Positions 1 through 64,000 of a stretch of DNA of 64,000 bases are shown here, piece after piece (position 1 is the first letter of the stretch; each line of letters opens with the position of its first letter). Under the pieces are notes generated by a model, which worked only from the letters and a program-made list of their open reading frames with translations, searched no databases and was not told the origin of the DNA. The DNA is from Candidatus Eremiobacterota bacterium. GTDB lineage: Bacteria > Vulcanimicrobiota > Vulcanimicrobiia > Vulcanimicrobiales > Vulcanimicrobiaceae. The position numbers and the translations under genes are program-made. The stretch lies in NCBI GenBank assembly GCA_019240525.1, contig JAFAYE010000001.1, positions 1,461,300-1,525,299 on the forward strand, in the 5' to 3' direction.

Positions 1-1
1 T

Positions 2-796
2 CGCTCAGCGATATTTTTCGCCGGCGCCGTTTCGCTCGCGATGTGGGCGGGACGCGGCGCAATTGCGGCGGATCTCACCGACGTCGGTTACATCGATCAG
101 GCGGATCTGGCCAGCTTGCCAATCTTCGTAGGCGCGAACCGGCAGCTGGCGACCTTTAAGGCGCAACTCGACTCGCAGTATAACGCGCAAGTTCGGCGCG
201 TGCGCACCGATGCCGAGCGACAACAGGTTGCGATGCAGTTTCAACAACAGCTCAGCGACAAACAGCGCGAAGTGGTCGGCCCGCTCTTTCAGCGAGCGCA
301 GCTGGCGATCGCCGCGGTGGGCGCTTCGCGCAATTTGACGATCGTCGTCGACAAGCGCGTCGTGATTTACGGCGGTCAGGATATTACCAAAGACGTCGAA
401 GCCGTTTTCGCGAGTCCGCAAGCGATTCAGCCTCCCGCCGCGACGCCGCCGCCGTCGGAAATCGGCTACGTCGATCAGACCGCGCTCGATGCCGTGCCGA
501 AGGTGCAAACCGCAAACAGTGCAATGCAGCAGTTCGAAACGACGCAGCGCCAGGTTTACTCGGCTCGGATCGCGCAAGCGCGCAGCCCGTCCGACCGACA
601 GCAGCTGATGCAAGAATACAACAAGACGGTTGCCGACAAACAGGATCAGCTACTCAAGCCGCTCGTTGATCAAACGCGCGCCGCGACGTCGGATGTCGCC
701 CGCAAGAAAAGCCTCTTGCTGGTGCTCGACAAAGCCGACGTAATTTACGGAGGGACGGACATCACCGCCGATGTCCAAAATGAGCTTACGAAGTAG
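2..796 (+). CDS. OmpH/Skp-like periplasmic chaperone with two tandem OmpH modules (5' end outside window)
   Basis: The reading frame is open to the window edge, and the residues before the internal ATG at 41 form the hydrophobic core of a signal peptide ending near an AIAA cleavage site, so the true start lies upstream. The mature part holds two similar modules of about 110 residues. Each opens with a GY(I/V)DQ strand, runs through a long charged helix rich in Gln and Arg, and closes with IYGG(Q/T)DIT(K/A)DV. This is the OmpH/Skp pattern; Skp binds unfolded outer-membrane proteins in the periplasm. Family OmpH proteins normally carry one module, so an internal duplication is inferred. The next gene starts inside its 3' end. 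The position ahead of lpxD is classical for skp. Confidence 0.8.
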   Translation, partial: RSAIFFAGAVSLAMWAGRGAIAADLTDVGYIDQADLASLPIFVGANRQLATFKAQLDSQYNAQVRRVRTDAERQQVAMQFQQQLSDKQREVVGPLFQRAQLAIAAVGASRNLTIVVDKRVVIYGGQDITKDVEAVFASPQAIQPPAATPPPSEIGYVDQTALDAVPKVQTANSAMQQFETTQRQVYSARIAQARSPSDRQQLMQEYNKTVADKQDQLLKPLVDQTRAATSDVARKKSLLLVLDKADVIYGGTDITADVQNELTK

Positions 797-2057
797 CCTT
801 CTGAGCGTCGCGATCCTCCTGGCCGCTGCCGGCTGCGCGCCGAACGTTCACTCCTCGGCGATTCGCGGAACGGGCTACGTTCGGGTCGACGAAGTCGTCA
901 AACACCACCCGCTCTACGCGCAGCTTTCCCAGCTCGACGATGCTATTGCGGCAATCAATTTGCGATCGGCAGGTCCGCAGGTCCCACTCGGGGCGGCCCA
1001 GCTTGCGAGTCGCACCGGCGAACTCAACCGGGAACTTCAGGCGGCGCAGACTCGCGCCAACGCCATTCTCGCGCAGAAGCAGCGTGATTACGCGCAACGC
1101 GAGACGCAAGCCGTGCAGGCAGCGCTGGCGGCGGCCGGAATTCGCGGGTCGGGCGCGACGGCCGCGCAGCAAATGAGCGGCGCTTCGGCCCAGCAGGCCG
1201 CCCAGGCCGCGCAGGCGGCCAATGCCGATTACATGGCCTATCAGCAGAACGTCATCGCGCAGAATAACTCGGCAAGCTCCTCAATCGAGCGACAATTGCA
1301 AGCACAGGCCGCGCAGAAATATCGAGCGAAGGCCGAACAGCTGCAGCAGAACGAAACGGATCTCTCGCTGCGCTTGACGCAACAAGACGCGGCGTCGCGT
1401 TTGGCCATCAAGATGCGGCTCTCGAACTTGGCACTCGACCCGACGGCTCGCAAGGACGCGCAAAACCAACTCGCAGCAATCGATTCGAAGGAGAGCTCGC
1501 AAGTGGCGGCTGCGCGGAACGCCGACGCGGCCACCTTGCGCGCCTACCGAGCGGAGTTGGATCGCCAGACCGGCGACGCGATTCGGTCGCAAGTGGGCGC
1601 GATCGCGGCTCAGACGCAAGGTAAGCTCGCAGAACGCCGCAACGAGGTCGGATCGCAATTGCGCAGCCTCGGACCGCCGTCGATGCCTGCGAACGTGCCG
1701 CCCGACGTGCAGGCGCGAATCGCCCAAATACACCGCCAGTACATCGGTCAGTTTCAAGCCGATGCCGCGAAGACCGTTTCCGACTATAACGCAACCAAAA
1801 GCGATCTCGATCGGCAATTCGCGGCGTTGCACGGTGCCGACGTGGGTGCGACCGGCGCAGCCGCGAAAGAGCTGGACGCGCTCCAGAAGCGGCGAAACGA
1901 TCTCTACGGAGAAATTACCGAGCAGGTAAAGCGGGACGCGACCCGCATCGCCAAAGAACAAGGCTTTAGCATCGTCTTCGTGGACGTCTGGTCTGCGGCC
2001 GGCGGCTACGATCTTACCAACGAACTCATCAAAGACGTCGAAGGACAACACGAGTGA
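771..2057 (+). CDS. OmpH-like lipoprotein, long form
   Basis: 428 residues. The N-terminus is a lipoprotein signal with the lipobox AAGC (Cys at residue 22), so the protein is expected to be membrane anchored in the periplasm. After GYVRVDEVVKHHP, an OmpH-like opening strand, come about 300 residues of alpha-helical, Gln/Ala/Arg-rich sequence that looks coiled-coil, and the C-terminus ends with an OmpH-like strand and YDLTNELIKDVE. It is two to three times the usual OmpH length. It overlaps the preceding gene by 26 bases and the following gene by 4 (GTGA), implying translational coupling. An ATG at 780 is an alternative start. Role as an anchored chaperone or tether is inferred; no enzymatic motif is visible. 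Confidence 0.7.
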   Translation: MSKMSLRSSLLSVAILLAAAGCAPNVHSSAIRGTGYVRVDEVVKHHPLYAQLSQLDDAIAAINLRSAGPQVPLGAAQLASRTGELNRELQAAQTRANAILAQKQRDYAQRETQAVQAALAAAGIRGSGATAAQQMSGASAQQAAQAAQAANADYMAYQQNVIAQNNSASSSIERQLQAQAAQKYRAKAEQLQQNETDLSLRLTQQDAASRLAIKMRLSNLALDPTARKDAQNQLAAIDSKESSQVAAARNADAATLRAYRAELDRQTGDAIRSQVGAIAAQTQGKLAERRNEVGSQLRSLGPPSMPANVPPDVQARIAQIHRQYIGQFQADAAKTVSDYNATKSDLDRQFAALHGADVGATGAAAKELDALQKRRNDLYGEITEQVKRDATRIAKEQGFSIVFVDVWSAAGGYDLTNELIKDVEGQHE

Positions 2058-2458
2058 AACATCATCAGCGCATCCTGGTGTTCTGCGCCGCCGCGCTCGC
2101 CGGCTGCGCCGGACGCAGTCCCATCGGTCTGGTCGACGTGCAGCGGATCGTCACGAACTGGCCCGAGTATCAAGGCTATCAGAACCAGCTTTATAACGAC
2201 GAACGATCCGTTCAAGCACGTCGCGAAAGCAACGGTCGCAAGCAGCGCGAAGGGCTCGCGCTGCAGCAGAAATACACGAAGGTGACCGAGCAGCTTTCTC
2301 AGCAGATTCGTGATGCCGCCGGCCGCATCGCCTCACAGCGCCAGCTCAAGCTGGTCTTGACCCGCGAGGGCATCGGATATGGCGGCGTCGACATTACCGC
2401 CGACGTCGAGAAAGCGCTCAACATTACGGAGAAAGCGTCGCCGACGCCGAGCCGATAG
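2054..2458 (+). CDS. OmpH-like lipoprotein, short form
   Basis: 134 residues starting at a GTG that overlaps the upstream stop. A short signal with lipobox LAGC places the lipidated Cys near residue 16. The remainder is a single OmpH module: IGLVDVQRIVTNWPEY at the start, a helical hairpin rich in Lys, Arg and Gln, then VLTREGIGYGGVDITADV at the end, which matches the module ends of the first gene. It is the third OmpH-like gene in a row and lies 10 bases before lpxD. A periplasmic chaperone role in outer-membrane protein or LPS assembly is inferred from family and place. Confidence 0.72.
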   Translation: MKHHQRILVFCAAALAGCAGRSPIGLVDVQRIVTNWPEYQGYQNQLYNDERSVQARRESNGRKQREGLALQQKYTKVTEQLSQQIRDAAGRIASQRQLKLVLTREGIGYGGVDITADVEKALNITEKASPTPSR

Positions 2459-2468
2459 GTAGCCGCGC

Positions 2469-3488
2469 ATGCTCGGCACGCTCGGTGAAGTAGCCGCCCG
2501 CCTTGGCGGACGAGTGGTCGGCGATGCAAGCGTGATCGTTACCCGCGTCGCCGCGGTGGACGACGCCGGTGCCGACGCGCTGACCTTTGCGACAAACGAG
2601 ACATTCTTCGCATCGGCGCTGGCAACCGATGCTGCGGCGATCTTAGTGGAAGCGGCCTTCGCCGATGGTGCGTCGCCCAAGCCGCTGGTGGTCGTCGAGA
2701 ACGTACGCGATGCGCTGGCACGATTGCTTGGGGAACTCAAACCGTCGCGGCCGCGCGGCCCTTTCCGCCATCCGAGCGCGGCGATCGAGCCCGACGCATC
2801 ACTCGCCGCCGACGTTTACGTCGGCGCGCATGTGTACGTCGGACATCGCACGGTCGTCGAAAGCGGCGCCATCATCGAAGCCGGCGCGTACGTCGGTGAC
2901 GACGTCGCAATCGGTGAATCGGCGTGGATCCATTCGCGCGTCAGCGTCATGCGGGGAACGTACCTTGGCAAACGCGTGGTTCTGCACGCCGGCTGCGTGA
3001 TCGGCAGCGACGGGTTCGGGTGGGTCTTCGTCGGTGGGCAAGCGGAGCGTATTCCGCAGATCGGGAACGTCGTACTCGAAGACGACGTCGAGGTCGGCGT
3101 CAACAGTTGCATCGATCGCGCCCAGACGGGCAGCACCCGTATCGGCTCGGGAACGAAGATCGATAATCTGGTGCAAATCGGACATAACTGCCGCATCGGA
3201 AAGCACTGCGTCATCGCTTCGCTGACGGGCTTGGCGGGCTCGACGGTCATCGGCGATTATGTCAAGGTCGGCGGACAGGTCGGGTTCAAGGGCCACGTCA
3301 GCGTTGGCTCGCGTGTAACGATTGCCGGACAATCCGCGATTTGGAGCGATATCCCGGACGATGTGACCGTATCGGGTCGGCCCGCACACGATCACCGCGA
3401 CGAACTGCGCCGAAAGGTCATGATTCGCAAACTGCCAAAGCTGTTCGACCGTGTCGAAGCTCTCGAGCGTTCGCGTTTGCAGCAGTAA
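2469..3488 (+). CDS. lpxD: UDP-3-O-acylglucosamine N-acyltransferase LpxD
   Basis: 339 residues, the usual length. The N-terminal 90 residues are the LpxD uridine-binding domain, followed by many isoleucine-patch hexapeptides (for example [10 protein letters not shown] and [15 protein letters not shown]), which fold as a left-handed beta helix. LpxD transfers a second hydroxyacyl chain to the 2-amino group of UDP-3-O-acylglucosamine, the third committed step of lipid A synthesis in the cytoplasm. [13 protein letters not shown] carries the conserved His region used in catalysis. It sits between OmpH-like genes and lpxC, a frequent arrangement in diderms. Confidence 0.95.
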
Positions 3489-3498
3489 TCACGCGTCG

Positions 3499-4317
3499 AT
3501 GCAGGCGACGCTCTGCGGGCCGCTGCGCTTTGAAGGCATCGGCCTGCACAGCGGCGCGCATTCGGCGGTCGAAATCCGACCGGCCGGCGCCGACGAGGGA
3601 ATTTTTTTCAGGCTTGGTGCAACGCGGGTACCCGCGAAGGTCGACTACGTGATCGATACGTCGCGGGCTACCGTGCTCGGATTCGAGGGGGCGACGGTGT
3701 CGACGACCGAGCACCTGCTCTCCGCGCTCTTTGCCGCCGGCGTGAGCAATGCGGAGATTCTCGTCGACGGGCCCGAGATTCCGGCACGAGACGGAAGTTC
3801 GGCCGAATTCGCCGACGCAATTGCACGGTGCGGACTCCAGGCGCAGGCACGTCCCCGGAATATCATGGAGATCCCTACGCCGGTCTGCGTTCGTTCGGAC
3901 GAACGGATGATCGCCGCGTTCCCTGCTGCGAACTTCCGCGTGCGATTCGTCGCCGATTTTGCAGCGCCCATCGGCACGCAATATTTCGATGGCGAGATCG
4001 ACGCAACGACCTATCGGGCCGAGATCGCCGGCGCGCGCACCTTCGCCTACCTACACGAGATTGAGGCGTTGTGGGCGCGCGGCCTGGGTCGTGGCGGAAG
4101 CTTGGAGAACGCCCTCGTCTTTGCGGCGGATGGACCGATGCAGGAGTTGCGCTGGCCCGACGAACCGGTGCGCCATAAAGTACTCGATCTCATCGGCGAC
4201 CTGGCCCTGCTGGGAGCGTGGCCACAGTGCGAGATCGTGGCGATCAAGAGCGGACATGAACTTCACGCGTCGATGGTGCGCGCTTTGAGCGCGCACGTAC
4301 GCATCCCATCCGTTTAG
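3499..4317 (+). CDS. lpxC: UDP-3-O-acyl-N-acetylglucosamine deacetylase LpxC
   Basis: 272 residues from the ATG at 3499, 10 bases after the lpxD stop; a longer open frame upstream overlaps lpxD and was not used. LpxC is the zinc-dependent deacetylase that commits UDP-3-O-acyl-GlcNAc to lipid A. Visible family motifs: GIGLHSG, TTEHLLSALFA (zinc-binding His), DGPEIPARDGSS, RGGSLENA, and RHKVLDLIGDLALLG with the second zinc His and the Asp ligand, plus KSGH near the C-terminus for the catalytic His. The protein is slightly shorter than the about 305 residues of the E. coli enzyme, through a shorter C-terminus. Confidence 0.95.
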   Translation: MQATLCGPLRFEGIGLHSGAHSAVEIRPAGADEGIFFRLGATRVPAKVDYVIDTSRATVLGFEGATVSTTEHLLSALFAAGVSNAEILVDGPEIPARDGSSAEFADAIARCGLQAQARPRNIMEIPTPVCVRSDERMIAAFPAANFRVRFVADFAAPIGTQYFDGEIDATTYRAEIAGARTFAYLHEIEALWARGLGRGGSLENALVFAADGPMQELRWPDEPVRHKVLDLIGDLALLGAWPQCEIVAIKSGHELHASMVRALSAHVRIPSV

Positions 4318-4326
4318 GAGGCGAGG

Positions 4327-4800
4327 GTGGCCGAGTTAGACATTCGCAACATCTTCGAGCGCTTGCCGCACCGTTATCCGATGCTGCTTGTGGATAGGAT
4401 CTTGGAGTTCGAGCCGATGGTGCGCGTGCGAGGCTACAAAAATATCACGTACAACGAGCAGATTTTTGCCGGCCACTTTCCCAACAACCCGGTGTTACCT
4501 GGTGTTTATATGGTCGAAGCGCTCGCTCAGCTCGGCGGAGCGATGATTTTGGAGCCCGGCGAGTTTTCGCGCAAGACGCCGTATCTCGCCGGCATCGACA
4601 AGGCGAAGTTTCGGCGGCCGGTTATTCCAGGCGACCGCCTCGACATGGAGTGCAAGATGTTGCGGCATAAGCGCAACATCGGTTGGGTGGCGGGCGAGGC
4701 GACCGTCGACGGCCAGTTCGCCTGTTACGCGGAGTTGATGTTTTCCATCTCCTCAGACCCGCGAATGTTCACCTCCGACGCGCGCGTGCTTCATGTCTGA
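4327..4800 (+). CDS. fabZ: 3-hydroxyacyl-[acyl-carrier-protein] dehydratase FabZ
   Basis: 157 residues starting at GTG, preceded by a strong AGGAGG at 4316-4321 that overlaps the lpxC stop. FabZ dehydrates 3-hydroxyacyl-ACP in fatty acid synthesis and competes with LpxA and LpxD for that substrate, which explains its place between lpxC and lpxA. The hot-dog fold motifs are clear: PHRYPMLLVDRI, AGHFPNNPVLPG with the catalytic His, and MVEALAQLGG with the catalytic Glu. The stop is immediately followed by lpxA, so the genes are probably cotranscribed. Confidence 0.95.
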   Translation: MAELDIRNIFERLPHRYPMLLVDRILEFEPMVRVRGYKNITYNEQIFAGHFPNNPVLPGVYMVEALAQLGGAMILEPGEFSRKTPYLAGIDKAKFRRPVIPGDRLDMECKMLRHKRNIGWVAGEATVDGQFACYAELMFSISSDPRMFTSDARVLHV

Positions 4801-4815
4801 TTGCATCGGCACCTG

Positions 4816-5583
4816 ATGCTTCACCCCACCGCAATCGTTCATCCTGGGGCGGAGCTCGGACCGAATGTGGACGTCGGCCCGTATTGCGTGATCGGCGAGC
4901 ACGTTACGATCGGCGCTCGCACCGTACTTCAGGCGCACGTTGTCGTCAACGGCTGGACTGAAATTGGGGAAGATTCGATCCTTTATCCGTTTTCGACCGT
5001 GGGCGCCGCTTCCCAAGATCGCAAGTACGCCGGCGAGCGCGCCTACACGCGAGTCGGTAGCCGCACGATCCTACGAGAGTACGTCAGCATCCAACGCGCG
5101 ACGGGACACGACGAAGTCACCGCGGTGGGCGACGATTGCCTCTTGCTCGCCTACGTCCACATCGCACACAATTGCATTCTTGGCGCGGGCGTTACGATGA
5201 GTAACCTCGCGCAGCTCGCCGGACACGTTCACGTCGGAGACTACGTCACGATCGGCGGCCAGACCGGCGTCCATCAGTTCACGCGCATCGGGCGGCATGC
5301 GATGGTCGGCGGAATGAGCAAATGCACGAAAGACGTGCCGCCGTTTTTCCTCGTCGAGGGAAATCCGTGCCAGCCATACGGGCTCAATAGCGTTGGTCTG
5401 CGGCGAGCCGCATTCTCGGTCGACGAACGCAACGAGATAAAGCGCTTTTACAAGCTGCTGTACGATCCCAAGCTGAACGTCTCGCAGGCGATTGAAGCGA
5501 TGAGGCGGCAAGTGATGACCGAGCCGGGTCGCGAGATCGTGGCGTTTCTCGAAGCTCCATCTCAGCGCGGCGTTCTCAAATAG
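4816..5583 (+). CDS. lpxA: Acyl-ACP--UDP-N-acetylglucosamine O-acyltransferase LpxA
   Basis: 255 residues from the ATG at 4816; a TTG at 4801 in the same frame would add five residues without family support. LpxA catalyses the first step of lipid A synthesis, 3-O-acylation of UDP-GlcNAc. The N-terminal two thirds are hexapeptide repeats beginning MLHPTAIVHPGAELG, and AYVHIAHNCILG carries the catalytic His. The C-terminal helical domain begins near GLNSVGLRRAAFS. Length is close to the usual 262. Note that lpxB follows after only 34 bases, leaving no room for lpxI, which is often found between lpxA and lpxB in genomes lacking lpxH. Confidence 0.95.
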   Translation: MLHPTAIVHPGAELGPNVDVGPYCVIGEHVTIGARTVLQAHVVVNGWTEIGEDSILYPFSTVGAASQDRKYAGERAYTRVGSRTILREYVSIQRATGHDEVTAVGDDCLLLAYVHIAHNCILGAGVTMSNLAQLAGHVHVGDYVTIGGQTGVHQFTRIGRHAMVGGMSKCTKDVPPFFLVEGNPCQPYGLNSVGLRRAAFSVDERNEIKRFYKLLYDPKLNVSQAIEAMRRQVMTEPGREIVAFLEAPSQRGVLK

Positions 5584-5617
5584 GCGGCGTAGCGCGGCGC
5601 TCGCCGAGCATCTCGCC

Positions 5618-6730
5618 GTGAATTACTTTTTTTCGACGGGGGAGCCGAGCGGCGAGAAGATCGGGATTTTGCTTGCGCAGGAAATTCGCAAGCTCGATCC
5701 AGCGGCAGAGTTCGAGGGAATTGGCGCGGCGGGAATGCGCGACGCCGGATTCCGTCTCTGGCGCGATCACGCCGGCTGGGCGAGCATGGGGCCGTTGGCG
5801 GCAATTCCGCGGATTCCAAAGCTGCTCGATGCAATGCTCAGAACGGCCTTCCGCATTCGTGCCACGAAGCCTGATCTGGTCGTGCTCGTCGATTTCGGCG
5901 TCTTCAATCTGCGGCTAGCGAACACGCTGCGACGCTTTGGTTATTCTGGCGCCATCATGGATGTATTTCCACCCGGTACGTGGCTCGACAATCCGGATAA
6001 GGCGCGAAACGTTGCGCGGGTAACCTATCCGGTGACGGCGTTCGCGCACCAGTACGAATTTTATCGTCGACTCGGCTGCCGAATCGAGTTTTTTGGTCAT
6101 CCGCTGACGAGCCGGTACGAAATGCGCGCTTTACGGCCTTCGCCGCCTGACGACGGAGGTACCGTTGCCATGCTGCCGGGCAGTCGCGCGGGAGAGTTGC
6201 GACGTCATCTTCCGGTGTTGTCCGGTGCGTATCGCGCCCTTGCGCAGCGCCGTCCAAGGCTGCGCGGCGTATTCGGGGCGGCGGACGATCGGGCCGTCGA
6301 AATGATTCGACGGGCTTTAGAGCGTCAACCGCTCAACGACGTAAAGGTCGTACGAGGCGTCGAGGCAGCGCTGCGCCACGCCGACGCAGCTTGGATATCG
6401 TCGGGAACGGCGACCTTGGAAGCAGCGCTCTTCGGCGTGCCAACGGTGGGCATCTACGTGATTCCGCCAGTGCTTATTAAATACGGTCATCGAATGATCA
6501 AACATCGTTTCATCATGCTGCCCAATCTCGTGCTTGGACGAGAAGTTGTTCCCGAGCTGCTGCAGGAACGAGCGACGCCGGCGGCGCTCGCCGATGCGCT
6601 TGAATCGGTCATGGCGAATCCGGAGCAGCAATACCGCGAGTTCGTCCGCCTGCGCGAAGCCCTCGGTCCGGCCGACGCGCTCGAGCGATGCGCGCGATAT
6701 GCGGTCGAACTCGCTCGCGGCCAAAAGTGA
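5618..6730 (+). CDS. lpxB: Lipid-A-disaccharide synthase LpxB
   Basis: 370 residues, GTG start. LpxB (GT19) joins UDP-2,3-diacylglucosamine and lipid X to the lipid A disaccharide at the inner membrane. The N-terminal glycine-rich region is STGEPSGE where E. coli has GEASGD, followed by AEFEGIGAAGMRDAGF and RATKPDLVVLVDFGVFNLRLA. The nucleotide-binding half shows MLPGSRAGELRRHLPVL and AAWISSGTATLEAALFGVP. MDVFPPGTW replaces the common SPSVWAW motif, a clear divergence. Its stop overlaps the GTG of the metallophosphoesterase gene, so that protein is translationally coupled to LpxB. Confidence 0.9.
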   Translation: MNYFFSTGEPSGEKIGILLAQEIRKLDPAAEFEGIGAAGMRDAGFRLWRDHAGWASMGPLAAIPRIPKLLDAMLRTAFRIRATKPDLVVLVDFGVFNLRLANTLRRFGYSGAIMDVFPPGTWLDNPDKARNVARVTYPVTAFAHQYEFYRRLGCRIEFFGHPLTSRYEMRALRPSPPDDGGTVAMLPGSRAGELRRHLPVLSGAYRALAQRRPRLRGVFGAADDRAVEMIRRALERQPLNDVKVVRGVEAALRHADAAWISSGTATLEAALFGVPTVGIYVIPPVLIKYGHRMIKHRFIMLPNLVLGREVVPELLQERATPAALADALESVMANPEQQYREFVRLREALGPADALERCARYAVELARGQK

Positions 6731-7476
6731 TCCGCATCTATCACACCTCCGATCTCCACGATCATCGTGGCATCGTCGGCCGGTTGGGCGAGTTGCGCGC
6801 AGACCGCCCAGGGCTGCTCTTCGATTGCGGCGACGCGCTTCGCGGCAGCCAAACGGTCTACCGTGTCGATGAGCCGATTCTCGCCGAGATGCACGCGGCC
6901 GGCTACGACGCCCAAGCAATCGGGAATCGCGAGTTTCATTATCTCTTCAGGTTGCTGCGCGCGCGCGTTCGGCGGATGCGCCATCCGTTAGTCTGCACGA
7001 ACCTCACCGATGTGAAATCCCGCCCCCTTCCGTTTGCCAGGTCCTTGCGGTTCTACGCGACAGTTGGAGAGGCGAAACGCATGCCGGTCAATGTCTTTGG
7101 TTGCTTGATCATGCAGTATTCGACCGGAAGTCCGTGGGAGCGCGTTTTCGGCTGGCGATTTCTCGACCCGTGGAGCGCGCTCGCGCCGTATCTCGAAGCG
7201 ATCCCGGACGGCGAGATGGTCGTCGTGCTTTCGCACCTTGGACTTCGGCTCGATCGCGAGCTTGCCTCACGCCTGCCGCGCATCGATTTAATTCTCGGCG
7301 GCCACAGCCACGACACGCTGGCGCAACCGGAGTACGTTGGCGCCGTGCCGGTCGTTCATGCCGGTCCTTATGGCCGTTTTGTGTCGCGCAGCGAGCTGGC
7401 TTACGACGAACGGGGGCGCCGATTTCGTCTTATGAAGTTTGACTTGTTGCCGCTGCTTGCCGGGAAGGCGGCGTGA
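6727..7476 (+). CDS. UshA-type metallophosphoesterase in the LPS operon, candidate LpxH substitute
   Basis: 249 residues from the GTG that overlaps the lpxB stop. It belongs to the calcineurin-like metallophosphoesterases and resembles the N-terminal domain of 5'-nucleotidases. Metal-site residues are visible: D9 and H11 (HTSDLHDH), D36 (DCGD), N67, H170 (LSHLG), H193 and H195 (GGHSHD). The usual GNHE/D signature reads GNREF at 66-70; E. coli LpxH likewise has GNRDF, where the Arg replaces the usual His. LpxH hydrolyses UDP-2,3-diacylglucosamine to lipid X, the step between LpxD and LpxB, for which no other gene is seen here. The LpxH-like role is inference; a nucleotidase of other purpose is possible. 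No signal peptide, so cytoplasmic. Confidence 0.75.
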   Translation: MIRIYHTSDLHDHRGIVGRLGELRADRPGLLFDCGDALRGSQTVYRVDEPILAEMHAAGYDAQAIGNREFHYLFRLLRARVRRMRHPLVCTNLTDVKSRPLPFARSLRFYATVGEAKRMPVNVFGCLIMQYSTGSPWERVFGWRFLDPWSALAPYLEAIPDGEMVVVLSHLGLRLDRELASRLPRIDLILGGHSHDTLAQPEYVGAVPVVHAGPYGRFVSRSELAYDERGRRFRLMKFDLLPLLAGKAA

Positions 7477-8627
7477 AACAGGTGCTGCTCGTCACCAATG
7501 GTCATGGCGAAGCCGCGATCGCGGACCGTATTGCGGACGAGCTGCGCGCATTGCTCCCCGATGCGCGCTTCGATCATTTGGCCCTCGTGGGCAATCATGC
7601 CGATGTCACCATGCGACCCGTCGGACCGCGGCGACCAATGCCCAGCGGTGGACTGATTGCAATGGGAAACGCGCGCAATTTGTTTGCCGATCTGCGCGCC
7701 GGGCTGCTCGGTCTGACGCTTGAACAAGCTCGGTTTCTTCGTCAACGGCGTGGGACGTACGACGCAGTCGTCGCCGTCGGCGACGCCTATGCATTGGCGA
7801 TGGCATTGCTTGCGCGGAGCACGACCGTCTTTGTTGGAACGGCCAAGAGTGTCGAGGTTGCACCCTACGGTCCGTTTGAAGCTCGACTGCTTGCACGCGC
7901 ACAGGCGTGTTTTGTTCGCGATGCGGCGACTGCGCAATCGCTTCGGCAGCGCGGCGTCGAGGCCGAGAGCGCGAATGCCATCGTCGACTTGGTCGCCGCA
8001 CCGCACGATCCCGGCCTCGAGTCGGACGTCGCCGGATTGGTCCCGATCTTGGCACTCTTTCCCGGGAGCCGCGAGAGTGCGTACGACGATGCCGATTTCT
8101 TGCTCGGGGTCACGCGCGAGCTGGCTGCGCGACGGCCGACGCTGGGCGCGATTCTTTCCGTCGCGCGGGGTCTCGACGCGAATCGCTTTGCCAACGACGC
8201 TGCGCGCGCCGGCTGGAACGTCGAACGTTTCGACAACGACGTCGTCCCCTTCGTCTTGCGCGATGATGGGCGAGCGCGTGTGTTCGCACGACGTGGCGCG
8301 CTGGGACCGGTGTTGGCGCAAGCGGTATTAGTTCTCGGTCAAGCTGGAACCGCCAACGAAGCAGCCGCGGCAGCCGGCGTTCCGGTCATTGCGTTCGAGC
8401 GCGATCGCGACCGCAAAACGCGCTGGTATCGCGAGCGCCAACGCGGACTCCTCGGCGAGGCGTTGGCCGTCCTACCGGCGGCGATGGAGCAAGCCGTTGC
8501 CGGCGTCGGCGAGATTCTGGACGATGGCGAGCGGCGAGCTCGTATGAGCGCCGCCGGGCGCGCGCGAATGGGCAGGCCGGGCGGCGCCGCGCGCATCGCC
8601 GCGCGGATTGCTTCCTTGGTCGCCTGA
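7473..8627 (+). CDS. Lipid-A-disaccharide synthase-related protein (TIGR03492-like)
   Basis: 384 residues, GTG start overlapping the previous stop by four bases. The sequence follows a family known chiefly from cyanobacteria and annotated as lipid-A-disaccharide synthase-related: TNGHGEAAIADRIA near the N-terminus, MPSGGLIAMGNARNLFADL, YDAVVAVGDAYALAMAL, FVGTAKS and a GT-B type C-terminal half with LALFPGSRESAYDDA and LGQAGTANEAAAAAGVPVIAF. These resemble LpxB and MurG nucleotide-sugar binding motifs. A glycosyl transfer step in lipid A core or another surface glycolipid is inferred; the substrate is not known to me. Confidence 0.78.
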   Translation: MKQVLLVTNGHGEAAIADRIADELRALLPDARFDHLALVGNHADVTMRPVGPRRPMPSGGLIAMGNARNLFADLRAGLLGLTLEQARFLRQRRGTYDAVVAVGDAYALAMALLARSTTVFVGTAKSVEVAPYGPFEARLLARAQACFVRDAATAQSLRQRGVEAESANAIVDLVAAPHDPGLESDVAGLVPILALFPGSRESAYDDADFLLGVTRELAARRPTLGAILSVARGLDANRFANDAARAGWNVERFDNDVVPFVLRDDGRARVFARRGALGPVLAQAVLVLGQAGTANEAAAAAGVPVIAFERDRDRKTRWYRERQRGLLGEALAVLPAAMEQAVAGVGEILDDGERRARMSAAGRARMGRPGGAARIAARIASLVA

Positions 8628-9835
8628 TGGCACTGCGTCGTCTGATGCCGGCCGCGCTTGGAGCGATCTTTGCAATCGTGCCGCTCTTTCCCAGTTTCAT
8701 CGCGCTGACCGCGGTCGGCTTCCCCGGCCTCTCGCTTGTCCCTCGACCAATGATGTTTGTCACTCTAGCGTTCTGCGGGTTGCTCGCAATTTACGCGATC
8801 GCAACCCTGGCACGCTGGTCGCTTCAGGCGCAGCCGCTACTGCTCCCGTTGCTCGCGGTATTTAGCGCCGGCGTGACGGCAGGGGTCGCGGGCTTCAATC
8901 CGATCGCGGGAGCGGTCTTCACGGGGATTGGCGGACTGGGGATCGTTTGGCATTGTTCGGTCATGCGATTTTACGCCGATCGCTACGCGGCCACGACGAT
9001 CTACGCGTCGTTCTTGACGTCGGGCATCCTTGCGGCGGCCGCCGCCGTGGCAATGGTCGTCTCTCGTTTTCCGGCCGCGCAATATACACTCCAACACGGC
9101 CGTGCCACCGGAACGTTCATTCTGCCGGGTGAGCTCGCGGGCTTTCTGATCGTTCTCATCCCGATGGCCTATGCGCTCGCGAGAATCGCTCGGCCTCGCT
9201 CACTTCGCGCGCTGGGGTGGACCGCGTGCGCGGTGGGTCTCATCGCGCTCGGCATGACGTATTCGCGCGCGGGCTGGATGGGTTTTGCTGCGGCCATTGC
9301 CTTCCTCTGCGCCGTTCGTACGCGGCGCACCGGACTGGCCGCGCTTGTCGTGCTCGCAGGAATCGCGGCGGTTCTGCTACTCTTCAACGCCCACCATGAC
9401 CCGAGCGAAGATTACACTCGGTTATCCATTTGGCAAGCCGCGGTGCAGATCGCTGACCGCTTCCCATTGACTGGTGTCGGTCCGTTCAATTTTTCACGTC
9501 TTTACGAGGTCGTGCGCGCGCCGGACGGCGACGCAACCGCCTTCCACGCCCACAGTCTCTATCTGACATTCTTAGTCGAGTTCGGCATTCTCGGATCTGC
9601 CGCGGTCGTTTGGACGATGTGGCGGTTCGCCGCCGAGTTGCGGCGGCGCCTTGCGAATGCGGCCGCGCCGGAGGCTTTCTTATCGCTCGCTATTACGGCG
9701 GGACTGGTGGGGGTTGCCGTGCAAGGCCTTATCGATACCGTGACCGTTGTAATTTTTGGATTGTGGATGCCGATCATGGCGCTCGCCCTTGCAACGGCAG
9801 CCGGCGGCGACCGATCGCCGGCAATCGACGCGTAG
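8627..9835 (+). CDS. O-antigen ligase/polymerase-like membrane protein
   Basis: 402 residues with about ten to eleven hydrophobic segments and a large periplasmic loop before the last helices. The Wzy_C-type signature is present: R in SRAGWMG, the loop with LTGVGPFNF, and FHAHSLYLTFLVEFGILG, the conserved His-containing motif of O-antigen ligases (WaaL) and polymerases (Wzy). Such proteins transfer or polymerise undecaprenyl-linked glycans at the periplasmic face. Start overlaps the preceding stop (TGATG) and the end overlaps the lptC-like start, so it is embedded in the LPS operon. Ligase versus polymerase cannot be decided from sequence. Confidence 0.8.
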   Translation: MALRRLMPAALGAIFAIVPLFPSFIALTAVGFPGLSLVPRPMMFVTLAFCGLLAIYAIATLARWSLQAQPLLLPLLAVFSAGVTAGVAGFNPIAGAVFTGIGGLGIVWHCSVMRFYADRYAATTIYASFLTSGILAAAAAVAMVVSRFPAAQYTLQHGRATGTFILPGELAGFLIVLIPMAYALARIARPRSLRALGWTACAVGLIALGMTYSRAGWMGFAAAIAFLCAVRTRRTGLAALVVLAGIAAVLLLFNAHHDPSEDYTRLSIWQAAVQIADRFPLTGVGPFNFSRLYEVVRAPDGDATAFHAHSLYLTFLVEFGILGSAAVVWTMWRFAAELRRRLANAAAPEAFLSLAITAGLVGVAVQGLIDTVTVVIFGLWMPIMALALATAAGGDRSPAIDA

Positions 9836-10377
9836 TGCGTTATCGCGCGGCCGCCCTGTTCTGCCTTGCGGCCGCCGGATGTAATCCGAGCGCACCAAAA
9901 CCGACGGCCGCACCCTCGCTCCTGACACGGCCGCGCGCGACGCCCACCCCCCTGGTCCTGAAGATTACCGGATACGGAACCGCCAAGCAGCCGGTCCACC
10001 TCATTCAGCAAGTCCACAACCGCGTCGACTACGATCTGCTGGCAAGCTCGTACCAGAGCAATGGTCCTCAAGGCGCTGCGCGCGCCGTCTTTCAAAGCGC
10101 GCGCGTGACGTTTCGAGATCGGACCGGAGCGACGTTTGCGGCGACCGCCCCCCAAGCCGTCGTCGATCAGGCGGCGAACACCGTAACCTTGACCAACGGC
10201 GTTCACGCGCATACGTCCTCTGGAATGACATTGGAATGCACGCAACTCGTTTACGAACGGGCTACGGGCATGCTGCACGGCAGCGGCGACGTCGTCGTCA
10301 CCGATCCCAAGGGTTTCCGAGCGACAGGCTCGAGCTTTGATTCGGATATCTCTCTGACCCACATGCGGATGCAATGA
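9835..10377 (+). CDS. lptC: LptC-like LPS export lipoprotein
   Basis: 180 residues from the GTG at 9835, which shares its first base with the upstream stop. It carries a lipoprotein signal with AAAGC, a Pro/Thr linker, then a beta-rich domain: [52 protein letters not shown] and [23 protein letters not shown]. This is the LptC/OstA jellyroll pattern that passes LPS from LptBFG across the periplasm. E. coli LptC is held by a transmembrane helix; here lipid anchoring is suggested. It overlaps lptB by four bases. Confidence 0.85.
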
Positions 10378-11117
10378 GCAATACACCAGCGATCAAACTT
10401 CGCGGACTGGTCAAGCGCTACGGCGAGCGGACCGTCGTTAACGGCGTTACCGCGGAAGTCCAGACCGGCGAGATCGTCGGCCTGCTCGGACCCAACGGCG
10501 CGGGGAAGACCACGACGTTCTACATGGTCGTCGGACTGGTCAAGCCCGATGGTGGCACCGTTCTGCTGAGCAACGGGCCTCGAGAGATCGATCTCTCAAC
10601 AGCACCGATGTACGCGCGCGCGCGCAACGGCATCGGCTATCTTGCCCAGGAGAACTCTATCTTCCGAAAGCTTTCGGTCGGCGATAACATTCGGCTCATC
10701 TGGGAGCAGAACGGCGTTTCGCACGACGAACGCGAACGGCGGCTACCGGCATTGCTCGACGAGTTCGGACTGCGGGCTTTCGTCGACGCCCGCGGCGATA
10801 GTCTCTCGGGCGGGGAGCGGCGCCGCGTCGAGATCGCGCGCGCGCTCGCGATCGCGCCAAAGTTTCTGTTGCTCGACGAGCCTTTCACCGGCATCGACCC
10901 GATTGCAGTCGCCGACATTCAGGCAATGATTCGCCAGTTGCGCGACCGCGGACTCGGCATCCTCATCACCGATCACCAGGTTCGCGAAACACTCGCGATT
11001 GTCGACCGCGCATATATCTTGAACAACGGCCGCATTGAAGTTTCAGGCAGCGCGCAAGAAGTACTCGACTCGCCCATCGCCCGGCAGTTCTATCTTGGCG
11101 AGGGATTTCGATTATAA
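10374..11117 (+). CDS. lptB: LPS export ABC transporter ATPase LptB
   Basis: 247 residues, typical length. Motifs of an ABC ATPase: Walker [15 protein letters not shown]-loop [13 protein letters not shown], signature [15 protein letters not shown], Walker [14 protein letters not shown] and switch His in [10 protein letters not shown]. The stretch [13 protein letters not shown] is characteristic of LptB. It powers LPS extraction from the inner membrane together with LptF/G and delivers to LptC; lptC is immediately upstream and an LptF/G-type permease immediately downstream. Confidence 0.96.
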
Positions 11118-11142
11118 GGGAGTTGCGAGCGAGCACAACGGC

Positions 11143-12246
11143 GTGAGATTCACCATTCTGGATCGTTATATGCTCGCGGAGCTGGCGGGGCCGTTTGTAT
11201 TTGGCTTGGCCGCCTTCATGCTGATCTTCGCCGCCACCGAAATTCTCAATATCGGCAAGCTGGTGAGCAGCGAGCACGCGCCTTTATGGGCGGCCCTGCT
11301 CGTCTTCGTCTGGTCGCTGCCCGCCGATATCGTGCTCGTGATTCCGATGGCGCTTCTCCTGGGAACGCTGCTGGCCGTGCAGCGGCTCTCCGGCGAGAGC
11401 GAGATTACGGCGCTCAAATCGGCCGGTGTAACGTTTGGGCGTATCGTGGCGCCCTTGCTGGCCGTCGGCATCATTATGTCTCTGGTTACCTATTATCTCC
11501 AAGAGCGGATCGTGCCCTATGCGAACGATCAGCTGACCGAGATCGAAAACAGCGTCATCAATCATATCAGCGCATTCAATCGGGACTTGACGGTCTCCGC
11601 ACCGTTGCCGGGCGGCGGACGTCAAGTGACGATTGCGACCGCGTACGAGCCGAATTCGCGAGCTTTGCTGCACGTAACGCTGATTCAATACGATAACCAC
11701 AACGACGCGCGGCAGATTATCTTTGCCGAGCGGGCCGAGTTCGCGGCCGATCGGTGGACGCTGCAAAACTCCAGCGTTTACCGATTCAATCCCGACGGAA
11801 CGACGCTCGCCGAGCCCAACGTACCGCAGCAGGAGGTCGAAATCGGGGAGAGGCCAACCGACCTGACCAAGCGCATGAGCAACGACGATCCGGAGAACAT
11901 GAGCAGGGTCCAAATCGCGGAGATCGTGCGCTCGGGACAGTTGACCGAGACCGAGCGGCGCAAGTATGTCACGACCTATCAGGAGAAGCTCGCGCGCCCG
12001 TTTGCGTGCTTCGTCTTCATCTTGCTCGCGATTCCGTTCGGACTACGCTCGATTAGAACCAGCGGAAGCACGAGCGTCGGTTTCGGTCTTTCGTTAGCCA
12101 TCGTTTTCGTCTACTACGTGGTCATGACCGTCTGCTCGTTTGCGGCACAAGCGTTGCTTGCGCTGGCGGCCCTCTGGGCATGGCTTCCGAACATCCTGTT
12201 CACGGCGATCGGGCTGAGCCGATTGCGGCGCGCGGCGATGGTATGA
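11143..12246 (+). CDS. LptF/LptG family permease of the LPS exporter
   Basis: 367 residues from GTG 11143, the start that begins the family pattern ILDRYMLAELAGPFVFGLA; the open frame extends upstream into lptB but without homology. Three hydrophobic segments occur in the first 110 residues and three at the C-terminus, flanking a periplasmic beta-jellyroll region with LPGGGRQVTIATAYEPNS. This is the LptF/G architecture. VQRLSGESEITALKSAGVT is the conserved cytoplasmic coupling helix region. E. coli uses an LptF/LptG heterodimer; only one permease gene is present in this operon, so either a homodimer or a partner elsewhere is implied. Confidence 0.9.
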   Translation: MRFTILDRYMLAELAGPFVFGLAAFMLIFAATEILNIGKLVSSEHAPLWAALLVFVWSLPADIVLVIPMALLLGTLLAVQRLSGESEITALKSAGVTFGRIVAPLLAVGIIMSLVTYYLQERIVPYANDQLTEIENSVINHISAFNRDLTVSAPLPGGGRQVTIATAYEPNSRALLHVTLIQYDNHNDARQIIFAERAEFAADRWTLQNSSVYRFNPDGTTLAEPNVPQQEVEIGERPTDLTKRMSNDDPENMSRVQIAEIVRSGQLTETERRKYVTTYQEKLARPFACFVFILLAIPFGLRSIRTSGSTSVGFGLSLAIVFVYYVVMTVCSFAAQALLALAALWAWLPNILFTAIGLSRLRRAAMV

Positions 12247-13184
12247 ACTTCGTCGAGATCGTTCGAGGAATCGGTAACCTTGCCGCAGTGATGGCGCTCG
12301 CCGGTGCCGTCGCGTACGTCGGCGATCGCGTCGGTCATCAGGTTGGGCGACGGCGCTTGAGCCTGTTCGGAATCCGGCCGCGCTATACGTCGACGATCGT
12401 TGCGATTGCTACCGGCGTGATCATCGCCCTGGTCGTTTCCCTCGCCGCCATTTTTGCCTCGCAGCAAGTGAAGACCGCGTTCTTCAAGCTCAGTTCGATC
12501 AATCAGCAGATCACGGAGTTGCAGGCGCGCCAGCGCGACCTGGAGGCCAAAGTCAACAGCGGGCGACTCGTTTTGCCGGTCGATACGCTGATGGTTCCTT
12601 TCTATCGCATCATCCCGCAATCGGCCTCGTCCTCCCAGCGCCTCGCGACAATTCGGGAATACTATTTTTTTGCGGTGAAGTACGTCAATGCAACGTACCC
12701 ACGCTTAGGTTTACGGCCATATGCCATCGCGCCCGATACCGAGAAGAAGCTGAGCAACTTGTCCAACGATCTCACGACGGCTGCCAAACTGGAGCAAGCG
12801 CCGGTCATGCTGACGGTGACCTCAGATCAAAATCTATTCGAGAACGATCAGATCCATTTCGGCATCAACGTCACGCCCGACGTCCGAGTCTTTCCCAAGG
12901 GTCAGGTCATTGCTCAGCTCGTGATTCCCGGACGAAGCGGTGCGAGCATCAACATCGCATTGATTCAATTGGAGAATCTCGTCTCGCTCACGGCGCGACG
13001 ACTTCATCTGCCGCCTTTTCTTTCGGATATCTTTCAGCCGATGCAGATGATTCCGGACACCACGCAAATGCAAGCCCGGATCGCCAAACCGGGAACCTAT
13101 CTGCTGACGGCTTTTGCCGCCGAAGATTTCTATCCGCACGTGGGCGGCATCCCGATCGTTATCGTGCTAACGCAACAGCCGTGA
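12243..13184 (+). CDS. DUF3084 membrane protein
   Basis: 313 residues from ATG 12243, overlapping the permease stop by four bases. Two N-terminal hydrophobic segments flank the cytoplasmic stretch VGDRVGHQVGRRRLSLFGIRPR... which is the hallmark of DUF3084 proteins common in cyanobacteria. After the second segment a coiled-coil helix (about residues 80-110, INQQITELQARQRDLEAKV) leads into a predicted extracytoplasmic domain ending in GGIPIVIVLTQ. Function unknown. Coupled to the YqgF-like nuclease gene downstream, as I recall for cyanobacterial DUF3084 genes. Its place after the Lpt genes suggests an envelope role, which is inference. Confidence 0.8.
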   Translation: MNFVEIVRGIGNLAAVMALAGAVAYVGDRVGHQVGRRRLSLFGIRPRYTSTIVAIATGVIIALVVSLAAIFASQQVKTAFFKLSSINQQITELQARQRDLEAKVNSGRLVLPVDTLMVPFYRIIPQSASSSQRLATIREYYFFAVKYVNATYPRLGLRPYAIAPDTEKKLSNLSNDLTTAAKLEQAPVMLTVTSDQNLFENDQIHFGINVTPDVRVFPKGQVIAQLVIPGRSGASINIALIQLENLVSLTARRLHLPPFLSDIFQPMQMIPDTTQMQARIAKPGTYLLTAFAAEDFYPHVGGIPIVIVLTQQP

Positions 13185-13603
13185 ACGATTCGCCCGGCGT
13201 GATCGGCGTGGATCCGGGGCGGAGGAAGGCCGGCTACGCGCTGCTCGATGCTCGCGGAGCGGTTGTAGCGGCGGGCATCGAGCCAATCGACCGCCTGCCG
13301 GCATGCTTGCAACGGCTCGCGTGGGAACGTCTGGTTCATGCGATCGCCCTCGGGCGCGGCACGAACGCTCGGCCTGTCAAGGCGGCCTTGGAGGCGCTTG
13401 GGCTACCGATCCATCTGGTCGACGAGTATGAAACGAGTCGCAATGCGCGCGGGCTCTACTTTGCCGACCATCCTCCGCGAGGATGGCGCCGGCTGCTTCC
13501 GATCGGTCTGCAAGTCCCTCAGCGCCCAATCGACGACTACGCGGCAATTCTGATCGCGCGCCGATTTCTGGCAAGGGGAGCGGAGCCTCAACCTCCAAGC
13601 TAA
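13181..13603 (+). CDS. YqgF/RuvX-like RNase H-fold nuclease
   Basis: 140 residues, GTG overlapping the DUF3084 stop by four bases. The RNase H-fold acidic residues can be seen: Asp in GVDPGRRKAGYALLD, Glu in LVDEYETSRNARG and the Asp pair in PIDDYAAILIARRFL. This is the arrangement of YqgF (pre-16S rRNA nuclease, RuvX) and RuvC-like resolvases. It is a divergent member, so the substrate (rRNA precursor or branched DNA) is open. Pairing with DUF3084 argues for a conserved but uncharacterised partnership. Confidence 0.75.
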   Translation: MNDSPGVIGVDPGRRKAGYALLDARGAVVAAGIEPIDRLPACLQRLAWERLVHAIALGRGTNARPVKAALEALGLPIHLVDEYETSRNARGLYFADHPPRGWRRLLPIGLQVPQRPIDDYAAILIARRFLARGAEPQPPS

Positions 13604-13654
13604 CTAGCCCCGCGAACGGGCTTTGGGGCATCACTCGCGGATTGAAATTTCATC

Positions 13655-13661
13655 AAGGAGG
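13655..13661 (+). promoter_or_regulatory. Strong ribosome binding site AAGGAGG
   Basis: AAGGAGG lies five bases before the GTG at 13666 and fixes this as the start of the beta-barrel-like protein rather than any upstream position in the long open frame that overlaps the YqgF-like gene. Few genes of this operon have so complete a site; it also suggests independent translation after a gap of 62 bases. Confidence 0.7.
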
Positions 13662-13665
13662 TTGC

Positions 13666-14754
13666 GTGCGTCGGGTCGTCGGCGTGGTCGTAGGGTTGGC
13701 GCTGGCGGTAGCGTCGAGCGCGAGCGTCGCGCTTGGAACGCCGCTCGGTTCGCAGCGCGATCGCTTCGATCTGGGTTCCCAACTCATGCTTCGCCTCTTC
13801 GGCGAAACGTCGGATTCACGCGCATCGTTTGCGGCGGCGCGGGGCGATCGCGCGAGCGAATCTCCAATGCGCGAACTAGCGTTGCGGGTTCGTCCGGCGG
13901 GCGCAACAACTGATCTCGCGATCGTTGGCCCCGATTTCGACCAGGAGCGCATGGCGTTCGCTGGTAGTTGGCCTGACGACCCGCCCCAGGTGGGAGTTTC
14001 GCCGACCTGGAGCGCAACGGCGAGTAGCGTCCGCTTCTCAGCCCCATTTGTGGCCACCGATAGCGCGGTGCTCGTTCCGTCCGGCGAACACTTTGCCGTC
14101 GCGTATCAGCCCGTCCCGCCTGAGCCCGTCATCTCTCCCGCCCCGGGAACGCTTGCATTCTCGCCTGCGGAAACGCACGTTGCGGACTTCCTTCCGGCGA
14201 CAACTCAGGTCGACGGGATTCAGCTCGAAACGAAGACTCAAGAGACCGGCGTGCCGGCGCCCCAACTCGGATTGCACGATGCTACGTATGGCGCCCGCGC
14301 GACCTTCGACCTGCGCGCCGGGAAGCGCAATCTGGATGTGAATCTCTCCAGCGAGTACGAGCAACCCGGAAGCACTAATCTGAATTCGCTTTCACTCACT
14401 CCCAATGTGACATCGTTACAGCTTCCCGGGGGAAGTACGCCGCTCGTCATCCCGAACGCGACCGATTTGAATCGGCTTTCACTCGGCGCCGGCGTATCCG
14501 TTCCGGTCGTTCGCGGTCTGACGTTAAACTTGAACTACAATGCGCAACGCCTCTATGGCGGCTACAGCTTGCCGGGCTTTTTGAACCTCGATACGATCAG
14601 CAACACCTACGGCGGTAAGCTCACGTTTACCATCCCGCGGATCTCGAGCTCGCTCTCGATCGGCGCCTATCAAGATCGGTTCCAGGACAGCGTCCTGCCG
14701 ATCGCCGGCGAGACGCAGACGCGGGAGGACGTCAACTTTACCGTTAAATTCTAA
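13666..14754 (+). CDS. Exported beta-rich, probable outer-membrane protein
   Basis: 362 residues with a Sec signal peptide (VRRVVGVVVGLALAVASSA, cleavage near ALG). The first half of the mature protein is Pro/Ser/Thr-rich and shows no known domain. From about residue 205 alternating amphipathic strands appear: ATFDLRAGKRNLDVNLSSEY, LSLGAGVSVPVVRGLTLNLN, GGKLTFTIPRISSSLSIGAY, ending VNFTVKF with a terminal Phe, the C-terminal signature recognised by the BAM complex. About ten to twelve strands are possible, so a small barrel is inferred. I do not recognise the family. It follows the LPS export genes and precedes a TPR and a glycosyltransferase gene. Confidence 0.6.
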   Translation: MRRVVGVVVGLALAVASSASVALGTPLGSQRDRFDLGSQLMLRLFGETSDSRASFAAARGDRASESPMRELALRVRPAGATTDLAIVGPDFDQERMAFAGSWPDDPPQVGVSPTWSATASSVRFSAPFVATDSAVLVPSGEHFAVAYQPVPPEPVISPAPGTLAFSPAETHVADFLPATTQVDGIQLETKTQETGVPAPQLGLHDATYGARATFDLRAGKRNLDVNLSSEYEQPGSTNLNSLSLTPNVTSLQLPGGSTPLVIPNATDLNRLSLGAGVSVPVVRGLTLNLNYNAQRLYGGYSLPGFLNLDTISNTYGGKLTFTIPRISSSLSIGAYQDRFQDSVLPIAGETQTREDVNFTVKF

Positions 14755-14815
14755 GGCCGGTCTCCGTCGGTACGCGCCGTTCCGGTTCGTCCTCGGCGCG
14801 GTTCTCTGCGCGTTT

Positions 14816-15634
14816 TTGGTTTTCTGCGCGATCGTACAACTCGCGTCGGATGCCTTTACGGCACAAGCCGCCGCTCCGGCCACGCTGCCGCGACTGATTC
14901 CTCTGCGCTTTGGGCTTGCGATATATCGCATGCTCGATCGCGTCGCGCCGGCGCCGTACGTCGAAACCACGTTGGCACGCGCCGCGCTCGAACGAGGCGA
15001 TCCCGGCGCGGCCGAACGTTATGCCGTTCGATTGCCTGGCTCGCCGGCCCGCGACGAACTCATGGCTCGCATTGCGCTCGCGCGCGGCGAGAATGCGCTC
15101 GCGACCGAATACTTTTTGGCAGCGCCGGACCCCGCCGCGATTGCGATCGGGGCAGAGGCGCTGGCGCGCGGCGATCCGGAGGCCGCGTATGCGCTCGAAA
15201 ACCTCCTGGCCGTTCGCTTGGGCCGCAGCGCCACGCATCCCGACGCGCGCGCGCAGTCGTACTGGGAGTTAGGCCGGCTTGCCAATCGTAAGGCATGGCG
15301 GGAAGTGCCCGGAAGCGTGCGACAGCGCGAATGGCTCGAGCGCGGATTGCTGGACTTCGATACCGCAGTATCGTTGGCGCCGCTATCGGAGCGTTACGTC
15401 GTCGAAGATGCAAATCAAGCCGATCTGTTGGGCGATCGAACGCGCGCTCGCGCACTCTTCGCTCGCGCGGCCGACATCGATCCCGCGAGCGCGGATGCAG
15501 TCGCAGGCCTCGGCGTCGTCGCCTGGGAGAGCGGCGACCGCCCCGCGGCGGATGCATATTTGGCGCGATCCCGCAGGATCGATCCCGGCGCATCAATGGT
15601 TCGCGCGCTCGAACGCGACCTGCGGGAGCGTTAG
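14816..15634 (+). CDS. TPR-repeat protein with N-terminal membrane anchor (start uncertain)
   Basis: At least 272 residues. The TTG at 14816 is the only recognised start codon in the frame, but it falls in the middle of a good signal anchor: codons from 14753 read KAGLRRYAPFRFVLGAV then a hydrophobic run, so the true start is probably non-canonical or upstream near 14730. A GGGAGG occurs at 14723-14728. The body is Ala-rich helical repeats: ERGDPGAAERYA, ARGENALATEYFLAA, ARGDPEAAYALENLLA and TPR-like units AREE-type near DRTRARALFARAADIDPAS and ESGDRPAADAYLARSRRIDP. TPR proteins act as scaffolds; here possibly for surface glycan assembly with the adjacent glycosyltransferase. Only two bases separate the genes. 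Confidence 0.7.
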   Translation: MVFCAIVQLASDAFTAQAAAPATLPRLIPLRFGLAIYRMLDRVAPAPYVETTLARAALERGDPGAAERYAVRLPGSPARDELMARIALARGENALATEYFLAAPDPAAIAIGAEALARGDPEAAYALENLLAVRLGRSATHPDARAQSYWELGRLANRKAWREVPGSVRQREWLERGLLDFDTAVSLAPLSERYVVEDANQADLLGDRTRARALFARAADIDPASADAVAGLGVVAWESGDRPAADAYLARSRRIDPGASMVRALERDLRER

Positions 15635-15635
15635 C

Positions 15636-16679
15636 GTGAAGGTTGCGCTCGACGCGCAACTCGGAGTCGGCACCGCGACTGGAATCGGTGAATACGTCAA
15701 GGGCTTAGCCGGCGCGCTGCGCTTGCGCGGCGTCGATCTGAGCGAACTTCGAGCGCCTTCGCTCGATCCGTGGCGGTTCGATCGCCGAGTGCTCTGGGAC
15801 CAAATACTGTTGCCGCGACGCGCTCGCCGCTCGGGCGCCGCGCTGCTGCACTGCGCCGCAGGCACGATGCCGCGATTCGCGGCCATGCCGATCGTCGTTA
15901 CCGTTCACGACCTTGCGTGGCACGCGGTCCAAGGACACACGCCCGCATACGCTCGTTATTACTTCGGCCGGTTTGCACTCGATCGGTATCGCGCGGCCGC
16001 GCGCGTGATCGTCGACTCCTACTATACGCGCGGCGAACTGCTCCGTCTCGCTCCTCAGCTCGAGCCTGGACGCATTGACGTCGTCTACCCCGGCGTGAGC
16101 TCGGATTTCCGCAATCTCGTCCGAGCGCCGACCGGCGCGCGGACCATCCTCGCGGTTGGAACGATCGAGCCGCGCAAGAATCTCGAGGTCCTCATTGCCG
16201 CGCTGGCGCAGTTGCCCGATGCGCGGTTGATCGCAATCGGACCGGCAACGCCATACGCGCAGCAGTGTGCGCAGCTGGCGAAGCGGTTCAAGGTCGCCGA
16301 TCGCGTTGAACTGCGCGGCTACGTTGCGCGCGAAGAACTGCTGATGCTTTATCGAGAATGCGCGGTAGCGGCGGTGCCGTCTCGCTACGAAGGCTTCGGC
16401 TACGCCGCAGCGCAGGCGCTCTGCGCCGGCATTCCGTGCGTCGTATCGAATTGCACGTCGCTGCCGGAGGTCGTCGGCGACGCGGCGAGCATCGTGCCGG
16501 CCGACGACGCCCCGGCATGGGCGGCGGCACTTGCGCGGGCGTTGCAGGGCGGCGACGATGTCCGCGCGGCCGGCGCTCGCGCCGCTTCGGTTGCGCGCTT
16601 TTCGTGGGACCGGTGTGCGGCCGAAGTCGAGCGCGTCTACGCGCTCGTCGACGGGCGCGGTTCGCTAGAAGATCGGTGA
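15636..16679 (+). CDS. Glycosyltransferase family 4 protein
   Basis: 347 residues from GTG 15636, one base after the TPR gene stop. GT-B fold, GT4 features: TATGIGEYVKGLAGALR near the N-terminus, VVTVHDLAWHAVQGHTPAY, VDSYYTRGEL, VGTIEPRKNLEVLIAAL as the nucleotide-sugar binding strand, and PSRYEGFGYAAAQALCAGIP with the EX7E-like acidic pair, then SNCTSLPEVVGDAA. Transfers an activated sugar to a growing surface glycan, substrate unknown. The 3' end overlaps the end of the convergent gene by 15 bases, leaving no intergenic terminator. Confidence 0.88.
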   Translation: MKVALDAQLGVGTATGIGEYVKGLAGALRLRGVDLSELRAPSLDPWRFDRRVLWDQILLPRRARRSGAALLHCAAGTMPRFAAMPIVVTVHDLAWHAVQGHTPAYARYYFGRFALDRYRAAARVIVDSYYTRGELLRLAPQLEPGRIDVVYPGVSSDFRNLVRAPTGARTILAVGTIEPRKNLEVLIAALAQLPDARLIAIGPATPYAQQCAQLAKRFKVADRVELRGYVAREELLMLYRECAVAAVPSRYEGFGYAAAQALCAGIPCVVSNCTSLPEVVGDAASIVPADDAPAWAAALARALQGGDDVRAAGARAASVARFSWDRCAAEVERVYALVDGRGSLEDR

Positions 16680-18308
16680 GCCCGGCGCCCCAGGCGCAAC
16701 GCTTCCGTCATCGGGCGCGAAGATTAGCCGCACGGGCAGGCTCGATCCGGCCTCGGGCATCGTGACGATCGTCACGCGAACGAATCCGTGAGCCGGTACG
16801 ACATATTGGCGAACCTTGTAACGCGAGTACGCGGTGACCTGGTGCGATTGAACCAAGACGCCGTCGATCAAATACGTTCCCGTCGCGCGGCCTCCCCGAG
16901 GATTCTCGTAGATCGCGATTGCCTGTGGGGATCCCAATGGGTTCTCCACATTGACGACAAATGATTGCAAAACGCCGTAGTCGCCGGCGAGTGCTTGACC
17001 GTGCAAGTGATTCGGCAGTGGAAGCTGGCCAATCGGCAGCTCGACGTACTCGTCATTAACTCGCCATTCGGTTGCGAAGTGAAACTCCGCGATGGGGTAG
17101 ATCCCGCGCGCGTGCTTGTGCACGCTCTCCAGCAGATCCGTATCGCTCGCGCTATTGTCGGTGCTATCACCGGCGTCTTGAGCAACGAGCGTTAAATGCA
17201 CGTTCCCGCCGGAAAGCACTCGCAGCTGCAATAAGGTGCAAACGACATTTCCCGGCGGAAGCTCTTGCGAGGCGACCTCGGTGATGCTATTCGCCGGCAA
17301 GGTCAAAAGACGGCCTTGGTTTTGAACGACGTTGACCAGAAAGCGTTTGGTAGCGGAGTGACCGACCTCCATCTCGTTGGGCGACGGTCCGCCTCGGCCG
17401 CTGATGAACTGTACGATCGAGGGTTCTCGTGAAAAGTTCTGAGCGCGAAGGACGAGGCGTCGATCGGGCTGACCGGGCGGATTGTAGTGAAAGTAGAGAA
17501 ACCGGGACGGCTGCTCGTGGCGCAGATCTGCCGTAAAGAGCGTGCCGTTCTCAGTCAAACGCTCGGGATAATCACTGACCATGAGCGAGTCCGGCGAGAT
17601 GCGTGGAACCGCGACGTTTTGGACGTCGACATGAGTCGATCCGTCCACTTCGAAATCGCCGTTTCCTTGGATGAGGATGGGAACGTCGAACGCGGCGACA
17701 TCGTCCTGCTCGAGCGCGCGCCGAATGGGAACATCGTCCGATGAGACGATCACTTGGGCGCCGGCGCGCGGTCGCGCGGCCTCGCGAACGGCTCGTGCCG
17801 TCTCTTCACGGACGAATTCGGCCGACGCTGGATCACCCGTGATCGCGACGGCCGCGCGCTCGGCGATCGTTCCAGCATAGTAGGCGACGCGCACGGGGAC
17901 GTCACGATGCAAACCGCGGGCGTCGCTGATGGTGATCGTCGTTACGCCCGGCGCTCTGCCGACGATCGTTAGACGCGCCGAAGCCTGATCAACGCCTGCC
18001 TGCGCGATCGTTGGATCCGCGATGGTCACCGCAAGCGGACCAATCGCCGAACCTACGGTCAGCTCGACGGAACCTCCGACGGGGACCGCCGCCGTGGCGG
18101 GATTGATGACGATTGGCGGCGGGGTTGGGGACGGCGTCGCCGGCAGAGAGGGCGTCGCGGGCGGCGATGGAGTGATGCTTGCCGATGGTGCGGCCGACGA
18201 CGCGGCAGCCGTTGGCGCGGGCGCCGTTTGCGAGGGGGTTGGAGCAGGCTGGGGCGTTAAGGCGCAGAGCGCGGCGAAAACCGCGAGGAGTAGGGGTGTC
18301 CTATGCAA
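16665..18308 (-). CDS. Secreted protein with Pro/Thr/Ser linker and Ig-like domain
   Basis: 547 residues from the TTG at 18308, chosen because it directly precedes a Sec signal (LHRTPLLLAVFAALCAL); it overlaps the recQ stop by eight bases. A Pro/Thr/Ser/Ala spacer of about 50 residues follows, then an Ig-like or pilus-assembly-N-like segment: INPATAAVPVGGSVELTV, VTIADPTIAQA, LTIVGRAPGVTTITISD, a pattern of BIG2 domains. The remaining 350 residues are beta-rich and unknown, with VSGGNVHLTLV-like strands. No anchor or sorting motif at the C-terminus. Probably exported to the periplasm or surface; function unknown. Confidence 0.7.
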   Translation of the reverse strand: MHRTPLLLAVFAALCALTPQPAPTPSQTAPAPTAAASSAAPSASITPSPPATPSLPATPSPTPPPIVINPATAAVPVGGSVELTVGSAIGPLAVTIADPTIAQAGVDQASARLTIVGRAPGVTTITISDARGLHRDVPVRVAYYAGTIAERAAVAITGDPASAEFVREETARAVREAARPRAGAQVIVSSDDVPIRRALEQDDVAAFDVPILIQGNGDFEVDGSTHVDVQNVAVPRISPDSLMVSDYPERLTENGTLFTADLRHEQPSRFLYFHYNPPGQPDRRLVLRAQNFSREPSIVQFISGRGGPSPNEMEVGHSATKRFLVNVVQNQGRLLTLPANSITEVASQELPPGNVVCTLLQLRVLSGGNVHLTLVAQDAGDSTDNSASDTDLLESVHKHARGIYPIAEFHFATEWRVNDEYVELPIGQLPLPNHLHGQALAGDYGVLQSFVVNVENPLGSPQAIAIYENPRGGRATGTYLIDGVLVQSHQVTAYSRYKVRQYVVPAHGFVRVTIVTMPEAGSSLPVRLIFAPDDGSVAPGAPGSPIF

Positions 18309-19995
18309 TTTGAGCTTCGGCGTGTCGAACGGCCGAGGCCAACAGCGTCTTGTAGCCAACGCTCGGAAAAAGGACGGTCACCAGGTCGCGCTCGGCGCGC
18401 TCGACCGTGCCGGGCCCGAACTTCGGGTGCGTCACCACATCGGCAATTTTGAATCCGCCGGTCGCAGCTTGCGCGTCAACGCCGCGCCGGCGAGCCCGAA
18501 GGCAACTGTCGCACGCGCCGCAGTTCACGACATCGAAATCTTCGCCGAAATAATTAAGAATAAAGCGCCGGCGGCACGACATCGTTTCGGCGTATTGCAG
18601 CATCATCGCGAGCTTGCTCTGATCGTACGATTTTTTCGTCTCGTAGTTGGCAAGGTTCAGCATCAGATCGCGATGTTTGCGCACGGCTTCGGTCAGGGCA
18701 TAGGCCGACTTGCCGGCATGTTCGATGTAGCCCGCTTTCTTGAGAAGGGCTAAGATCACTTTGAGCTTCGTCAGCGGAAGCTGCAAGATCTTCCGCAGAT
18801 CGACCATCGATACTCCGCCTGCCTGATCGCAGAAAACCTCAATCGTGCCGAAGACCCGTTGAACCTCCTCGACGTCGGGATACTTCCCCGTCAAGAAGTA
18901 GTTCTGCACCCGCGTATCGCTCATGCGATAGATCAAGATGCAGCTCGACGGCAGACCGTCGCGGCCCGCGCGTCCCGCTTCTTGCGTATAGGCCTCAAGC
19001 GAGCCCGGCAGATCGTAGTGAACGACGAAACGGATATTCGGCTTGTCGATCCCCAATCCGAACGCATTGGTCGCAACCACCGCGCGGATTGACTCGTCCA
19101 TGAACAAATTGTGGACCGATGTGCGGTCTTCTTTATGGAGCTTGGAGTGGTAGACGGCGGCAGGGACGCCCAGCTCCTGCGTCAGATAGTGCTGCACCTC
19201 AAGCGCGTTCTTGATCGTCGCGGTATAGATGATGCCGGTACCTTCCAACGCTTCGTCGCCCGCGAAGAGCGTGGTGAGAATCTTGAGTTTGTCGGCTTCC
19301 TTATCGGCTTTGCGAGCCTCATAAATCAAGTTTGGGCGGTCGAATCCCCGCACGATCGGCTTTACCTGCTCGATCCCCAGCTGGTGGAGGATATCTTCGC
19401 GAACCGATGGCGTCGCGGTCGCAGTCAAGGCGAGTACGGTCGGATGCCCGAGCTTGGCAATCACGCCCCCAAGCGCGAGGTACGCCGGCCGGAAGTCGTG
19501 GCCCCACTGACTAATGCAGTGTGCTTCGTCGACGACGAAGAGCGGTACCCGGATCGATTGAAGCAGCCGAAGAAAACCTTCATCCTCGAGCTTCTCCGGT
19601 GTCGTATAGACGATGCGAACCTTGCCCGAAGCGATTTGCTCGCGCGCACGTACCTCCTGATCCTCGGAGAGCGTCGAGTTCAGCGCAACCACGTCGGTAA
19701 TGCCGCGGTCCCGCAGCATGTCGAGCTGATCCTTCATCAATGCGATCAGCGGGCTGACGACGGCGGTCGTCCCTTCGAGCAAGAGCGCAGGAAGCTGGTA
19801 CGTCAGACTCTTGCCGGCGCCCGTTGCGAGGATCGCGAGCGTGTCCTGCCCTTGCAGAACGCGAGAGACGACCTCTTCTTGACCTGGGTAGAAACTGACG
19901 AAGCCAAACTTTTCTTGCAGCGCTAAGCGCAAATTCACGGGTATCGTTTTATCCCACAATTGACCAGGCGCCGCCGCCTGGGAAGCAACTCTCAT
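18301..19995 (-). CDS. recQ: RecQ-family ATP-dependent DNA helicase with PcrA-like C-terminal domain
   Basis: 564 residues. Helicase core motifs: Q-motif with FYPGQEEVV, Walker A LATGAGKSLTYQLPA (57-71), DEAHC box (156-160) with ISQWGHDFRP, TATATP, and motif VI QEAGRAGRDGLPS. A helix-rich region with a winged-helix look (about 375-440) precedes the zinc site CRRRFILNYFGE plus CGACDSC (474-498). Instead of an HRDC domain the protein ends with VVTHPKFGPGTVERAERD and a following strand pair (520-556), which matches the Tudor-like C-terminal domain of UvrD/PcrA that contacts RNA polymerase. RecQ unwinds forked and recombining DNA. Divergent from dnaX with about 78 bases between starts. Confidence 0.88.
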   Translation of the reverse strand: MRVASQAAAPGQLWDKTIPVNLRLALQEKFGFVSFYPGQEEVVSRVLQGQDTLAILATGAGKSLTYQLPALLLEGTTAVVSPLIALMKDQLDMLRDRGITDVVALNSTLSEDQEVRAREQIASGKVRIVYTTPEKLEDEGFLRLLQSIRVPLFVVDEAHCISQWGHDFRPAYLALGGVIAKLGHPTVLALTATATPSVREDILHQLGIEQVKPIVRGFDRPNLIYEARKADKEADKLKILTTLFAGDEALEGTGIIYTATIKNALEVQHYLTQELGVPAAVYHSKLHKEDRTSVHNLFMDESIRAVVATNAFGLGIDKPNIRFVVHYDLPGSLEAYTQEAGRAGRDGLPSSCILIYRMSDTRVQNYFLTGKYPDVEEVQRVFGTIEVFCDQAGGVSMVDLRKILQLPLTKLKVILALLKKAGYIEHAGKSAYALTEAVRKHRDLMLNLANYETKKSYDQSKLAMMLQYAETMSCRRRFILNYFGEDFDVVNCGACDSCLRARRRGVDAQAATGGFKIADVVTHPKFGPGTVERAERDLVTVLFPSVGYKTLLASAVRHAEAQIA

Positions 19996-20035
19996 AACCG
20001 CTCGATAGGCCGCCGCGTTGCAACCCTACCCCCCG

Positions 20036-20058
20036 GCAGGCTCGGTGAAACGGCCTGC
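20036..20058 (+). other. Inverted repeat ahead of dnaX
   Basis: GCAGGC at 20036-20041 and GCCTGC at 20053-20058 can form a six-base stem, extended by one G-T pair, with an 11-base loop. It lies in the 78-base divergent interval between recQ and dnaX and ends 15 bases before the dnaX start. It may be a translational control hairpin or an operator; it is not followed by a T run, so a terminator is unlikely. Confidence 0.35.
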
Positions 20059-20073
20059 TAAAGTTTGAGCGTT

Positions 20074-21618
<1,545 letters not shown>

Positions 21619-21633
21619 CGAACGGATGCGAGC

Positions 21634-21942
21634 ATGAATCAAGCGAACTTAATGGCACAAGTTAAAAAGATGCAGGCCGAAATGCAGAAGGCGCAGGACG
21701 AGCTTGCCAACACCATCGTTACCGGGAGCGCGGCGGGCGGTTCGGTCACCGTGGATGTGAGCTGCGATCAGCGCGTCAAACGCGTGACGATTTCGCGAGA
21801 GGCCGTCGATCCCGACGACGTCGAAACGCTTGAAGATCTCGTGACCGTCGCCGTCAACGACGCGCTTGGTAAGGCCAACGAGACTTCGCAGAAAAGGATG
21901 GCCTCGGTCACCGGAGGCATGAAAATTCCCGGTTTGATGTGA
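21634..21942 (+). CDS. YbaB/EbfC nucleoid-associated protein
   Basis: 102 residues, typical for the family. MNQANLMAQVKKMQAEMQKA forms the first helix, followed by the beta-stranded core with SVTVDVSCDQRVKRVTIS and a C-terminal helix ending GGMKIPGLM, the conserved tail. Binds DNA as a tweezer-shaped dimer and is nearly always placed between dnaX and recR. Overlaps recR by four bases. Confidence 0.94.
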   Translation: MNQANLMAQVKKMQAEMQKAQDELANTIVTGSAAGGSVTVDVSCDQRVKRVTISREAVDPDDVETLEDLVTVAVNDALGKANETSQKRMASVTGGMKIPGLM

Positions 21943-22547
21943 GCGAAGTCCGACACGCTCCGAGTCCTATCGCCGCATTGATCAACGAGCTCAGCAAGCT
22001 GCCGACGATCGGCCCCAAGACCGCCGCGCGCTTGGTTTTTCATCTCTTGAACCGGCCGCGTCACGAAGCGCAGACTCTGGCCGAAGCGATCCTTTCCGTG
22101 AAAGACAACGTAAGGTTTTGCTCGGTTTGTCACTCGCTGGCCGAAATCGACCCCTGCGAGTTCTGTACCGACGACCAGCGCGACGCCGTGACAATCTGCG
22201 TTGTCGCCGAAGCAAAGGACGTTTATGCGATCGAGCGGACCGGCGCGTTCAAGGGTCGCTATCACGTCTTGGGCGGATTGATTTCGCCGATGGACGGCAT
22301 CGGCCCGGCGCAGCTCTTTGTCAAAGAGCTCGTCGAGCGAATCGGACGCGAACGTCCGAACGAAATCATATTGGCAACCAATCCTAACGCCGAAGGCGAG
22401 GCGACGGCGCTCTACCTTTCGCGCCTTTTGCAGCCGCTGGGCGCCGCCGTCACGCGTTTGGCCTACGGACTTCCGATTGGAGGGGATTTGGATTACGTCG
22501 ACGAGGTGACCATCGCCAAAGCACTGGAAGGCCGTCGCGCGCTGTAA
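21939..22547 (+). CDS. recR: Recombination mediator RecR
   Basis: 202 residues, GTG start coupled to ebfC. Helix-hairpin-helix at the N-terminus (ELSKLPTIGPKTAARLVFHLL), four-Cys zinc finger (CSVCHSLAEIDPCEFC), Toprim domain (ICVVAEAKDVYAIERTG) and the C-terminal Walker B-like stretch with ILATNPNAEGEATALYL. With RecF/RecO it helps load RecA at gaps. Followed by a hairpin that can terminate this three-gene operon. Confidence 0.96.
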   Translation: MSEVRHAPSPIAALINELSKLPTIGPKTAARLVFHLLNRPRHEAQTLAEAILSVKDNVRFCSVCHSLAEIDPCEFCTDDQRDAVTICVVAEAKDVYAIERTGAFKGRYHVLGGLISPMDGIGPAQLFVKELVERIGRERPNEIILATNPNAEGEATALYLSRLLQPLGAAVTRLAYGLPIGGDLDYVDEVTIAKALEGRRAL

Positions 22548-22657
22548 GCTTCCCGATTGGAGTTCCGAATGGAAGTGCCGGTCGGTCTAACGCAGCTGCA
22601 TTAGAGCACCGCTCTTGAAATAGCGATAGAGTGTAAGAGAGCCGGGTGTGGGGCGCA

Positions 22658-22690
22658 GGCGCCGCTACGATTGTAGTGGCGCCTCTTTCT
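22658..22690 (+). terminator. Probable intrinsic terminator after recR
   Basis: GGCGCCGCTAC at 22658-22668 pairs with GTAGTGGCGCC at 22673-22683 (11 pairs, one of them G-T) around a GATT loop, followed by TCTTTCT. It is 110 bases past the recR stop and overlaps the stop codon region of the convergent MOSC gene, so it could stop transcripts from both sides. The T stretch is interrupted, so strength is uncertain. The 110 bases between recR and the hairpin show no gene. Confidence 0.55.
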
Positions 22691-23306
22691 CGAGCTCGTC
22701 GCCAATCGCGGTTGCGCCCGGTTCGAGCACCTCGCAGTAGATCCCCATCCAGGCGTTGCGGGATTGCGCGAGATAGCGCAAGATGCGCGGGTCGCTGGGC
22801 TCACCTGACGGATGATATGTGACCGCGACGCAGCGTTCGATCGGTGAGCGCACGCGCAGTCGCACCTCCCCGAGCCTAAGCTGCGCCCCAACGAGTTCGC
22901 TCTCAGTCTGCGCAAACGATCGCGCGGCTTGCACGAAAAAGTTTGGCCGAAAGCGTTCCCACTCAACGCGATACCCCAGGTGCTCGTTCAGATCGTCGAG
23001 CCAGCGATCGACGAGTAACGAAACCGGAGCGTCGTCGAAAAAGCGATCTCCACGATGCATCTCGACCGCGGTGCCGCGCGCTGCCGCCGCAGCGATCGCC
23101 GCGCGTTCGTCCGAGAGCAGATGGAGACGATCGTGCTCTTTGCCGCGATAGGTCTTACCGATGCGCGCGTGGCCGCCGCGGACAACGAGCGCGCCGACGC
23201 GGTCGCCGGCAACGCCCTCTGGCTCGACCTGGGTTCGTTCGAGTTTCTGGCCGCCTAAGCTCTTCACCGGATAACGGCGGATATCGAGCAGCGTGCCGAT
23301 CAACAT
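22665..23306 (-). CDS. MOSC domain-containing protein
   Basis: 213 residues. N-terminal MOSC_N beta-barrel pattern (LLDIRRYPVKSLGGQKLERT, VEPEGVAGDR) and C-terminal MOSC domain with the conserved Cys in SPIERCVAVTYHP. The MOSC family includes the C-terminal domain of molybdenum cofactor sulfurase and YiiM/YcbX-type enzymes that bind molybdenum cofactor and reduce N-hydroxylated compounds. The exact substrate cannot be inferred. Divergent from a membrane protein gene whose start lies 52 bases away. Confidence 0.82.
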   Translation of the reverse strand: MLIGTLLDIRRYPVKSLGGQKLERTQVEPEGVAGDRVGALVVRGGHARIGKTYRGKEHDRLHLLSDERAAIAAAAARGTAVEMHRGDRFFDDAPVSLLVDRWLDDLNEHLGYRVEWERFRPNFFVQAARSFAQTESELVGAQLRLGEVRLRVRSPIERCVAVTYHPSGEPSDPRILRYLAQSRNAWMGIYCEVLEPGATAIGDELEKEAPLQS

Positions 23307-23358
23307 GGCGCCGGTTTCAGCGGGGGTGTTCCGATTGCCTTGCCCGAAGGCGCGCGCG

Positions 23359-24465
23359 ATGGAGCTGCGGCCGCTGGATCTTGGCGGTATTTTTGAGCGG
23401 GCGTTCGCGCTCTTCGCGCGTCATTTCGTTGCGTTTGTCGGCATCGTTGCCGCGGCGGCGCTGCCATTCTCCGCGCTGCAGTACGTGGTCTTGCTAGGTG
23501 GGCAGAAGCAGCTTGATGCCACGTTGAACGTTCTGCAACATCCGCAACGCATTGGAGCCGAACGCGTTCCAACGCTCTTCGATTCGCCGATGTCGCTGGC
23601 GATCGTCGTCGCAACGGCACTCTTGGGTTACTACGTGCTGGGTTTTGCGGTGGCCGCAGTGGCGGTCGGCGTCGGAAGGCTCTATCGCGGCACGGCGGTC
23701 GGTTTTCGAAGCTCCTATACAGCCGTGCTGGAACGCTGGAAATCGATTCTGGCGGTCGTCGGGATTGCGGTGCTGGCGCTCGTTGCCGCGTACACGGCCA
23801 CGATCGCCGTCGTTGCACTTCCGTTACTTGCGGTCGCAACGTTGGCTTCACGCTGGTTTCCATCGGTCATTCCATTGGCTCTCGTTGCAGCGGTTGTCAT
23901 TATCACCATCGCCCTCGTGCTGATTCTCGTAACGACGGCATGCGCAATTTGCGCCATCGTGGTGGAGGGAGATTCGGCGGCGTTGTCGCTACGCGTGTCG
24001 CTGCGTCGGATTTTTGCCCGGCGCGAGATTGGGCGCGCTTTATTCTGCCGCGTTGCCGTCGGCGCGATCGGTTTAGCGGCCGCAACGTTGGCCGACACCG
24101 TCGCCGTCTTGGGGCTTTCGCGATGGCCTGCCGGGTACGGCGCGATCGATGCACTCCAACGCATCGTCGTGGTGCCGTACCTCGCCCTCGTTTTTGCCGT
24201 CTACTATTTCGATCTGCGAATTCGGCACGAAGCTTTCGATGTAGAGGCGGCACTCGAGCGTGGCTCCGAGGAACCGATTTATGCGCCGACTGCATATCTA
24301 TCGGGCGAAGAACGAGCGTTGGTCAAACGCTTCATGGAACGGCGCGACTCACTCTCGCCCTTTCGACGGCGCGAAATTGCGGCCCAACTCGCCGCTCCGG
24401 CGCGCAAGCGAGTTCCCGCCGATTTGCAGGGTCTCGACGACGAACCGCTACTGGAGCGGTTGTGA
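23359..24465 (+). CDS. Multispanning membrane protein of unknown function
   Basis: 368 residues from ATG 23359 (MELRPLDLGGIFERAFALF), chosen because this opening is recurrent in membrane proteins annotated as glycerophosphoryl diester phosphodiesterase membrane domain-like; the frame extends 66 bases upstream across the MOSC start without support. About six hydrophobic segments (near residues 25-45, 75-100, 120-150, 165-195, 220-240, 265-285), followed by YYFDLRIRHEAFDVEAAL, a typical end of the membrane part, and an 85-residue charged C-terminal tail likely cytoplasmic. Function unknown. Confidence 0.72.
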   Translation: MELRPLDLGGIFERAFALFARHFVAFVGIVAAAALPFSALQYVVLLGGQKQLDATLNVLQHPQRIGAERVPTLFDSPMSLAIVVATALLGYYVLGFAVAAVAVGVGRLYRGTAVGFRSSYTAVLERWKSILAVVGIAVLALVAAYTATIAVVALPLLAVATLASRWFPSVIPLALVAAVVIITIALVLILVTTACAICAIVVEGDSAALSLRVSLRRIFARREIGRALFCRVAVGAIGLAAATLADTVAVLGLSRWPAGYGAIDALQRIVVVPYLALVFAVYYFDLRIRHEAFDVEAALERGSEEPIYAPTAYLSGEERALVKRFMERRDSLSPFRRREIAAQLAAPARKRVPADLQGLDDEPLLERL

Positions 24466-24487
24466 GAAAAAACCGGCGCCCGAAAAG

Positions 24488-25477
24488 TTATCGCCGAAGG
24501 AGTTTTGCGGCGAGCTCGCGCGCGAAGCGCATTGCGTCGTCTTTGGCGCGCTCGTAGAGCGCCGCCGCTTGCCCCTTGGTCATGTGCGCTCCGTGCTCGT
24601 GAAAAAACGTCACACCTTCCCCGACGACAATCGTTCCCGCATAGGCGATCGCACCTTTGATCGCGATGCCCGCGACGGGAACGAAGCCGACAAGTTCGCG
24701 CGCCAGCGTTCGCCAGCCAAAACCCCCGCCGATGACCGGTAAGAGCTGCCACGTACGCTGCATATCCGGGTCTTTGCCGTACGCCGCTTCGATGTGCAGC
24801 ATGAGCATCACCTGAATGCCGGTGATCGCGACCATATCCCCGGCCGAGGCAAACGCTCCCAAAACGATGCCGACGAGGGGAATGTGATCGACCAGCGCGC
24901 TAGCTAGTGCGACCTTGAGTGCGCTGTTGGCGGCGTCGCGCGTGAGCTTGGCGGCGACCGTCTCCCGCAGCACCGGGAGGTTTCGTCCGACCGCAATTTC
25001 TACGCCGCGCGCGCATTCGACGAGATGAATGAAGAAACGTGCGCGCAGCGCTTCTCGTTCGATTGCCGGTGCCACGTACTCAGCCCACGTGCCAGGCTCG
25101 GGCGGTGCGGCAGGTCCCGCCGGCGGCGAGCCGGGATCGATGGTCAGTGCGAGTATTGGAACTCGCAGTACCTTCAACGCGCCCAAATCTGCATTCGCAG
25201 CATCGCCGGGACGGCCGAGAAAAATAACGGCGCGAACTTCATTGGGATTCGTAAGGCCCAGCGATTGCGGGCGTATCGTCTCCAAGCAAGCCGCAGCGTG
25301 CGCAGGCACCGATTCATCGTGTCCCCAGAGCAAGAGCGCACGCAATTCGGCGACGAGTGCCGGATCGCCGCAGAGCAGAAACCGGAACGGCTTTCGGACG
25401 TGCGCGTGGACCGCGCGCATGTCGAGCCCCTTGCGGACGAGGCTGAACAGATTGCGCGCGTCGGCAGTGGCCGCCAC
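24488..25477 (-). CDS. DUF697-like membrane protein with degenerate GTPase-like N-terminus
   Basis: 329 residues, GTG start only one base after the stop of the upstream M48 protease gene, so co-transcribed. The N-terminal half has a Rossmann-like pattern (RFLLCGDPALVAELRALLL, AVIFLGRP, VPILALTID) where GTPases would have a P-loop, but no GxxxxGKS is present. The C-terminal half shows paired hydrophobic hairpins, ALVDHIPLVGIVLGAF and RELVGFVPVAGIAIKGAIAY, which fit DUF697 (YcjF/GTPase-associated) proteins. Role unknown; membrane stress or quality control is suggested only by the protease next door. Confidence 0.62.
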   Translation of the reverse strand: MAATADARNLFSLVRKGLDMRAVHAHVRKPFRFLLCGDPALVAELRALLLWGHDESVPAHAAACLETIRPQSLGLTNPNEVRAVIFLGRPGDAANADLGALKVLRVPILALTIDPGSPPAGPAAPPEPGTWAEYVAPAIEREALRARFFIHLVECARGVEIAVGRNLPVLRETVAAKLTRDAANSALKVALASALVDHIPLVGIVLGAFASAGDMVAITGIQVMLMLHIEAAYGKDPDMQRTWQLLPVIGGGFGWRTLARELVGFVPVAGIAIKGAIAYAGTIVVGEGVTFFHEHGAHMTKGQAAALYERAKDDAMRFARELAAKLLRR

Positions 25478-25478
25478 G

Positions 25479-27539
25479 CTACAATCCGAGCTTATCGAGA
25501 TTGACTGCGAGCGATCCGTCGGCTTTGCGCAGCTCCTTCACAGGGTCGTCGGTGAAGTCCAGATAGACCAACCCCATAAAGATTTCCAGCGGCCAAGCGT
25601 GCATTTTATGCGCGTTCGCGACGTCGATGACGGTTTGGCCGGAGCCTTTCGCCTCGGCGATCACGCTTTCCGGAGTGCTCTTGATGTCAGCGGCGACGAT
25701 CGTCGCTGCCGCCACGTCGCCGGGCGTGAGTCCGTCGCGCAGCATGGTGTGGTAGTCGACGCCGCTCGATCCGAATCGCTGCTGGAGCGCGTATTGAAGG
25801 GTCGAGTACGTCTGCGCGGAGGTTCCCAAACCCAGTAAGGTGATGCGCGTCGAGAGCTGGCGCGATCGTGCGAGATTGAAAAGCTGAGCGCCTTGCGACG
25901 CAGCCGTTGCGGCACCGTTGAAATCGTCGACGCACTTTTTCATGAGAGGCAACAAGGACGCATAGTCGCTCTGATTGATGTCGCCGGTATAGGTGACCGA
26001 CACGTGGTCGAGCTGTTTGAGAAATTCGTCAAGATCGCCCAGCGACTGATCGAGTTGCGTGAGGGACGCGCGAGCCGCGTCGACCGAGCGTAGCATCTCG
26101 CCGTCGGCGCGGGAGAGGTCGTTGAGCATTTGCGGATACGACGGAAAAATTGCCACGGATTCGGTCGGGACTGGTTTGAGCGTGAATGGCGAAAGCATTT
26201 CCTTGTAGATGTCGGCGCTCTCTTTGAGCAGGCCGGCCTCTTTGTTCTTCTCGAGCGAGCCGACACCGCCGATCGGACCCGAGCTGCCGCCGGCATCTTC
26301 AAGTGCGCTGTTGACCGAACGCGCCATCGACGTAATATTCTTGACGATCGCTTCGACTTTGGAGCCGCGTCGAATGTTGATGCGGCTTAGGTCCGGCACT
26401 TCGTATTGGAGCGTGTCGAGCCGGCTCTGCACCGCCTTGAGCTGATCTTTGCCCTCGGTTTCACGCGCCTGAATTTCGGTTGCGTTGAGGACGTGCGTTG
26501 CTTGCGCGGCTGCCACCGAACCTTGTAAGTTCGGCGGATCGATTTTCGTGAGCTTGATTTCTTGCGCTTGCATCTGTCGCAGCGCAGCGATGCGCTGGTT
26601 GGCGGTCGCGCGGGTCGCGGGCGAGCCGAGCTGGGCCGCTTCCGCCAGCGTCTGCTCGCTCTTATTCGGCAGCCCCAGCGCGAGCTCGGATTGGCCGAGC
26701 TCGAGCAACGCTTCGGAACTCTGCGGATCGGCCTTGAGCACCTGATTGAGCCGCAAGCGCGCGAACGAATAGCGCGCGCGCTCCTCATCGCTCGACGCCT
26801 GAACGAGCGTTTGCGCGGGCGTGACCGTCGTCGGATCGAGCTCGGGATATCCCATCAAGTGCGCGACGCGCGCCGCGGGATCCGGGTGATCCTCCAGGTA
26901 TTTGCTGACCGCGTCGCTGTGTTCGTCTTGGAGGACGGCCAGATGCGCCATCATCGTTACCATCGATTCGGGGTCGTACCCGGCGCGCGACATCAACTGA
27001 AGGCCGTAGCGATCGGCTTGGAGCTCGTCCCCACGCTCGATCTTGGCCATGATTCCCGCCTCGGCGAGGCCCCCGAACTCGTAGATGATCGGCGATAAAA
27101 TCGATGCCAGGCCGAAGAGGATATCTAGGATTTGCGCCTTCGAGTTCGTCGTAATGACGTGACGCCGTTCGATGTGGCCCGTTTCGTGGCCGATGACGCT
27201 GGCCAGTTCGTCGTCGGATTGGACGAAGTCAACCAGACCCTCATTGACGTAGACGAAGCCGCCCATCGTCGCAAACGAATTGATTTGGTTATCTTTGATG
27301 ACCTTGACCGAATACGGTACGTCTTTGCGCTCGACCTGATTCCAAAGACTGCCGGCGACGCCCTGGACGTAAGCGTTGAGCAGCGGATCGGTTTCGATAA
27401 CGCTGCCCGCGACGATCTGCTGATCGTAAGATTGTCCCAGTGCAATCTCTTTTTGCGTTGACATTGCCAGGGCGTTTGCGGGATAGGCTGCGCTCAAAAG
27501 CGAGACGACGGCAACGAGCGAGATGGTGCGGCGAAACAT
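25479..27539 (-). CDS. M48-family metalloprotease with long C-terminal extension (BepA-like)
   Basis: 686 residues from ATG 27539, set by a good GAGGAAA site (plus-strand 27549-27555) and a following Sec signal (MFRRTISLVAVVSLLSAAYP). The M48 zinc site is HETGH in ASVIGHETGHIERRH, with the third ligand in the Glu of RGDELQADRYGL. A helical TPR-like region follows (LLELGQSELALGL, AEAAQLGSPATR). The last 300 residues are predominantly helical with several charged stretches and no recognised domain, making it longer than BepA (about 490). Periplasmic M48 proteases degrade misassembled outer-membrane proteins such as LptD. No anchor seen after the signal. Confidence 0.85.
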   Translation of the reverse strand: MFRRTISLVAVVSLLSAAYPANALAMSTQKEIALGQSYDQQIVAGSVIETDPLLNAYVQGVAGSLWNQVERKDVPYSVKVIKDNQINSFATMGGFVYVNEGLVDFVQSDDELASVIGHETGHIERRHVITTNSKAQILDILFGLASILSPIIYEFGGLAEAGIMAKIERGDELQADRYGLQLMSRAGYDPESMVTMMAHLAVLQDEHSDAVSKYLEDHPDPAARVAHLMGYPELDPTTVTPAQTLVQASSDEERARYSFARLRLNQVLKADPQSSEALLELGQSELALGLPNKSEQTLAEAAQLGSPATRATANQRIAALRQMQAQEIKLTKIDPPNLQGSVAAAQATHVLNATEIQARETEGKDQLKAVQSRLDTLQYEVPDLSRINIRRGSKVEAIVKNITSMARSVNSALEDAGGSSGPIGGVGSLEKNKEAGLLKESADIYKEMLSPFTLKPVPTESVAIFPSYPQMLNDLSRADGEMLRSVDAARASLTQLDQSLGDLDEFLKQLDHVSVTYTGDINQSDYASLLPLMKKCVDDFNGAATAASQGAQLFNLARSRQLSTRITLLGLGTSAQTYSTLQYALQQRFGSSGVDYHTMLRDGLTPGDVAAATIVAADIKSTPESVIAEAKGSGQTVIDVANAHKMHAWPLEIFMGLVYLDFTDDPVKELRKADGSLAVNLDKLGL

Positions 27540-27596
27540 AGGTGCGGGTTTCCTCTGTGTATGAGATGTGGACAACGTTAGGAACTTGCGAGTGAT

Positions 27597-27626
27597 TTGT
27601 GGATAGCGAAGGATTCGGCTGATACT
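27597..27626 (+). promoter_or_regulatory. Possible sigma70-type promoter for the min operon
   Basis: TTGTGG (27597-27602) and GATACT (27621-27626) are separated by 18 bases and lie 19 bases before the minC GTG, within the 105-base interval that separates minC from the divergent M48 protease. Both boxes are imperfect. Weak support from sequence only. Confidence 0.3.
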
Positions 27627-27644
27627 CTTCGCGCATAGGCCACC

Positions 27645-28451
27645 GTGACACTCTTGCGAGGGAGGCTGGATGGCCTTGAAGTCGCGCTTGCTGGTCGTGA
27701 CCTGGGCGTGGCTTTCCAAGAACTCGAAGCTCGGCTAGCCGAGCAGCCGAGTTTTTATCGCGGGGCCTCGGCGGTTGCCAACTTCGGTGATAGCGTTCCA
27801 GAGCAGGAGGATGTGATGCGTCTGCGCGGCATTCTCGCCGATGCCGGAATCCAGCTCCGCTCGCTTGCCGGCACGACGCAAGGCTTGGAGTCGCTCGCCT
27901 CGTCTGAGGGTCTAAGCTTCGAATCGCACGCTTCGGCACTCTCGGATTCGGCGCGTTCGCTCGTCGCCGACTTTGCCGGCGCGCGCAACGACATCGCGCA
28001 ACGACGAAAGCGCGGCGAAACGAGCGTGCGTCGTGTCAAAATGGAGCATCGCGTACGGGCCCCCGAACTGCATCTGGTCGACGCATCCCCAACCACGCTC
28101 TATCACGCAGCGACCCTTCGTGGCGGACAAACGCTGCATCACAGCGGCAACATCGTGGTCGTCGGCGACGTCAATCCCGGGGCGGAGTTGGTCGCGACGG
28201 GCGACGTCCTCGTCTTCGGACGGTTGGCGGGGATAGCTCACGCCGGCGCTAAGGGCGATGAGAACGCGCGCATCTACGCGCTCGAACTCGCCGCAACGCA
28301 ATTGCGTATCGCAACCTTTATTGCGGCCGACGAGGGCATGAAGCGGCCGCCCTCGACCGTGCCGGAGGTGGCACTGGCGCGGAACGGCCAAATCGTCGTC
28401 GTGGAACTCGCCGCGCTCGGCGGCCTGGGCAGCGGGGCATCCTCGGCATGA
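27645..28451 (+). CDS. minC: Septum site-determining protein MinC
   Basis: 268 residues, GTG start. The N-terminal domain (about 1-95) fits MinC_N, which blocks FtsZ polymers: GRDLGVAFQELEARLAEQPSFY and VMRLRGILADAGIQL. After a charged linker, the C-terminal beta-helix domain is clear: TLRGGQTLHHSGNIVVVGDV, NPGAELVATGDVLVFGRLAG, IAHAGAKGDENARI, ALELAATQLRIATFIA. That part dimerises and binds MinD. It overlaps the first minD by four bases. First gene of minC-minD-minD-minE-rodA. Confidence 0.93.
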   Translation: MTLLRGRLDGLEVALAGRDLGVAFQELEARLAEQPSFYRGASAVANFGDSVPEQEDVMRLRGILADAGIQLRSLAGTTQGLESLASSEGLSFESHASALSDSARSLVADFAGARNDIAQRRKRGETSVRRVKMEHRVRAPELHLVDASPTTLYHAATLRGGQTLHHSGNIVVVGDVNPGAELVATGDVLVFGRLAGIAHAGAKGDENARIYALELAATQLRIATFIAADEGMKRPPSTVPEVALARNGQIVVVELAALGGLGSGASSA

Positions 28452-29239
28452 AGGCCCGCACGATCGTAGTGACCTCCGGAAAAGGCGGCGTCGGCAAGAC
28501 GACGACCACTGCGAATGTTGGTGCCACGCTCGCGCAGCGCGGCAAGCGCGTCATCTTGATCGACGCCGACATCGGGCTGCGAAATCTCGACCTCGTGCTC
28601 GGTCTGGAGAAGCGAATCGTTTTCGATCTCGTCGAAGTGGCAGAAGGTCGCTGCCAGCTTCGGCAGGCGCTGATCAAGGATAAGCGGTTCCCGTCGCTTT
28701 CGATTCTGCCCGCATCGCAGACCCGTGAGAAGGAGGCGATTTCGGCGCAGCAGTTCGCGGCCATCGCGGACAGCGCCGCCGAAGCGGCGGATTACGTCTT
28801 GATCGATTCTCCCGCCGGCATCGAGACCGGCTTTCGCAATGCCGTCGCGGGCGCGAACGAAGCCATCGTCGTGACGACGCCCGAGGTCAGCGCTATACGT
28901 GACGCCGATCGCGTGGTCGGCAAAATTGCGGCCGAGGGGAAGCCGATCCGTCTCATCGTCAATCGTTTGCGTCCCGAGATGGTGCGCTCCGGCGACATGC
29001 TGTCGGTCGACGACGTCTGCGAAGTGCTCTCGATCGAGTTGCTCGGCATCGTCCCCGACGACGAAGAAATCATCGATACGACGAACCGTGGCGAGCCGAT
29101 CGTTCTGAACGAGGCCAATCGCCTTCGGGCGATTTACGATAAGATCGCGCGTCGCCTGGAGGGCGAACTCGTTCCGTTCACCAGCTTCGACAATCAAACG
29201 TTCTTTGGGCGCCTCATCGGCGCGTTGAAAGCGGGGTAG
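28448..29239 (+). CDS. minD: Septum site-determining ATPase MinD, first paralog
   Basis: 263 residues. Deviant Walker A GKGGVGKT (11-18, both Lys kept), switch I DADIGLRNLD, Walker B with IDSPAGIE, and NRLRPEMVRSGDMLSVDDV, all standard MinD. The C-terminus TFFGRLIGALKAG can form the amphipathic membrane-targeting helix. MinD dimerises with ATP on the membrane and recruits MinC; MinE releases it. Immediately followed after three bases by a second full MinD. By eye the two share most motifs and roughly half of their residues, so this is an old duplication, not an assembly repeat. Confidence 0.93.
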   Translation: MKARTIVVTSGKGGVGKTTTTANVGATLAQRGKRVILIDADIGLRNLDLVLGLEKRIVFDLVEVAEGRCQLRQALIKDKRFPSLSILPASQTREKEAISAQQFAAIADSAAEAADYVLIDSPAGIETGFRNAVAGANEAIVVTTPEVSAIRDADRVVGKIAAEGKPIRLIVNRLRPEMVRSGDMLSVDDVCEVLSIELLGIVPDDEEIIDTTNRGEPIVLNEANRLRAIYDKIARRLEGELVPFTSFDNQTFFGRLIGALKAG

Positions 29240-29242
29240 CCC

Positions 29243-30109
29243 ATGCATCAAGTGCAGTCCGACCAGATATCGGCTTGCGAACCGAGCAACGACGCCCCGG
29301 CGAAGGACGTGACGTTAGGCCGCGCGATCGTCGTCACGTCGGGCAAAGGCGGTGTCGGCAAGACGACGACGACGGCAAACATCGGAACGGCGCTGGCGGC
29401 ACGCGGCGCTCGCGTGGCTTTAATCGATGCCGACGTTGGACTGCGCAATCTCGACATCGTGCTCGGTTTGGAGAGCCGCGTCCGCCATCATCTGCTCGAC
29501 GTGCTGGAGGAGCGCGTCGACATCGACGACGCGCTCGTCGCCGACAAGCACACCAAAGGGCTCTTTCTGCTCGCTGCCGCGCAAGCGCGCGAAAAAGACG
29601 AGGTCGAAACCGGCAAGATGCAGGCGCTCGTGGCGCACATGCGCGAGCGTTTTGACTACGTGCTCATCGACAGTCCGGCCGGTATCGAGCTGGGCTTCAA
29701 AAACGCCGTTGCGGGCGCGGACGAAGCAATCGTCGTTTGCACGCCCGAGGTGGCCGCGGTCCGCGACGTCGATCGGGTCGTCGGTTTACTTGGTAATCGC
29801 TTTGCGCCCCAACTGGTCATCAATCGACTGCGCCCTCATCTGGTGCGCCAAGGCAAGATGCTCTCCGCCGACGACGTCAATGCCATTCTGCGCTTGCCCC
29901 TCCTCGGCGTCATTGCCGACGAGCCGGCGATCATCATCACGACGAACCGCGGGGAACCGCTGGCATTGCGCGCCCAAACGCCGACCGGCGCAGCCTACCA
30001 CGCGATCGCTGCGCGCATCGCCGGCGACGACGTTCCGGCACCGATGCCGCCGCAATCGAAGGCCTCGATGTTCGAACGCATCGGTGCGATCTTCGGAGGA
30101 CGTCGATGA
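29243..30109 (+). CDS. minD: Septum site-determining ATPase MinD, second paralog
   Basis: 288 residues, with a 23-residue polar N-terminal extension before the core (AIVVTSGKGGVGKT, Lys 35 and 40). Switch I DADVGLRNLD, IDSPAGIELGF and NRLRPHLVRQGKMLSADDV are all intact. The end SMFERIGAIFGGRR is an amphipathic membrane-targeting helix resembling that of B. subtilis MinD more than the first paralog does. It overlaps minE by four bases. All ATPase and membrane elements are retained, so it is expected to be active and may form heterodimers with the first paralog; that is inference. Confidence 0.93.
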   Translation: MHQVQSDQISACEPSNDAPAKDVTLGRAIVVTSGKGGVGKTTTTANIGTALAARGARVALIDADVGLRNLDIVLGLESRVRHHLLDVLEERVDIDDALVADKHTKGLFLLAAAQAREKDEVETGKMQALVAHMRERFDYVLIDSPAGIELGFKNAVAGADEAIVVCTPEVAAVRDVDRVVGLLGNRFAPQLVINRLRPHLVRQGKMLSADDVNAILRLPLLGVIADEPAIIITTNRGEPLALRAQTPTGAAYHAIAARIAGDDVPAPMPPQSKASMFERIGAIFGGRR

Positions 30110-30498
30110 TCGAGTTCCTTCGGCGCTTCTTCGGCCAACCGGGCTCGAGCGTCGCGGCTAAAGAGCGTTTACGGCTCGTCCTCATGACCGATCATTTGGA
30201 GCTTGCGCCCGAGATGATCGATGCGATGAAACACGATCTCGTCGAGCTGATCTCGCGCTACGTCGAAGTCGATCGCGAGCGAATCGACGTTAGCTTCGAG
30301 CGTCAAGATCGCACGCTGGCAATGCTGGCGAATATTCCCATTCTGGCGGTGAACCGCTCCAATGGAAACGCCACCCAGAAGGAGCCGGAACCCAAACCGC
30401 CATCCGAGGCTTCGGCGCCCGGCACACCGCCGAAGCGCAAGCGCCGGCGCCGCAAGAAGCCGCAGAGCACGAGGACCGATCTACCCTCGACCGCGTAG
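30106..30498 (+). CDS. minE: Cell division topological specificity factor MinE with basic C-terminal tail
   Basis: 130 residues; MinE is normally about 80-90. MIEFLRRFFG is the N-terminal membrane helix, AAKERLRLVLMTDHLELAP the MinD-contact (anti-MinCD) segment, and YVEVDRERIDVSFERQD the topological specificity strand. Residues after about 88 form an extra tail rich in Pro and Glu, then a dense basic cluster (KRKRRRRKK). The tail is not part of known MinE folds; nucleic acid or acidic lipid contact is possible. Coupled to the second minD. Confidence 0.92.
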   Translation: MIEFLRRFFGQPGSSVAAKERLRLVLMTDHLELAPEMIDAMKHDLVELISRYVEVDRERIDVSFERQDRTLAMLANIPILAVNRSNGNATQKEPEPKPPSEASAPGTPPKRKRRRRKKPQSTRTDLPSTA

Positions 30499-30510
30499 TC
30501 CCGCTTTCTC

Positions 30511-31644
30511 ATGGCCGTCGTCGCGCTCAGCGCCGGTACGAAGCGCTATCTGCGCAATTTCAACTGGCTCCTCGCGGCGTCGGGCATTCTCGCCGCATTC
30601 GTGGGCATCGTCTGCGTTCGTTCGGCAGGATTGCACACGCCCGGCGCAGCGAGCGAGTTCCAAAAACAGATCCTTTATTTGCTGCTCGGCGTTCCCGCGA
30701 TGCTCGTCATCTCGCTCATTGACTATCGTGCCTGGCAGCGCTGGGCTCCCGGCCTCTACGCCGTCAACTTCCTGCTGCTGATCTTTATCCTGCGCGGCGG
30801 CCACAGTGCGCTGGGCGCCCAGCGCTGGATTTCTCTCGGACCTTTGGGCACTTTTCAACCGTCCGAACCGGCGAAACTCGTGATTGCGATCGCACTAGCG
30901 GCAGTGCTCTGCCGCGGCAGCTACGAGAATTTGCAGGACCTTTGGAAACCGCTGCTTACCGTCGCGGTTCCGGCGCTGCTCATCCTCAAGCAGCCCGATC
31001 TCGGAACGTCGCTGGTGCTCTTGGCGATCGTGACCGTGGAGCTGTTCTTCGCGTTACCAAAGCCGAGCGACTTCGGCATCTATGCGGTTGGCGTGCTCGT
31101 CGTCGCGGCCGCTGCGCTGGGCACGAGCGCCGTGCTCAAGCCATTCCAACGCGCGCGTCTCTTCGTCTTTCTCAACCCGAAAGCCGACCCGCAGGGAGCC
31201 GGCTACAACCTCAATCAGTCGAAGATCGCCGTCGGTAACGGCGAGTGGTTTGGTCGCGGCCTTTACCACGGCACGCAAACGCAGCTCAACTTCGTGCCCG
31301 AGCATTCGCGCGATTTCATCTTCACGGTGTTGGCCGAGGAGTGGGGCTTTGCCGGTGCCGCTGCGTTGCTCGGCCTCTATGCCGCGATGCTTTACGGCGG
31401 AATCCGCAGCATGGTGGCAGCCCGCGATCGCTTCGGATTCTTACTGGCTGCCGGCTTGGTCGGCATGCTCTTCTTCCACGTGATGATCAACCTCGGCATG
31501 ACCATCGGCATCATGCCGATCACCGGTATTCCGCTCCCATTTCTCTCCTACGGCGGTTCCGCAATTCTCACCGATTTTGCCGCCCTCGGGATTCTGCTCA
31601 ATATTTACTCGCAGAAAGATCGGGACGTCCTCGGCAACGCCTGA
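30511..31644 (+). CDS. rodA: Rod shape-determining SEDS protein RodA
   Basis: 377 residues with ten hydrophobic segments. SEDS glycan polymerase of the elongasome. Signature stretches: IDYRAWQRWAPGLY, AQRWISLGPLGTFQPSEPAK, KQPDLGTSLVL with the functional Asp, PQGAGYNLNQSKIAVGNGEW, FVPEHSRDFIFTVLAEEWGF and GIPLPFLSYGGSAI. These assign it to RodA/FtsW, and the neighbourhood with min genes plus length favours RodA. Twelve bases after minE. Confidence 0.93.
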   Translation: MAVVALSAGTKRYLRNFNWLLAASGILAAFVGIVCVRSAGLHTPGAASEFQKQILYLLLGVPAMLVISLIDYRAWQRWAPGLYAVNFLLLIFILRGGHSALGAQRWISLGPLGTFQPSEPAKLVIAIALAAVLCRGSYENLQDLWKPLLTVAVPALLILKQPDLGTSLVLLAIVTVELFFALPKPSDFGIYAVGVLVVAAAALGTSAVLKPFQRARLFVFLNPKADPQGAGYNLNQSKIAVGNGEWFGRGLYHGTQTQLNFVPEHSRDFIFTVLAEEWGFAGAAALLGLYAAMLYGGIRSMVAARDRFGFLLAAGLVGMLFFHVMINLGMTIGIMPITGIPLPFLSYGGSAILTDFAALGILLNIYSQKDRDVLGNA

Positions 31645-31881
31645 GGGTCCGAAGAAGCGAGCGGGATGGCCGGATTGGCGAAAGGCAGGGTGTTCGAGCG
31701 GCGGCGGGAACAGAGGAGCAACCGCACCGGCAGGCTGCGTCTACGGAGCAAGTGCCGCCGGCGGAGTTTTTAAAGAGCAAGATTTTTTCCTAGAGCTGGC
31801 TGGAGCGGCGCGAAAGCGTCGCCCGCACGCGCACCGGACGGTCGCCGCGGCGAGGGCAAGCTCGTTTGATTTGAGGACAAT
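31645..31881 (+). other. Intergenic region and probable 5' leader of the RNase E/G gene
   Basis: 237 bases between rodA and the RNase gene, the longest gene-free stretch here. No convincing ORF. A short GC hairpin candidate with the self-complementary CCGCCGGCGG at 31755-31764 is followed by GTTTTT-type sequence, and a second T6 run lies at 31783-31788; either could end rodA transcripts. The 3' part holds further GC-rich inverted stretches. A long leader before an RNase E gene recalls E. coli rne, whose leader mediates autoregulation; here that is speculation. GAGGACAA at 31873-31880 is the ribosome site. Confidence 0.5.
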
Positions 31882-34401
31882 TTGTCGAGCGAGATATTGA
31901 TCTCGAGCGACCCGTGGGAGAATCGGGTCGCCATACTCGAGGACGGCGGATTAGCCGAACTCTACATCGAGCGCGAAGAGAAGGTCATCGGCTCGATCTA
32001 CAAGGGCAAAGTTCAGAACGTTCTGCCCGGCATGGGGGCAGCGTTTGTCGACATCGGTCTTGGCCGCAACGCCTTTCTCTACGTCGACGACATCAATAAG
32101 CAGCCGCTCAACATCGGCGACGTCGAGATCACCCAGGGACACAGCGGCTTCACCATCAGCGAGAAGGTCAAACGCGGCGACGACGTGCTGGTGCAAATCG
32201 TCAAGGAGCCGCGGGGCCTCAAAGGCGCGCGCATCTCGACGAACATCTCGCTTCCGGGGCGTTACCTCATCCTCATGCCCACCGGCAAGTACTCCGGCGT
32301 CTCGCGTAAGGTCGAGTCGGCCGAGGAGCGCAATCGGCTCAAGAGCGTCATGAAGCGAATTCGCCCCGAAGGCATGGCGACGGTGGTGCGAACGGCCGCC
32401 GCAGGGGCCAGCGAAGCCGAACTCATCGCCGATCTGGGCGTGCTGATCCGCATGTGGCACGGCATTCTGGAGACGTACAAGCGGGCTTCGTCGCCGTCGT
32501 TACTGCACAAGGACATGAATCTCGTCTATAAGGCGGCCCGCGACTTCATCACGGCCGACGTCGATCGGGTCTTGATCGACGACGAAGAGGAGTATCGGAA
32601 GATTCGAGATTTTCTGCAACTCCTCGGCCCGCAGTACATCGGCCGGCTCGAATATTACAATTCCGGCCGATCGCTCTTTGACGATTACAAGATCGACGAC
32701 GAGCTGCAAAAGCTCATGAAGCCGAAGATCAATCTGCCGTCGGGGGCGTCAATCGTCATCGAATCGACCGAGGCATTGACCGTCATCGACGTCAATTCGG
32801 GGAAGTTCACGGGCGGCCGCAATCTCGAAGACACGATCCTCAAGACCAATATCGAGGCGGCTCAGGAGATCGCGCGCCAAGTTCGACTTCGCGATATCGG
32901 CGGCATCGTCGTCGTCGATTTCATCGACATGGCCTCCGAGGGGTCGCGCGACAGAGTAGTCCGGACGATGGAGGAGAGTCTAAGCCGCGACCGTACGCGG
33001 GCGACGATCCAGTCGTTTTCAAATCTCGGACTGCTCGAATTCACCCGCAAGCGTATCGGCAAAGACTTGAGCGGGCAGCTGCGTGGCGCGTGCCCGACCT
33101 GCGCTGGGATGGGAAGCGTCATGTCCGCCCAGTCGGTCGCGATCGAGACCTTCCGCCAGATCCGCCAGGAAACGAGGAACGGCGTGGCCGGCGACGTGGT
33201 CGTCCACGTCGCGCCGACGGTCGCAGCCCAGATGGATTTCTGGTACGAGCAGGAGTGCGCCGAGCTCGCCCAAGCCGTTGGCCGCCCGATTCACGTCCGC
33301 GTCGATCCGATGATTCATCCAGAGCGTGCTCGCATCGAAGTCGTTTCCAGCGTGAAGCAGATTGACGCGCATCCGGTGCGCGTGAGCGACGAGCACGAAG
33401 TCGAACTGCTACCGAGCCGGCTGCCGAACGCGGCCTCGGCCGCCGCGGTCATTGAAGGCCGTCTCGTCGAGGTCGAAAACGCGGCAAACAACGCGGGAAG
33501 TTTCGTGCGCGTTCGCATCCTCGACGTGGACGACTCCGCGGATTACATTCTAGCCGAGCTCGTGACGGCCGGTGCGAAGCCGCGACGAAAGCGGGCCGCG
33601 CGTCGCGTCGAAGTTTCAGCCGCCGAGCAGACTCGTCAACTGCGCGAGCTTGCCGAAGATGCGGCACGCCACTCGGCTTCGCGCCCGCCGATCGGCATCT
33701 CGGCAATCACCGAAGAGGAAGAAGCGCAAGACAAGGCGTTGCGCGCCGAACGTAAGGGCGAAGCGCAGCCCGATGCGATCATCATCTCCCAGGGCGCGGT
33801 CGCGCATCCGACGAGTAACGAACATCGCAAGCGGCGCCGGCGCCGTCGCGGTCGAGGCCGCGAAGAGGGCGTCGCGATCGAGGAAACGGCGCAGCCCGCC
33901 ATGCCGCCTCCAGCGCCGACCGAGATGCAGGTTTCAAGCGACGGCGGACACCGCCGCCGGAGGCGCCGACGACGCGGGCGGCGCGGTCGCGGCGGAAGCG
34001 GCCTGCCAATGCCGGACCGCCACATCTTTGAGGTCTCGGCCGATGGGGCCGCACATGCGACCGGTTCGACCGCGCCGCTCGAGCCGTCGCGCGCAATCGC
34101 TCGCCAGAGCGAATCTCCGCCCGCGGTCGAGCCACCGCCTCCGAGCCTCTCGGCGCCGGCGGAAGAACCCAAGCGTACGAAACCGGCCCGGCGCCGCCCT
34201 TCGGCGCGAACGCAAGCAGCCGCAGAACTGGAAGGCACCGCGAGCGCCCTGGCGCTGCCGCCGGCCGAATCGACAACGCGACGACCACGCAAGAGTGCGC
34301 GCGCGACGCCAACCAGCGACGAGCCATCCGAGCCGAAACCAAAGCCCGTACGCAAGCGAAAAGCCGCCGGAACGGCGGCTACTCGCAAAAAGTCGTCGTA
34401 G
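31882..34401 (+). CDS. Ribonuclease E/G with long arginine-rich C-terminal region
   Basis: 839 residues, TTG start after GAGGACAA, giving the family opening ILISSDPWENRVAILEDG. S1 domain about 35-120 (IYKGKVQNVLPGMGAAFVDIG), catalytic region near 300 (TVIDVNSGKFTGG) and second acidic site VVVDFIDM, and the zinc-link CPTCAGMG near 404. The catalytic half ends around 520. Beyond it, low-complexity Pro/Ala sequence carries two dense Arg clusters (RRRRRRGRGR and [16 protein letters not shown]), likely RNA-binding arms like the E. coli scaffold half. Initiates mRNA decay and processes rRNA/tRNA. E versus G naming is open; the tail suggests E. Confidence 0.92.
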   Translation: MSSEILISSDPWENRVAILEDGGLAELYIEREEKVIGSIYKGKVQNVLPGMGAAFVDIGLGRNAFLYVDDINKQPLNIGDVEITQGHSGFTISEKVKRGDDVLVQIVKEPRGLKGARISTNISLPGRYLILMPTGKYSGVSRKVESAEERNRLKSVMKRIRPEGMATVVRTAAAGASEAELIADLGVLIRMWHGILETYKRASSPSLLHKDMNLVYKAARDFITADVDRVLIDDEEEYRKIRDFLQLLGPQYIGRLEYYNSGRSLFDDYKIDDELQKLMKPKINLPSGASIVIESTEALTVIDVNSGKFTGGRNLEDTILKTNIEAAQEIARQVRLRDIGGIVVVDFIDMASEGSRDRVVRTMEESLSRDRTRATIQSFSNLGLLEFTRKRIGKDLSGQLRGACPTCAGMGSVMSAQSVAIETFRQIRQETRNGVAGDVVVHVAPTVAAQMDFWYEQECAELAQAVGRPIHVRVDPMIHPERARIEVVSSVKQIDAHPVRVSDEHEVELLPSRLPNAASAAAVIEGRLVEVENAANNAGSFVRVRILDVDDSADYILAELVTAGAKPRRKRAARRVEVSAAEQTRQLRELAEDAARHSASRPPIGISAITEEEEAQDKALRAERKGEAQPDAIIISQGAVAHPTSNEHRKRRRRRRGRGREEGVAIEETAQPAMPPPAPTEMQVSSDGGHRRRRRRRRGRRGRGGSGLPMPDRHIFEVSADGAAHATGSTAPLEPSRAIARQSESPPAVEPPPPSLSAPAEEPKRTKPARRRPSARTQAAAELEGTASALALPPAESTTRRPRKSARATPTSDEPSEPKPKPVRKRKAAGTAATRKKSS

Positions 34402-34415
34402 CCGGAGGTTCTCGG

Positions 34416-35777
34416 CTAGGCGCCGTTTTCAGCGTTTTCGTGGGCGAGCTTGTCGTCCAAGAACTGGATCGCGCGCGTGAGCTGATCGTCTTTGGCCGGC
34501 TGCCCGAACTGCGGATGCTTATTTTCCGAGACGACGATGTCGGGGGTGATGCCTAGATGGTTGATGTCGCGGTTGCGCGGCGTGAGATAGCGGGCCGTCG
34601 TCACCTTGATCGCGCTTCCGTCCGGTAGCGGAATGATCGTCTGCACGACGCCTTTGCCGAACGTCTTGGTACCGACGATGGTTCCGACGGCACTGTCTTG
34701 GATCGCTCCGGACGTAATCTCCGACGCCGAAGCGGTATAACCGTTAACGAGGACGGCAAGCGGGAGCGGATTGATGGCGGTGTCGTCGGCGTCGAGCGTC
34801 GTAATGTTCGACGCGCGCGATTCGACGGAGACGATAGGACCGCTGGGAATAAATTTCGAGCTTACCGCCACGGCGGCTTCCAAATACCCACCTCCGTTGT
34901 CGCGCAGATCGAGAACGAGTGCGCGAGCACCCTGCTTCTGCAGACGGTCGAGTGCAACGTTGAGTTCGTCACCGGTCTCCTTACCGAAAACGGTGAGGGC
35001 GACGTACCCGATTTTGTTGGGCAGCATCTTTTCGTAGACGCTCAACTGATGGATCTTCGCCCGCATGATGGTGACTGCTGCCGGCAAGGCGGCATTGTCG
35101 CGCTCGATCGTGAGCGTGACTCGCGTTCCTTCTTTTCCGCGCAGCTTTTCGCTGGCGGCTCCAATGCTCATGCCTTTGGTTGAAGCGCCGTCGATCGTCG
35201 TGATGAGGTCGTCCTGCTCGATACCCGCTTTATCGGCGGGGCCGTTCGGTACGACGTTTTCGACGGAGATATATTTGGACTTGTCGTCGGACTGAATGAC
35301 GATGCCGGTGCCGCCGAAGTCGCCGCCGTCAAGCCCTTGATTGAGGCTCGCAAACTCTTTAGGCGTCATAAAAACGGTGTACCGATCGTTGACCGAACGC
35401 ATCATTCCTTCGAGCGCGATGTAGGTCAGATCGTGCAGCGAGAACTTTCCTTTTGATTCGCTATCGGCTTGTTCGATCTCACGATCGATCTCGCGCACGT
35501 TCGCCGCGGGAGCATCGTTGACGCGCATGGACGGCAACTCGGCGTTCTTGACGCCGGCGGTGCGCATCACCGCCAGAAGCTGCGCGCGAATCGAGTCCAG
35601 CAACGCCTGGTCGTCGACTTTCTTGTAGAAGTTGTCGGTCAAGTAGCCGTAGCCGGTGGCGATCTCCCCACCGTCGACCGCCGAAAGATGCGGTCCTTGC
35701 GCCGCAGAGGCTGCGCTGAAGTCGATAAAGCCGGCGCAGAGCGCGCCGATCCAAAAGATTGAAAGCGGTCGTTTCAT
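34416..35777 (-). CDS. Carboxyl-terminal processing protease (S41), copy 2 of the pair
   Basis: 453 residues from ATG 35777, placed 5 bases after a GGAG; a GTG three codons upstream is possible. Sec signal, helical N-terminal domain, PDZ domain (VENVVPNGPADKAGIEQDDL), and S41 catalytic core: LDLRDNGGGYLEAA, Ser in YTASASEITSGAIQD and Lys in TKTFGKGVVQ. Cleaves C-terminal tails of periplasmic proteins, for example cell-wall hydrolases. It lies 10 bases after the stop of a second S41 protease gene, so the two are in one operon behind ftsE-ftsX-envC. Confidence 0.92.
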   Translation of the reverse strand: MKRPLSIFWIGALCAGFIDFSAASAAQGPHLSAVDGGEIATGYGYLTDNFYKKVDDQALLDSIRAQLLAVMRTAGVKNAELPSMRVNDAPAANVREIDREIEQADSESKGKFSLHDLTYIALEGMMRSVNDRYTVFMTPKEFASLNQGLDGGDFGGTGIVIQSDDKSKYISVENVVPNGPADKAGIEQDDLITTIDGASTKGMSIGAASEKLRGKEGTRVTLTIERDNAALPAAVTIMRAKIHQLSVYEKMLPNKIGYVALTVFGKETGDELNVALDRLQKQGARALVLDLRDNGGGYLEAAVAVSSKFIPSGPIVSVESRASNITTLDADDTAINPLPLAVLVNGYTASASEITSGAIQDSAVGTIVGTKTFGKGVVQTIIPLPDGSAIKVTTARYLTPRNRDINHLGITPDIVVSENKHPQFGQPAKDDQLTRAIQFLDDKLAHENAENGA

Positions 35778-35787
35778 GTTCTCCACA

Positions 35788-37197
35788 TTAACGGAATTGG
35801 GTGCGGAATCGTGCCTTGGCTGCAGCCAGTTGCTTGTCGGCCGGAGTATCGATGAGCGCGGGATTGGGATCTTGGTCGATGACGACGTCGGGTTCGATAC
35901 CGTGATGCTGAATGTCCCGCCCGGCCGGGGTAACGTAGCGGGCGGTGGTAATTTTTAGCGCTCCGTTATCGGGTAGCGGATAGATGCTCTGCACGACGCC
36001 TTTGCCGAACGTGCGAGTACCGACGAGGAGCGCGAGCCGATAGTCCTGCAGTGCGCCGGCGGTGATCTCGGACGCGCTCGCCGTATACTTATTCACCAAG
36101 ATCACGAGCGGATGGAGGCCCCCCAATGCGTTGCCGCGAGCCTCTTCGCTCGTGCGCTGTCCGTCGCGGCGGATCGTCGACACAATTGTTCCCTGCGTGA
36201 CGAACAGGCTCGAGATGTCGACCGCGGCGTCGAGCAGACCGCCGCCGTTGTCGCGAAGGTCGAGAATATATCCACGGGCGCCGCGTTCTTTTCCGTCGAG
36301 CAGCGCCTTGCGAACCTCGTCCGCCGACGTCGTGCCGAAATCGGAGAGGCGAACGTAATCGAGCCCGTCTTCCATCTTCGCCCGAACGGTTGGCACGTGA
36401 ATGATCTCGCGAACGATTGCATAGACATGCACGTGTGATGGCGCGTTGAATGGGTGCGCGCGCAAACGCACGATGGTGCCGGCTTCGCCGCGAATCATTT
36501 CCTCGACGCGGTCGATGCTGAGACCGCGAGCCGTTTTGCCGTTGACGCTCTCCACAACCTCGCCCGGCTTCATTCCCGCGCGCGCGGCCGGCATATCTTC
36601 GATCGGTTGGACGACGATACGTCCATCCCGCAGCTCGTAAATATAGACGCCGATGCCGCCAAAATTTCCGCCCGACAATGATTCGTTCAGCCCTTGGATC
36701 TCGTGCGGGGAGAGATAGACCGTGTAGGGATCGCGCACTGAGTTCATGATGCCTCGCAAGGCGGCGTCGGTGAGGTCTTCGCGACCCGCGGGTCCGACGC
36801 CGGCGGCATAATGTTCCTCTGCGTAAGCAAGAACGCTACCGGCGCGTTCGCCGTCTTGGCTCGGATTGCCGTCGGCCGCGGCGCCGGGAAGCGACGCACC
36901 ACTGATTTTTTTCGCTGCGAGTACGCTTCGCAATGCGGCGATTTCACCGGAGATGGGTGTCTGCGGATCGATCGGTTTGTAGTAATCGCTTTCAAGCCGG
37001 CGCAACGTAAGGTTCACAAGCATCGCGCCGCTGGGCGTCCGCGTCTCGAAGAGGTCTCGCAAGTCACCCGTAGTTGCAACTTCGAGTACGCGCTGTCGCG
37101 CGATCGCGCCGGTGCGATAGTCGACGACAAGCAGGCTTACCCCCGCGAGGGCGAGCAGCAGGAGCAAGGTCAACGCAAGACGTGGGAAACCGCTCAT
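35788..37197 (-). CDS. Carboxyl-terminal processing protease (S41), copy 1 of the pair
   Basis: 469 residues with an N-terminal signal anchor (LALTLLLLLALAGVSLLV). Same layout as its neighbour: helical N-terminal region with a longer linker, PDZ (IEDMPAARAGMKPGEVVESV), and S41 Ser/Lys dyad in YTASASEITAGALQD and TRTFGKGVVQ. Ends GRDIQHHGIEPDVVIDQD, also conserved. AGAGGA precedes the ATG. The pair diverge throughout, so they are old paralogs with probable different substrates. Confidence 0.92.
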   Translation of the reverse strand: MSGFPRLALTLLLLLALAGVSLLVVDYRTGAIARQRVLEVATTGDLRDLFETRTPSGAMLVNLTLRRLESDYYKPIDPQTPISGEIAALRSVLAAKKISGASLPGAAADGNPSQDGERAGSVLAYAEEHYAAGVGPAGREDLTDAALRGIMNSVRDPYTVYLSPHEIQGLNESLSGGNFGGIGVYIYELRDGRIVVQPIEDMPAARAGMKPGEVVESVNGKTARGLSIDRVEEMIRGEAGTIVRLRAHPFNAPSHVHVYAIVREIIHVPTVRAKMEDGLDYVRLSDFGTTSADEVRKALLDGKERGARGYILDLRDNGGGLLDAAVDISSLFVTQGTIVSTIRRDGQRTSEEARGNALGGLHPLVILVNKYTASASEITAGALQDYRLALLVGTRTFGKGVVQSIYPLPDNGALKITTARYVTPAGRDIQHHGIEPDVVIDQDPNPALIDTPADKQLAAAKARFRTQFR

Positions 37198-37239
37198 GAA
37201 TCCTCTTTATCAGTACCCTGCTGGGTCGGCTATAGGTTG

Positions 37240-37264
37240 CTCCGCATTCAGAATATTCGCGGAG
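37240..37264 (-). other. Inverted repeat between the envC-like and S41 protease genes
   Basis: CTCCGC (37240-37245) and GCGGAG (37259-37264) form a six- to seven-base stem with a 13-base AT-rich loop just after the M23 gene stop. No T run follows on the minus strand, so it may attenuate, stabilise or process the transcript rather than end it; the downstream proteases could thus be read at a reduced level. Confidence 0.35.
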
Positions 37265-37266
37265 CC

Positions 37267-38448
37267 TTAATGAAGCCGGGGCGCAGGGTCGACGGGCTTG
37301 CCGGCGATCCGAACCTCGAAGTGGAGGTGCGGTCCGGTCGATTGCCCGGTTGATCCGACGGCGCCAATGGCTTGCCCTCGCTGTACCGACTGGCCGCTCG
37401 AAACATACATCGCCGAAAGGTGACCGTAGCCGGTGGAGTATCCGCCGCCATGATCGATCAAAATGTAGTTTCCGTACCCGCCATACCATTGCGCCATCAG
37501 CACGGTCCCGCCGGCCGCCGCGGTCACGGTCGTACCCGTCGGCGCGGCGATGTCGAGCCCCTGATGGAACTCCGGACCGCCGCCGAACGGATTCGAGCGC
37601 CAGCCGAAAGGCGAGGTTATCGTGCCGGTGACGGGCCACGAGAACCTTCCGGGACCGCCGCTTTCGATTCCGCCGGCGATACCTTCCGCGCGGCGCTGGC
37701 TTTCGAGCTCCCGCTCGCGCTCGAGGATTAAACCTTCGAGCGCGCTTTCTTCGGCCGCGCTCAGGCCTTCCAGCTCGGCAACTTCCGTTGCCACGCGGCG
37801 GCGATGAATCGCTGCCAAGGTCACGAGATTGCTGCGCTCGTCGGCGAGCGAATTGAGTTGACTGCGAGCCTCTTCTTGCGCCTGTTCCTCTTGTTGCAGT
37901 TCCATGCGCGTGCGTTCGAGATCGGCTTCGATCGTGGCAACCCGGGCCTCGGCCACCTTGCGGGCGCGGACGGTTCGCTCGTTCGCTGCGATCAGCAGGC
38001 GCAGGTCTTCCCAGCGCTCCACGAACTCGCTGAAGGACCGCGCCGAAATAAGCGCGTTGACGTACGTGAGGTCGCCGAACTCGTAGACGTCGACCAGACG
38101 CCGCTTCAGCAGCTCGTCGTGCAAGCGTAAGGAGCGGCGCGCGGCGTCGAGTTGAATCGCGTTCCAATCGATGTGGCGTTGCGTCGAATCGCGTTGGGCT
38201 TGGAGCGAGTCGATGCGGCCGCTCACCTGGCCAATTGCCGCGTTGGTTTCGCCGAGCTGCTCCTCCAGGCCGTTGTATTGCAATGTCACGGCGTGAAGTT
38301 CCGACCGTTTGGCGTGCAGCCGCGCCTGCATCTGCTGCGCCTTCGTACGCTCCTTCGATATCCGTTCTTCGAGCGTGGATGCCCCCAAGAGCGCGGGGAT
38401 CAACACGAGCGCGAGTGTTGCGGCGATGAAGCGCGAGGTCACGACCAA
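37267..38448 (-). CDS. envC: M23 peptidase of the EnvC type (murein hydrolase or its activator)
   Basis: 393 residues with a TTG start (GTG at 38442 also possible), signal peptide, then about 230 residues of coiled coil (heptads through LQAQRDSTQRHIDW, ATIEADLERTRMELQQEEQ) and a C-terminal LytM domain from about 270. Unlike E. coli EnvC, whose site is degenerate, the zinc ligands and catalytic His look complete: HQGLD, GYGHLS, PHLHFEVR. It therefore may cleave peptidoglycan itself, as PcsB does. FtsEX regulates such proteins by a periplasmic coiled-coil interaction; ftsX ends only four bases upstream. Confidence 0.9.
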   Translation of the reverse strand: MVVTSRFIAATLALVLIPALLGASTLEERISKERTKAQQMQARLHAKRSELHAVTLQYNGLEEQLGETNAAIGQVSGRIDSLQAQRDSTQRHIDWNAIQLDAARRSLRLHDELLKRRLVDVYEFGDLTYVNALISARSFSEFVERWEDLRLLIAANERTVRARKVAEARVATIEADLERTRMELQQEEQAQEEARSQLNSLADERSNLVTLAAIHRRRVATEVAELEGLSAAEESALEGLILERERELESQRRAEGIAGGIESGGPGRFSWPVTGTITSPFGWRSNPFGGGPEFHQGLDIAAPTGTTVTAAAGGTVLMAQWYGGYGNYILIDHGGGYSTGYGHLSAMYVSSGQSVQRGQAIGAVGSTGQSTGPHLHFEVRIAGKPVDPAPRLH

Positions 38449-38452
38449 ACCC

Positions 38453-39334
38453 TTACGTGCGAAGATGGCGGCCGACGGAAATCCAGGAGGCGACGATGCC
38501 GATGGCGCCGCCGACCAAGAGCAGTTCTCCCACGAAAAGGCGCGGATCGACCGGTGTCGGCGCGAGCTGGGCCCAGGGGAGCGCTTCGAGCAGACGCGGC
38601 CACAGCGCGACGCGTGCTACTGCCAGCAGGCCGAGCGCCAAGAGCGCACCCAACAAGCCGTCGAGCAAACCCTCACAAATGAAGGGGAGCCGGATGTACG
38701 TGCTTGTCGCCCCGACCAGTTGCATGATCGCGATCTCGCGCCGGCGCGCGTAGACCGTTAATCGGATCGTGTTGGCGATGATGATCCCCGCGACTGCAAA
38801 GAAGACCGCGATCACGGCGACGCCGATCCGGCGCAGCACCGCGCCAAGCTGCAGCAAACGCGCAACGATCGCCTGACCGTAAACGACGTTTTGCACGCCG
38901 TTCAAGCGGCGCACGCTCGACGCAACCGCGGGCACCTCGTCGGGAATGCGCGTCTTGATACGAAACTTATCGGGCAAGGGATTCTCGGTGAGCAGCGCCG
39001 TGTCGATCGCGCCCTTGGTGCGTTGACGCAGCTCCGCGAGGCCTTGCTTCTTCGGAACGAACTCCGCGGAGGCGACGCGTGGATCTTGTGCGAGGAAGTG
39101 TGCGATCGCATCGACCTGCGCGGGCGTCGCCTCCGAATTCAAGTAGGCTGAGACCTCGATCTGATCGAGCAGTCGGCTCCCGACGTCGGCCAGCGCGCCC
39201 CGGACGAAGAGAAAGAGACCGAGCAAGACGATCGTAATGGCGACGGTGCCGATGGCGGTCATCTGCATCCCGGTGTTGCGCGAAAAGTTGCGCAGCACCT
39301 CACCCAGAAAGAACTTGACTTTGCCCGAGTCCAA
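38453..39334 (-). CDS. ftsX: Cell division protein FtsX
   Basis: 293 residues with a TTG start inside the end of ftsE (35-base overlap). First hydrophobic segment after NTGMQMTAIGTVAITIVLL, a large extracellular loop with PLPDKFRIKTRIPDEVPAV that in other species contacts EnvC or PcsB, then three further segments including FFAVAGIIIANTIRLTVYARRREIAIMQLVGA, the FtsX signature. Forms a complex with FtsE to transmit ATP hydrolysis to peptidoglycan hydrolases at the septum. Confidence 0.93.
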   Translation of the reverse strand: MDSGKVKFFLGEVLRNFSRNTGMQMTAIGTVAITIVLLGLFLFVRGALADVGSRLLDQIEVSAYLNSEATPAQVDAIAHFLAQDPRVASAEFVPKKQGLAELRQRTKGAIDTALLTENPLPDKFRIKTRIPDEVPAVASSVRRLNGVQNVVYGQAIVARLLQLGAVLRRIGVAVIAVFFAVAGIIIANTIRLTVYARRREIAIMQLVGATSTYIRLPFICEGLLDGLLGALLALGLLAVARVALWPRLLEALPWAQLAPTPVDPRLFVGELLLVGGAIGIVASWISVGRHLRT

Positions 39335-40010
39335 GATAATAGTAGCCTCGCTCTTCGTCGGCAGTGATGCGGCCTTCTTCGAGTCGCACGACGCGGCGGC
39401 GCATTCGATCGACGACCGCCTGATTGTGCGTCGCCACGACGATGGTCGTTCCTTTGAGGTTGATCCGTTGCAGCAACGCGGTGATCTCCGTCGTGTTCGC
39501 CGGATCGAGGTTCCCGGTCGGCTCGTCGCAGAGCAGTAGCTTTGGATTGTTCACCAAAGCGCGGGCGATGGCGGTCCGCTGCTGTTCCCCACCGGAAAGC
39601 TCGCTGGGGTACATCCGGCTCTTGTGCGAAAGGCCGACCAAGTCGAGCGAGCGCGGGACCTGACGCATCACGTCCCGCGTGTGCGCGCCGGTGACCTGCA
39701 TGGCAAAAGCCACGTTTTCCCAGACCGTCTTGTCGGTGAGCAGTTTGAAGTCTTGGAAGACAACGCCGAGGTGGCGGCGCAAAGCGGGGATTCGTTTGCG
39801 GCGTAAACGGTCGACGCGAATTCCATCGACGACGATCTCGCCGGTCGTCGCATTTGCCTCGCGGTAGAGGACGCGCAGTAGACTCGATTTTCCCGTTCCG
39901 GAATCGCCCACGAGAAAGACGAAGTCCCCCTTCGCAATCTCGAGGTTGATGTTGTCGAGGGCGCGCACTCCGTTGGGATAGACAAGCGAAACGCCGCGGA
40001 GGGAGATCAT
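39300..40010 (-). CDS. ftsE: Cell division ATP-binding protein FtsE
   Basis: 236 residues. ABC ATPase: Walker A VGDSGTGKSSLLR, Q-loop GVVFQDFKLL, signature LSGGEQQRTAIARAL, Walker B LLLCDEPTGNLDP, His in VATHNQAV. QDFKLLTDKTVWENVAFAM is typical of FtsE. First gene of ftsE-ftsX-envC-S41-S41. Its start is about 46 bases from the divergent acyl-CoA dehydrogenase gene, so promoters share that interval. Confidence 0.95.
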   Translation of the reverse strand: MISLRGVSLVYPNGVRALDNINLEIAKGDFVFLVGDSGTGKSSLLRVLYREANATTGEIVVDGIRVDRLRRKRIPALRRHLGVVFQDFKLLTDKTVWENVAFAMQVTGAHTRDVMRQVPRSLDLVGLSHKSRMYPSELSGGEQQRTAIARALVNNPKLLLCDEPTGNLDPANTTEITALLQRINLKGTTIVVATHNQAVVDRMRRRVVRLEEGRITADEERGYYYLGLGQSQVLSG

Positions 40011-40056
40011 CGGTAACGGAGGAGGGTTACTTCATGCTCGGGTCTATACCTCCGCC

Positions 40057-41205
40057 ATGGACTTCGATTTAACCGACGAGCAAAAGGCGGTCCAAGCCCT
40101 GGCGCGCGAGTTTGCGCGAGACGAGGTCAGGCCACGCGCGGAAGAGATGGATCGCAACGAGCGATTCCCATACGAGCTCATCGCCAAGATGGCCGAACTC
40201 GGCTTCATGGGTTTGCCATTTCCCGAAGAAGTCGGCGGAGCGGGCGGCGATACGGTGAGCTACGCGCTGGCCGTCATGGAGATTGCGCGCGCCGATGCGT
40301 CGACCGCGATAACGATGGCCGCACACGTTTCGCTCGGCGCCACGCCGTTCTACCTTTTCGGGACGAAGGCGCAGAAAGAGAAGTATCTCGTACCGCTCGC
40401 GCGCGGCGAGCGCCTCTGGGGTTTCGGTCTCACCGAACCCAGCGCCGGCAGCGATGCCGGAAACGTGCAAACCAAAGCGGAGCTCCGCGACGGGTCTTGG
40501 GTCATCAACGGCACCAAGGCGTTCATTACGAACTCCGGGACCGACATCACCGCGGGTACGACGATTACTGCCGTCACCGGCCGCCGCGCGGATGGCTCGC
40601 GAGAGATCTCGAACATCATCGTTCCCCAAGAGACCGCGGGGTTCGCGCGCAGCAAGAAGTACGCGAAAATGGGCTGGCGCGCATCGGATACCCGCGAGCT
40701 GTCGTTCGTCGATGCGCAGGTGCCCGAAGAGAATTTGCTCGGGCCGCGGGGGGAAGGTTATCGCCAGTTTCTATCGATCCTCGATGGCGGTCGCATCTCG
40801 GTTGCCGCGCTTTCGATCGGCCTGGCGATGGGAGCCTACGACGAGGCGCTCGCGTATGCGCGCGAGCGGCACGCTTTCGGACAGCCGATCAGTAAGTTTC
40901 AAGCGATCTCGTTCAAGCTCGTCGACATGCTCACCGAGATCGAACACGCCAAACTCATGATGCTGCGCGCCGCGTGGGAGAAGGACCACGGACGAGACTA
41001 CGTACAGGCGGCGAGTTTCGCGAAGCTTTTTGCCGGTGAGCTCTCTCATCGCGTCGTCAACGAAGCGCTGCAAATTCACGGCGGTTACGGTTTTATGGAC
41101 GAGTACCCGATCTCGCGCATGTATCGCGATCAGAAAATTAATGAGATCGGCGAGGGCACGAACGAGGTACAGCGCCTGATTCTAGCGCGGCTTATGGGCC
41201 TATAG
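40057..41205 (+). CDS. Acyl-CoA dehydrogenase
   Basis: 382 residues, the family length. FAD and substrate motifs: LPFPEEVGGAGGDTVSYAL, GFGLTEPSAGSDAGNVQT, TRELSFVDAQVPEENLLG, RHAFGQPISKFQAISFKL, ALQIHGGYGFMDEYPISRMYRDQKI, and the catalytic Glu in GEGTNEVQRL. Oxidises acyl-CoA at the alpha-beta bond in fatty acid or branched-chain amino acid degradation and passes electrons to ETF. The EGTNE form fits short-chain enzymes. No beta-oxidation neighbours here. Confidence 0.92.
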   Translation: MDFDLTDEQKAVQALAREFARDEVRPRAEEMDRNERFPYELIAKMAELGFMGLPFPEEVGGAGGDTVSYALAVMEIARADASTAITMAAHVSLGATPFYLFGTKAQKEKYLVPLARGERLWGFGLTEPSAGSDAGNVQTKAELRDGSWVINGTKAFITNSGTDITAGTTITAVTGRRADGSREISNIIVPQETAGFARSKKYAKMGWRASDTRELSFVDAQVPEENLLGPRGEGYRQFLSILDGGRISVAALSIGLAMGAYDEALAYARERHAFGQPISKFQAISFKLVDMLTEIEHAKLMMLRAAWEKDHGRDYVQAASFAKLFAGELSHRVVNEALQIHGGYGFMDEYPISRMYRDQKINEIGEGTNEVQRLILARLMGL

Positions 41206-41250
41206 GATCCGTATCGAAGGAATACACCACGACAAAGAGGATGGACTTGC

Positions 41251-41808
41251 ATGATTCGCAATTTTGTTTTCGCGGCGGCAATCGCAGCGCTGGCGTCTCC
41301 TGCACCGGCTGAGGCGGCGCTCGCGACGGGCGGAAAGGCGCCCGATTTCACCTTGCAGGCGACGCAAGGCGGCAACGTCTTTACGTTCAGTTTGGCAAGT
41401 GCGCTCAAGAAGGGTCCGGTCGTACTCTATTTCTATCCCGCCGCGTTTACGAAGGGCTGCACGATGGAAGCGCACGAGTTCGCCGATGCAATCGACGAAT
41501 ACAAGGCGCTTGGCGCGACCGTTATCGGCGTGTCACACGATCCAATTGCTACGCTGCAAAAGTTCTCGGTCAGCGACTGCCGCAGCAAGTTCGCCGTCGC
41601 GGCCGACACCAATCAGAGCGTTATGAAAGCGTACGACGCGGTGCTTCCGATGCATCCGCAATATGCCAGTCGCACGTCGTACGTCATCGTGCCCGACGGC
41701 ACCATCATTTACACGTACGACAACCTTGACGCGTCCTTGCACGTCCAAAATACGCTGACGGCGCTGAAGGCCTGGAAGGCCGACCACGCCTCAGGCGCCT
41801 CGCCGTAA
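41251..41808 (+). CDS. Exported peroxiredoxin (AhpC/TSA, Bcp-like)
   Basis: 185 residues with a cleavable signal (MIRNFVFAAAIAALASPAPA), placing it in the periplasm. Thioredoxin fold with GGKAPDFTLQATQGG, VLYFYPAAFTKGCTMEA including the peroxidatic Cys, and a second Cys in VSDCRSKF that may resolve. VIGVSHDPIATLQKF follows the Bcp pattern. Reduces peroxides. The 3' end overlaps the convergent rmuC by 18 bases. Confidence 0.88.
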   Translation: MIRNFVFAAAIAALASPAPAEAALATGGKAPDFTLQATQGGNVFTFSLASALKKGPVVLYFYPAAFTKGCTMEAHEFADAIDEYKALGATVIGVSHDPIATLQKFSVSDCRSKFAVAADTNQSVMKAYDAVLPMHPQYASRTSYVIVPDGTIIYTYDNLDASLHVQNTLTALKAWKADHASGASP

Positions 41809-42981
41809 TTCGCTCGAACGCGCCGTTGCGTCGAGCGACGTCACCTCGCGCGGCACCACGTCGATCGGCGGTATTTCAGCGAGGTCCTCGCAGGCCAGCG
41901 CGGCTTCGTCTTTGAGCTTGCGTCCCTGCGGCAGCAACTTCGTTTCGTAAGAGCTGACCGCGCCGTTAAATGCATTGACCGAGCGCTCGAGGTTCTTGCG
42001 GACGTCGAGCAGGTGTTCTGAGAATTTGAGCGCCCGCTCGTAGAGCACGCGGCCGATCGTCGCGATTCGCCGCGCGTTCTCTTCCTGGCGCAACGCCTGC
42101 CAGCCCATTGCAAACGTTCGCAGAAGGGTGATGAGCGTCAAGGGGCCGGTAATGAGCACCCCTTTATCGAGCGCGTATTCGATCAACGCCGGATCTTCGG
42201 TGCAGGCCGAGCTCAAGAAAGCCTCACCCGCAACGAACATGACGACGTAATCCGCCGAACCCTTCGCGGTCTGGTAGTCCCGCCGCGAAAGTGCCTCGAC
42301 GTGATCGCGCAGCGCGCGAGCGTGCCGCTTGACGAGCGACCGGCGGGCCTGGTCGTCGGCCGCTTCGAGCGCCGCTTGCATCGCGTCCATCGGCGCCTTG
42401 GCATCGACGAAGACGCAGCGATCGCCGGGGAGGTTGACGGTCATGTCGGGTCGGACGCGCGCTTCCTCCAATGCGACCGTTTGCTGTTCGGAGAAGTCGC
42501 AGTGAGCGAGCATGCCGGCTTTCTCCACGACGTTGCGCAGTTGCATCTCGCCCCATTTGCCGCGCATGGCGGGATTGCGCAGCGCGGTGACGAGCGTCGA
42601 GGTTTGCGTCGTCAGATTGGCAGTGGCATCCTCGAGCTTATCGGCTCGTCCGAGAAGCCGATCGATTTGCTCCCGCAGACCGCCGGCATCGTGTTGCCGT
42701 TTGGCTTCGAATTCGCTCAAGAGTCGGTCGAACTCGCCCAGCTTCTGCGCTACCGGCGAAAGCAATTCGCCGACGCGCTCGCCGGCGCGCATCGCCGTCG
42801 CGTCGCGCAGTTCGTTCTTCGCACGTTCTAAGAGCGATTCGAGCGCCTTTTCCTGAGCGCGCTCGGCATGCACGAGGTTGGTGCGCAGCGCCGCATGTTC
42901 GGAACGCGCGGCGAGCCATGCGATCGCACCTCCGAAGGCCATCCCGAAGAGAAAGAGCGCCAGCGCTTCGACGACGATCAT
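41791..42981 (-). CDS. rmuC: DNA recombination protein RmuC
   Basis: 396 residues from ATG 42981, which overlaps the stop of the upstream hydrolase gene (ATGA). N-terminal anchor (VVEALALFLFGMAFGGAIAWL), coiled coil to about residue 125, then the RmuC core with AMRGKWGEMQLRNVVE, VNLPGDRCVFVDAKAPMDAM (an Asp-X-Lys nuclease-type motif) and SADYVVMFVAGEAFL. Limits inversion at short repeats in E. coli; biochemical role still unclear. Confidence 0.9.
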   Translation of the reverse strand: MIVVEALALFLFGMAFGGAIAWLAARSEHAALRTNLVHAERAQEKALESLLERAKNELRDATAMRAGERVGELLSPVAQKLGEFDRLLSEFEAKRQHDAGGLREQIDRLLGRADKLEDATANLTTQTSTLVTALRNPAMRGKWGEMQLRNVVEKAGMLAHCDFSEQQTVALEEARVRPDMTVNLPGDRCVFVDAKAPMDAMQAALEAADDQARRSLVKRHARALRDHVEALSRRDYQTAKGSADYVVMFVAGEAFLSSACTEDPALIEYALDKGVLITGPLTLITLLRTFAMGWQALRQEENARRIATIGRVLYERALKFSEHLLDVRKNLERSVNAFNGAVSSYETKLLPQGRKLKDEAALACEDLAEIPPIDVVPREVTSLDATARSSELRRGA

Positions 42982-43841
42982 TGACTTGCTCCAGAGAGGT
43001 ATCTTCGGAAGCACGCGACCGTGCGTTTCCACGCGTCGGCGGCCGCCTGGCCCACGTACGACGCTCGCTGATCGTCAAAGAACGCATGCCCGGCGTCGTC
43101 GTAGATGCGAATGTCGTTGGGAACGCGGAGCGCGTCTGCAAAGAGACGCACGCTTTGCGCGGGAATGCCGGTATCGCGCCCCCCGTAACTGCCGCAAACG
43201 GGAATGCGAATCGCTTTCGGGTCGACATCGGCAACAGCGCCATAGAACGGCGCGACGACCGAAAAGAGATTGCCTTCCTCGACGGCTGCAAGCAATGCGA
43301 GCTTGCCGCCCATGCAGAAGCCGGTGATTGCAATTTTCGTGCCGGAAAACTTCGCCGCCAGCCACTGCGCTGCCGAACGCACGTCGGAGAGCCATACGTC
43401 GCGTTCCAGCCGCTGCGCGTACGGCCGGAAAATCGTGTAGTCGCTTGCGCCATCGCCGCTCGGCGCGCCCATGCGCGCGTAAAGATCTGGGGCGATTGCA
43501 GCAAACCCCGACTTTGCAAGCCGCCGCACGAAATCGCGAATCGGCGTATCCACGCCCCAGATGTGCATGATCACGACGACGCCCGGAGTGCCGGGACCGG
43601 CTGAAACCGGCCACGAGGCGTAGGCGGGAACCGCGCTCCCCGAACTCTCGAGCGATAGGCGGTCGACGACAATTGCGGGGTCGTTCTCGGCTACGGCCGG
43701 CGGATGCGGCCGTCCCACTTCCTCCTGCGCTCCGGCGGCCGCCGCCGCAGCAACCGTTGCGGCCGCGGAAAGGCCGACGAAGACGCGCCGGTTCAACCGT
43801 TCGGAGGTCGTTTGCGTTGGATCGATCTCTTCCGCGCGCAT
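42978..43841 (-). CDS. Exported dienelactone hydrolase family protein
   Basis: 287 residues. The N-terminus has twin arginines followed by a hydrophobic run (NRRVFVGLSAAATVAAAAA), a Tat-type signal. Alpha/beta hydrolase with nucleophile Cys in TGFCMGG, Asp in YGGRDTGIP and His in DDAGHAFFDD, the dienelactone hydrolase triad; GVVVIMHIWGVDTPIRDF near the N-terminus carries the substrate region, with H in place of the usual E. Hydrolyses lactone or ester bonds; true substrate unknown. Operon with rmuC. Confidence 0.85.
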   Translation of the reverse strand: MRAEEIDPTQTTSERLNRRVFVGLSAAATVAAAAAAGAQEEVGRPHPPAVAENDPAIVVDRLSLESSGSAVPAYASWPVSAGPGTPGVVVIMHIWGVDTPIRDFVRRLAKSGFAAIAPDLYARMGAPSGDGASDYTIFRPYAQRLERDVWLSDVRSAAQWLAAKFSGTKIAITGFCMGGKLALLAAVEEGNLFSVVAPFYGAVADVDPKAIRIPVCGSYGGRDTGIPAQSVRLFADALRVPNDIRIYDDAGHAFFDDQRASYVGQAAADAWKRTVACFRRYLSGASQ

Positions 43842-43959
43842 CCTGCCGGAGATTTGCGCGGCCGAAGCCTCGAATCCTCGAACGCGTGTTTGGGACGGGA
43901 GGCTCCGCGCCGCGTTCGAATAGTATCTTCGCCGACGGAAAAAGGAGACTTAAGTTAAC

Positions 43960-44661
43960 TTGGATCGCAAGGACTTCCTCGCCGCTTCCATTTCAGTAGC
44001 CGCGTCGAGCGTGGCGCAGTCCCCCGCCCGGGTACCCGGCGGGACGCACCGAGTCGAGCGCCGCGCCGATTTCGACGAGAAATCCTTCGCCGAAATCGTC
44101 GGCCGGCGCGCACAGATACGTCAGCTTTACGAAGCGGTGAACTTTTTGCCGGGCGTGCTTTCGAGCATCAGCAATTCGTTCAACGGTTTGCAGTTCGGGT
44201 ACGGTTATCCGGCCGGCGAAATCGCCCTCGTCCTGGCCGGCCACGGTCCATCTGCGGTCTATGGCTACAGCGATTATGTCTGGAGCAAATACCGACTCGG
44301 CGAGTTCTTCAAGTTGACCGACGAGACCGGTGCAGCGATTTCGTCGAACGTTTTTTTGTCCAGTCGCGCGCCGTTCGTTCCGTCGTCGGATCCCGACGAC
44401 GCGGCCTCGATGTATCATGACTCGTCGATCCAAACGCTGCAGCGGCGAGGCTTGATCGTGCTCACCTGTCACACGGCCGTTGAAGAACAGGCGCTGGCGA
44501 TCACGAAGAAGGGCTTCGCGCCGGCCGGTCTGGGGCCCAGCGACGTTGCCGACGATATCCTCACGCATTTAATTGCCGGCGCGGTCGTCGTTCCATCGAT
44601 GGTCGCAACGATTGCGGTATTGCAGAACAAATACCACTACGCCTATTTGACGCCGCTTTGA
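43960..44661 (+). CDS. DsrE-like exported protein coupled to a diheme cytochrome
   Basis: 233 residues, TTG start 11 bases after AAAGGAGA (43941-43948). The N-terminus (MDRKDFLAASISVAASSVA) looks like a Tat-type signal in which the twin Arg is reduced to Arg-Lys. The body fits the DsrE/DsrF-like fold: YPAGEIALVLAGHGPSAVYG, DYVWSKYRLGEFFKLTDETG, LQRRGLIVLTCHTAVEEQAL with a Cys. Assignment is by pattern only. It overlaps by four bases the TsdA-like cytochrome, which suggests a shared role in sulfur or electron transfer. Confidence 0.55.
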   Translation: MDRKDFLAASISVAASSVAQSPARVPGGTHRVERRADFDEKSFAEIVGRRAQIRQLYEAVNFLPGVLSSISNSFNGLQFGYGYPAGEIALVLAGHGPSAVYGYSDYVWSKYRLGEFFKLTDETGAAISSNVFLSSRAPFVPSSDPDDAASMYHDSSIQTLQRRGLIVLTCHTAVEEQALAITKKGFAPAGLGPSDVADDILTHLIAGAVVVPSMVATIAVLQNKYHYAYLTPL

Positions 44662-45446
44662 AGCGCACGGCATTCGCTGCGGCCGCGGTCCTCGTTTTGA
44701 GCGCCTGTTCGGCGGGCGTTCGAAGCGGCACCGGCCTTTACGACGTTCGGACACTTCCAGACGGACCGGTCGGGACGTCGATTCAGTACGGATACACGCT
44801 CCTCGTGCAAACGCATCGCTTGATGAAAGGATACGTGCGCGCCGATTTGGAGTGTTCCGATTGTCATCTACGTGCGGGCACGCAGGCGCGCGGCGGGACT
44901 CTCGTCGGAGCCTACGCGCGCTTTCCGCAATGGAACAAGCGCGCGCACCGCGTGATCGCCTTACAGGATCGCATCGCCGAATGTTTCCTCTACAGCATGA
45001 ACGGACGCGCGCCCGCGTACAACGGCAAGGCGATGATCGCAATTGTCTCATATATTGCCTGGATCTCTCGCGGCACGCCGATCGGCGCCGCTGCGCCGGC
45101 ATCGGATCGCTACGTCGAGCCGCTGCCCAGCGGCTCGCCGAACCCGATCCGCGGCGCCACCGTTTACGCGCAAGATTGCGAGCGCTGCCATCAGCACGAC
45201 GGCGCCGGCCGTTCCGGCACCGTTCCACCGCTCTGGGGACGCCGCTCCTTCAACGATGGTGCCGGCATGGCCCATGTCGATCGCATGACCGGGTTCATTC
45301 ACTACAACATGCCGCAGGACGCACCCGGCTCGCTGACGCTCTCACAAGCCTACGACGTGGCCGCGTTCGTCCTGAGCCACCGGCGCCCGCACTTCCGTAA
45401 GAGTGCGCTCGTTCTCTGGCCGCCGTTACCGGCGAAGTCGTTCTAG
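44658..45446 (+). CDS. Diheme cytochrome c of the TsdA/SoxA type (thiosulfate dehydrogenase candidate)
   Basis: 262 residues, TTG start overlapping the preceding stop. Lipoprotein-like signal (LSAC) and two heme motifs, CSDCH (66-70) and CERCH (174-178). Between them RIAECFLYSMNGRAPAY matches TsdA, where the Cys (here 109) is an unusual axial ligand of heme 1, and SYIAWISRGTPIG. The second heme has a Met candidate in HYNMPQD (218). TsdA oxidises two thiosulfates to tetrathionate, or the reverse, in the periplasm. Function inferred from these motifs. Confidence 0.8.
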   Translation: MKRTAFAAAAVLVLSACSAGVRSGTGLYDVRTLPDGPVGTSIQYGYTLLVQTHRLMKGYVRADLECSDCHLRAGTQARGGTLVGAYARFPQWNKRAHRVIALQDRIAECFLYSMNGRAPAYNGKAMIAIVSYIAWISRGTPIGAAAPASDRYVEPLPSGSPNPIRGATVYAQDCERCHQHDGAGRSGTVPPLWGRRSFNDGAGMAHVDRMTGFIHYNMPQDAPGSLTLSQAYDVAAFVLSHRRPHFRKSALVLWPPLPAKSF

Positions 45447-45497
45447 TCCAGCCGGCAACGATTCTCGTCGTAGGCCCCCCGCCTGCGGAAAGATAAG

Positions 45498-49415
<3,918 letters not shown>

Positions 49416-49418
49416 CGG

Positions 49419-49970
49419 CTACGGCAAATTTTTTTCCGCGAACATTGCGGCCAGCAGTTCGCCGATCGAGGGCGCGTCGGTGAAGAGCGTGCGGGTGTGC
49501 GGACCGACGAACCCCTGCACAACCATCGAATCGAAGAGTGCCAGCAATGCGTCGTAGTAGCCGCGGTAATTCACCAATCCAATGGGTTTATCGTGGATGC
49601 GCAGCTGGCGCCAACTGAGCACCTCGCAAAGTTCGTCCATCGTTCCGAATCCGCCAGGAAGAGCGACGAACGCATCGCTTAGATCGTTCATTTTCGCTTT
49701 TCGCTCGTGCATCGTCCGAACCACGTGAAGCTGCGTGAGGCCTTCATGCGCGTGTTCGCTCCTCGCGAGCGCCTGTGGAATAACGCCGATCACCTCGCCG
49801 CCTGCCGCGAGCGCCGCGTCGGCGAGGACCTTCATCAAACCGACGCCGCCGCCACCGTAGACCACGCCATAGCCCGCGGAGACGATGGCTTGCGCGCTCT
49901 CGATCGCCATGTTAGCGTACGAAACGTCCCTGCCGAGATGCGAGCCACAGAAGACGCAGATCCGTTTCAT
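49419..49970 (-). CDS. LOG family protein (TIGR00730, Rossmann fold)
   Basis: 183 residues from ATG 49970 (MKRICVFCGSHLGRD). The longer frame upstream overlaps the divergent gene and lacks homology. The LOG motif PGGFGTMDEL and GYGVVYGGGGVGLM bind nucleotide phosphates. Family members release cytokinin bases or hydrolyse nucleoside 5'-monophosphates at the glycosidic bond. The stop is three bases from the end of the convergent oxoglutarate dehydrogenase gene. Confidence 0.9.
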   Translation of the reverse strand: MKRICVFCGSHLGRDVSYANMAIESAQAIVSAGYGVVYGGGGVGLMKVLADAALAAGGEVIGVIPQALARSEHAHEGLTQLHVVRTMHERKAKMNDLSDAFVALPGGFGTMDELCEVLSWRQLRIHDKPIGLVNYRGYYDALLALFDSMVVQGFVGPHTRTLFTDAPSIGELLAAMFAEKNLP

Positions 49971-50011
49971 CGTCTGGCAGGCTTGGTCGATGCATTTGAA
50001 GGCGCCTGCCC

Positions 50012-51415
50012 GTGAGAGTCTGGCTATGGGCGACCATCGAGTTCCTCGTGCTCTGCGCGCTTGCGATCGCGCGGACCAAGTTATGGACGTACGGTTCGGA
50101 CACCGGAACGTTTGCCCAAATCGTCGCGGATGCGTTTGGCGGCATGCGCAACGGCGTCGAAGCAGGGTCGCACTTTCGATACCACTGGTCGCCATCGCTG
50201 GTTGTGCTCTGGCCGTTGGTGGCGGCGACGCGGAGTGCCTTGCCGTTGCAAATCGTTCAGGCGGCGGCGACGGCGCTCTGCGGGCCTCTGGTAGCCGCGA
50301 TCGCGCGTCCCTACATGCAGCGAAATCTCGCCGAGCGTGTAGGAATGCTCACATTGCTCTATCCTCCCTTACTAGCACTCGGTTTCGACGAGTTTCACGA
50401 ACTCGGCCTTTTCACACCGCTCGTGCTTGGGCTCATTCTGTTCGCCGATCGGCGGCAGTGGATCGGGTTCTCGCTCTGTGCGCTCATTGCAATCGGTCTG
50501 CGCGAAGATGCAGCGCTAACGCTGATTGGCTTGGGCGCGGTCTTGTTCGCAATTGGTCTGCGCCCGCGTTTGACGGGAAACGGTCTGCTCGACGGCTTCA
50601 CTGCGGCCCCGCGCGCGCTCGCGACCTCGGGAGGGGCGCTGGCGCTTGGCGCCTCTGCGGCGCTCGGCGCATACTACGGCGTCATCGCGCCGCGCCTCGG
50701 GGGTTGGGTGCCCGGTCACTTTTACGTTTACTCTTTTGCCGACGGGCCGCTCGCGTTAATCCTTTCGCCGTTCACGCACCCCGCGCAGTTCGTGCGGGCA
50801 ATCTTTACGTTCGGCCGATTGACCTACGTGCTTGAGGCGATCGTGCCGCTCGCGCTGCTGCCGCTGCGCTCGCCGTGGGCGTTGCTCGCATTGCCCGGCG
50901 GAGCGATCGTTTTGCTCGCGAACTCAGGGTACGTCTGGCGCATGGGCGATCATTACGCGGCGCTATGGATTGCCTGGGTACTCGTCGCGACGGTCACGAG
51001 CGTTGCGTCGCTGGAACGTCGCCGCGGCGACCGCATCGCCGCCGGATGGAGCGCCGTCGCCGCCGCGCTCTGCGTCCTCTTTCTGATCGGATTCAATCCG
51101 TTGCACCCGCTCCACTACCTTCATTCTTATTACGGCGATCTGGACGCCGCACGGCGCGCCCTCGCCTGCGTGCCGAAAGACGCGTCGCTGGCGACGCATG
51201 ACGAATGGTTCTCGGCCATCGCAGCGCAGCGCCCCGAGGCGACGATCGATCGCGCCGCCGGAGTGCGGTATCTCGTGTACGCCGACGACTACGCAAACGC
51301 TAGCTATCAGGCTCGGGTGCGGCCTCGAGTCGCCGCCGAAGTCGAGCGCGGCGAATATCGCGTTCTCTGCCGTTACGGCGAGGTTGCCGCGTATGAAGAA
51401 CGTGACGCACGCTAA
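50012..51415 (+). CDS. DUF2079 membrane protein
   Basis: 467 residues, GTG start, about ten hydrophobic segments. YGSDTGTFAQIV near the N-terminus and HFRYHWSPSLVVLWPLV with a His fit DUF2079, whose members resemble GT-C glycosyltransferases. DEFHELGLFTPLVLGL and LREDAALTLIGLG are also typical. The C-terminal portion is a soluble domain (DASLATHDEWFSAIA, ARVRPRVAAEVERGEYRVL). A glycosyltransfer role at the membrane is inferred. Overlaps the P450 gene by 23 bases. Confidence 0.82.
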   Translation: MRVWLWATIEFLVLCALAIARTKLWTYGSDTGTFAQIVADAFGGMRNGVEAGSHFRYHWSPSLVVLWPLVAATRSALPLQIVQAAATALCGPLVAAIARPYMQRNLAERVGMLTLLYPPLLALGFDEFHELGLFTPLVLGLILFADRRQWIGFSLCALIAIGLREDAALTLIGLGAVLFAIGLRPRLTGNGLLDGFTAAPRALATSGGALALGASAALGAYYGVIAPRLGGWVPGHFYVYSFADGPLALILSPFTHPAQFVRAIFTFGRLTYVLEAIVPLALLPLRSPWALLALPGGAIVLLANSGYVWRMGDHYAALWIAWVLVATVTSVASLERRRGDRIAAGWSAVAAALCVLFLIGFNPLHPLHYLHSYYGDLDAARRALACVPKDASLATHDEWFSAIAAQRPEATIDRAAGVRYLVYADDYANASYQARVRPRVAAEVERGEYRVLCRYGEVAAYEERDAR

Positions 51416-52706
51416 GATCCCAGGACCGAGTTCATACACGGCGTTGCGTGGGTTGCTGCCGACGCCGTTTCGGCGCTTTCCCGGTTTCTTGCGCGTCACG
51501 ACCGAAGAGTATGGGAATCTTTTCGCCTTCGCGCTGCCCTGGCGTTCGTATGTGTTCGTTAACGAGCCGGCGCTGATCAAGGAGATGCTGGTCACCCAGC
51601 AGGACGCCTTCTCGAAATCACTTGGGACGCGCGTGCTCCGCCTGTTGCTCGGCGAAGGCTTGCTCACCAGCGAAGATCCGCTGCATCGGCAGATGCGGCG
51701 CATCGTCCAGCCGGCATTCCATCGCGAGCGCATCGCGGAGTATGTTCGTGTGATGGAGCGTGACGCCGAGGAATTCACTCGACGCATCTCTGCCGGCAAC
51801 GCTTTCGACGTGCATGCGGCGATGACCGAACTGACCCTGCGCATCGCCACTGAAACGCTCTTCGGCAGCGACGAAAGCGGATCGGCCGGCGCCGTTGCCG
51901 ATGCGCTGAGGCTCATGATGAATGAGTTTCCGGCGATGCTCACTCCGCTGGGCGCCTTGCGCCAACGGCTTCCCTTTCGCAACACGCGGCGTTTCTGGCG
52001 GGCGCATCGTATGCTCGATGCGATCATCTATTCGCTCATCGCTCGGCGCCGGCACGATGGATGCGAAGGTGGCGACGCGCTCTCGCTGTTACTTGCTTCG
52101 CAAGATCCGGCGAGCGCAGAGCGGTTGAAGGATCAACAAGTACGCGATGAGATCATGACGCTCTTCATCGCCGGCCACGAAACGACGGCCAATGCCTTGA
52201 CGTGGGCACTCTATCTGCTGGCACAGAATCCGCCGATTGACGATCGGGCGGGCGCTGCGGCGCGCGCCGGCGATTGCGAGTACCTCGATCGCATCGTCAA
52301 GGAGGTTTTGCGTCTCTACCCGCCCGCTTGGATCATTGGGCGCGAAGCGCTCCGTGACGTAACGTTTTCCGACGGGCACCGCGTTGCGGCAACGACGACC
52401 CTCTTCGCATCGCCGCTCTTCTTACACCGCCGCGCCGATCTCTTCGCGGACCCCGAACGGTTCGAGCCCGATCGGTGGCTTGGCGAGGAGCCGCCGCCCT
52501 TCGCCTACATTCCCTTCGGCGGCGGCGCGCGGCGCTGCATTGGTGAAGCTTTCGCACGACGGGAAGTGACGGTCATTTTGGAAATTCTTCTGCGCGAATT
52601 TCGCTTCGCGCTCGTTCCCGGCGCGCAAATCGAGATCGCGCCCCTGGTCACGCTTCGACCGGCGGGTCCGGTCATGATGCTCGCAACGCCGCGTGGATCG
52701 TTTTGA
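51393..52706 (+). CDS. Cytochrome P450
   Basis: 437 residues from ATG 51393 (MKNVTHAKIPGPSSYTALRG), inside the end of the DUF2079 gene. P450 marks: Pro-rich start, I-helix AGHETTANALTW, K-helix KEVLRLYPP, the PERF-like FADPERFEPDRW and heme-binding FGGGARRCIGE with the Cys. Soluble bacterial monooxygenase, resembling the CYP4/CYP102-like groups in these motifs. No ferredoxin neighbour; substrate unknown. Confidence 0.92.
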   Translation: MKNVTHAKIPGPSSYTALRGLLPTPFRRFPGFLRVTTEEYGNLFAFALPWRSYVFVNEPALIKEMLVTQQDAFSKSLGTRVLRLLLGEGLLTSEDPLHRQMRRIVQPAFHRERIAEYVRVMERDAEEFTRRISAGNAFDVHAAMTELTLRIATETLFGSDESGSAGAVADALRLMMNEFPAMLTPLGALRQRLPFRNTRRFWRAHRMLDAIIYSLIARRRHDGCEGGDALSLLLASQDPASAERLKDQQVRDEIMTLFIAGHETTANALTWALYLLAQNPPIDDRAGAAARAGDCEYLDRIVKEVLRLYPPAWIIGREALRDVTFSDGHRVAATTTLFASPLFLHRRADLFADPERFEPDRWLGEEPPPFAYIPFGGGARRCIGEAFARREVTVILEILLREFRFALVPGAQIEIAPLVTLRPAGPVMMLATPRGSF

Positions 52707-52745
52707 GGTTCACGGCGGGGTATAAGAAACACGAGGAGTGAAATT

Positions 52746-54506
52746 TTGACGAATCGACGCTCGTTCATTGCCGGTTCGGCCGCCACGATTGCGGCCGGTT
52801 CGATACTCGCCGCGGACAGTTGCGCCCCCAACGTTACTTTGCTCCAGCCGGCAACGGGAGCGCAGTCGGCAATGGGAGCTCAGCCTGCGTACGAGCTGAT
52901 CGTGCACTACGGTACGCATGAAATGCTTGGCTACACCCTTCACACCCGAACCTACGATGGCAAGCTGCGAGGTCCGACGATCGAGACACGGCCGGGAGAG
53001 ACGCTGCGAATCCGCGTCACCAACAAGCTGCCCCCCAATCCCGACGAACGGCCGCCCGCCGAGGCCCTCGTCCCCTTCTATGCCGATCCCTCGATGGGAG
53101 CCATGGCGGGCGGGGTCGCGAAAACCGGCTCTTTCGCGATGCGCCGCTCGACGCACATCTCGCAGATGAATAATCCGCACGCATTCAATACGACGAACCT
53201 GCACGTGCACGGCATCCAGACGGTTCCGCACTTATTCTTTCCGGTGGGTACCAGCGATCCAACCGCTTTGATGATCGCGATCGAGCCAGGCGATTCATTT
53301 CTCTACTCGTTTCCGATTCCAGCCGACCATCCAAGCGGTCTGTATTGGTACCACCCCCACCACCACGGAGCAACCGACGTTCAAATAGCCGGCGGAATGG
53401 CGGGCTTACTCGTGGTTCGGGGCCCGATCGACGACGTGCCCGAGATCAAAGCGGCGCGGGAGATTTTTCTGAGCGTCCAAAGTCTTCTTTTGAACCCGTC
53501 GCGCTCCGATCCGAAGCGACTGCAGTATGAATTCGTCGCCTACAAACCTCCTTTTCCGAAGGGCAAAGGTTTCAATTGCCCGCCGGATTACATGATCGTT
53601 ACGGTCAACGAGCAACCCGTCTCTTTCGTCAACTACACAAAACCGGTCAAAGGGTTTACCTCGGTCGAGTTCACGCAGCATGAGCCGCCCGTTTACAGGA
53701 TGCAACCCGGTGAGGTCGTGCGCTTGCGCATACTGAACGGGACCAACTTCGTCTACATGCCGCTCGCATTACCGGGAATGGAGGTCTATGTCATCGAGCG
53801 CGACGGCATCAATCTTCCGGCTCCCGAACTGCTGGACCAGGACGAAGCGCCTCGCGTCGTCGACGCAGCGACCATTTACGCCGGAACGACGGTGGACATG
53901 TCTCCAGCGGCGCGCGCCGAGCTCTTGATTCGCGCAAAAAAACCGGGCCGGTACGCGCTGAAGTCCGTCGCTTCACGGGCCCTCTTGGGCATGAACTTTC
54001 CGGACATCGACCTCGCTCACTTTGTCGTGGAGGGAAGCCCGGTATCGATGTCCGTTCCCAAGAGTCTGCCGCTGCCCAAACGCGAGTACCCGCTTATTCG
54101 AGAGAACGAAATCGTCCGCAAGCGAACCCTGCGGTTCTCCGAAAAGCCTTCGACGGAGATATTAACGGGCACGGCGTTCCTGCTCAACGGAAAACTCTAC
54201 GACGAAACGCGAATCGACCTCGAACCCGTCGTTGGCACTGCCGAAGCATGGACGCTCACCAACACCTCATCCGAGGTGCATGCGTTTCACATCCACACGA
54301 ACTCTTTCGAAGTACACGCGGTCAACGGCTCGCCGATTCCGGTGACGCTGCGCGACACAATTCTGTTACCCCCGATGCGGGGCGGAACTCCCGGCTCCAT
54401 CGACTTTCGTATTCGCTACAAGCAGCATCGGGGCAAAGACGTCCTGCATTGCCACATCCTGGGGCACGAGGACGAGGGAATGATGGAAAATACGCTTTTG
54501 AGTTAG
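52746..54506 (+). CDS. Tat-exported multicopper oxidase
   Basis: 586 residues, TTG start seven bases after GAGGAG (52733-52738); a TATAAG at 52721-52726 could be a promoter -10 box. Twin-arginine signal TNRRSFIAGSAATIAAGSI. Copper ligands in four blocks: NLHVHG, YWYHPHHHG, HAFHIHTN and LHCHILGHEDEGMM, giving type 1, 2 and 3 centres with Met as the axial ligand of the type 1 copper. Oxidises metals or phenols with reduction of oxygen to water, in the periplasm. It may serve copper resistance, but no copper gene is adjacent. Confidence 0.92.
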   Translation: MTNRRSFIAGSAATIAAGSILAADSCAPNVTLLQPATGAQSAMGAQPAYELIVHYGTHEMLGYTLHTRTYDGKLRGPTIETRPGETLRIRVTNKLPPNPDERPPAEALVPFYADPSMGAMAGGVAKTGSFAMRRSTHISQMNNPHAFNTTNLHVHGIQTVPHLFFPVGTSDPTALMIAIEPGDSFLYSFPIPADHPSGLYWYHPHHHGATDVQIAGGMAGLLVVRGPIDDVPEIKAAREIFLSVQSLLLNPSRSDPKRLQYEFVAYKPPFPKGKGFNCPPDYMIVTVNEQPVSFVNYTKPVKGFTSVEFTQHEPPVYRMQPGEVVRLRILNGTNFVYMPLALPGMEVYVIERDGINLPAPELLDQDEAPRVVDAATIYAGTTVDMSPAARAELLIRAKKPGRYALKSVASRALLGMNFPDIDLAHFVVEGSPVSMSVPKSLPLPKREYPLIRENEIVRKRTLRFSEKPSTEILTGTAFLLNGKLYDETRIDLEPVVGTAEAWTLTNTSSEVHAFHIHTNSFEVHAVNGSPIPVTLRDTILLPPMRGGTPGSIDFRIRYKQHRGKDVLHCHILGHEDEGMMENTLLS

Positions 54507-54515
54507 GGGGCGGCG

Positions 54516-55898
54516 TCAGGCCAAGACGAGCTGTTGTTCGCCGACGCCGGCCTTGCGGACCGCTTCGCCGATCATCTCGTCGGCGATCTCTCGTACCCAC
54601 CACCGCGACTGCGCTTGAGGCGAGAGACGATCGATCGGATCGAAGTAGACGAAGGCCTTCCCGGGCTTGACGCTCGGCGCGGCGTAAACGGCGATGCCGT
54701 TCTCGCGATCGTAATACTCATACGAGTGAACGTCCCGCTTGCCGCCGCCGCCGGGGGCATCGCAAACAAACGTCGGCGTGTTGAACCCAGCCGTACTTCC
54801 GCGCACGAATTTCTCGGTGTCGACCGCGGTCGCGATCGTCGTGCGCAACTCCTCGACGCCCTTGACCATGTCGTGCATATATACGTAATAGGGATGCACG
54901 TTGAGATGCCCCAATCGCTTGACGAGCAGCTGCATGCGTTCGCGCGTATCGTTGACGCCGCGGATGAGCACCGATTGGTTGCGCGTAAAAATGCCGCGTT
55001 CGAAGAGCACTCGCATCGCCCTTTCGGTAATCCACGTGATCTCTTCGGGCGCGTTGAAATGCGTATGCAGCACCACCTCCTTGCCGATTTTGCGTCCCCG
55101 CTCGACAATCGTCGTGAGGGCATCGACCCATTCGGGGTGTGTCAGCAGCTTCATCGGCATGATCGCCGGGCCTTTGGTGGCGAAGCGCATCCGCCGAACG
55201 TGCGGAATGTCGAGCAGCGCGTTGCCGATGAACTCGATATTCTTGGGCGGCAGTTGGTAAACGTCGCCTCCCGAGATGACGATGTCTTCGAGCTCGGGCC
55301 GTTCGGAAATATATTGGAAGGCCTCTTGCCATTGCTTGGGCGTCTTGGCGAGCGCGACTTTGTCGACGTTCTCCGTATCCGGACCGATCGCATAGCTGCG
55401 CGTGCAAAAGCGACAGTAGACCGGGCACGTGTTGAGCGGCAAGAAGAGCGCCTTGTCGACGTAGCGGTGCACCAATCCCGGAACCGGCGAATCTTGCTGC
55501 TCGTGCAGTGAGTCGAGCGTAAGCCGTGGATGATCCGGCAGCGACGTCGACGCCAGCGGGATAAACTGACGGCGTATGGGATCGTTTACCGGGTCGTTCC
55601 AATCAATGAGTGAGATCGCGTAGGGCGACACCCGAACCGCCATCGGTGCGCGCCGAAAGCCCGCTTCCGCATCGCCGTAGAACTCCGGCGAGCAGACGTC
55701 GCGGATCGTTTGCAGCAGCTCCTCGGCGGTCTTGACCGACTGACGCTGCTGCCAGAGGTGATCGAGAAACGTCGCCTCGTCAATCTCGGCATAGGCCGGA
55801 ATGTGTCGCCAAAATTCGCCCTGTTTGAGCTTTCTGTATTGGAACTGTTCGGGCGGTGCCGCGCGCTTGAGATGCGTCGTGGCCGGGACGGTCGTCAT
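54516..55898 (-). CDS. kamA: Lysine 2,3-aminomutase (radical SAM)
   Basis: 460 residues from ATG 55898, overlapping the stop of the upstream dehydrogenase gene (ATGA). Radical SAM motif CPVYCRFC with following TRSY; the PLP-binding region appears as GGKRDVHSYEYYDRENG near the C-terminus, with Lys. HPRLTLDSLHEQQDSPVPG and SGGDVYQLPPKNIEFIG are typical. Converts L-lysine to L-beta-lysine; may act in lysine degradation or make a compatible solute precursor. The next enzyme of the lysine pathway lies upstream. Confidence 0.93.
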   Translation of the reverse strand: MTTVPATTHLKRAAPPEQFQYRKLKQGEFWRHIPAYAEIDEATFLDHLWQQRQSVKTAEELLQTIRDVCSPEFYGDAEAGFRRAPMAVRVSPYAISLIDWNDPVNDPIRRQFIPLASTSLPDHPRLTLDSLHEQQDSPVPGLVHRYVDKALFLPLNTCPVYCRFCTRSYAIGPDTENVDKVALAKTPKQWQEAFQYISERPELEDIVISGGDVYQLPPKNIEFIGNALLDIPHVRRMRFATKGPAIMPMKLLTHPEWVDALTTIVERGRKIGKEVVLHTHFNAPEEITWITERAMRVLFERGIFTRNQSVLIRGVNDTRERMQLLVKRLGHLNVHPYYVYMHDMVKGVEELRTTIATAVDTEKFVRGSTAGFNTPTFVCDAPGGGGKRDVHSYEYYDRENGIAVYAAPSVKPGKAFVYFDPIDRLSPQAQSRWWVREIADEMIGEAVRKAGVGEQQLVLA

Positions 55899-56953
55899 GC
55901 TCTGATCCTCGTGGCGTAGGTTTCGTTGAAATACCGGGCAAGCGCCGGACGATCGCGCAGGGTCTGCAATGCGATCTCGGCGTGCCCTTTCGTATAGCCG
56001 TTCCCGATGATCATCGTGACGTCGCGCGCGACGCCTTCGGCCCCGAGCGCTGCAGCGGTGAACGAGGTGCACATCGAGAAAAAATAGACGGTGCCCCCGT
56101 CGCGCGCGCAAAGGATCGACGCGAGTTCCGTGCCCGCGACGTTGACGCAGTTGACGACAAGATCGGCGAGTTGCGGCACATCGGCGGTAACGCGATTGCT
56201 TGCGTTGAGCGCGTCACGTGCGTCGGCGACGATCAACGCGTCGACCAGCCCCTCGCGGAGCAGAAGCTCGGCGCCTGGGCTGGAGCCGTCGGGAACGATG
56301 CCGATGACGCGTCCCTGCGGCCCGGTGCGCACTTTAGCTTGCGCGCATGAAAGCAAACCGCTCTTGCCGTCGGCGCCGATGATGACCACGGTCGCGCCCG
56401 GAAAGGAGAGCCGCCGAACCTGGGCCGGCGCGCCCGCGACATCGAGCACGGCGAGTGCGACGCCTTCGTCGATATCGCTTGGAAGCCGCGCCCACAGGCC
56501 GCTTTCGAAAAGAATGGCCTGCCCCCGCACCGAGATACGGCCGGTTGCGACGTCGACCTCGCGAATCTCGTCGATTTGCAATGGTGTCAAGGTCAGCGAC
56601 ACGAGCGACGCAATTCGGTCGCCGGGGCAAAGATCGATTTTTGCGCGCAGATCGTCGCCGATGGCGGCTACGCGACCAACGAACATGCCGCCGCTGCCGG
56701 TTACGGGATTGTGTTGTTTTCCGCGTTCGCGAACGATTTCGGCGACGCGCTCGCCGATTTGCCGCGCATCGGATTGGCAGACGTCGCGCAGCTGTCTGAA
56801 GGAGGCCGAATCAATATTGAGGGCCTCGACGTCACAGAGCAATTCGTTCGGACCGGCAATCGGCGTGTTATCGATGCGCCACGCGTCCTGCGGCATTGCT
56901 CCGGCTGGCTCGAGCACGCGATGGACTCCAAGCGCATGCGCACCCGCGGTCAT
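55895..56953 (-). CDS. kdd: L-erythro-3,5-diaminohexanoate dehydrogenase
   Basis: 352 residues from ATG 56953 (GGAG lies five bases before; a TTG four codons upstream is possible). LGVHRVLEPAGAMPQDAWRID near the N-terminus, GSGGMFVGRVAAIG, and the NAD-binding VVIIGADGKSGLLSCAQAK with conserved VARDVTMIIGNGYTKGHA. This family oxidises L-erythro-3,5-diaminohexanoate in lysine fermentation. It pairs with kamA. The other step genes (aminomutase KamDE, Kce, Kal) are not in the window. Confidence 0.88.
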   Translation of the reverse strand: MTAGAHALGVHRVLEPAGAMPQDAWRIDNTPIAGPNELLCDVEALNIDSASFRQLRDVCQSDARQIGERVAEIVRERGKQHNPVTGSGGMFVGRVAAIGDDLRAKIDLCPGDRIASLVSLTLTPLQIDEIREVDVATGRISVRGQAILFESGLWARLPSDIDEGVALAVLDVAGAPAQVRRLSFPGATVVIIGADGKSGLLSCAQAKVRTGPQGRVIGIVPDGSSPGAELLLREGLVDALIVADARDALNASNRVTADVPQLADLVVNCVNVAGTELASILCARDGGTVYFFSMCTSFTAAALGAEGVARDVTMIIGNGYTKGHAEIALQTLRDRPALARYFNETYATRIRA

Positions 56954-56965
56954 CGGTCTCTCCAA

Positions 56966-57445
56966 CTACGTACCCACCGTTACGCCGCCGCGCTCGAACG
57001 GCATGCTGAGCACGATCGTCGTGCGCGTGCGCGCCATTCCGGGCGTCGTCTTCAGTCGGCCGAGCAGTTCGTCGAGATGCTGCGTCGACCGAGTGACGAC
57101 TTTGCAGATAAAACTCTCCTCGCCGGCGACCGAATGGATCTCGCAAATCTCCGGCATTTCGCTCAGGCGGTGCGTAAAGTCGTGGTACGAGCAATCGGGC
57201 GTCGTATAGCAGCTCACGAATGCGGTGAGATGCAAGCCGAGACGCTCCGGATCGAGATGAGCGCTATAGCCGCGAATGTAGCCGCGCTGTTCGAGCCGCT
57301 TGACTCGGTCGTGAACGGCCGGCGCCTTGAGACCGACCAGCGAAGCAAGTTCAGTAAAGGTCGAACGCGCGTTGCGCTGCAACGCCTCGAGAATTTGAAG
57401 ATCGAGCTCGTCGAGCTCTTCGCCATTCAGCATCATATTCGACAT
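56966..57445 (-). CDS. Lrp/AsnC family transcriptional regulator
   Basis: 159 residues. Helix-turn-helix (DLQILEALQRNARSTFTELASLVGLKAPAVHDRVKRLEQRG) and a C-terminal RAM domain (YHDFTHRLSEMPEICEIHSVAGEESF). Such proteins sense amino acids as octamers. It heads the kdd-kamA operon and is likely to control it in response to lysine. Only 10 bases separate its start from the divergent binding protein gene, and the sequence before its ATG is the complement of that gene's ribosome site; no own SD is seen, so the start could be one of the ATGs three or four codons in. Confidence 0.9.
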   Translation of the reverse strand: MSNMMLNGEELDELDLQILEALQRNARSTFTELASLVGLKAPAVHDRVKRLEQRGYIRGYSAHLDPERLGLHLTAFVSCYTTPDCSYHDFTHRLSEMPEICEIHSVAGEESFICKVVTRSTQHLDELLGRLKTTPGMARTRTTIVLSMPFERGGVTVGT

Positions 57446-57451
57446 AGGAGG
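57446..57451 (+). promoter_or_regulatory. Ribosome binding site AGGAGG fixing a TTG start
   Basis: AGGAGG sits four bases before the TTG at 57456 and decides the start of the binding protein. It lies within the 10-base divergent interval, so the -35/-10 elements of both genes must lie inside the opposite coding regions. Confidence 0.7.
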
Positions 57452-57455
57452 TCAA

Positions 57456-59114
57456 TTGCCGAAGAATCTTCGGCTGTCAAAGCATAGCACCATAAATCTA
57501 TTCGGCGCAACCCGCCGCTTATGGTTTCTTTGTTTTTTAACCGCAATCGTGGGCGGGAGCGGGTGCGCGCCGCCGTCTGCCGCCAGGATCGCGACCTTGA
57601 GGTTCGATCTGGCCGCCGATCCGGCCAACTTGAACCCCCTCTTTATCGCTCCCGACGCCGCATCGGTGGAACTTCAGGTCGATCGTCTGGTCTTCGAACC
57701 CTTCATCGACGTCGACGAGCGGGGGCGACCGGTGCCGGCGCTGCTGGCCGAAATTCCAACGGTACGCAACGGCGGTCTCTCTGCGGACGGGCGGACGATT
57801 CGGTACCATTTGCGCGACAAGGTCCGCTGGAGCGACGGGCGACCCGTCACCGCGAGCGACGTGCTCTTCACTTTGCGCGCGGTGCTGGATCCTCGCAATC
57901 CGGTACGCTCGCAGGAGGGCTACAATCTGATCGATCGCGCGGTTGCGGCGGATTCGCGCACGGTGATCTTCCATCTGAGACGGGCGTGGGCACCTGCTGT
58001 GATGACCTATTTTTCCTATGGATTCGCGCCGCAGTTCGTGTTGCCCGAGCATGTCCTGCGGTCGCAAACGCCGTTGGCCTATGCGAGCTTCAACGCCGAA
58101 CCGAGCGTCGGGGACGGACCCTATCGGTTTGTTTCGTGGACGCGGGGCGAAGGTCTGCGCTATGCCGCGAACGAGCGGTACTGGCGCGGCCGACCGGCCG
58201 TCGCCCGTCTGGACGTTCGCACGATCCCCGACCCATCGACCAATCTGCTCTTGCTGCGGTCGGGAGCTCTGGATTGGAATCTTCTCGCTCCGGCACAGCT
58301 TGCCGTCGTACGCGGCGATCCGCGGCTGACCTTTCGTGCCATACCAACCGCGGTCGTGGCCGGTATTGTCTTCAACACCGAGCATCGGCCGCTCGACGAC
58401 GTGCGAATACGCCGCGCTTTGGCGATGTCAATCGATCGCGAGGAAATCTCGCGCAAAATCACGCTGGGATTTTATCCGGTCACCAACATGATCCAGCCGC
58501 AGTTCTCATGGGCGTTCGATCCGGCAGTGCGGGAACCGCAATACGATCCGGTATCGGCCGATCGCCTTTTCGATGCGGCGGGCTGGCCCCGCGGTCCGAG
58601 CGGCACGCGGCAGCGCGGCGGCGAAACCTTGCATCTAACGTACGCGCAGTTTGCCGAAACGGCAACCGGTGTGCGGGTAGCGGCGGCCGTCCAAGCGGCG
58701 CTGCGCGACCGCGGCATCGATCTTGCGATCAAGTCGGTCAGCAACGCACAGCTCTTCCTGCCGCATAGCGGTATCCTCGCGAGCGGAAACTTCGATCTCG
58801 CGTACGTTCCCTGGACGATGGGCACGGATCCCGACGATTCCTCGGTGCTCGGATGTCGAGCGCCGTCGAACTACATGCGCTGGTGCGATGCGCGCGTCGC
58901 GCGTCTGGAGCGGCTCGCCTTGAGCGCGACGGCGATGGAAACGCGCAAACGCATCTACGGCGAAATCGGACGAATCGTCGCAGAGCAAGTTCCAGTGCTT
59001 TATCTCTTCAACGCCGATTACGTCTACGCGTATCGGAAGCGCCTGCGGGGCTTCGCACCAAACGCGTTCGTTCCCACATGGAACGCGGATCGCTGGCGTC
59101 TGAGCAACCGTTGA
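57456..59114 (+). CDS. Family 5 solute-binding lipoprotein (peptide/oligopeptide type)
   Basis: 552 residues from the TTG after AGGAGG. Long n-region then GGSGC lipobox with Cys about residue 37. SBP_bac_5 pattern: LNPLFIAPDAASVELQVDRL, VRWSDGRPVTASDVLFTL, VGDGPYRFVSWTRGEGL, RRALAMSIDREEISRKITLG, and AYVPWTMGTDPDDSSVLGC. Captures peptides or nickel-like ligands for an ABC importer, but no permease or ATPase gene is adjacent. Downstream of the divergent lysine operon, so a link to peptide or amino acid use is possible. Confidence 0.88.
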   Translation: MPKNLRLSKHSTINLFGATRRLWFLCFLTAIVGGSGCAPPSAARIATLRFDLAADPANLNPLFIAPDAASVELQVDRLVFEPFIDVDERGRPVPALLAEIPTVRNGGLSADGRTIRYHLRDKVRWSDGRPVTASDVLFTLRAVLDPRNPVRSQEGYNLIDRAVAADSRTVIFHLRRAWAPAVMTYFSYGFAPQFVLPEHVLRSQTPLAYASFNAEPSVGDGPYRFVSWTRGEGLRYAANERYWRGRPAVARLDVRTIPDPSTNLLLLRSGALDWNLLAPAQLAVVRGDPRLTFRAIPTAVVAGIVFNTEHRPLDDVRIRRALAMSIDREEISRKITLGFYPVTNMIQPQFSWAFDPAVREPQYDPVSADRLFDAAGWPRGPSGTRQRGGETLHLTYAQFAETATGVRVAAAVQAALRDRGIDLAIKSVSNAQLFLPHSGILASGNFDLAYVPWTMGTDPDDSSVLGCRAPSNYMRWCDARVARLERLALSATAMETRKRIYGEIGRIVAEQVPVLYLFNADYVYAYRKRLRGFAPNAFVPTWNADRWRLSNR

Positions 59115-59167
59115 GGTTTGTCGGTTACCGGGCGGCCGAGCGAGCGAAATCCAGGAATTATACCCGG

Positions 59168-59187
59168 GAGCGTGCGAACGCTCGTTT
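59168..59187 (+). terminator. Weak terminator-like hairpin before the RND pump gene
   Basis: GAGCGT (59168-59173) and ACGCTC (59178-59183) form a six-base stem around GCGA, followed by GTTT only. It lies in the 105-base gap between the binding protein and the RND gene and could reduce read-through. No good promoter boxes are obvious to me in the remainder of this gap. Confidence 0.3.
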
Positions 59188-59219
59188 GAGATGAGGGCGT
59201 TTCTTTTGAAAGTTGCCGC

Positions 59220-62200
59220 ATGATCGAGTTTTTCTTGCGGCGACCCCTCTTTGCCGGGGTGCTGAGTTTCGTGGTGCTTCTGGCGGGACTCGTCACAATT
59301 CCGACGCTTCCGATCTCGCAGTATCCGCAGATTTCGCCGCCGACGGTGACGGTGACGTCGCAGTATCCCGGGGCTACCGCCGAGATGGTCATGCGCTCGG
59401 TGACCACGCCGCTCGAGATCAATATCAATGGTTCCGACGGCCTGCAATATATGCAATCGTACTCGAGTGCCAATGGCACCAGCGTGATCACCTGCACGTT
59501 TGCCCTCGGGACCGATCCGACGACGGATCAGACCAACGTGCAGCACGGGGTCGATCTGACGTTAGCGCAGCTCCCCAGCGCCGTCCAAAATCAAGGGGTG
59601 AGCGTCGAGAAGAGCTCGGGGAATATCACCATCGCGGTCGCAATGCTCTCCACGAGTTCGGCAGTCAGCGACGTCGACGTCAGCAACTATGCCGACCTGA
59701 ACGTCATCGAAAATCTCAAGCGGGTTCCCGGCGTTGGCCAGGTGGAAGTGCTTGGGGACCGCACGTACGGGATGCGAATCTGGGTCGACCCGCACAAGCT
59801 GCAATCGAACAATATCTCGCTGGATACGCTCATCAGCGCGATCAAGCAGAATAATGCCGACGTCGCGCCCGGCGCGCTCGGCCAGCCGCCGACGACCGGC
59901 GACCAGCCGTACCAGATACCGATTTCGATTAACGGCAGGCTGCAGACGCCGGACGAATTCAAGCAGATCGTCGTGGCGGCTCAGCCGAACGGCGGCTACC
60001 TGCGCCTTGGCGACCTCGCGCAAGTCGAGCTGGGGGCCCAAAACTATATTACGTCGGCGCGCTACAACGGTCAGACGGCGGTCGTGCTTGCAATTGAGGG
60101 CGAGCCAACGGCAAACTCGCTGCAGATTTCCACCAACGTTCGCGCAACGATGGCACACATCGCCCAAACCATGCCGACGGGCTACGCTTACAAGATCGCG
60201 TTCGACACCTCGGACTTCGTACGCGCTTCGATCAAAGAAGTCATCGTAACGCTGCTGATCGCCATTCTGCTCGTCGTCTTGGTCATCTTCATCTTCCTGC
60301 AGAATTGGCGCAGCACGCTTATCCCCGCATTAACGATTCCCGTTTCGCTCATCGGCACGTTTGCCGCGATGAAACTTCTCGGCTTTTCGATCAACACGCT
60401 AACGCTTTTCGGGTTGACCCTGGCGACCGGCCTGGTCGTGGACGATGCGATCGTCGTACTTGAAAACATCGTGCGACACATCGTCGACGACAAGACGAAT
60501 TCGTTTCAAGCCACGGTTCGGGCGATGAAAGAGATCGGCGGAGCCGTCATCGCCACTTCGCTGGTTTTGATGTCGGTCTTTATACCCGTCGCCTTCTTGC
60601 CGGGAACGACTGGTTTGCTCTTCCAGCAGTTCGCGCTGACCATGGCCGCCTCGATCGGAATCTCGCTCTTCACCGCGATGACGCTCGCCCCCGTGCTGAC
60701 GTACGAACTGGTTCACGGCGCGGAACCGACGACGAACCGGTTCATGGTTTGGTTCAACGGTCGCCTGCACGCGCTGACATTGTGGTATCAGGGAAAGGTC
60801 CCGATGCTGATCCGGCATCAAAAGATCATGCTTGCGGTCTTCGTCGGCGCGATCGCTTTGCTCGGGTTAATGTTCAAAATCACGCCATCGGGCTTTCTCC
60901 CCAACGAAGACCAGAGTCTGCTCTACGTTTTGGTAACGCTGCCGATTCAAGCCTCCATGGATCAGACGACCGCTGCGGTCAAGAAACTCGAGAACGTGAT
61001 GCTCGCGATGCCGCAGGTCGAAGCGGCGACGTCGGGCGTCGGCTTTGGATTCGCCAACAACAGCTCGAATCAAGCGACGATTTTCCTGCAGCTCAAGCCG
61101 CTCTCCGAGCGGCACGGCGTCGAGAACTCAGCGCTGGCTATCCAGTACGACCTGTACACGCGATTTCAAAAGATGCCGGGCATTACGGCGCTGCCGGCAA
61201 ATCCACCCGCGATTCCGGGACTGGGTTCTACCGGAGGTTTCGCGATCGAGATCGAGGATATCAACAATCTCGGCCTACCGACGCTGAACAAGGTCGGGAA
61301 CGCCGTCATGGCCGCTGCCAAGCAGGATCCCACGCTCTCGGCGATCCGCCTCCCGACGATCTTCACCGGCCCCTACTTTGTGACGACGTTCGATCGTTCG
61401 AAGGCACTCGCGTTCGGCGTGACGCCGCAAACCTTCTTTAACACGATCAACGCAACGACTGGTTCGACGTTCGTGAACTTCTTCGACTATGGCACGCGGT
61501 CGTATCAGGTCGTCGTCCAGGCGCGCGCGAAGCAGCGAACTGCGCCCGCGGACTTATCGCGCATCTACGTTGCCAACAGCTCGGGCGCGATGATGCCGGC
61601 GAGTCAGTTCCTCACGACTGCCTTTCAAACGAACAACGTCGCGATTATGCGGTTCAACGAGTACAACGCCTTGGAGATCGACGGGTCGCCCGGAACGAAC
61701 GCCAGCTCCGGACAGGCGCTTTCCGCGATCGAGAAGCACGTCGTCGACAATCTTCCAAAGGGCATGGGCTACGAATGGAGCGGCATTGCTCGCCAACAAG
61801 TCCAGAGCGGTCCTCAAACGATCGCGATCTTTTGCCTGGGATTGCTCTTCGTCTTTCTCGTGTTGGTTGCGCAATACGAGAGCCTGTCCACGCCGTTCGT
61901 CATCATGCTTGCGGTTCCAGTCGCGCTGCTCGGTGCGATCGGCGCTATCTACCTTCGTCGGCTTACCGAGCTTCTGAGCATCATCATCCATTCTGCGCTC
62001 GCCGGTCACCTCGTCCCCGTCGCTCAGACGTCGTCGGACATCTACGCGCAGATTGGCTACATCATGCTCATCGGGCTTGCGGCGAAGAACGCGATTCTCA
62101 TCGTCGAGTTTGCCAATCAGCTACGCGAGCAGGGTATGGAAGCAGTGGCTGCCGTAGCGCACGCGGCCGCAACCCGGCTGCGCCCCATTCTCATGACGTC

Positions 62201-62471
62201 GATCGCCTTTATCCTGGGTATTATTCCACTGGCTTTCGCGCACGGCGACGGTGCCCAATCGCGCATATCGCTGGGCACCGCCGTCTTGGGCGGCATGCTG
62301 GTTTCCACCATCATGAATCTGGCAATCGTTCCAGTACTCTACATTGCCGTCATCGAGCTGACCGAACGAAAGAAACGCAAGGCGGCACCGACGCAGCCCG
62401 AAGATTTGCCGCCGCCGCCGATGGCTCCGCCGCCGCTGACGGAAGGTTCCGCGCCGGCTACAGCGCCTTAA
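59220..62471 (+). CDS. RND efflux pump inner-membrane subunit (HAE1 type)
   Basis: 1083 residues; AcrB has about 1049. N-terminus IEFFLRRPLFAGVLSFVVL, twelve membrane segments in two halves, proton relay Asp pair in LVVDDAIVVLENI (TM4) and Lys in GLAAKNAILIVEFANQ (TM10). It carries an extra segment of about 19 residues between TM9 and TM10 (SIIIHSALAGHLVPVAQT) where AcrB has a short loop. C-terminus is Pro-rich. Exports hydrophobic toxicants with a fusion protein and outer channel; neither is adjacent. End overlaps pntB by 14 bases. Confidence 0.93.
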   Translation: MIEFFLRRPLFAGVLSFVVLLAGLVTIPTLPISQYPQISPPTVTVTSQYPGATAEMVMRSVTTPLEININGSDGLQYMQSYSSANGTSVITCTFALGTDPTTDQTNVQHGVDLTLAQLPSAVQNQGVSVEKSSGNITIAVAMLSTSSAVSDVDVSNYADLNVIENLKRVPGVGQVEVLGDRTYGMRIWVDPHKLQSNNISLDTLISAIKQNNADVAPGALGQPPTTGDQPYQIPISINGRLQTPDEFKQIVVAAQPNGGYLRLGDLAQVELGAQNYITSARYNGQTAVVLAIEGEPTANSLQISTNVRATMAHIAQTMPTGYAYKIAFDTSDFVRASIKEVIVTLLIAILLVVLVIFIFLQNWRSTLIPALTIPVSLIGTFAAMKLLGFSINTLTLFGLTLATGLVVDDAIVVLENIVRHIVDDKTNSFQATVRAMKEIGGAVIATSLVLMSVFIPVAFLPGTTGLLFQQFALTMAASIGISLFTAMTLAPVLTYELVHGAEPTTNRFMVWFNGRLHALTLWYQGKVPMLIRHQKIMLAVFVGAIALLGLMFKITPSGFLPNEDQSLLYVLVTLPIQASMDQTTAAVKKLENVMLAMPQVEAATSGVGFGFANNSSNQATIFLQLKPLSERHGVENSALAIQYDLYTRFQKMPGITALPANPPAIPGLGSTGGFAIEIEDINNLGLPTLNKVGNAVMAAAKQDPTLSAIRLPTIFTGPYFVTTFDRSKALAFGVTPQTFFNTINATTGSTFVNFFDYGTRSYQVVVQARAKQRTAPADLSRIYVANSSGAMMPASQFLTTAFQTNNVAIMRFNEYNALEIDGSPGTNASSGQALSAIEKHVVDNLPKGMGYEWSGIARQQVQSGPQTIAIFCLGLLFVFLVLVAQYESLSTPFVIMLAVPVALLGAIGAIYLRRLTELLSIIIHSALAGHLVPVAQTSSDIYAQIGYIMLIGLAAKNAILIVEFANQLREQGMEAVAAVAHAAATRLRPILMTSIAFILGIIPLAFAHGDGAQSRISLGTAVLGGMLVSTIMNLAIVPVLYIAVIELTERKKRKAAPTQPEDLPPPPMAPPPLTEGSAPATAP

Positions 62472-63858
62472 CTGCGGCCGTCAGCGCGTCAACCGAGGCC
62501 TTCGCGTCACCGAAGAGCATCGAGCAGTTCGGCATCTCGTAGAGCGGGTTCTCGATTCCGGCGAACCCCGAGCGCATCGAACGCTTGAGCACGACGACGT
62601 TCGCGGCTTTATCAACGTCGAGAATCGGCATACCGTAAATAGGCGAACTCGCGACGCTGCGTGCCGCCGGATTCGTGACGTCATTCGCGCCGATCACGAG
62701 CGCGACGTCGCCAGTCGAAAACTCTGGATTGGCGTCTTCCATGTCGAGCAGCTGATTGTACGGCACGTTGGCTTCGGCAAGCAATACGTTCATGTGACCG
62801 GGCATGCGTCCGGCCACGGGGTGAATTGCGTAGAGCACTTTGACGCCACGCTTCTCAAGCTGATCCGCGAGCGCGCGGACGCTGTGCTGGGCTTGCGCGA
62901 CGGCCATACCGTAACCTGGAACGAAAATCACCTTCGAGGCATAGGCCAGCATGATGCCTACGTCGTCGGCGCTGGTGCTTCGAATCTGCTGCGGACCTCC
63001 GCCGGCCGTCGCCACTTCCGTACCGCCGGCGGCGCCGAATGCGCCGAAGAGCACGTTGGTGAGCGGACGATTCATCGCGCGGCTCATCGCCACCGTGAGA
63101 ATGGTGCCGCTCGCTCCGACGAGTGCTCCGCAGATGATCAGTAGCGTGGAGTCAATTTCGAAACCGGTGATGGCGACTGCGACGCCGGTGAATGAGTTCA
63201 GCAACGAGATAACCACGGGCATGTCCGCGCCGCCGATCGGCAAGACGAACAATACGCCGAGCAGCAACGCGCAGCCGAGCATCGCGAAGTAGGCCCAGCC
63301 AGGGAGCATCCCGAGCGTAACGATTAACCACACCGCCAAAACCACGATCGCGAGCAGTACGGCGCCATTGACCAGTTGCTGGCCGGAGTAGGTTACGGGA
63401 CGCCCGGTCATGAGTTCTTGCAGCTTGAGAAACGCGACGATCGAGCCGGCGAGGCTTATCGCACCGATAATGGCGGAAAGCACCAGCGAGACGGCGACGA
63501 CATCGTCGAGGCCCCCGGTCCGCGCAGCGATCAGAAACGCGACCGTCGAGATCAGCGCTGCGGCGCCGCCGCCCGCGCCGTTGTAGAGCGCGACCATCTG
63601 CGGCATTGCGGTCATCTTTACTTTGATGGCAGCGTAAACGCCGACCGCGGCTCCAAGGACGACACCGAAAGCGACGGCGGGCCAGCCCGCGGCCCCGGTG
63701 CGTACGATGATGCCGACGATCGCGATGAGCATTCCCGCCATGGCAAAGCGATTGCCGCGCCGCGCGGTCGCGGGCGAGTTCAGCTCGTGCAGACCGTAGA
63801 TGAAGAGGGCGAAGGCGAGAATGTCCGCCAGGTCGATTGCGAGGCTCGTCGGGTTCAC
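62458..63858 (-). CDS. pntB: NAD(P) transhydrogenase subunit beta
   Basis: 466 residues, GTG start overlapping the stop of the upstream gene (GTGA). About eight hydrophobic segments, then the NADP-binding domain III: VIFVPGYGMAVAQAQHSV, HPVAGRMPGHMNVLLAEANVPY, LVIGANDVTNPAARS and MPILDVDKAANVVVLKRS. Couples hydride transfer between NADH and NADP to proton movement. Partner is the alpha-type gene cut by the window edge. Confidence 0.95.
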   Translation of the reverse strand: MNPTSLAIDLADILAFALFIYGLHELNSPATARRGNRFAMAGMLIAIVGIIVRTGAAGWPAVAFGVVLGAAVGVYAAIKVKMTAMPQMVALYNGAGGGAAALISTVAFLIAARTGGLDDVVAVSLVLSAIIGAISLAGSIVAFLKLQELMTGRPVTYSGQQLVNGAVLLAIVVLAVWLIVTLGMLPGWAYFAMLGCALLLGVLFVLPIGGADMPVVISLLNSFTGVAVAITGFEIDSTLLIICGALVGASGTILTVAMSRAMNRPLTNVLFGAFGAAGGTEVATAGGGPQQIRSTSADDVGIMLAYASKVIFVPGYGMAVAQAQHSVRALADQLEKRGVKVLYAIHPVAGRMPGHMNVLLAEANVPYNQLLDMEDANPEFSTGDVALVIGANDVTNPAARSVASSPIYGMPILDVDKAANVVVLKRSMRSGFAGIENPLYEMPNCSMLFGDAKASVDALTAAVKAL

Positions 63859-64000
63859 TTGCGATCGTCCTTACGGCGAAACATTTGTAGCATGCGTTCG
63901 GTGACGGCGAAACCGCCGAAGACGTTGATGGCTCCGAACGTCACGGCGGCGACGGCAAGTCCGACGAGTGCCGGGCCGTGATCGACGCCAAAGAGGTGAG
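63855..64000 (-). CDS. pntA2: NAD(P) transhydrogenase alpha-type small membrane subunit (3' fragment)
   Basis: Only the last 47 codons are inside the window. They encode HLFGVDHGPALVGLAVAAV, then INVFGGFAVTERMLQMF and RRKDDRK with the stop. The NVFGGFAVTERMLQMF stretch is the conserved end of the membrane part of PntA, either as separate PntA2 (about 100 residues) or the C-terminus of a single-chain PntA; the window cannot tell which. Overlaps pntB by four bases, so cotranscribed. Confidence 0.85.
   Translation of the reverse strand, partial: HLFGVDHGPALVGLAVAAVTFGAINVFGGFAVTERMLQMFRRKDDRK

Follow-up and report, generated by a model that had tools for sequence, protein, structure and literature searches.

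What does a small, presumably exported protein do when its gene overlaps the start of a gene for a thiosulfate dehydrogenase-type (TsdA-type) cytochrome, in an uncultured soil member of the Eremiobacterota, a phylum in which the use of thiosulfate is not established? The two genes, here called ORF1 and ORF2, lie in a window of 64,000 nucleotides (the whole stretch of DNA that was analyzed) from a 2.8 Mb assembly of 5 contigs that is 97% complete. In this article, I will discuss the homologies, the predicted fold, the invariant residues and the conserved linkage of the pair, all of which were computed here, and will argue, with modest confidence, that ORF1 and TsdA make up a joint periplasmic module that oxidizes thiosulfate to tetrathionate, TsdA taking the electrons. 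One report already weighs against such a module, since the cultured Vulcanimicrobium alpinus of the same phylum is described as not growing lithoautotrophically on thiosulfate despite its Sox genes (PMC9758169). The features to which the argument refers are the following, all on the forward strand.

43942..43947, forward strand: AAGGAG, a possible ribosome-binding site 12 nt 5' of the ORF1 start codon (from the sequence).
43960..44661, forward strand: ORF1, 233 aa, TTG start; presumed exported DsrE-fold protein, divergent NF052225 homologue.
43960..44031, forward strand: presumed signal peptide of ORF1 (Sec or degenerate Tat, MDRKDFLAA...), suggested by the N-termini of relatives and by low confidence for residues 1-23 of the model.
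44467..44469, forward strand: Cys170 of ORF1, proposed sulfur-binding residue (Cys in 62/62 distinct family members).
44658..44661, forward strand: overlap of the ORF1 stop and the ORF2 start, 4 nt, TTGA (from the sequence).
44658..45446, forward strand: ORF2, 262 aa, TTG start; TsdA-type diheme cytochrome c, predicted lipoprotein.
44706..44708, forward strand: Cys17 of ORF2, presumed lipid-attachment Cys (VLSAC; Cys in 28/28 aligned TsdA, LPAM_1 at only E 0.066).
44853..44867, forward strand: heme 1 site CSDCH of ORF2 (C66-H70), invariant in 28/28.
44982..44984, forward strand: Cys109 of ORF2, expected heme 1 axial ligand and catalytic Cys (A. vinosum Cys123), 28/28.
45177..45191, forward strand: heme 2 site CERCH of ORF2 (C174-H178), invariant in 28/28.
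45306..45311, forward strand: Asn217-Met218 of ORF2 at heme 2 (N in 27/28, M in 28/28), Met being the expected axial ligand.

The second gene had been described as a TsdA-type cytochrome with two CXXCH sites and a Cys-containing motif, and everything found here agrees: among solved structures it is closest to A. vinosum TsdA (4wqc, E 3.5e-45, residues 32-254), Pfam reports PF21342 (SoxA/TsdA, E 4.6e-15) and also PF00034, and the protein holds both CXXCH sites plus RIAECFLYSMNG. The catalytic residues reported for A. vinosum TsdA, Cys123, Arg109, Arg119 and Ser127 (PMC4423706), correspond by counting on the 4wqc alignment to C109, R95, R105 and S113 of ORF2, and these four, both CXXCH sites and the heme 2 residue Met218 are invariant in 28/28 aligned TsdA homologues (alignment A2, with 28 of the 32 available; L013, L016 and L020, whose start was not resolved, and L032, at a contig end, were left out). 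Membership of this family predicts that ORF2 interconverts thiosulfate and tetrathionate, and the Cys17 lipobox predicts a lipoprotein. At heme 2, Asn217 occupies the site that is filled by the switching ligand Lys208 in A. vinosum and by Asn254 in C. jejuni TsdA (PMC5146829); the match with the tetrathionate-reducing C. jejuni enzyme is a point against an oxidizing module, the residue here varies among the solved chains 4wqc, 4wq7 and 4wqd in their alignment to ORF2, and the Asn does not fix the direction of the reaction.

The claim that the preceding gene overlaps the cytochrome start is exact in its coordinates, the four nucleotides TTGA being common to both frames. With start codons placed by script in 27 of 30 co-directional pairs from relatives, 13/27 pairs overlap (by 4 nt in 7 and by 20 nt in 6) and the remaining 14 leave a gap of 5-20 nt, so translational coupling of ORF1 and TsdA may fairly be inferred. 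The window continues 3' of TsdA with an E2-E1 2-oxoglutarate-dehydrogenase-like fusion gene, and 5' of ORF1, on the opposite strand, lies a gene of dienelactone-hydrolase type whose product weakly matches a Tat signal.

ORF1 has one named relative, NF052225, 'thiosulfate dehydrogenase' (TSD), which it matches with E 6.6e-28. Residues 32-228, near the whole mature protein, align to positions 66-258 of the 259 in that profile, and at E 0.01 the genome has no other NF052225 match besides ORF1. Its 97.8 bits fall far below the equivalog cut-off of 300 bits, so ORF1 is classed as a divergent homologue rather than a member, and TSD activity cannot be transferred to it from the profile, which weighs against the joint module; in a tree it likewise falls in a separate clade, apart from the over-cut-off TSD proteins. 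NF052225 probably represents the Acidithiobacillus AFE_0042 type, to judge from name and length rather than by comparison with an AFE_0042 sequence. The AFE_0042 enzyme is described as a protein of ~25 kDa with an acid optimum that reduces neither ubiquinone nor horse cytochrome c, and for which that report gives no settled structure or mechanism (PMC6335251), and the figure legend of a 2024 review draws its electron acceptor as '?' (PMC10859504).

The preliminary description also called ORF1 DsrE-like, which holds for the fold and fails for the sequence profile. A Pfam scan of ORF1 gave no match, DsrE PF02635 included, and PF02635 matched nothing anywhere in the source genome at E 0.1; a TusA- or DsrF-type protein was likewise not found among the five window proteins scanned. 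The AlphaFold2 prediction (pLDDT 86.1, from a 34-sequence alignment) models as a DsrE fold: on structural realignment, 8 of 998 aligned chains reach Z 8 (8.3-12.6; the next row stands at Z 5.0), namely 2pd2, 8uja, 1l1s, 1jx7, 3mc3, 3pnx, 2hy5_A and 2fb6, with 2pd2 at Z 12.6 (rmsd 1.4, 106 aligned), 1l1s at 12.5, 1jx7 at 9.7 and the DsrE chain 2hy5_A at 8.4. By their structure titles 3mc3, 3pnx and 2hy5 are of DsrE type, 2pd2, 1l1s, 1jx7 and 2fb6 are taken here to have the same fold, and the designed cage 8uja was presumably built on 2pd2, given its equal length and score, so that all eight chains appear to answer the structure-prediction test in favor of the fold. Other searches returned little: plain Foldseek of the model stayed at E 0.2 or above (the best probability listed, 0.51, belongs to the DsrE protein 3pnx), a PDB profile search with alignment A1 (truncated L042 left out) gave just two matches at E 0.52 and 1.3, phmmer found only urease matches at E 0.22, and a profile comparison of A1 with one DsrE protein reached a probability of 2.6. 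A profile alignment sets the TSD-family Cys on a DsrE Cys, weakly (P 0.048). A bridging ORF of 188 aa, L128 (genome G048), matches PF02635 at E 4.5e-4 (20.8 bits against a cut-off of 22.7) as well as NF052225 at E 6e-13 and links the two families at the level of sequence; the support for a DsrE fold in ORF1 comes from this ORF and the structural realignment only.

The single Cys of ORF1, C170, closes strand 165-170 of the AlphaFold2 model, in keeping with the earlier placement of a Cys at a strand end. Its column holds Cys in 62/62 of the distinct family members that remain when 90 are collapsed by identity, over-cut-off TSDs among them, and no other alignment column has Cys in as many as five rows, which suggests a catalytic role for this residue throughout the TSD family. 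Export is presumed from the N-terminus, where residues 1-23 have a pLDDT under 50, and only 2 of 34 ORF1 relatives (L009 and L013) carry a twin-Arg motif.

Whether the two genes belong together is best judged from other genomes, and the proposed search for the pair did find it again. The nearest relatives of ORF1 come from records named Candidatus Eremiobacterota. Relatives with an identity of 54-72% are encoded at 34 loci of Eremiobacterota type, and TsdA is adjacent in 31/34, on the same strand in 30 and head-to-head in one; two of the three others (L031, L042) end at a contig, and one (L041) is without TsdA and has a 2-oxoglutarate-dehydrogenase-like gene directly after ORF1. At E 1e-5, 80 of 149 genomes from the phylum have a match to the ORF1 family, and 101 ORF1-family places remain at E 2.2e-13 or better once weaker rows are dropped. 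The matches listed include 68 TsdA places, which take in every row at E 1.3e-44 or better and a fragment at a contig end in G021, but neither a fragment in G090 at 1.9e-27 nor the rows after it, most of which are generic cytochromes. An ORF1-family gene lies within 3 kb of 53, upstream on the same strand in 52; in several of these pairs, ORF1 or TsdA is a fragment at the end of a contig (G064, G072, G104, G021, G046). Counting against the joint module, the other 15/68 TsdA places among the matches listed lack an ORF1-family gene within that distance, two of them (G068, G114) possibly cut by contig ends. Viewed from the other side, 46 of the 51 closest ORF1 places in the 149 genomes adjoin a TsdA among the matches listed. 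In G064 and G068, ORF1 sits at a contig end and TsdA at the start of another contig, in G123 the two are on different contigs, and in G042 (96% complete) and G043 (79%) ORF1 directly precedes a 2-oxoglutarate-dehydrogenase-like gene. No TsdA-grade match was found in G042 or G043 among the matches listed, which also counts against the module; an obligate partnership of ORF1 and TsdA is rejected on these two genomes, and such cases mean that a different acceptor or role is possible for ORF1. Since many of the loci are close relatives, and the 34 loci and 149 genomes overlap, these counts are not independent.

One genome shows the slot of ORF1 filled by a different protein. In G084, an over-cut-off TSD (401.6 bits) lies directly before TsdA, and the order TSD, TsdA, 2-oxoglutarate-dehydrogenase-like gene (the last named by its N-terminus) is that of the window; because the tree places this TSD inside an otherwise Proteobacterial clade (support 98/94), an exchange of the partner while TsdA stayed is suggested.

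Similarly, the linkage recurs on plasmids. Of 72,556 plasmid records, 24 contain a TSD homologue and 51 a TsdA match; both are present in 15 of the 24, and in 14 of these, from 6 of 12 genera, the two genes lie within 5 kb (six of the 14 come from Paraburkholderia fungorum; for Bradyrhizobium SK17 and B. betae, wider regions were inspected; Acetobacter ascendens, with TsdA 16 kb from TSD, is not counted). In the remaining 9/24 TSD records nothing matches TsdA at E 1e-20, again a point against the module. The TSDs of 6 of the 14 linked records were scanned and 6/6 exceed the NF052225 cut-off, as do all nine proteins in the canonical TSD group of the tree (eight from plasmids, one from G084); the plasmid protein L045 stays below it at 285.2 bits, and L053 fell outside the scan. 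Seven Proteobacterial plasmid TsdA proteins, when aligned, keep C109, R105, S113, Asn217 and Met218 and have Lys for R95; three plasmid TsdA had escaped a narrower text search for the heme 1 motif, and the alignment shows the Cys in 7/7. Caballeronia has TSD, TsdB and TsdA in a row, Bosea a 545-residue TsdB-TsdA-like fusion just upstream of TSD, and Kozakia a TSD, a solute-binding protein and DoxDA, with no TsdA match on the plasmid, resembling the A. ferrooxidans row AFE_0042-0043-0044 (PMC2754497). Judging from this gene order, the electron-accepting partner of TSD is apparently either TsdA(B) or DoxDA. Many TSD-family proteins carry the database name 'transcriptional initiation protein Tat', and a protein of that name is listed among transcription factors in one paper (PMC5438186); it may well be a TSD-family protein.

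The suggestion that the pair alone forms a compact thiosulfate system did not survive, for the neighborhood is wider. A solute-binding protein gene (PF13531) precedes ORF1 in 19/34 loci and lies beside TSD in 6/10 plasmid regions, its product weakly resembling proteins that bind molybdate, sulfate and thiosulfate; a plain two-gene system is rejected on this gene and on the TsdB of Proteobacteria. The solute-binding protein was not found in the source genome (one relative as query, no positive control), which is a further point against the joint module. Some distant relatives lie among other sulfur genes: G017 and G025 have a row of metallo-beta-lactamase-rhodanese, a distant ORF1-like gene, TauE, rhodanese and TsdA, and G021 has the same genes, the ORF1-like one being preceded by two ORFs on the opposite strand and TsdA being cut by the contig end, to judge by gene content a clear sulfur-oxidation setting. 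A Sox context is rejected for the source genome, where the best SoxB match reaches 80.2 bits against a cut-off of 550, and this too speaks against the module. Elsewhere in the same genome there is a weak DoxD match (35.9 bits; cut-off 22.7).

How could the two proteins work together? With relatives of both lying close together in two bacterial phyla, ORF1 and TsdA are probably one thiosulfate-oxidizing unit, and I infer from the observations above that they form a complex, how they divide the labor, in which direction they work and on what substrate. TsdA is reported to work through a heme-Cys S-thiosulfonate (PMC4423706), and the DsrE-fold protein DsrE3A to form a Cys S-thiosulfonate from tetrathionate and pass it on (PMC4175335). 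In the module, ORF1 would be a soluble, exported DsrE-fold protein of the TSD superfamily with the single conserved Cys C170; thiosulfate, supplied in relatives by the solute-binding protein, would be bound oxidatively to a Cys as S-thiosulfonate, a second thiosulfate would free it as tetrathionate, and two electrons would pass via heme 1 and heme 2 of TsdA to the respiratory chain. ORF1 would present thiosulfate or thiosulfonate to TsdA, C170 sharing in the thiosulfonate chemistry, and TsdA would be the electron acceptor that TSD-type enzymes have lacked. Purified A. vinosum TsdA is reported to be active on its own (PMC4423706), which speaks against the need for such a partner.

The pieces of this proposal each resemble something known. 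With the AFE_0042 TSD of A. ferrooxidans, ORF1 shares homology over nearly the full length of NF052225, the invariant Cys of the family examined, presumed export and, in many relatives, a neighboring solute-binding protein gene as in AFE_0042-0043-0044; it differs in its separate clade (97.8 vs 300 bits) and in being partnered with TsdA, whereas AFE_0042 is partnered with DoxDA. ORF2 has the two CXXCH sites, heme 1 Cys ligand, catalytic Arg/Arg/Ser and heme 2 Met ligand of TsdA from A. vinosum and C. jejuni and of TsdBA from Marichromatium purpuratum, but it is a predicted lipoprotein with no TsdB alongside and a DsrE-fold protein as neighbor. ORF1 is like the DsrE/DsrF/TusD and DsrE3A sulfurtransferases in fold, in its one conserved Cys and through the bridging L128, and unlike them in being presumably exported, ~100 residues longer than the matched DsrE-fold chains and not recognized by PF02635. 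Finally, a SoxA-type cytochrome beside a Cys protein, with a possible protein-bound thiosulfonate, recalls SoxAX-SoxYZ, although ORF1 has a DsrE fold and the source genome no SoxB over the cut-off.

The likeness to Sox leads to the main rival, which I regard as rather unlikely: ORF1 as a thiosulfonate or sulfane carrier, its C170 loaded by TsdA from the heme Cys, much as SoxAX is presumed to load SoxYZ, and the resulting ORF1-S-S-SO3 used by a further enzyme. For SoxA, a homologue of TsdA, transfer onto the Cys of a carrier has been proposed (PMC4423706), M. cuprina has a DsrE-fold protein that carries thiosulfonate (PMC4175335), and both the one invariant Cys (62/62) and the distant ORF1 relatives beside metallo-beta-lactamase-rhodanese, TauE and rhodanese genes would suit a carrier; against this, the characterized TSD family member is described as a tetrathionate-making enzyme (PMC6335251), the M. 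cuprina DsrE3A reacted with tetrathionate, not thiosulfate (PMC4175335), and the lack of a SoxB over the cut-off in the source genome counts here as well. The preliminary description had paired a sulfur carrier with TsdA, and the pairing stands; for ORF1, an enzyme component is at least as likely as a carrier, because its one named relative is the cytochrome-free TSD of NF052225.

The probabilities given to the joint module and its rivals overlap and need not sum to one. That ORF1 and TsdA are two independent or redundant thiosulfate dehydrogenases merely sharing an operon and its regulation seems improbable; each does occur without the other in some genomes, and purified TsdA is active alone elsewhere (PMC4423706), but neither the overlapping or tightly spaced genes of many relatives nor the over-cut-off TSD in the slot of ORF1 in G084 would be expected of unrelated duplicates. 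A reductive direction, with tetrathionate as the electron acceptor and ORF1 handling the thiosulfate formed, appears highly improbable: TsdA enzymes are described as bifunctional, and heme 2 has the Asn of C. jejuni TsdA in place of the A. vinosum Lys, yet exchanging Asn for Lys in the C. jejuni enzyme is reported not to have adapted it to thiosulfate oxidation (PMC5146829), and the same Asn is present in the seven TsdA aligned from Proteobacterial TSD-TsdB loci, whose own direction is only predicted.

Returning to the joint module, the TSD and TsdA protein families are already known, while the DsrE fold of the TSD family, its divergent Eremiobacterota subfamily and the recurrent TSD-TsdA linkage are new within the literature searched; no earlier mention of this linkage was found there, the available parts of PMC8357290, PMC6548844, PMC9774590 and PMC10301885 included, which does not prove its absence. 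It is tempting to go further and propose, tentatively, that two phyla possess an unrecognized two-component thiosulfate-oxidizing machine, a minimal counterpart of SoxAX-SoxYZ in which TsdA is joined by an exported DsrE-fold TSD as the partner that handles substrate or thiosulfonate, and that the Acidithiobacillus TSD is the same component together with DoxDA, which would explain its missing acceptor. The finding exposes 'transcriptional initiation protein Tat' as a misleading database name for TSD-family proteins, and the DsrE fold, the invariant Cys and the recurrent TsdA or DoxDA neighbor make the structure, mechanism and electron acceptor of TSD directly testable. For the Eremiobacterota, the pair would offer a possible route for thiosulfate without SoxB.

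Downstream of TsdA, the diheme cytochrome c gene whose start overlaps ORF1 (the presumed exported DsrE-fold protein), lies a gene whose product is, by its domains, an E2-E1 fusion: a single polypeptide carries lipoyl, E3-binding and 2-oxoacid acyltransferase domains together with an E1 domain and the C-terminal domain of 2-oxoglutarate dehydrogenase.

45498-49415, + strand, E2-E1 fusion, one protein of 1305 residues (domain content)

A gene with a similar N-terminus stands 3' of TsdA or ORF1 at four compared loci (L041, L087, L124 and L125), and at the last two, from genomes G042 and G043 of the window's own genus, TsdA is absent between the retained ORF1 and this 2-oxoglutarate-dehydrogenase-like gene.

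In a different family within the same class, three loci (L084, L085 and L086) carry a sulfur cluster, in which a metallo-beta-lactamase-rhodanese, a distant ORF1 homologue, TauE, a rhodanese and TsdA are grouped together. At L102, genome G125 carries a pair of distant ORF1 homologues separated by about 9 kb. Further DsrE proteins occur in or near two proteobacterial thiosulfate dehydrogenase (TSD) clusters:

L044:2295-2786, second DsrE protein, PF02635-positive, in the Caballeronia TSD-TsdB-TsdA cluster (profile match)
L050:1615-2115, DsrE family protein close to the Paraburkholderia cluster (existing annotation)

NF052225-type proteins are frequently named 'transcriptional initiation protein Tat' in plasmid and public annotations, and PMC5438186 enters a protein so named among transcription factors.

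A peroxiredoxin gene lies upstream of ORF1:

41251-41808, + strand, AhpC/TSA-type peroxiredoxin with a signal-like N-terminus (domain match)

Because a protein resembling it, as compared by eye, is found near ORF1 at L041, the surroundings of ORF1 look conserved within the genus.
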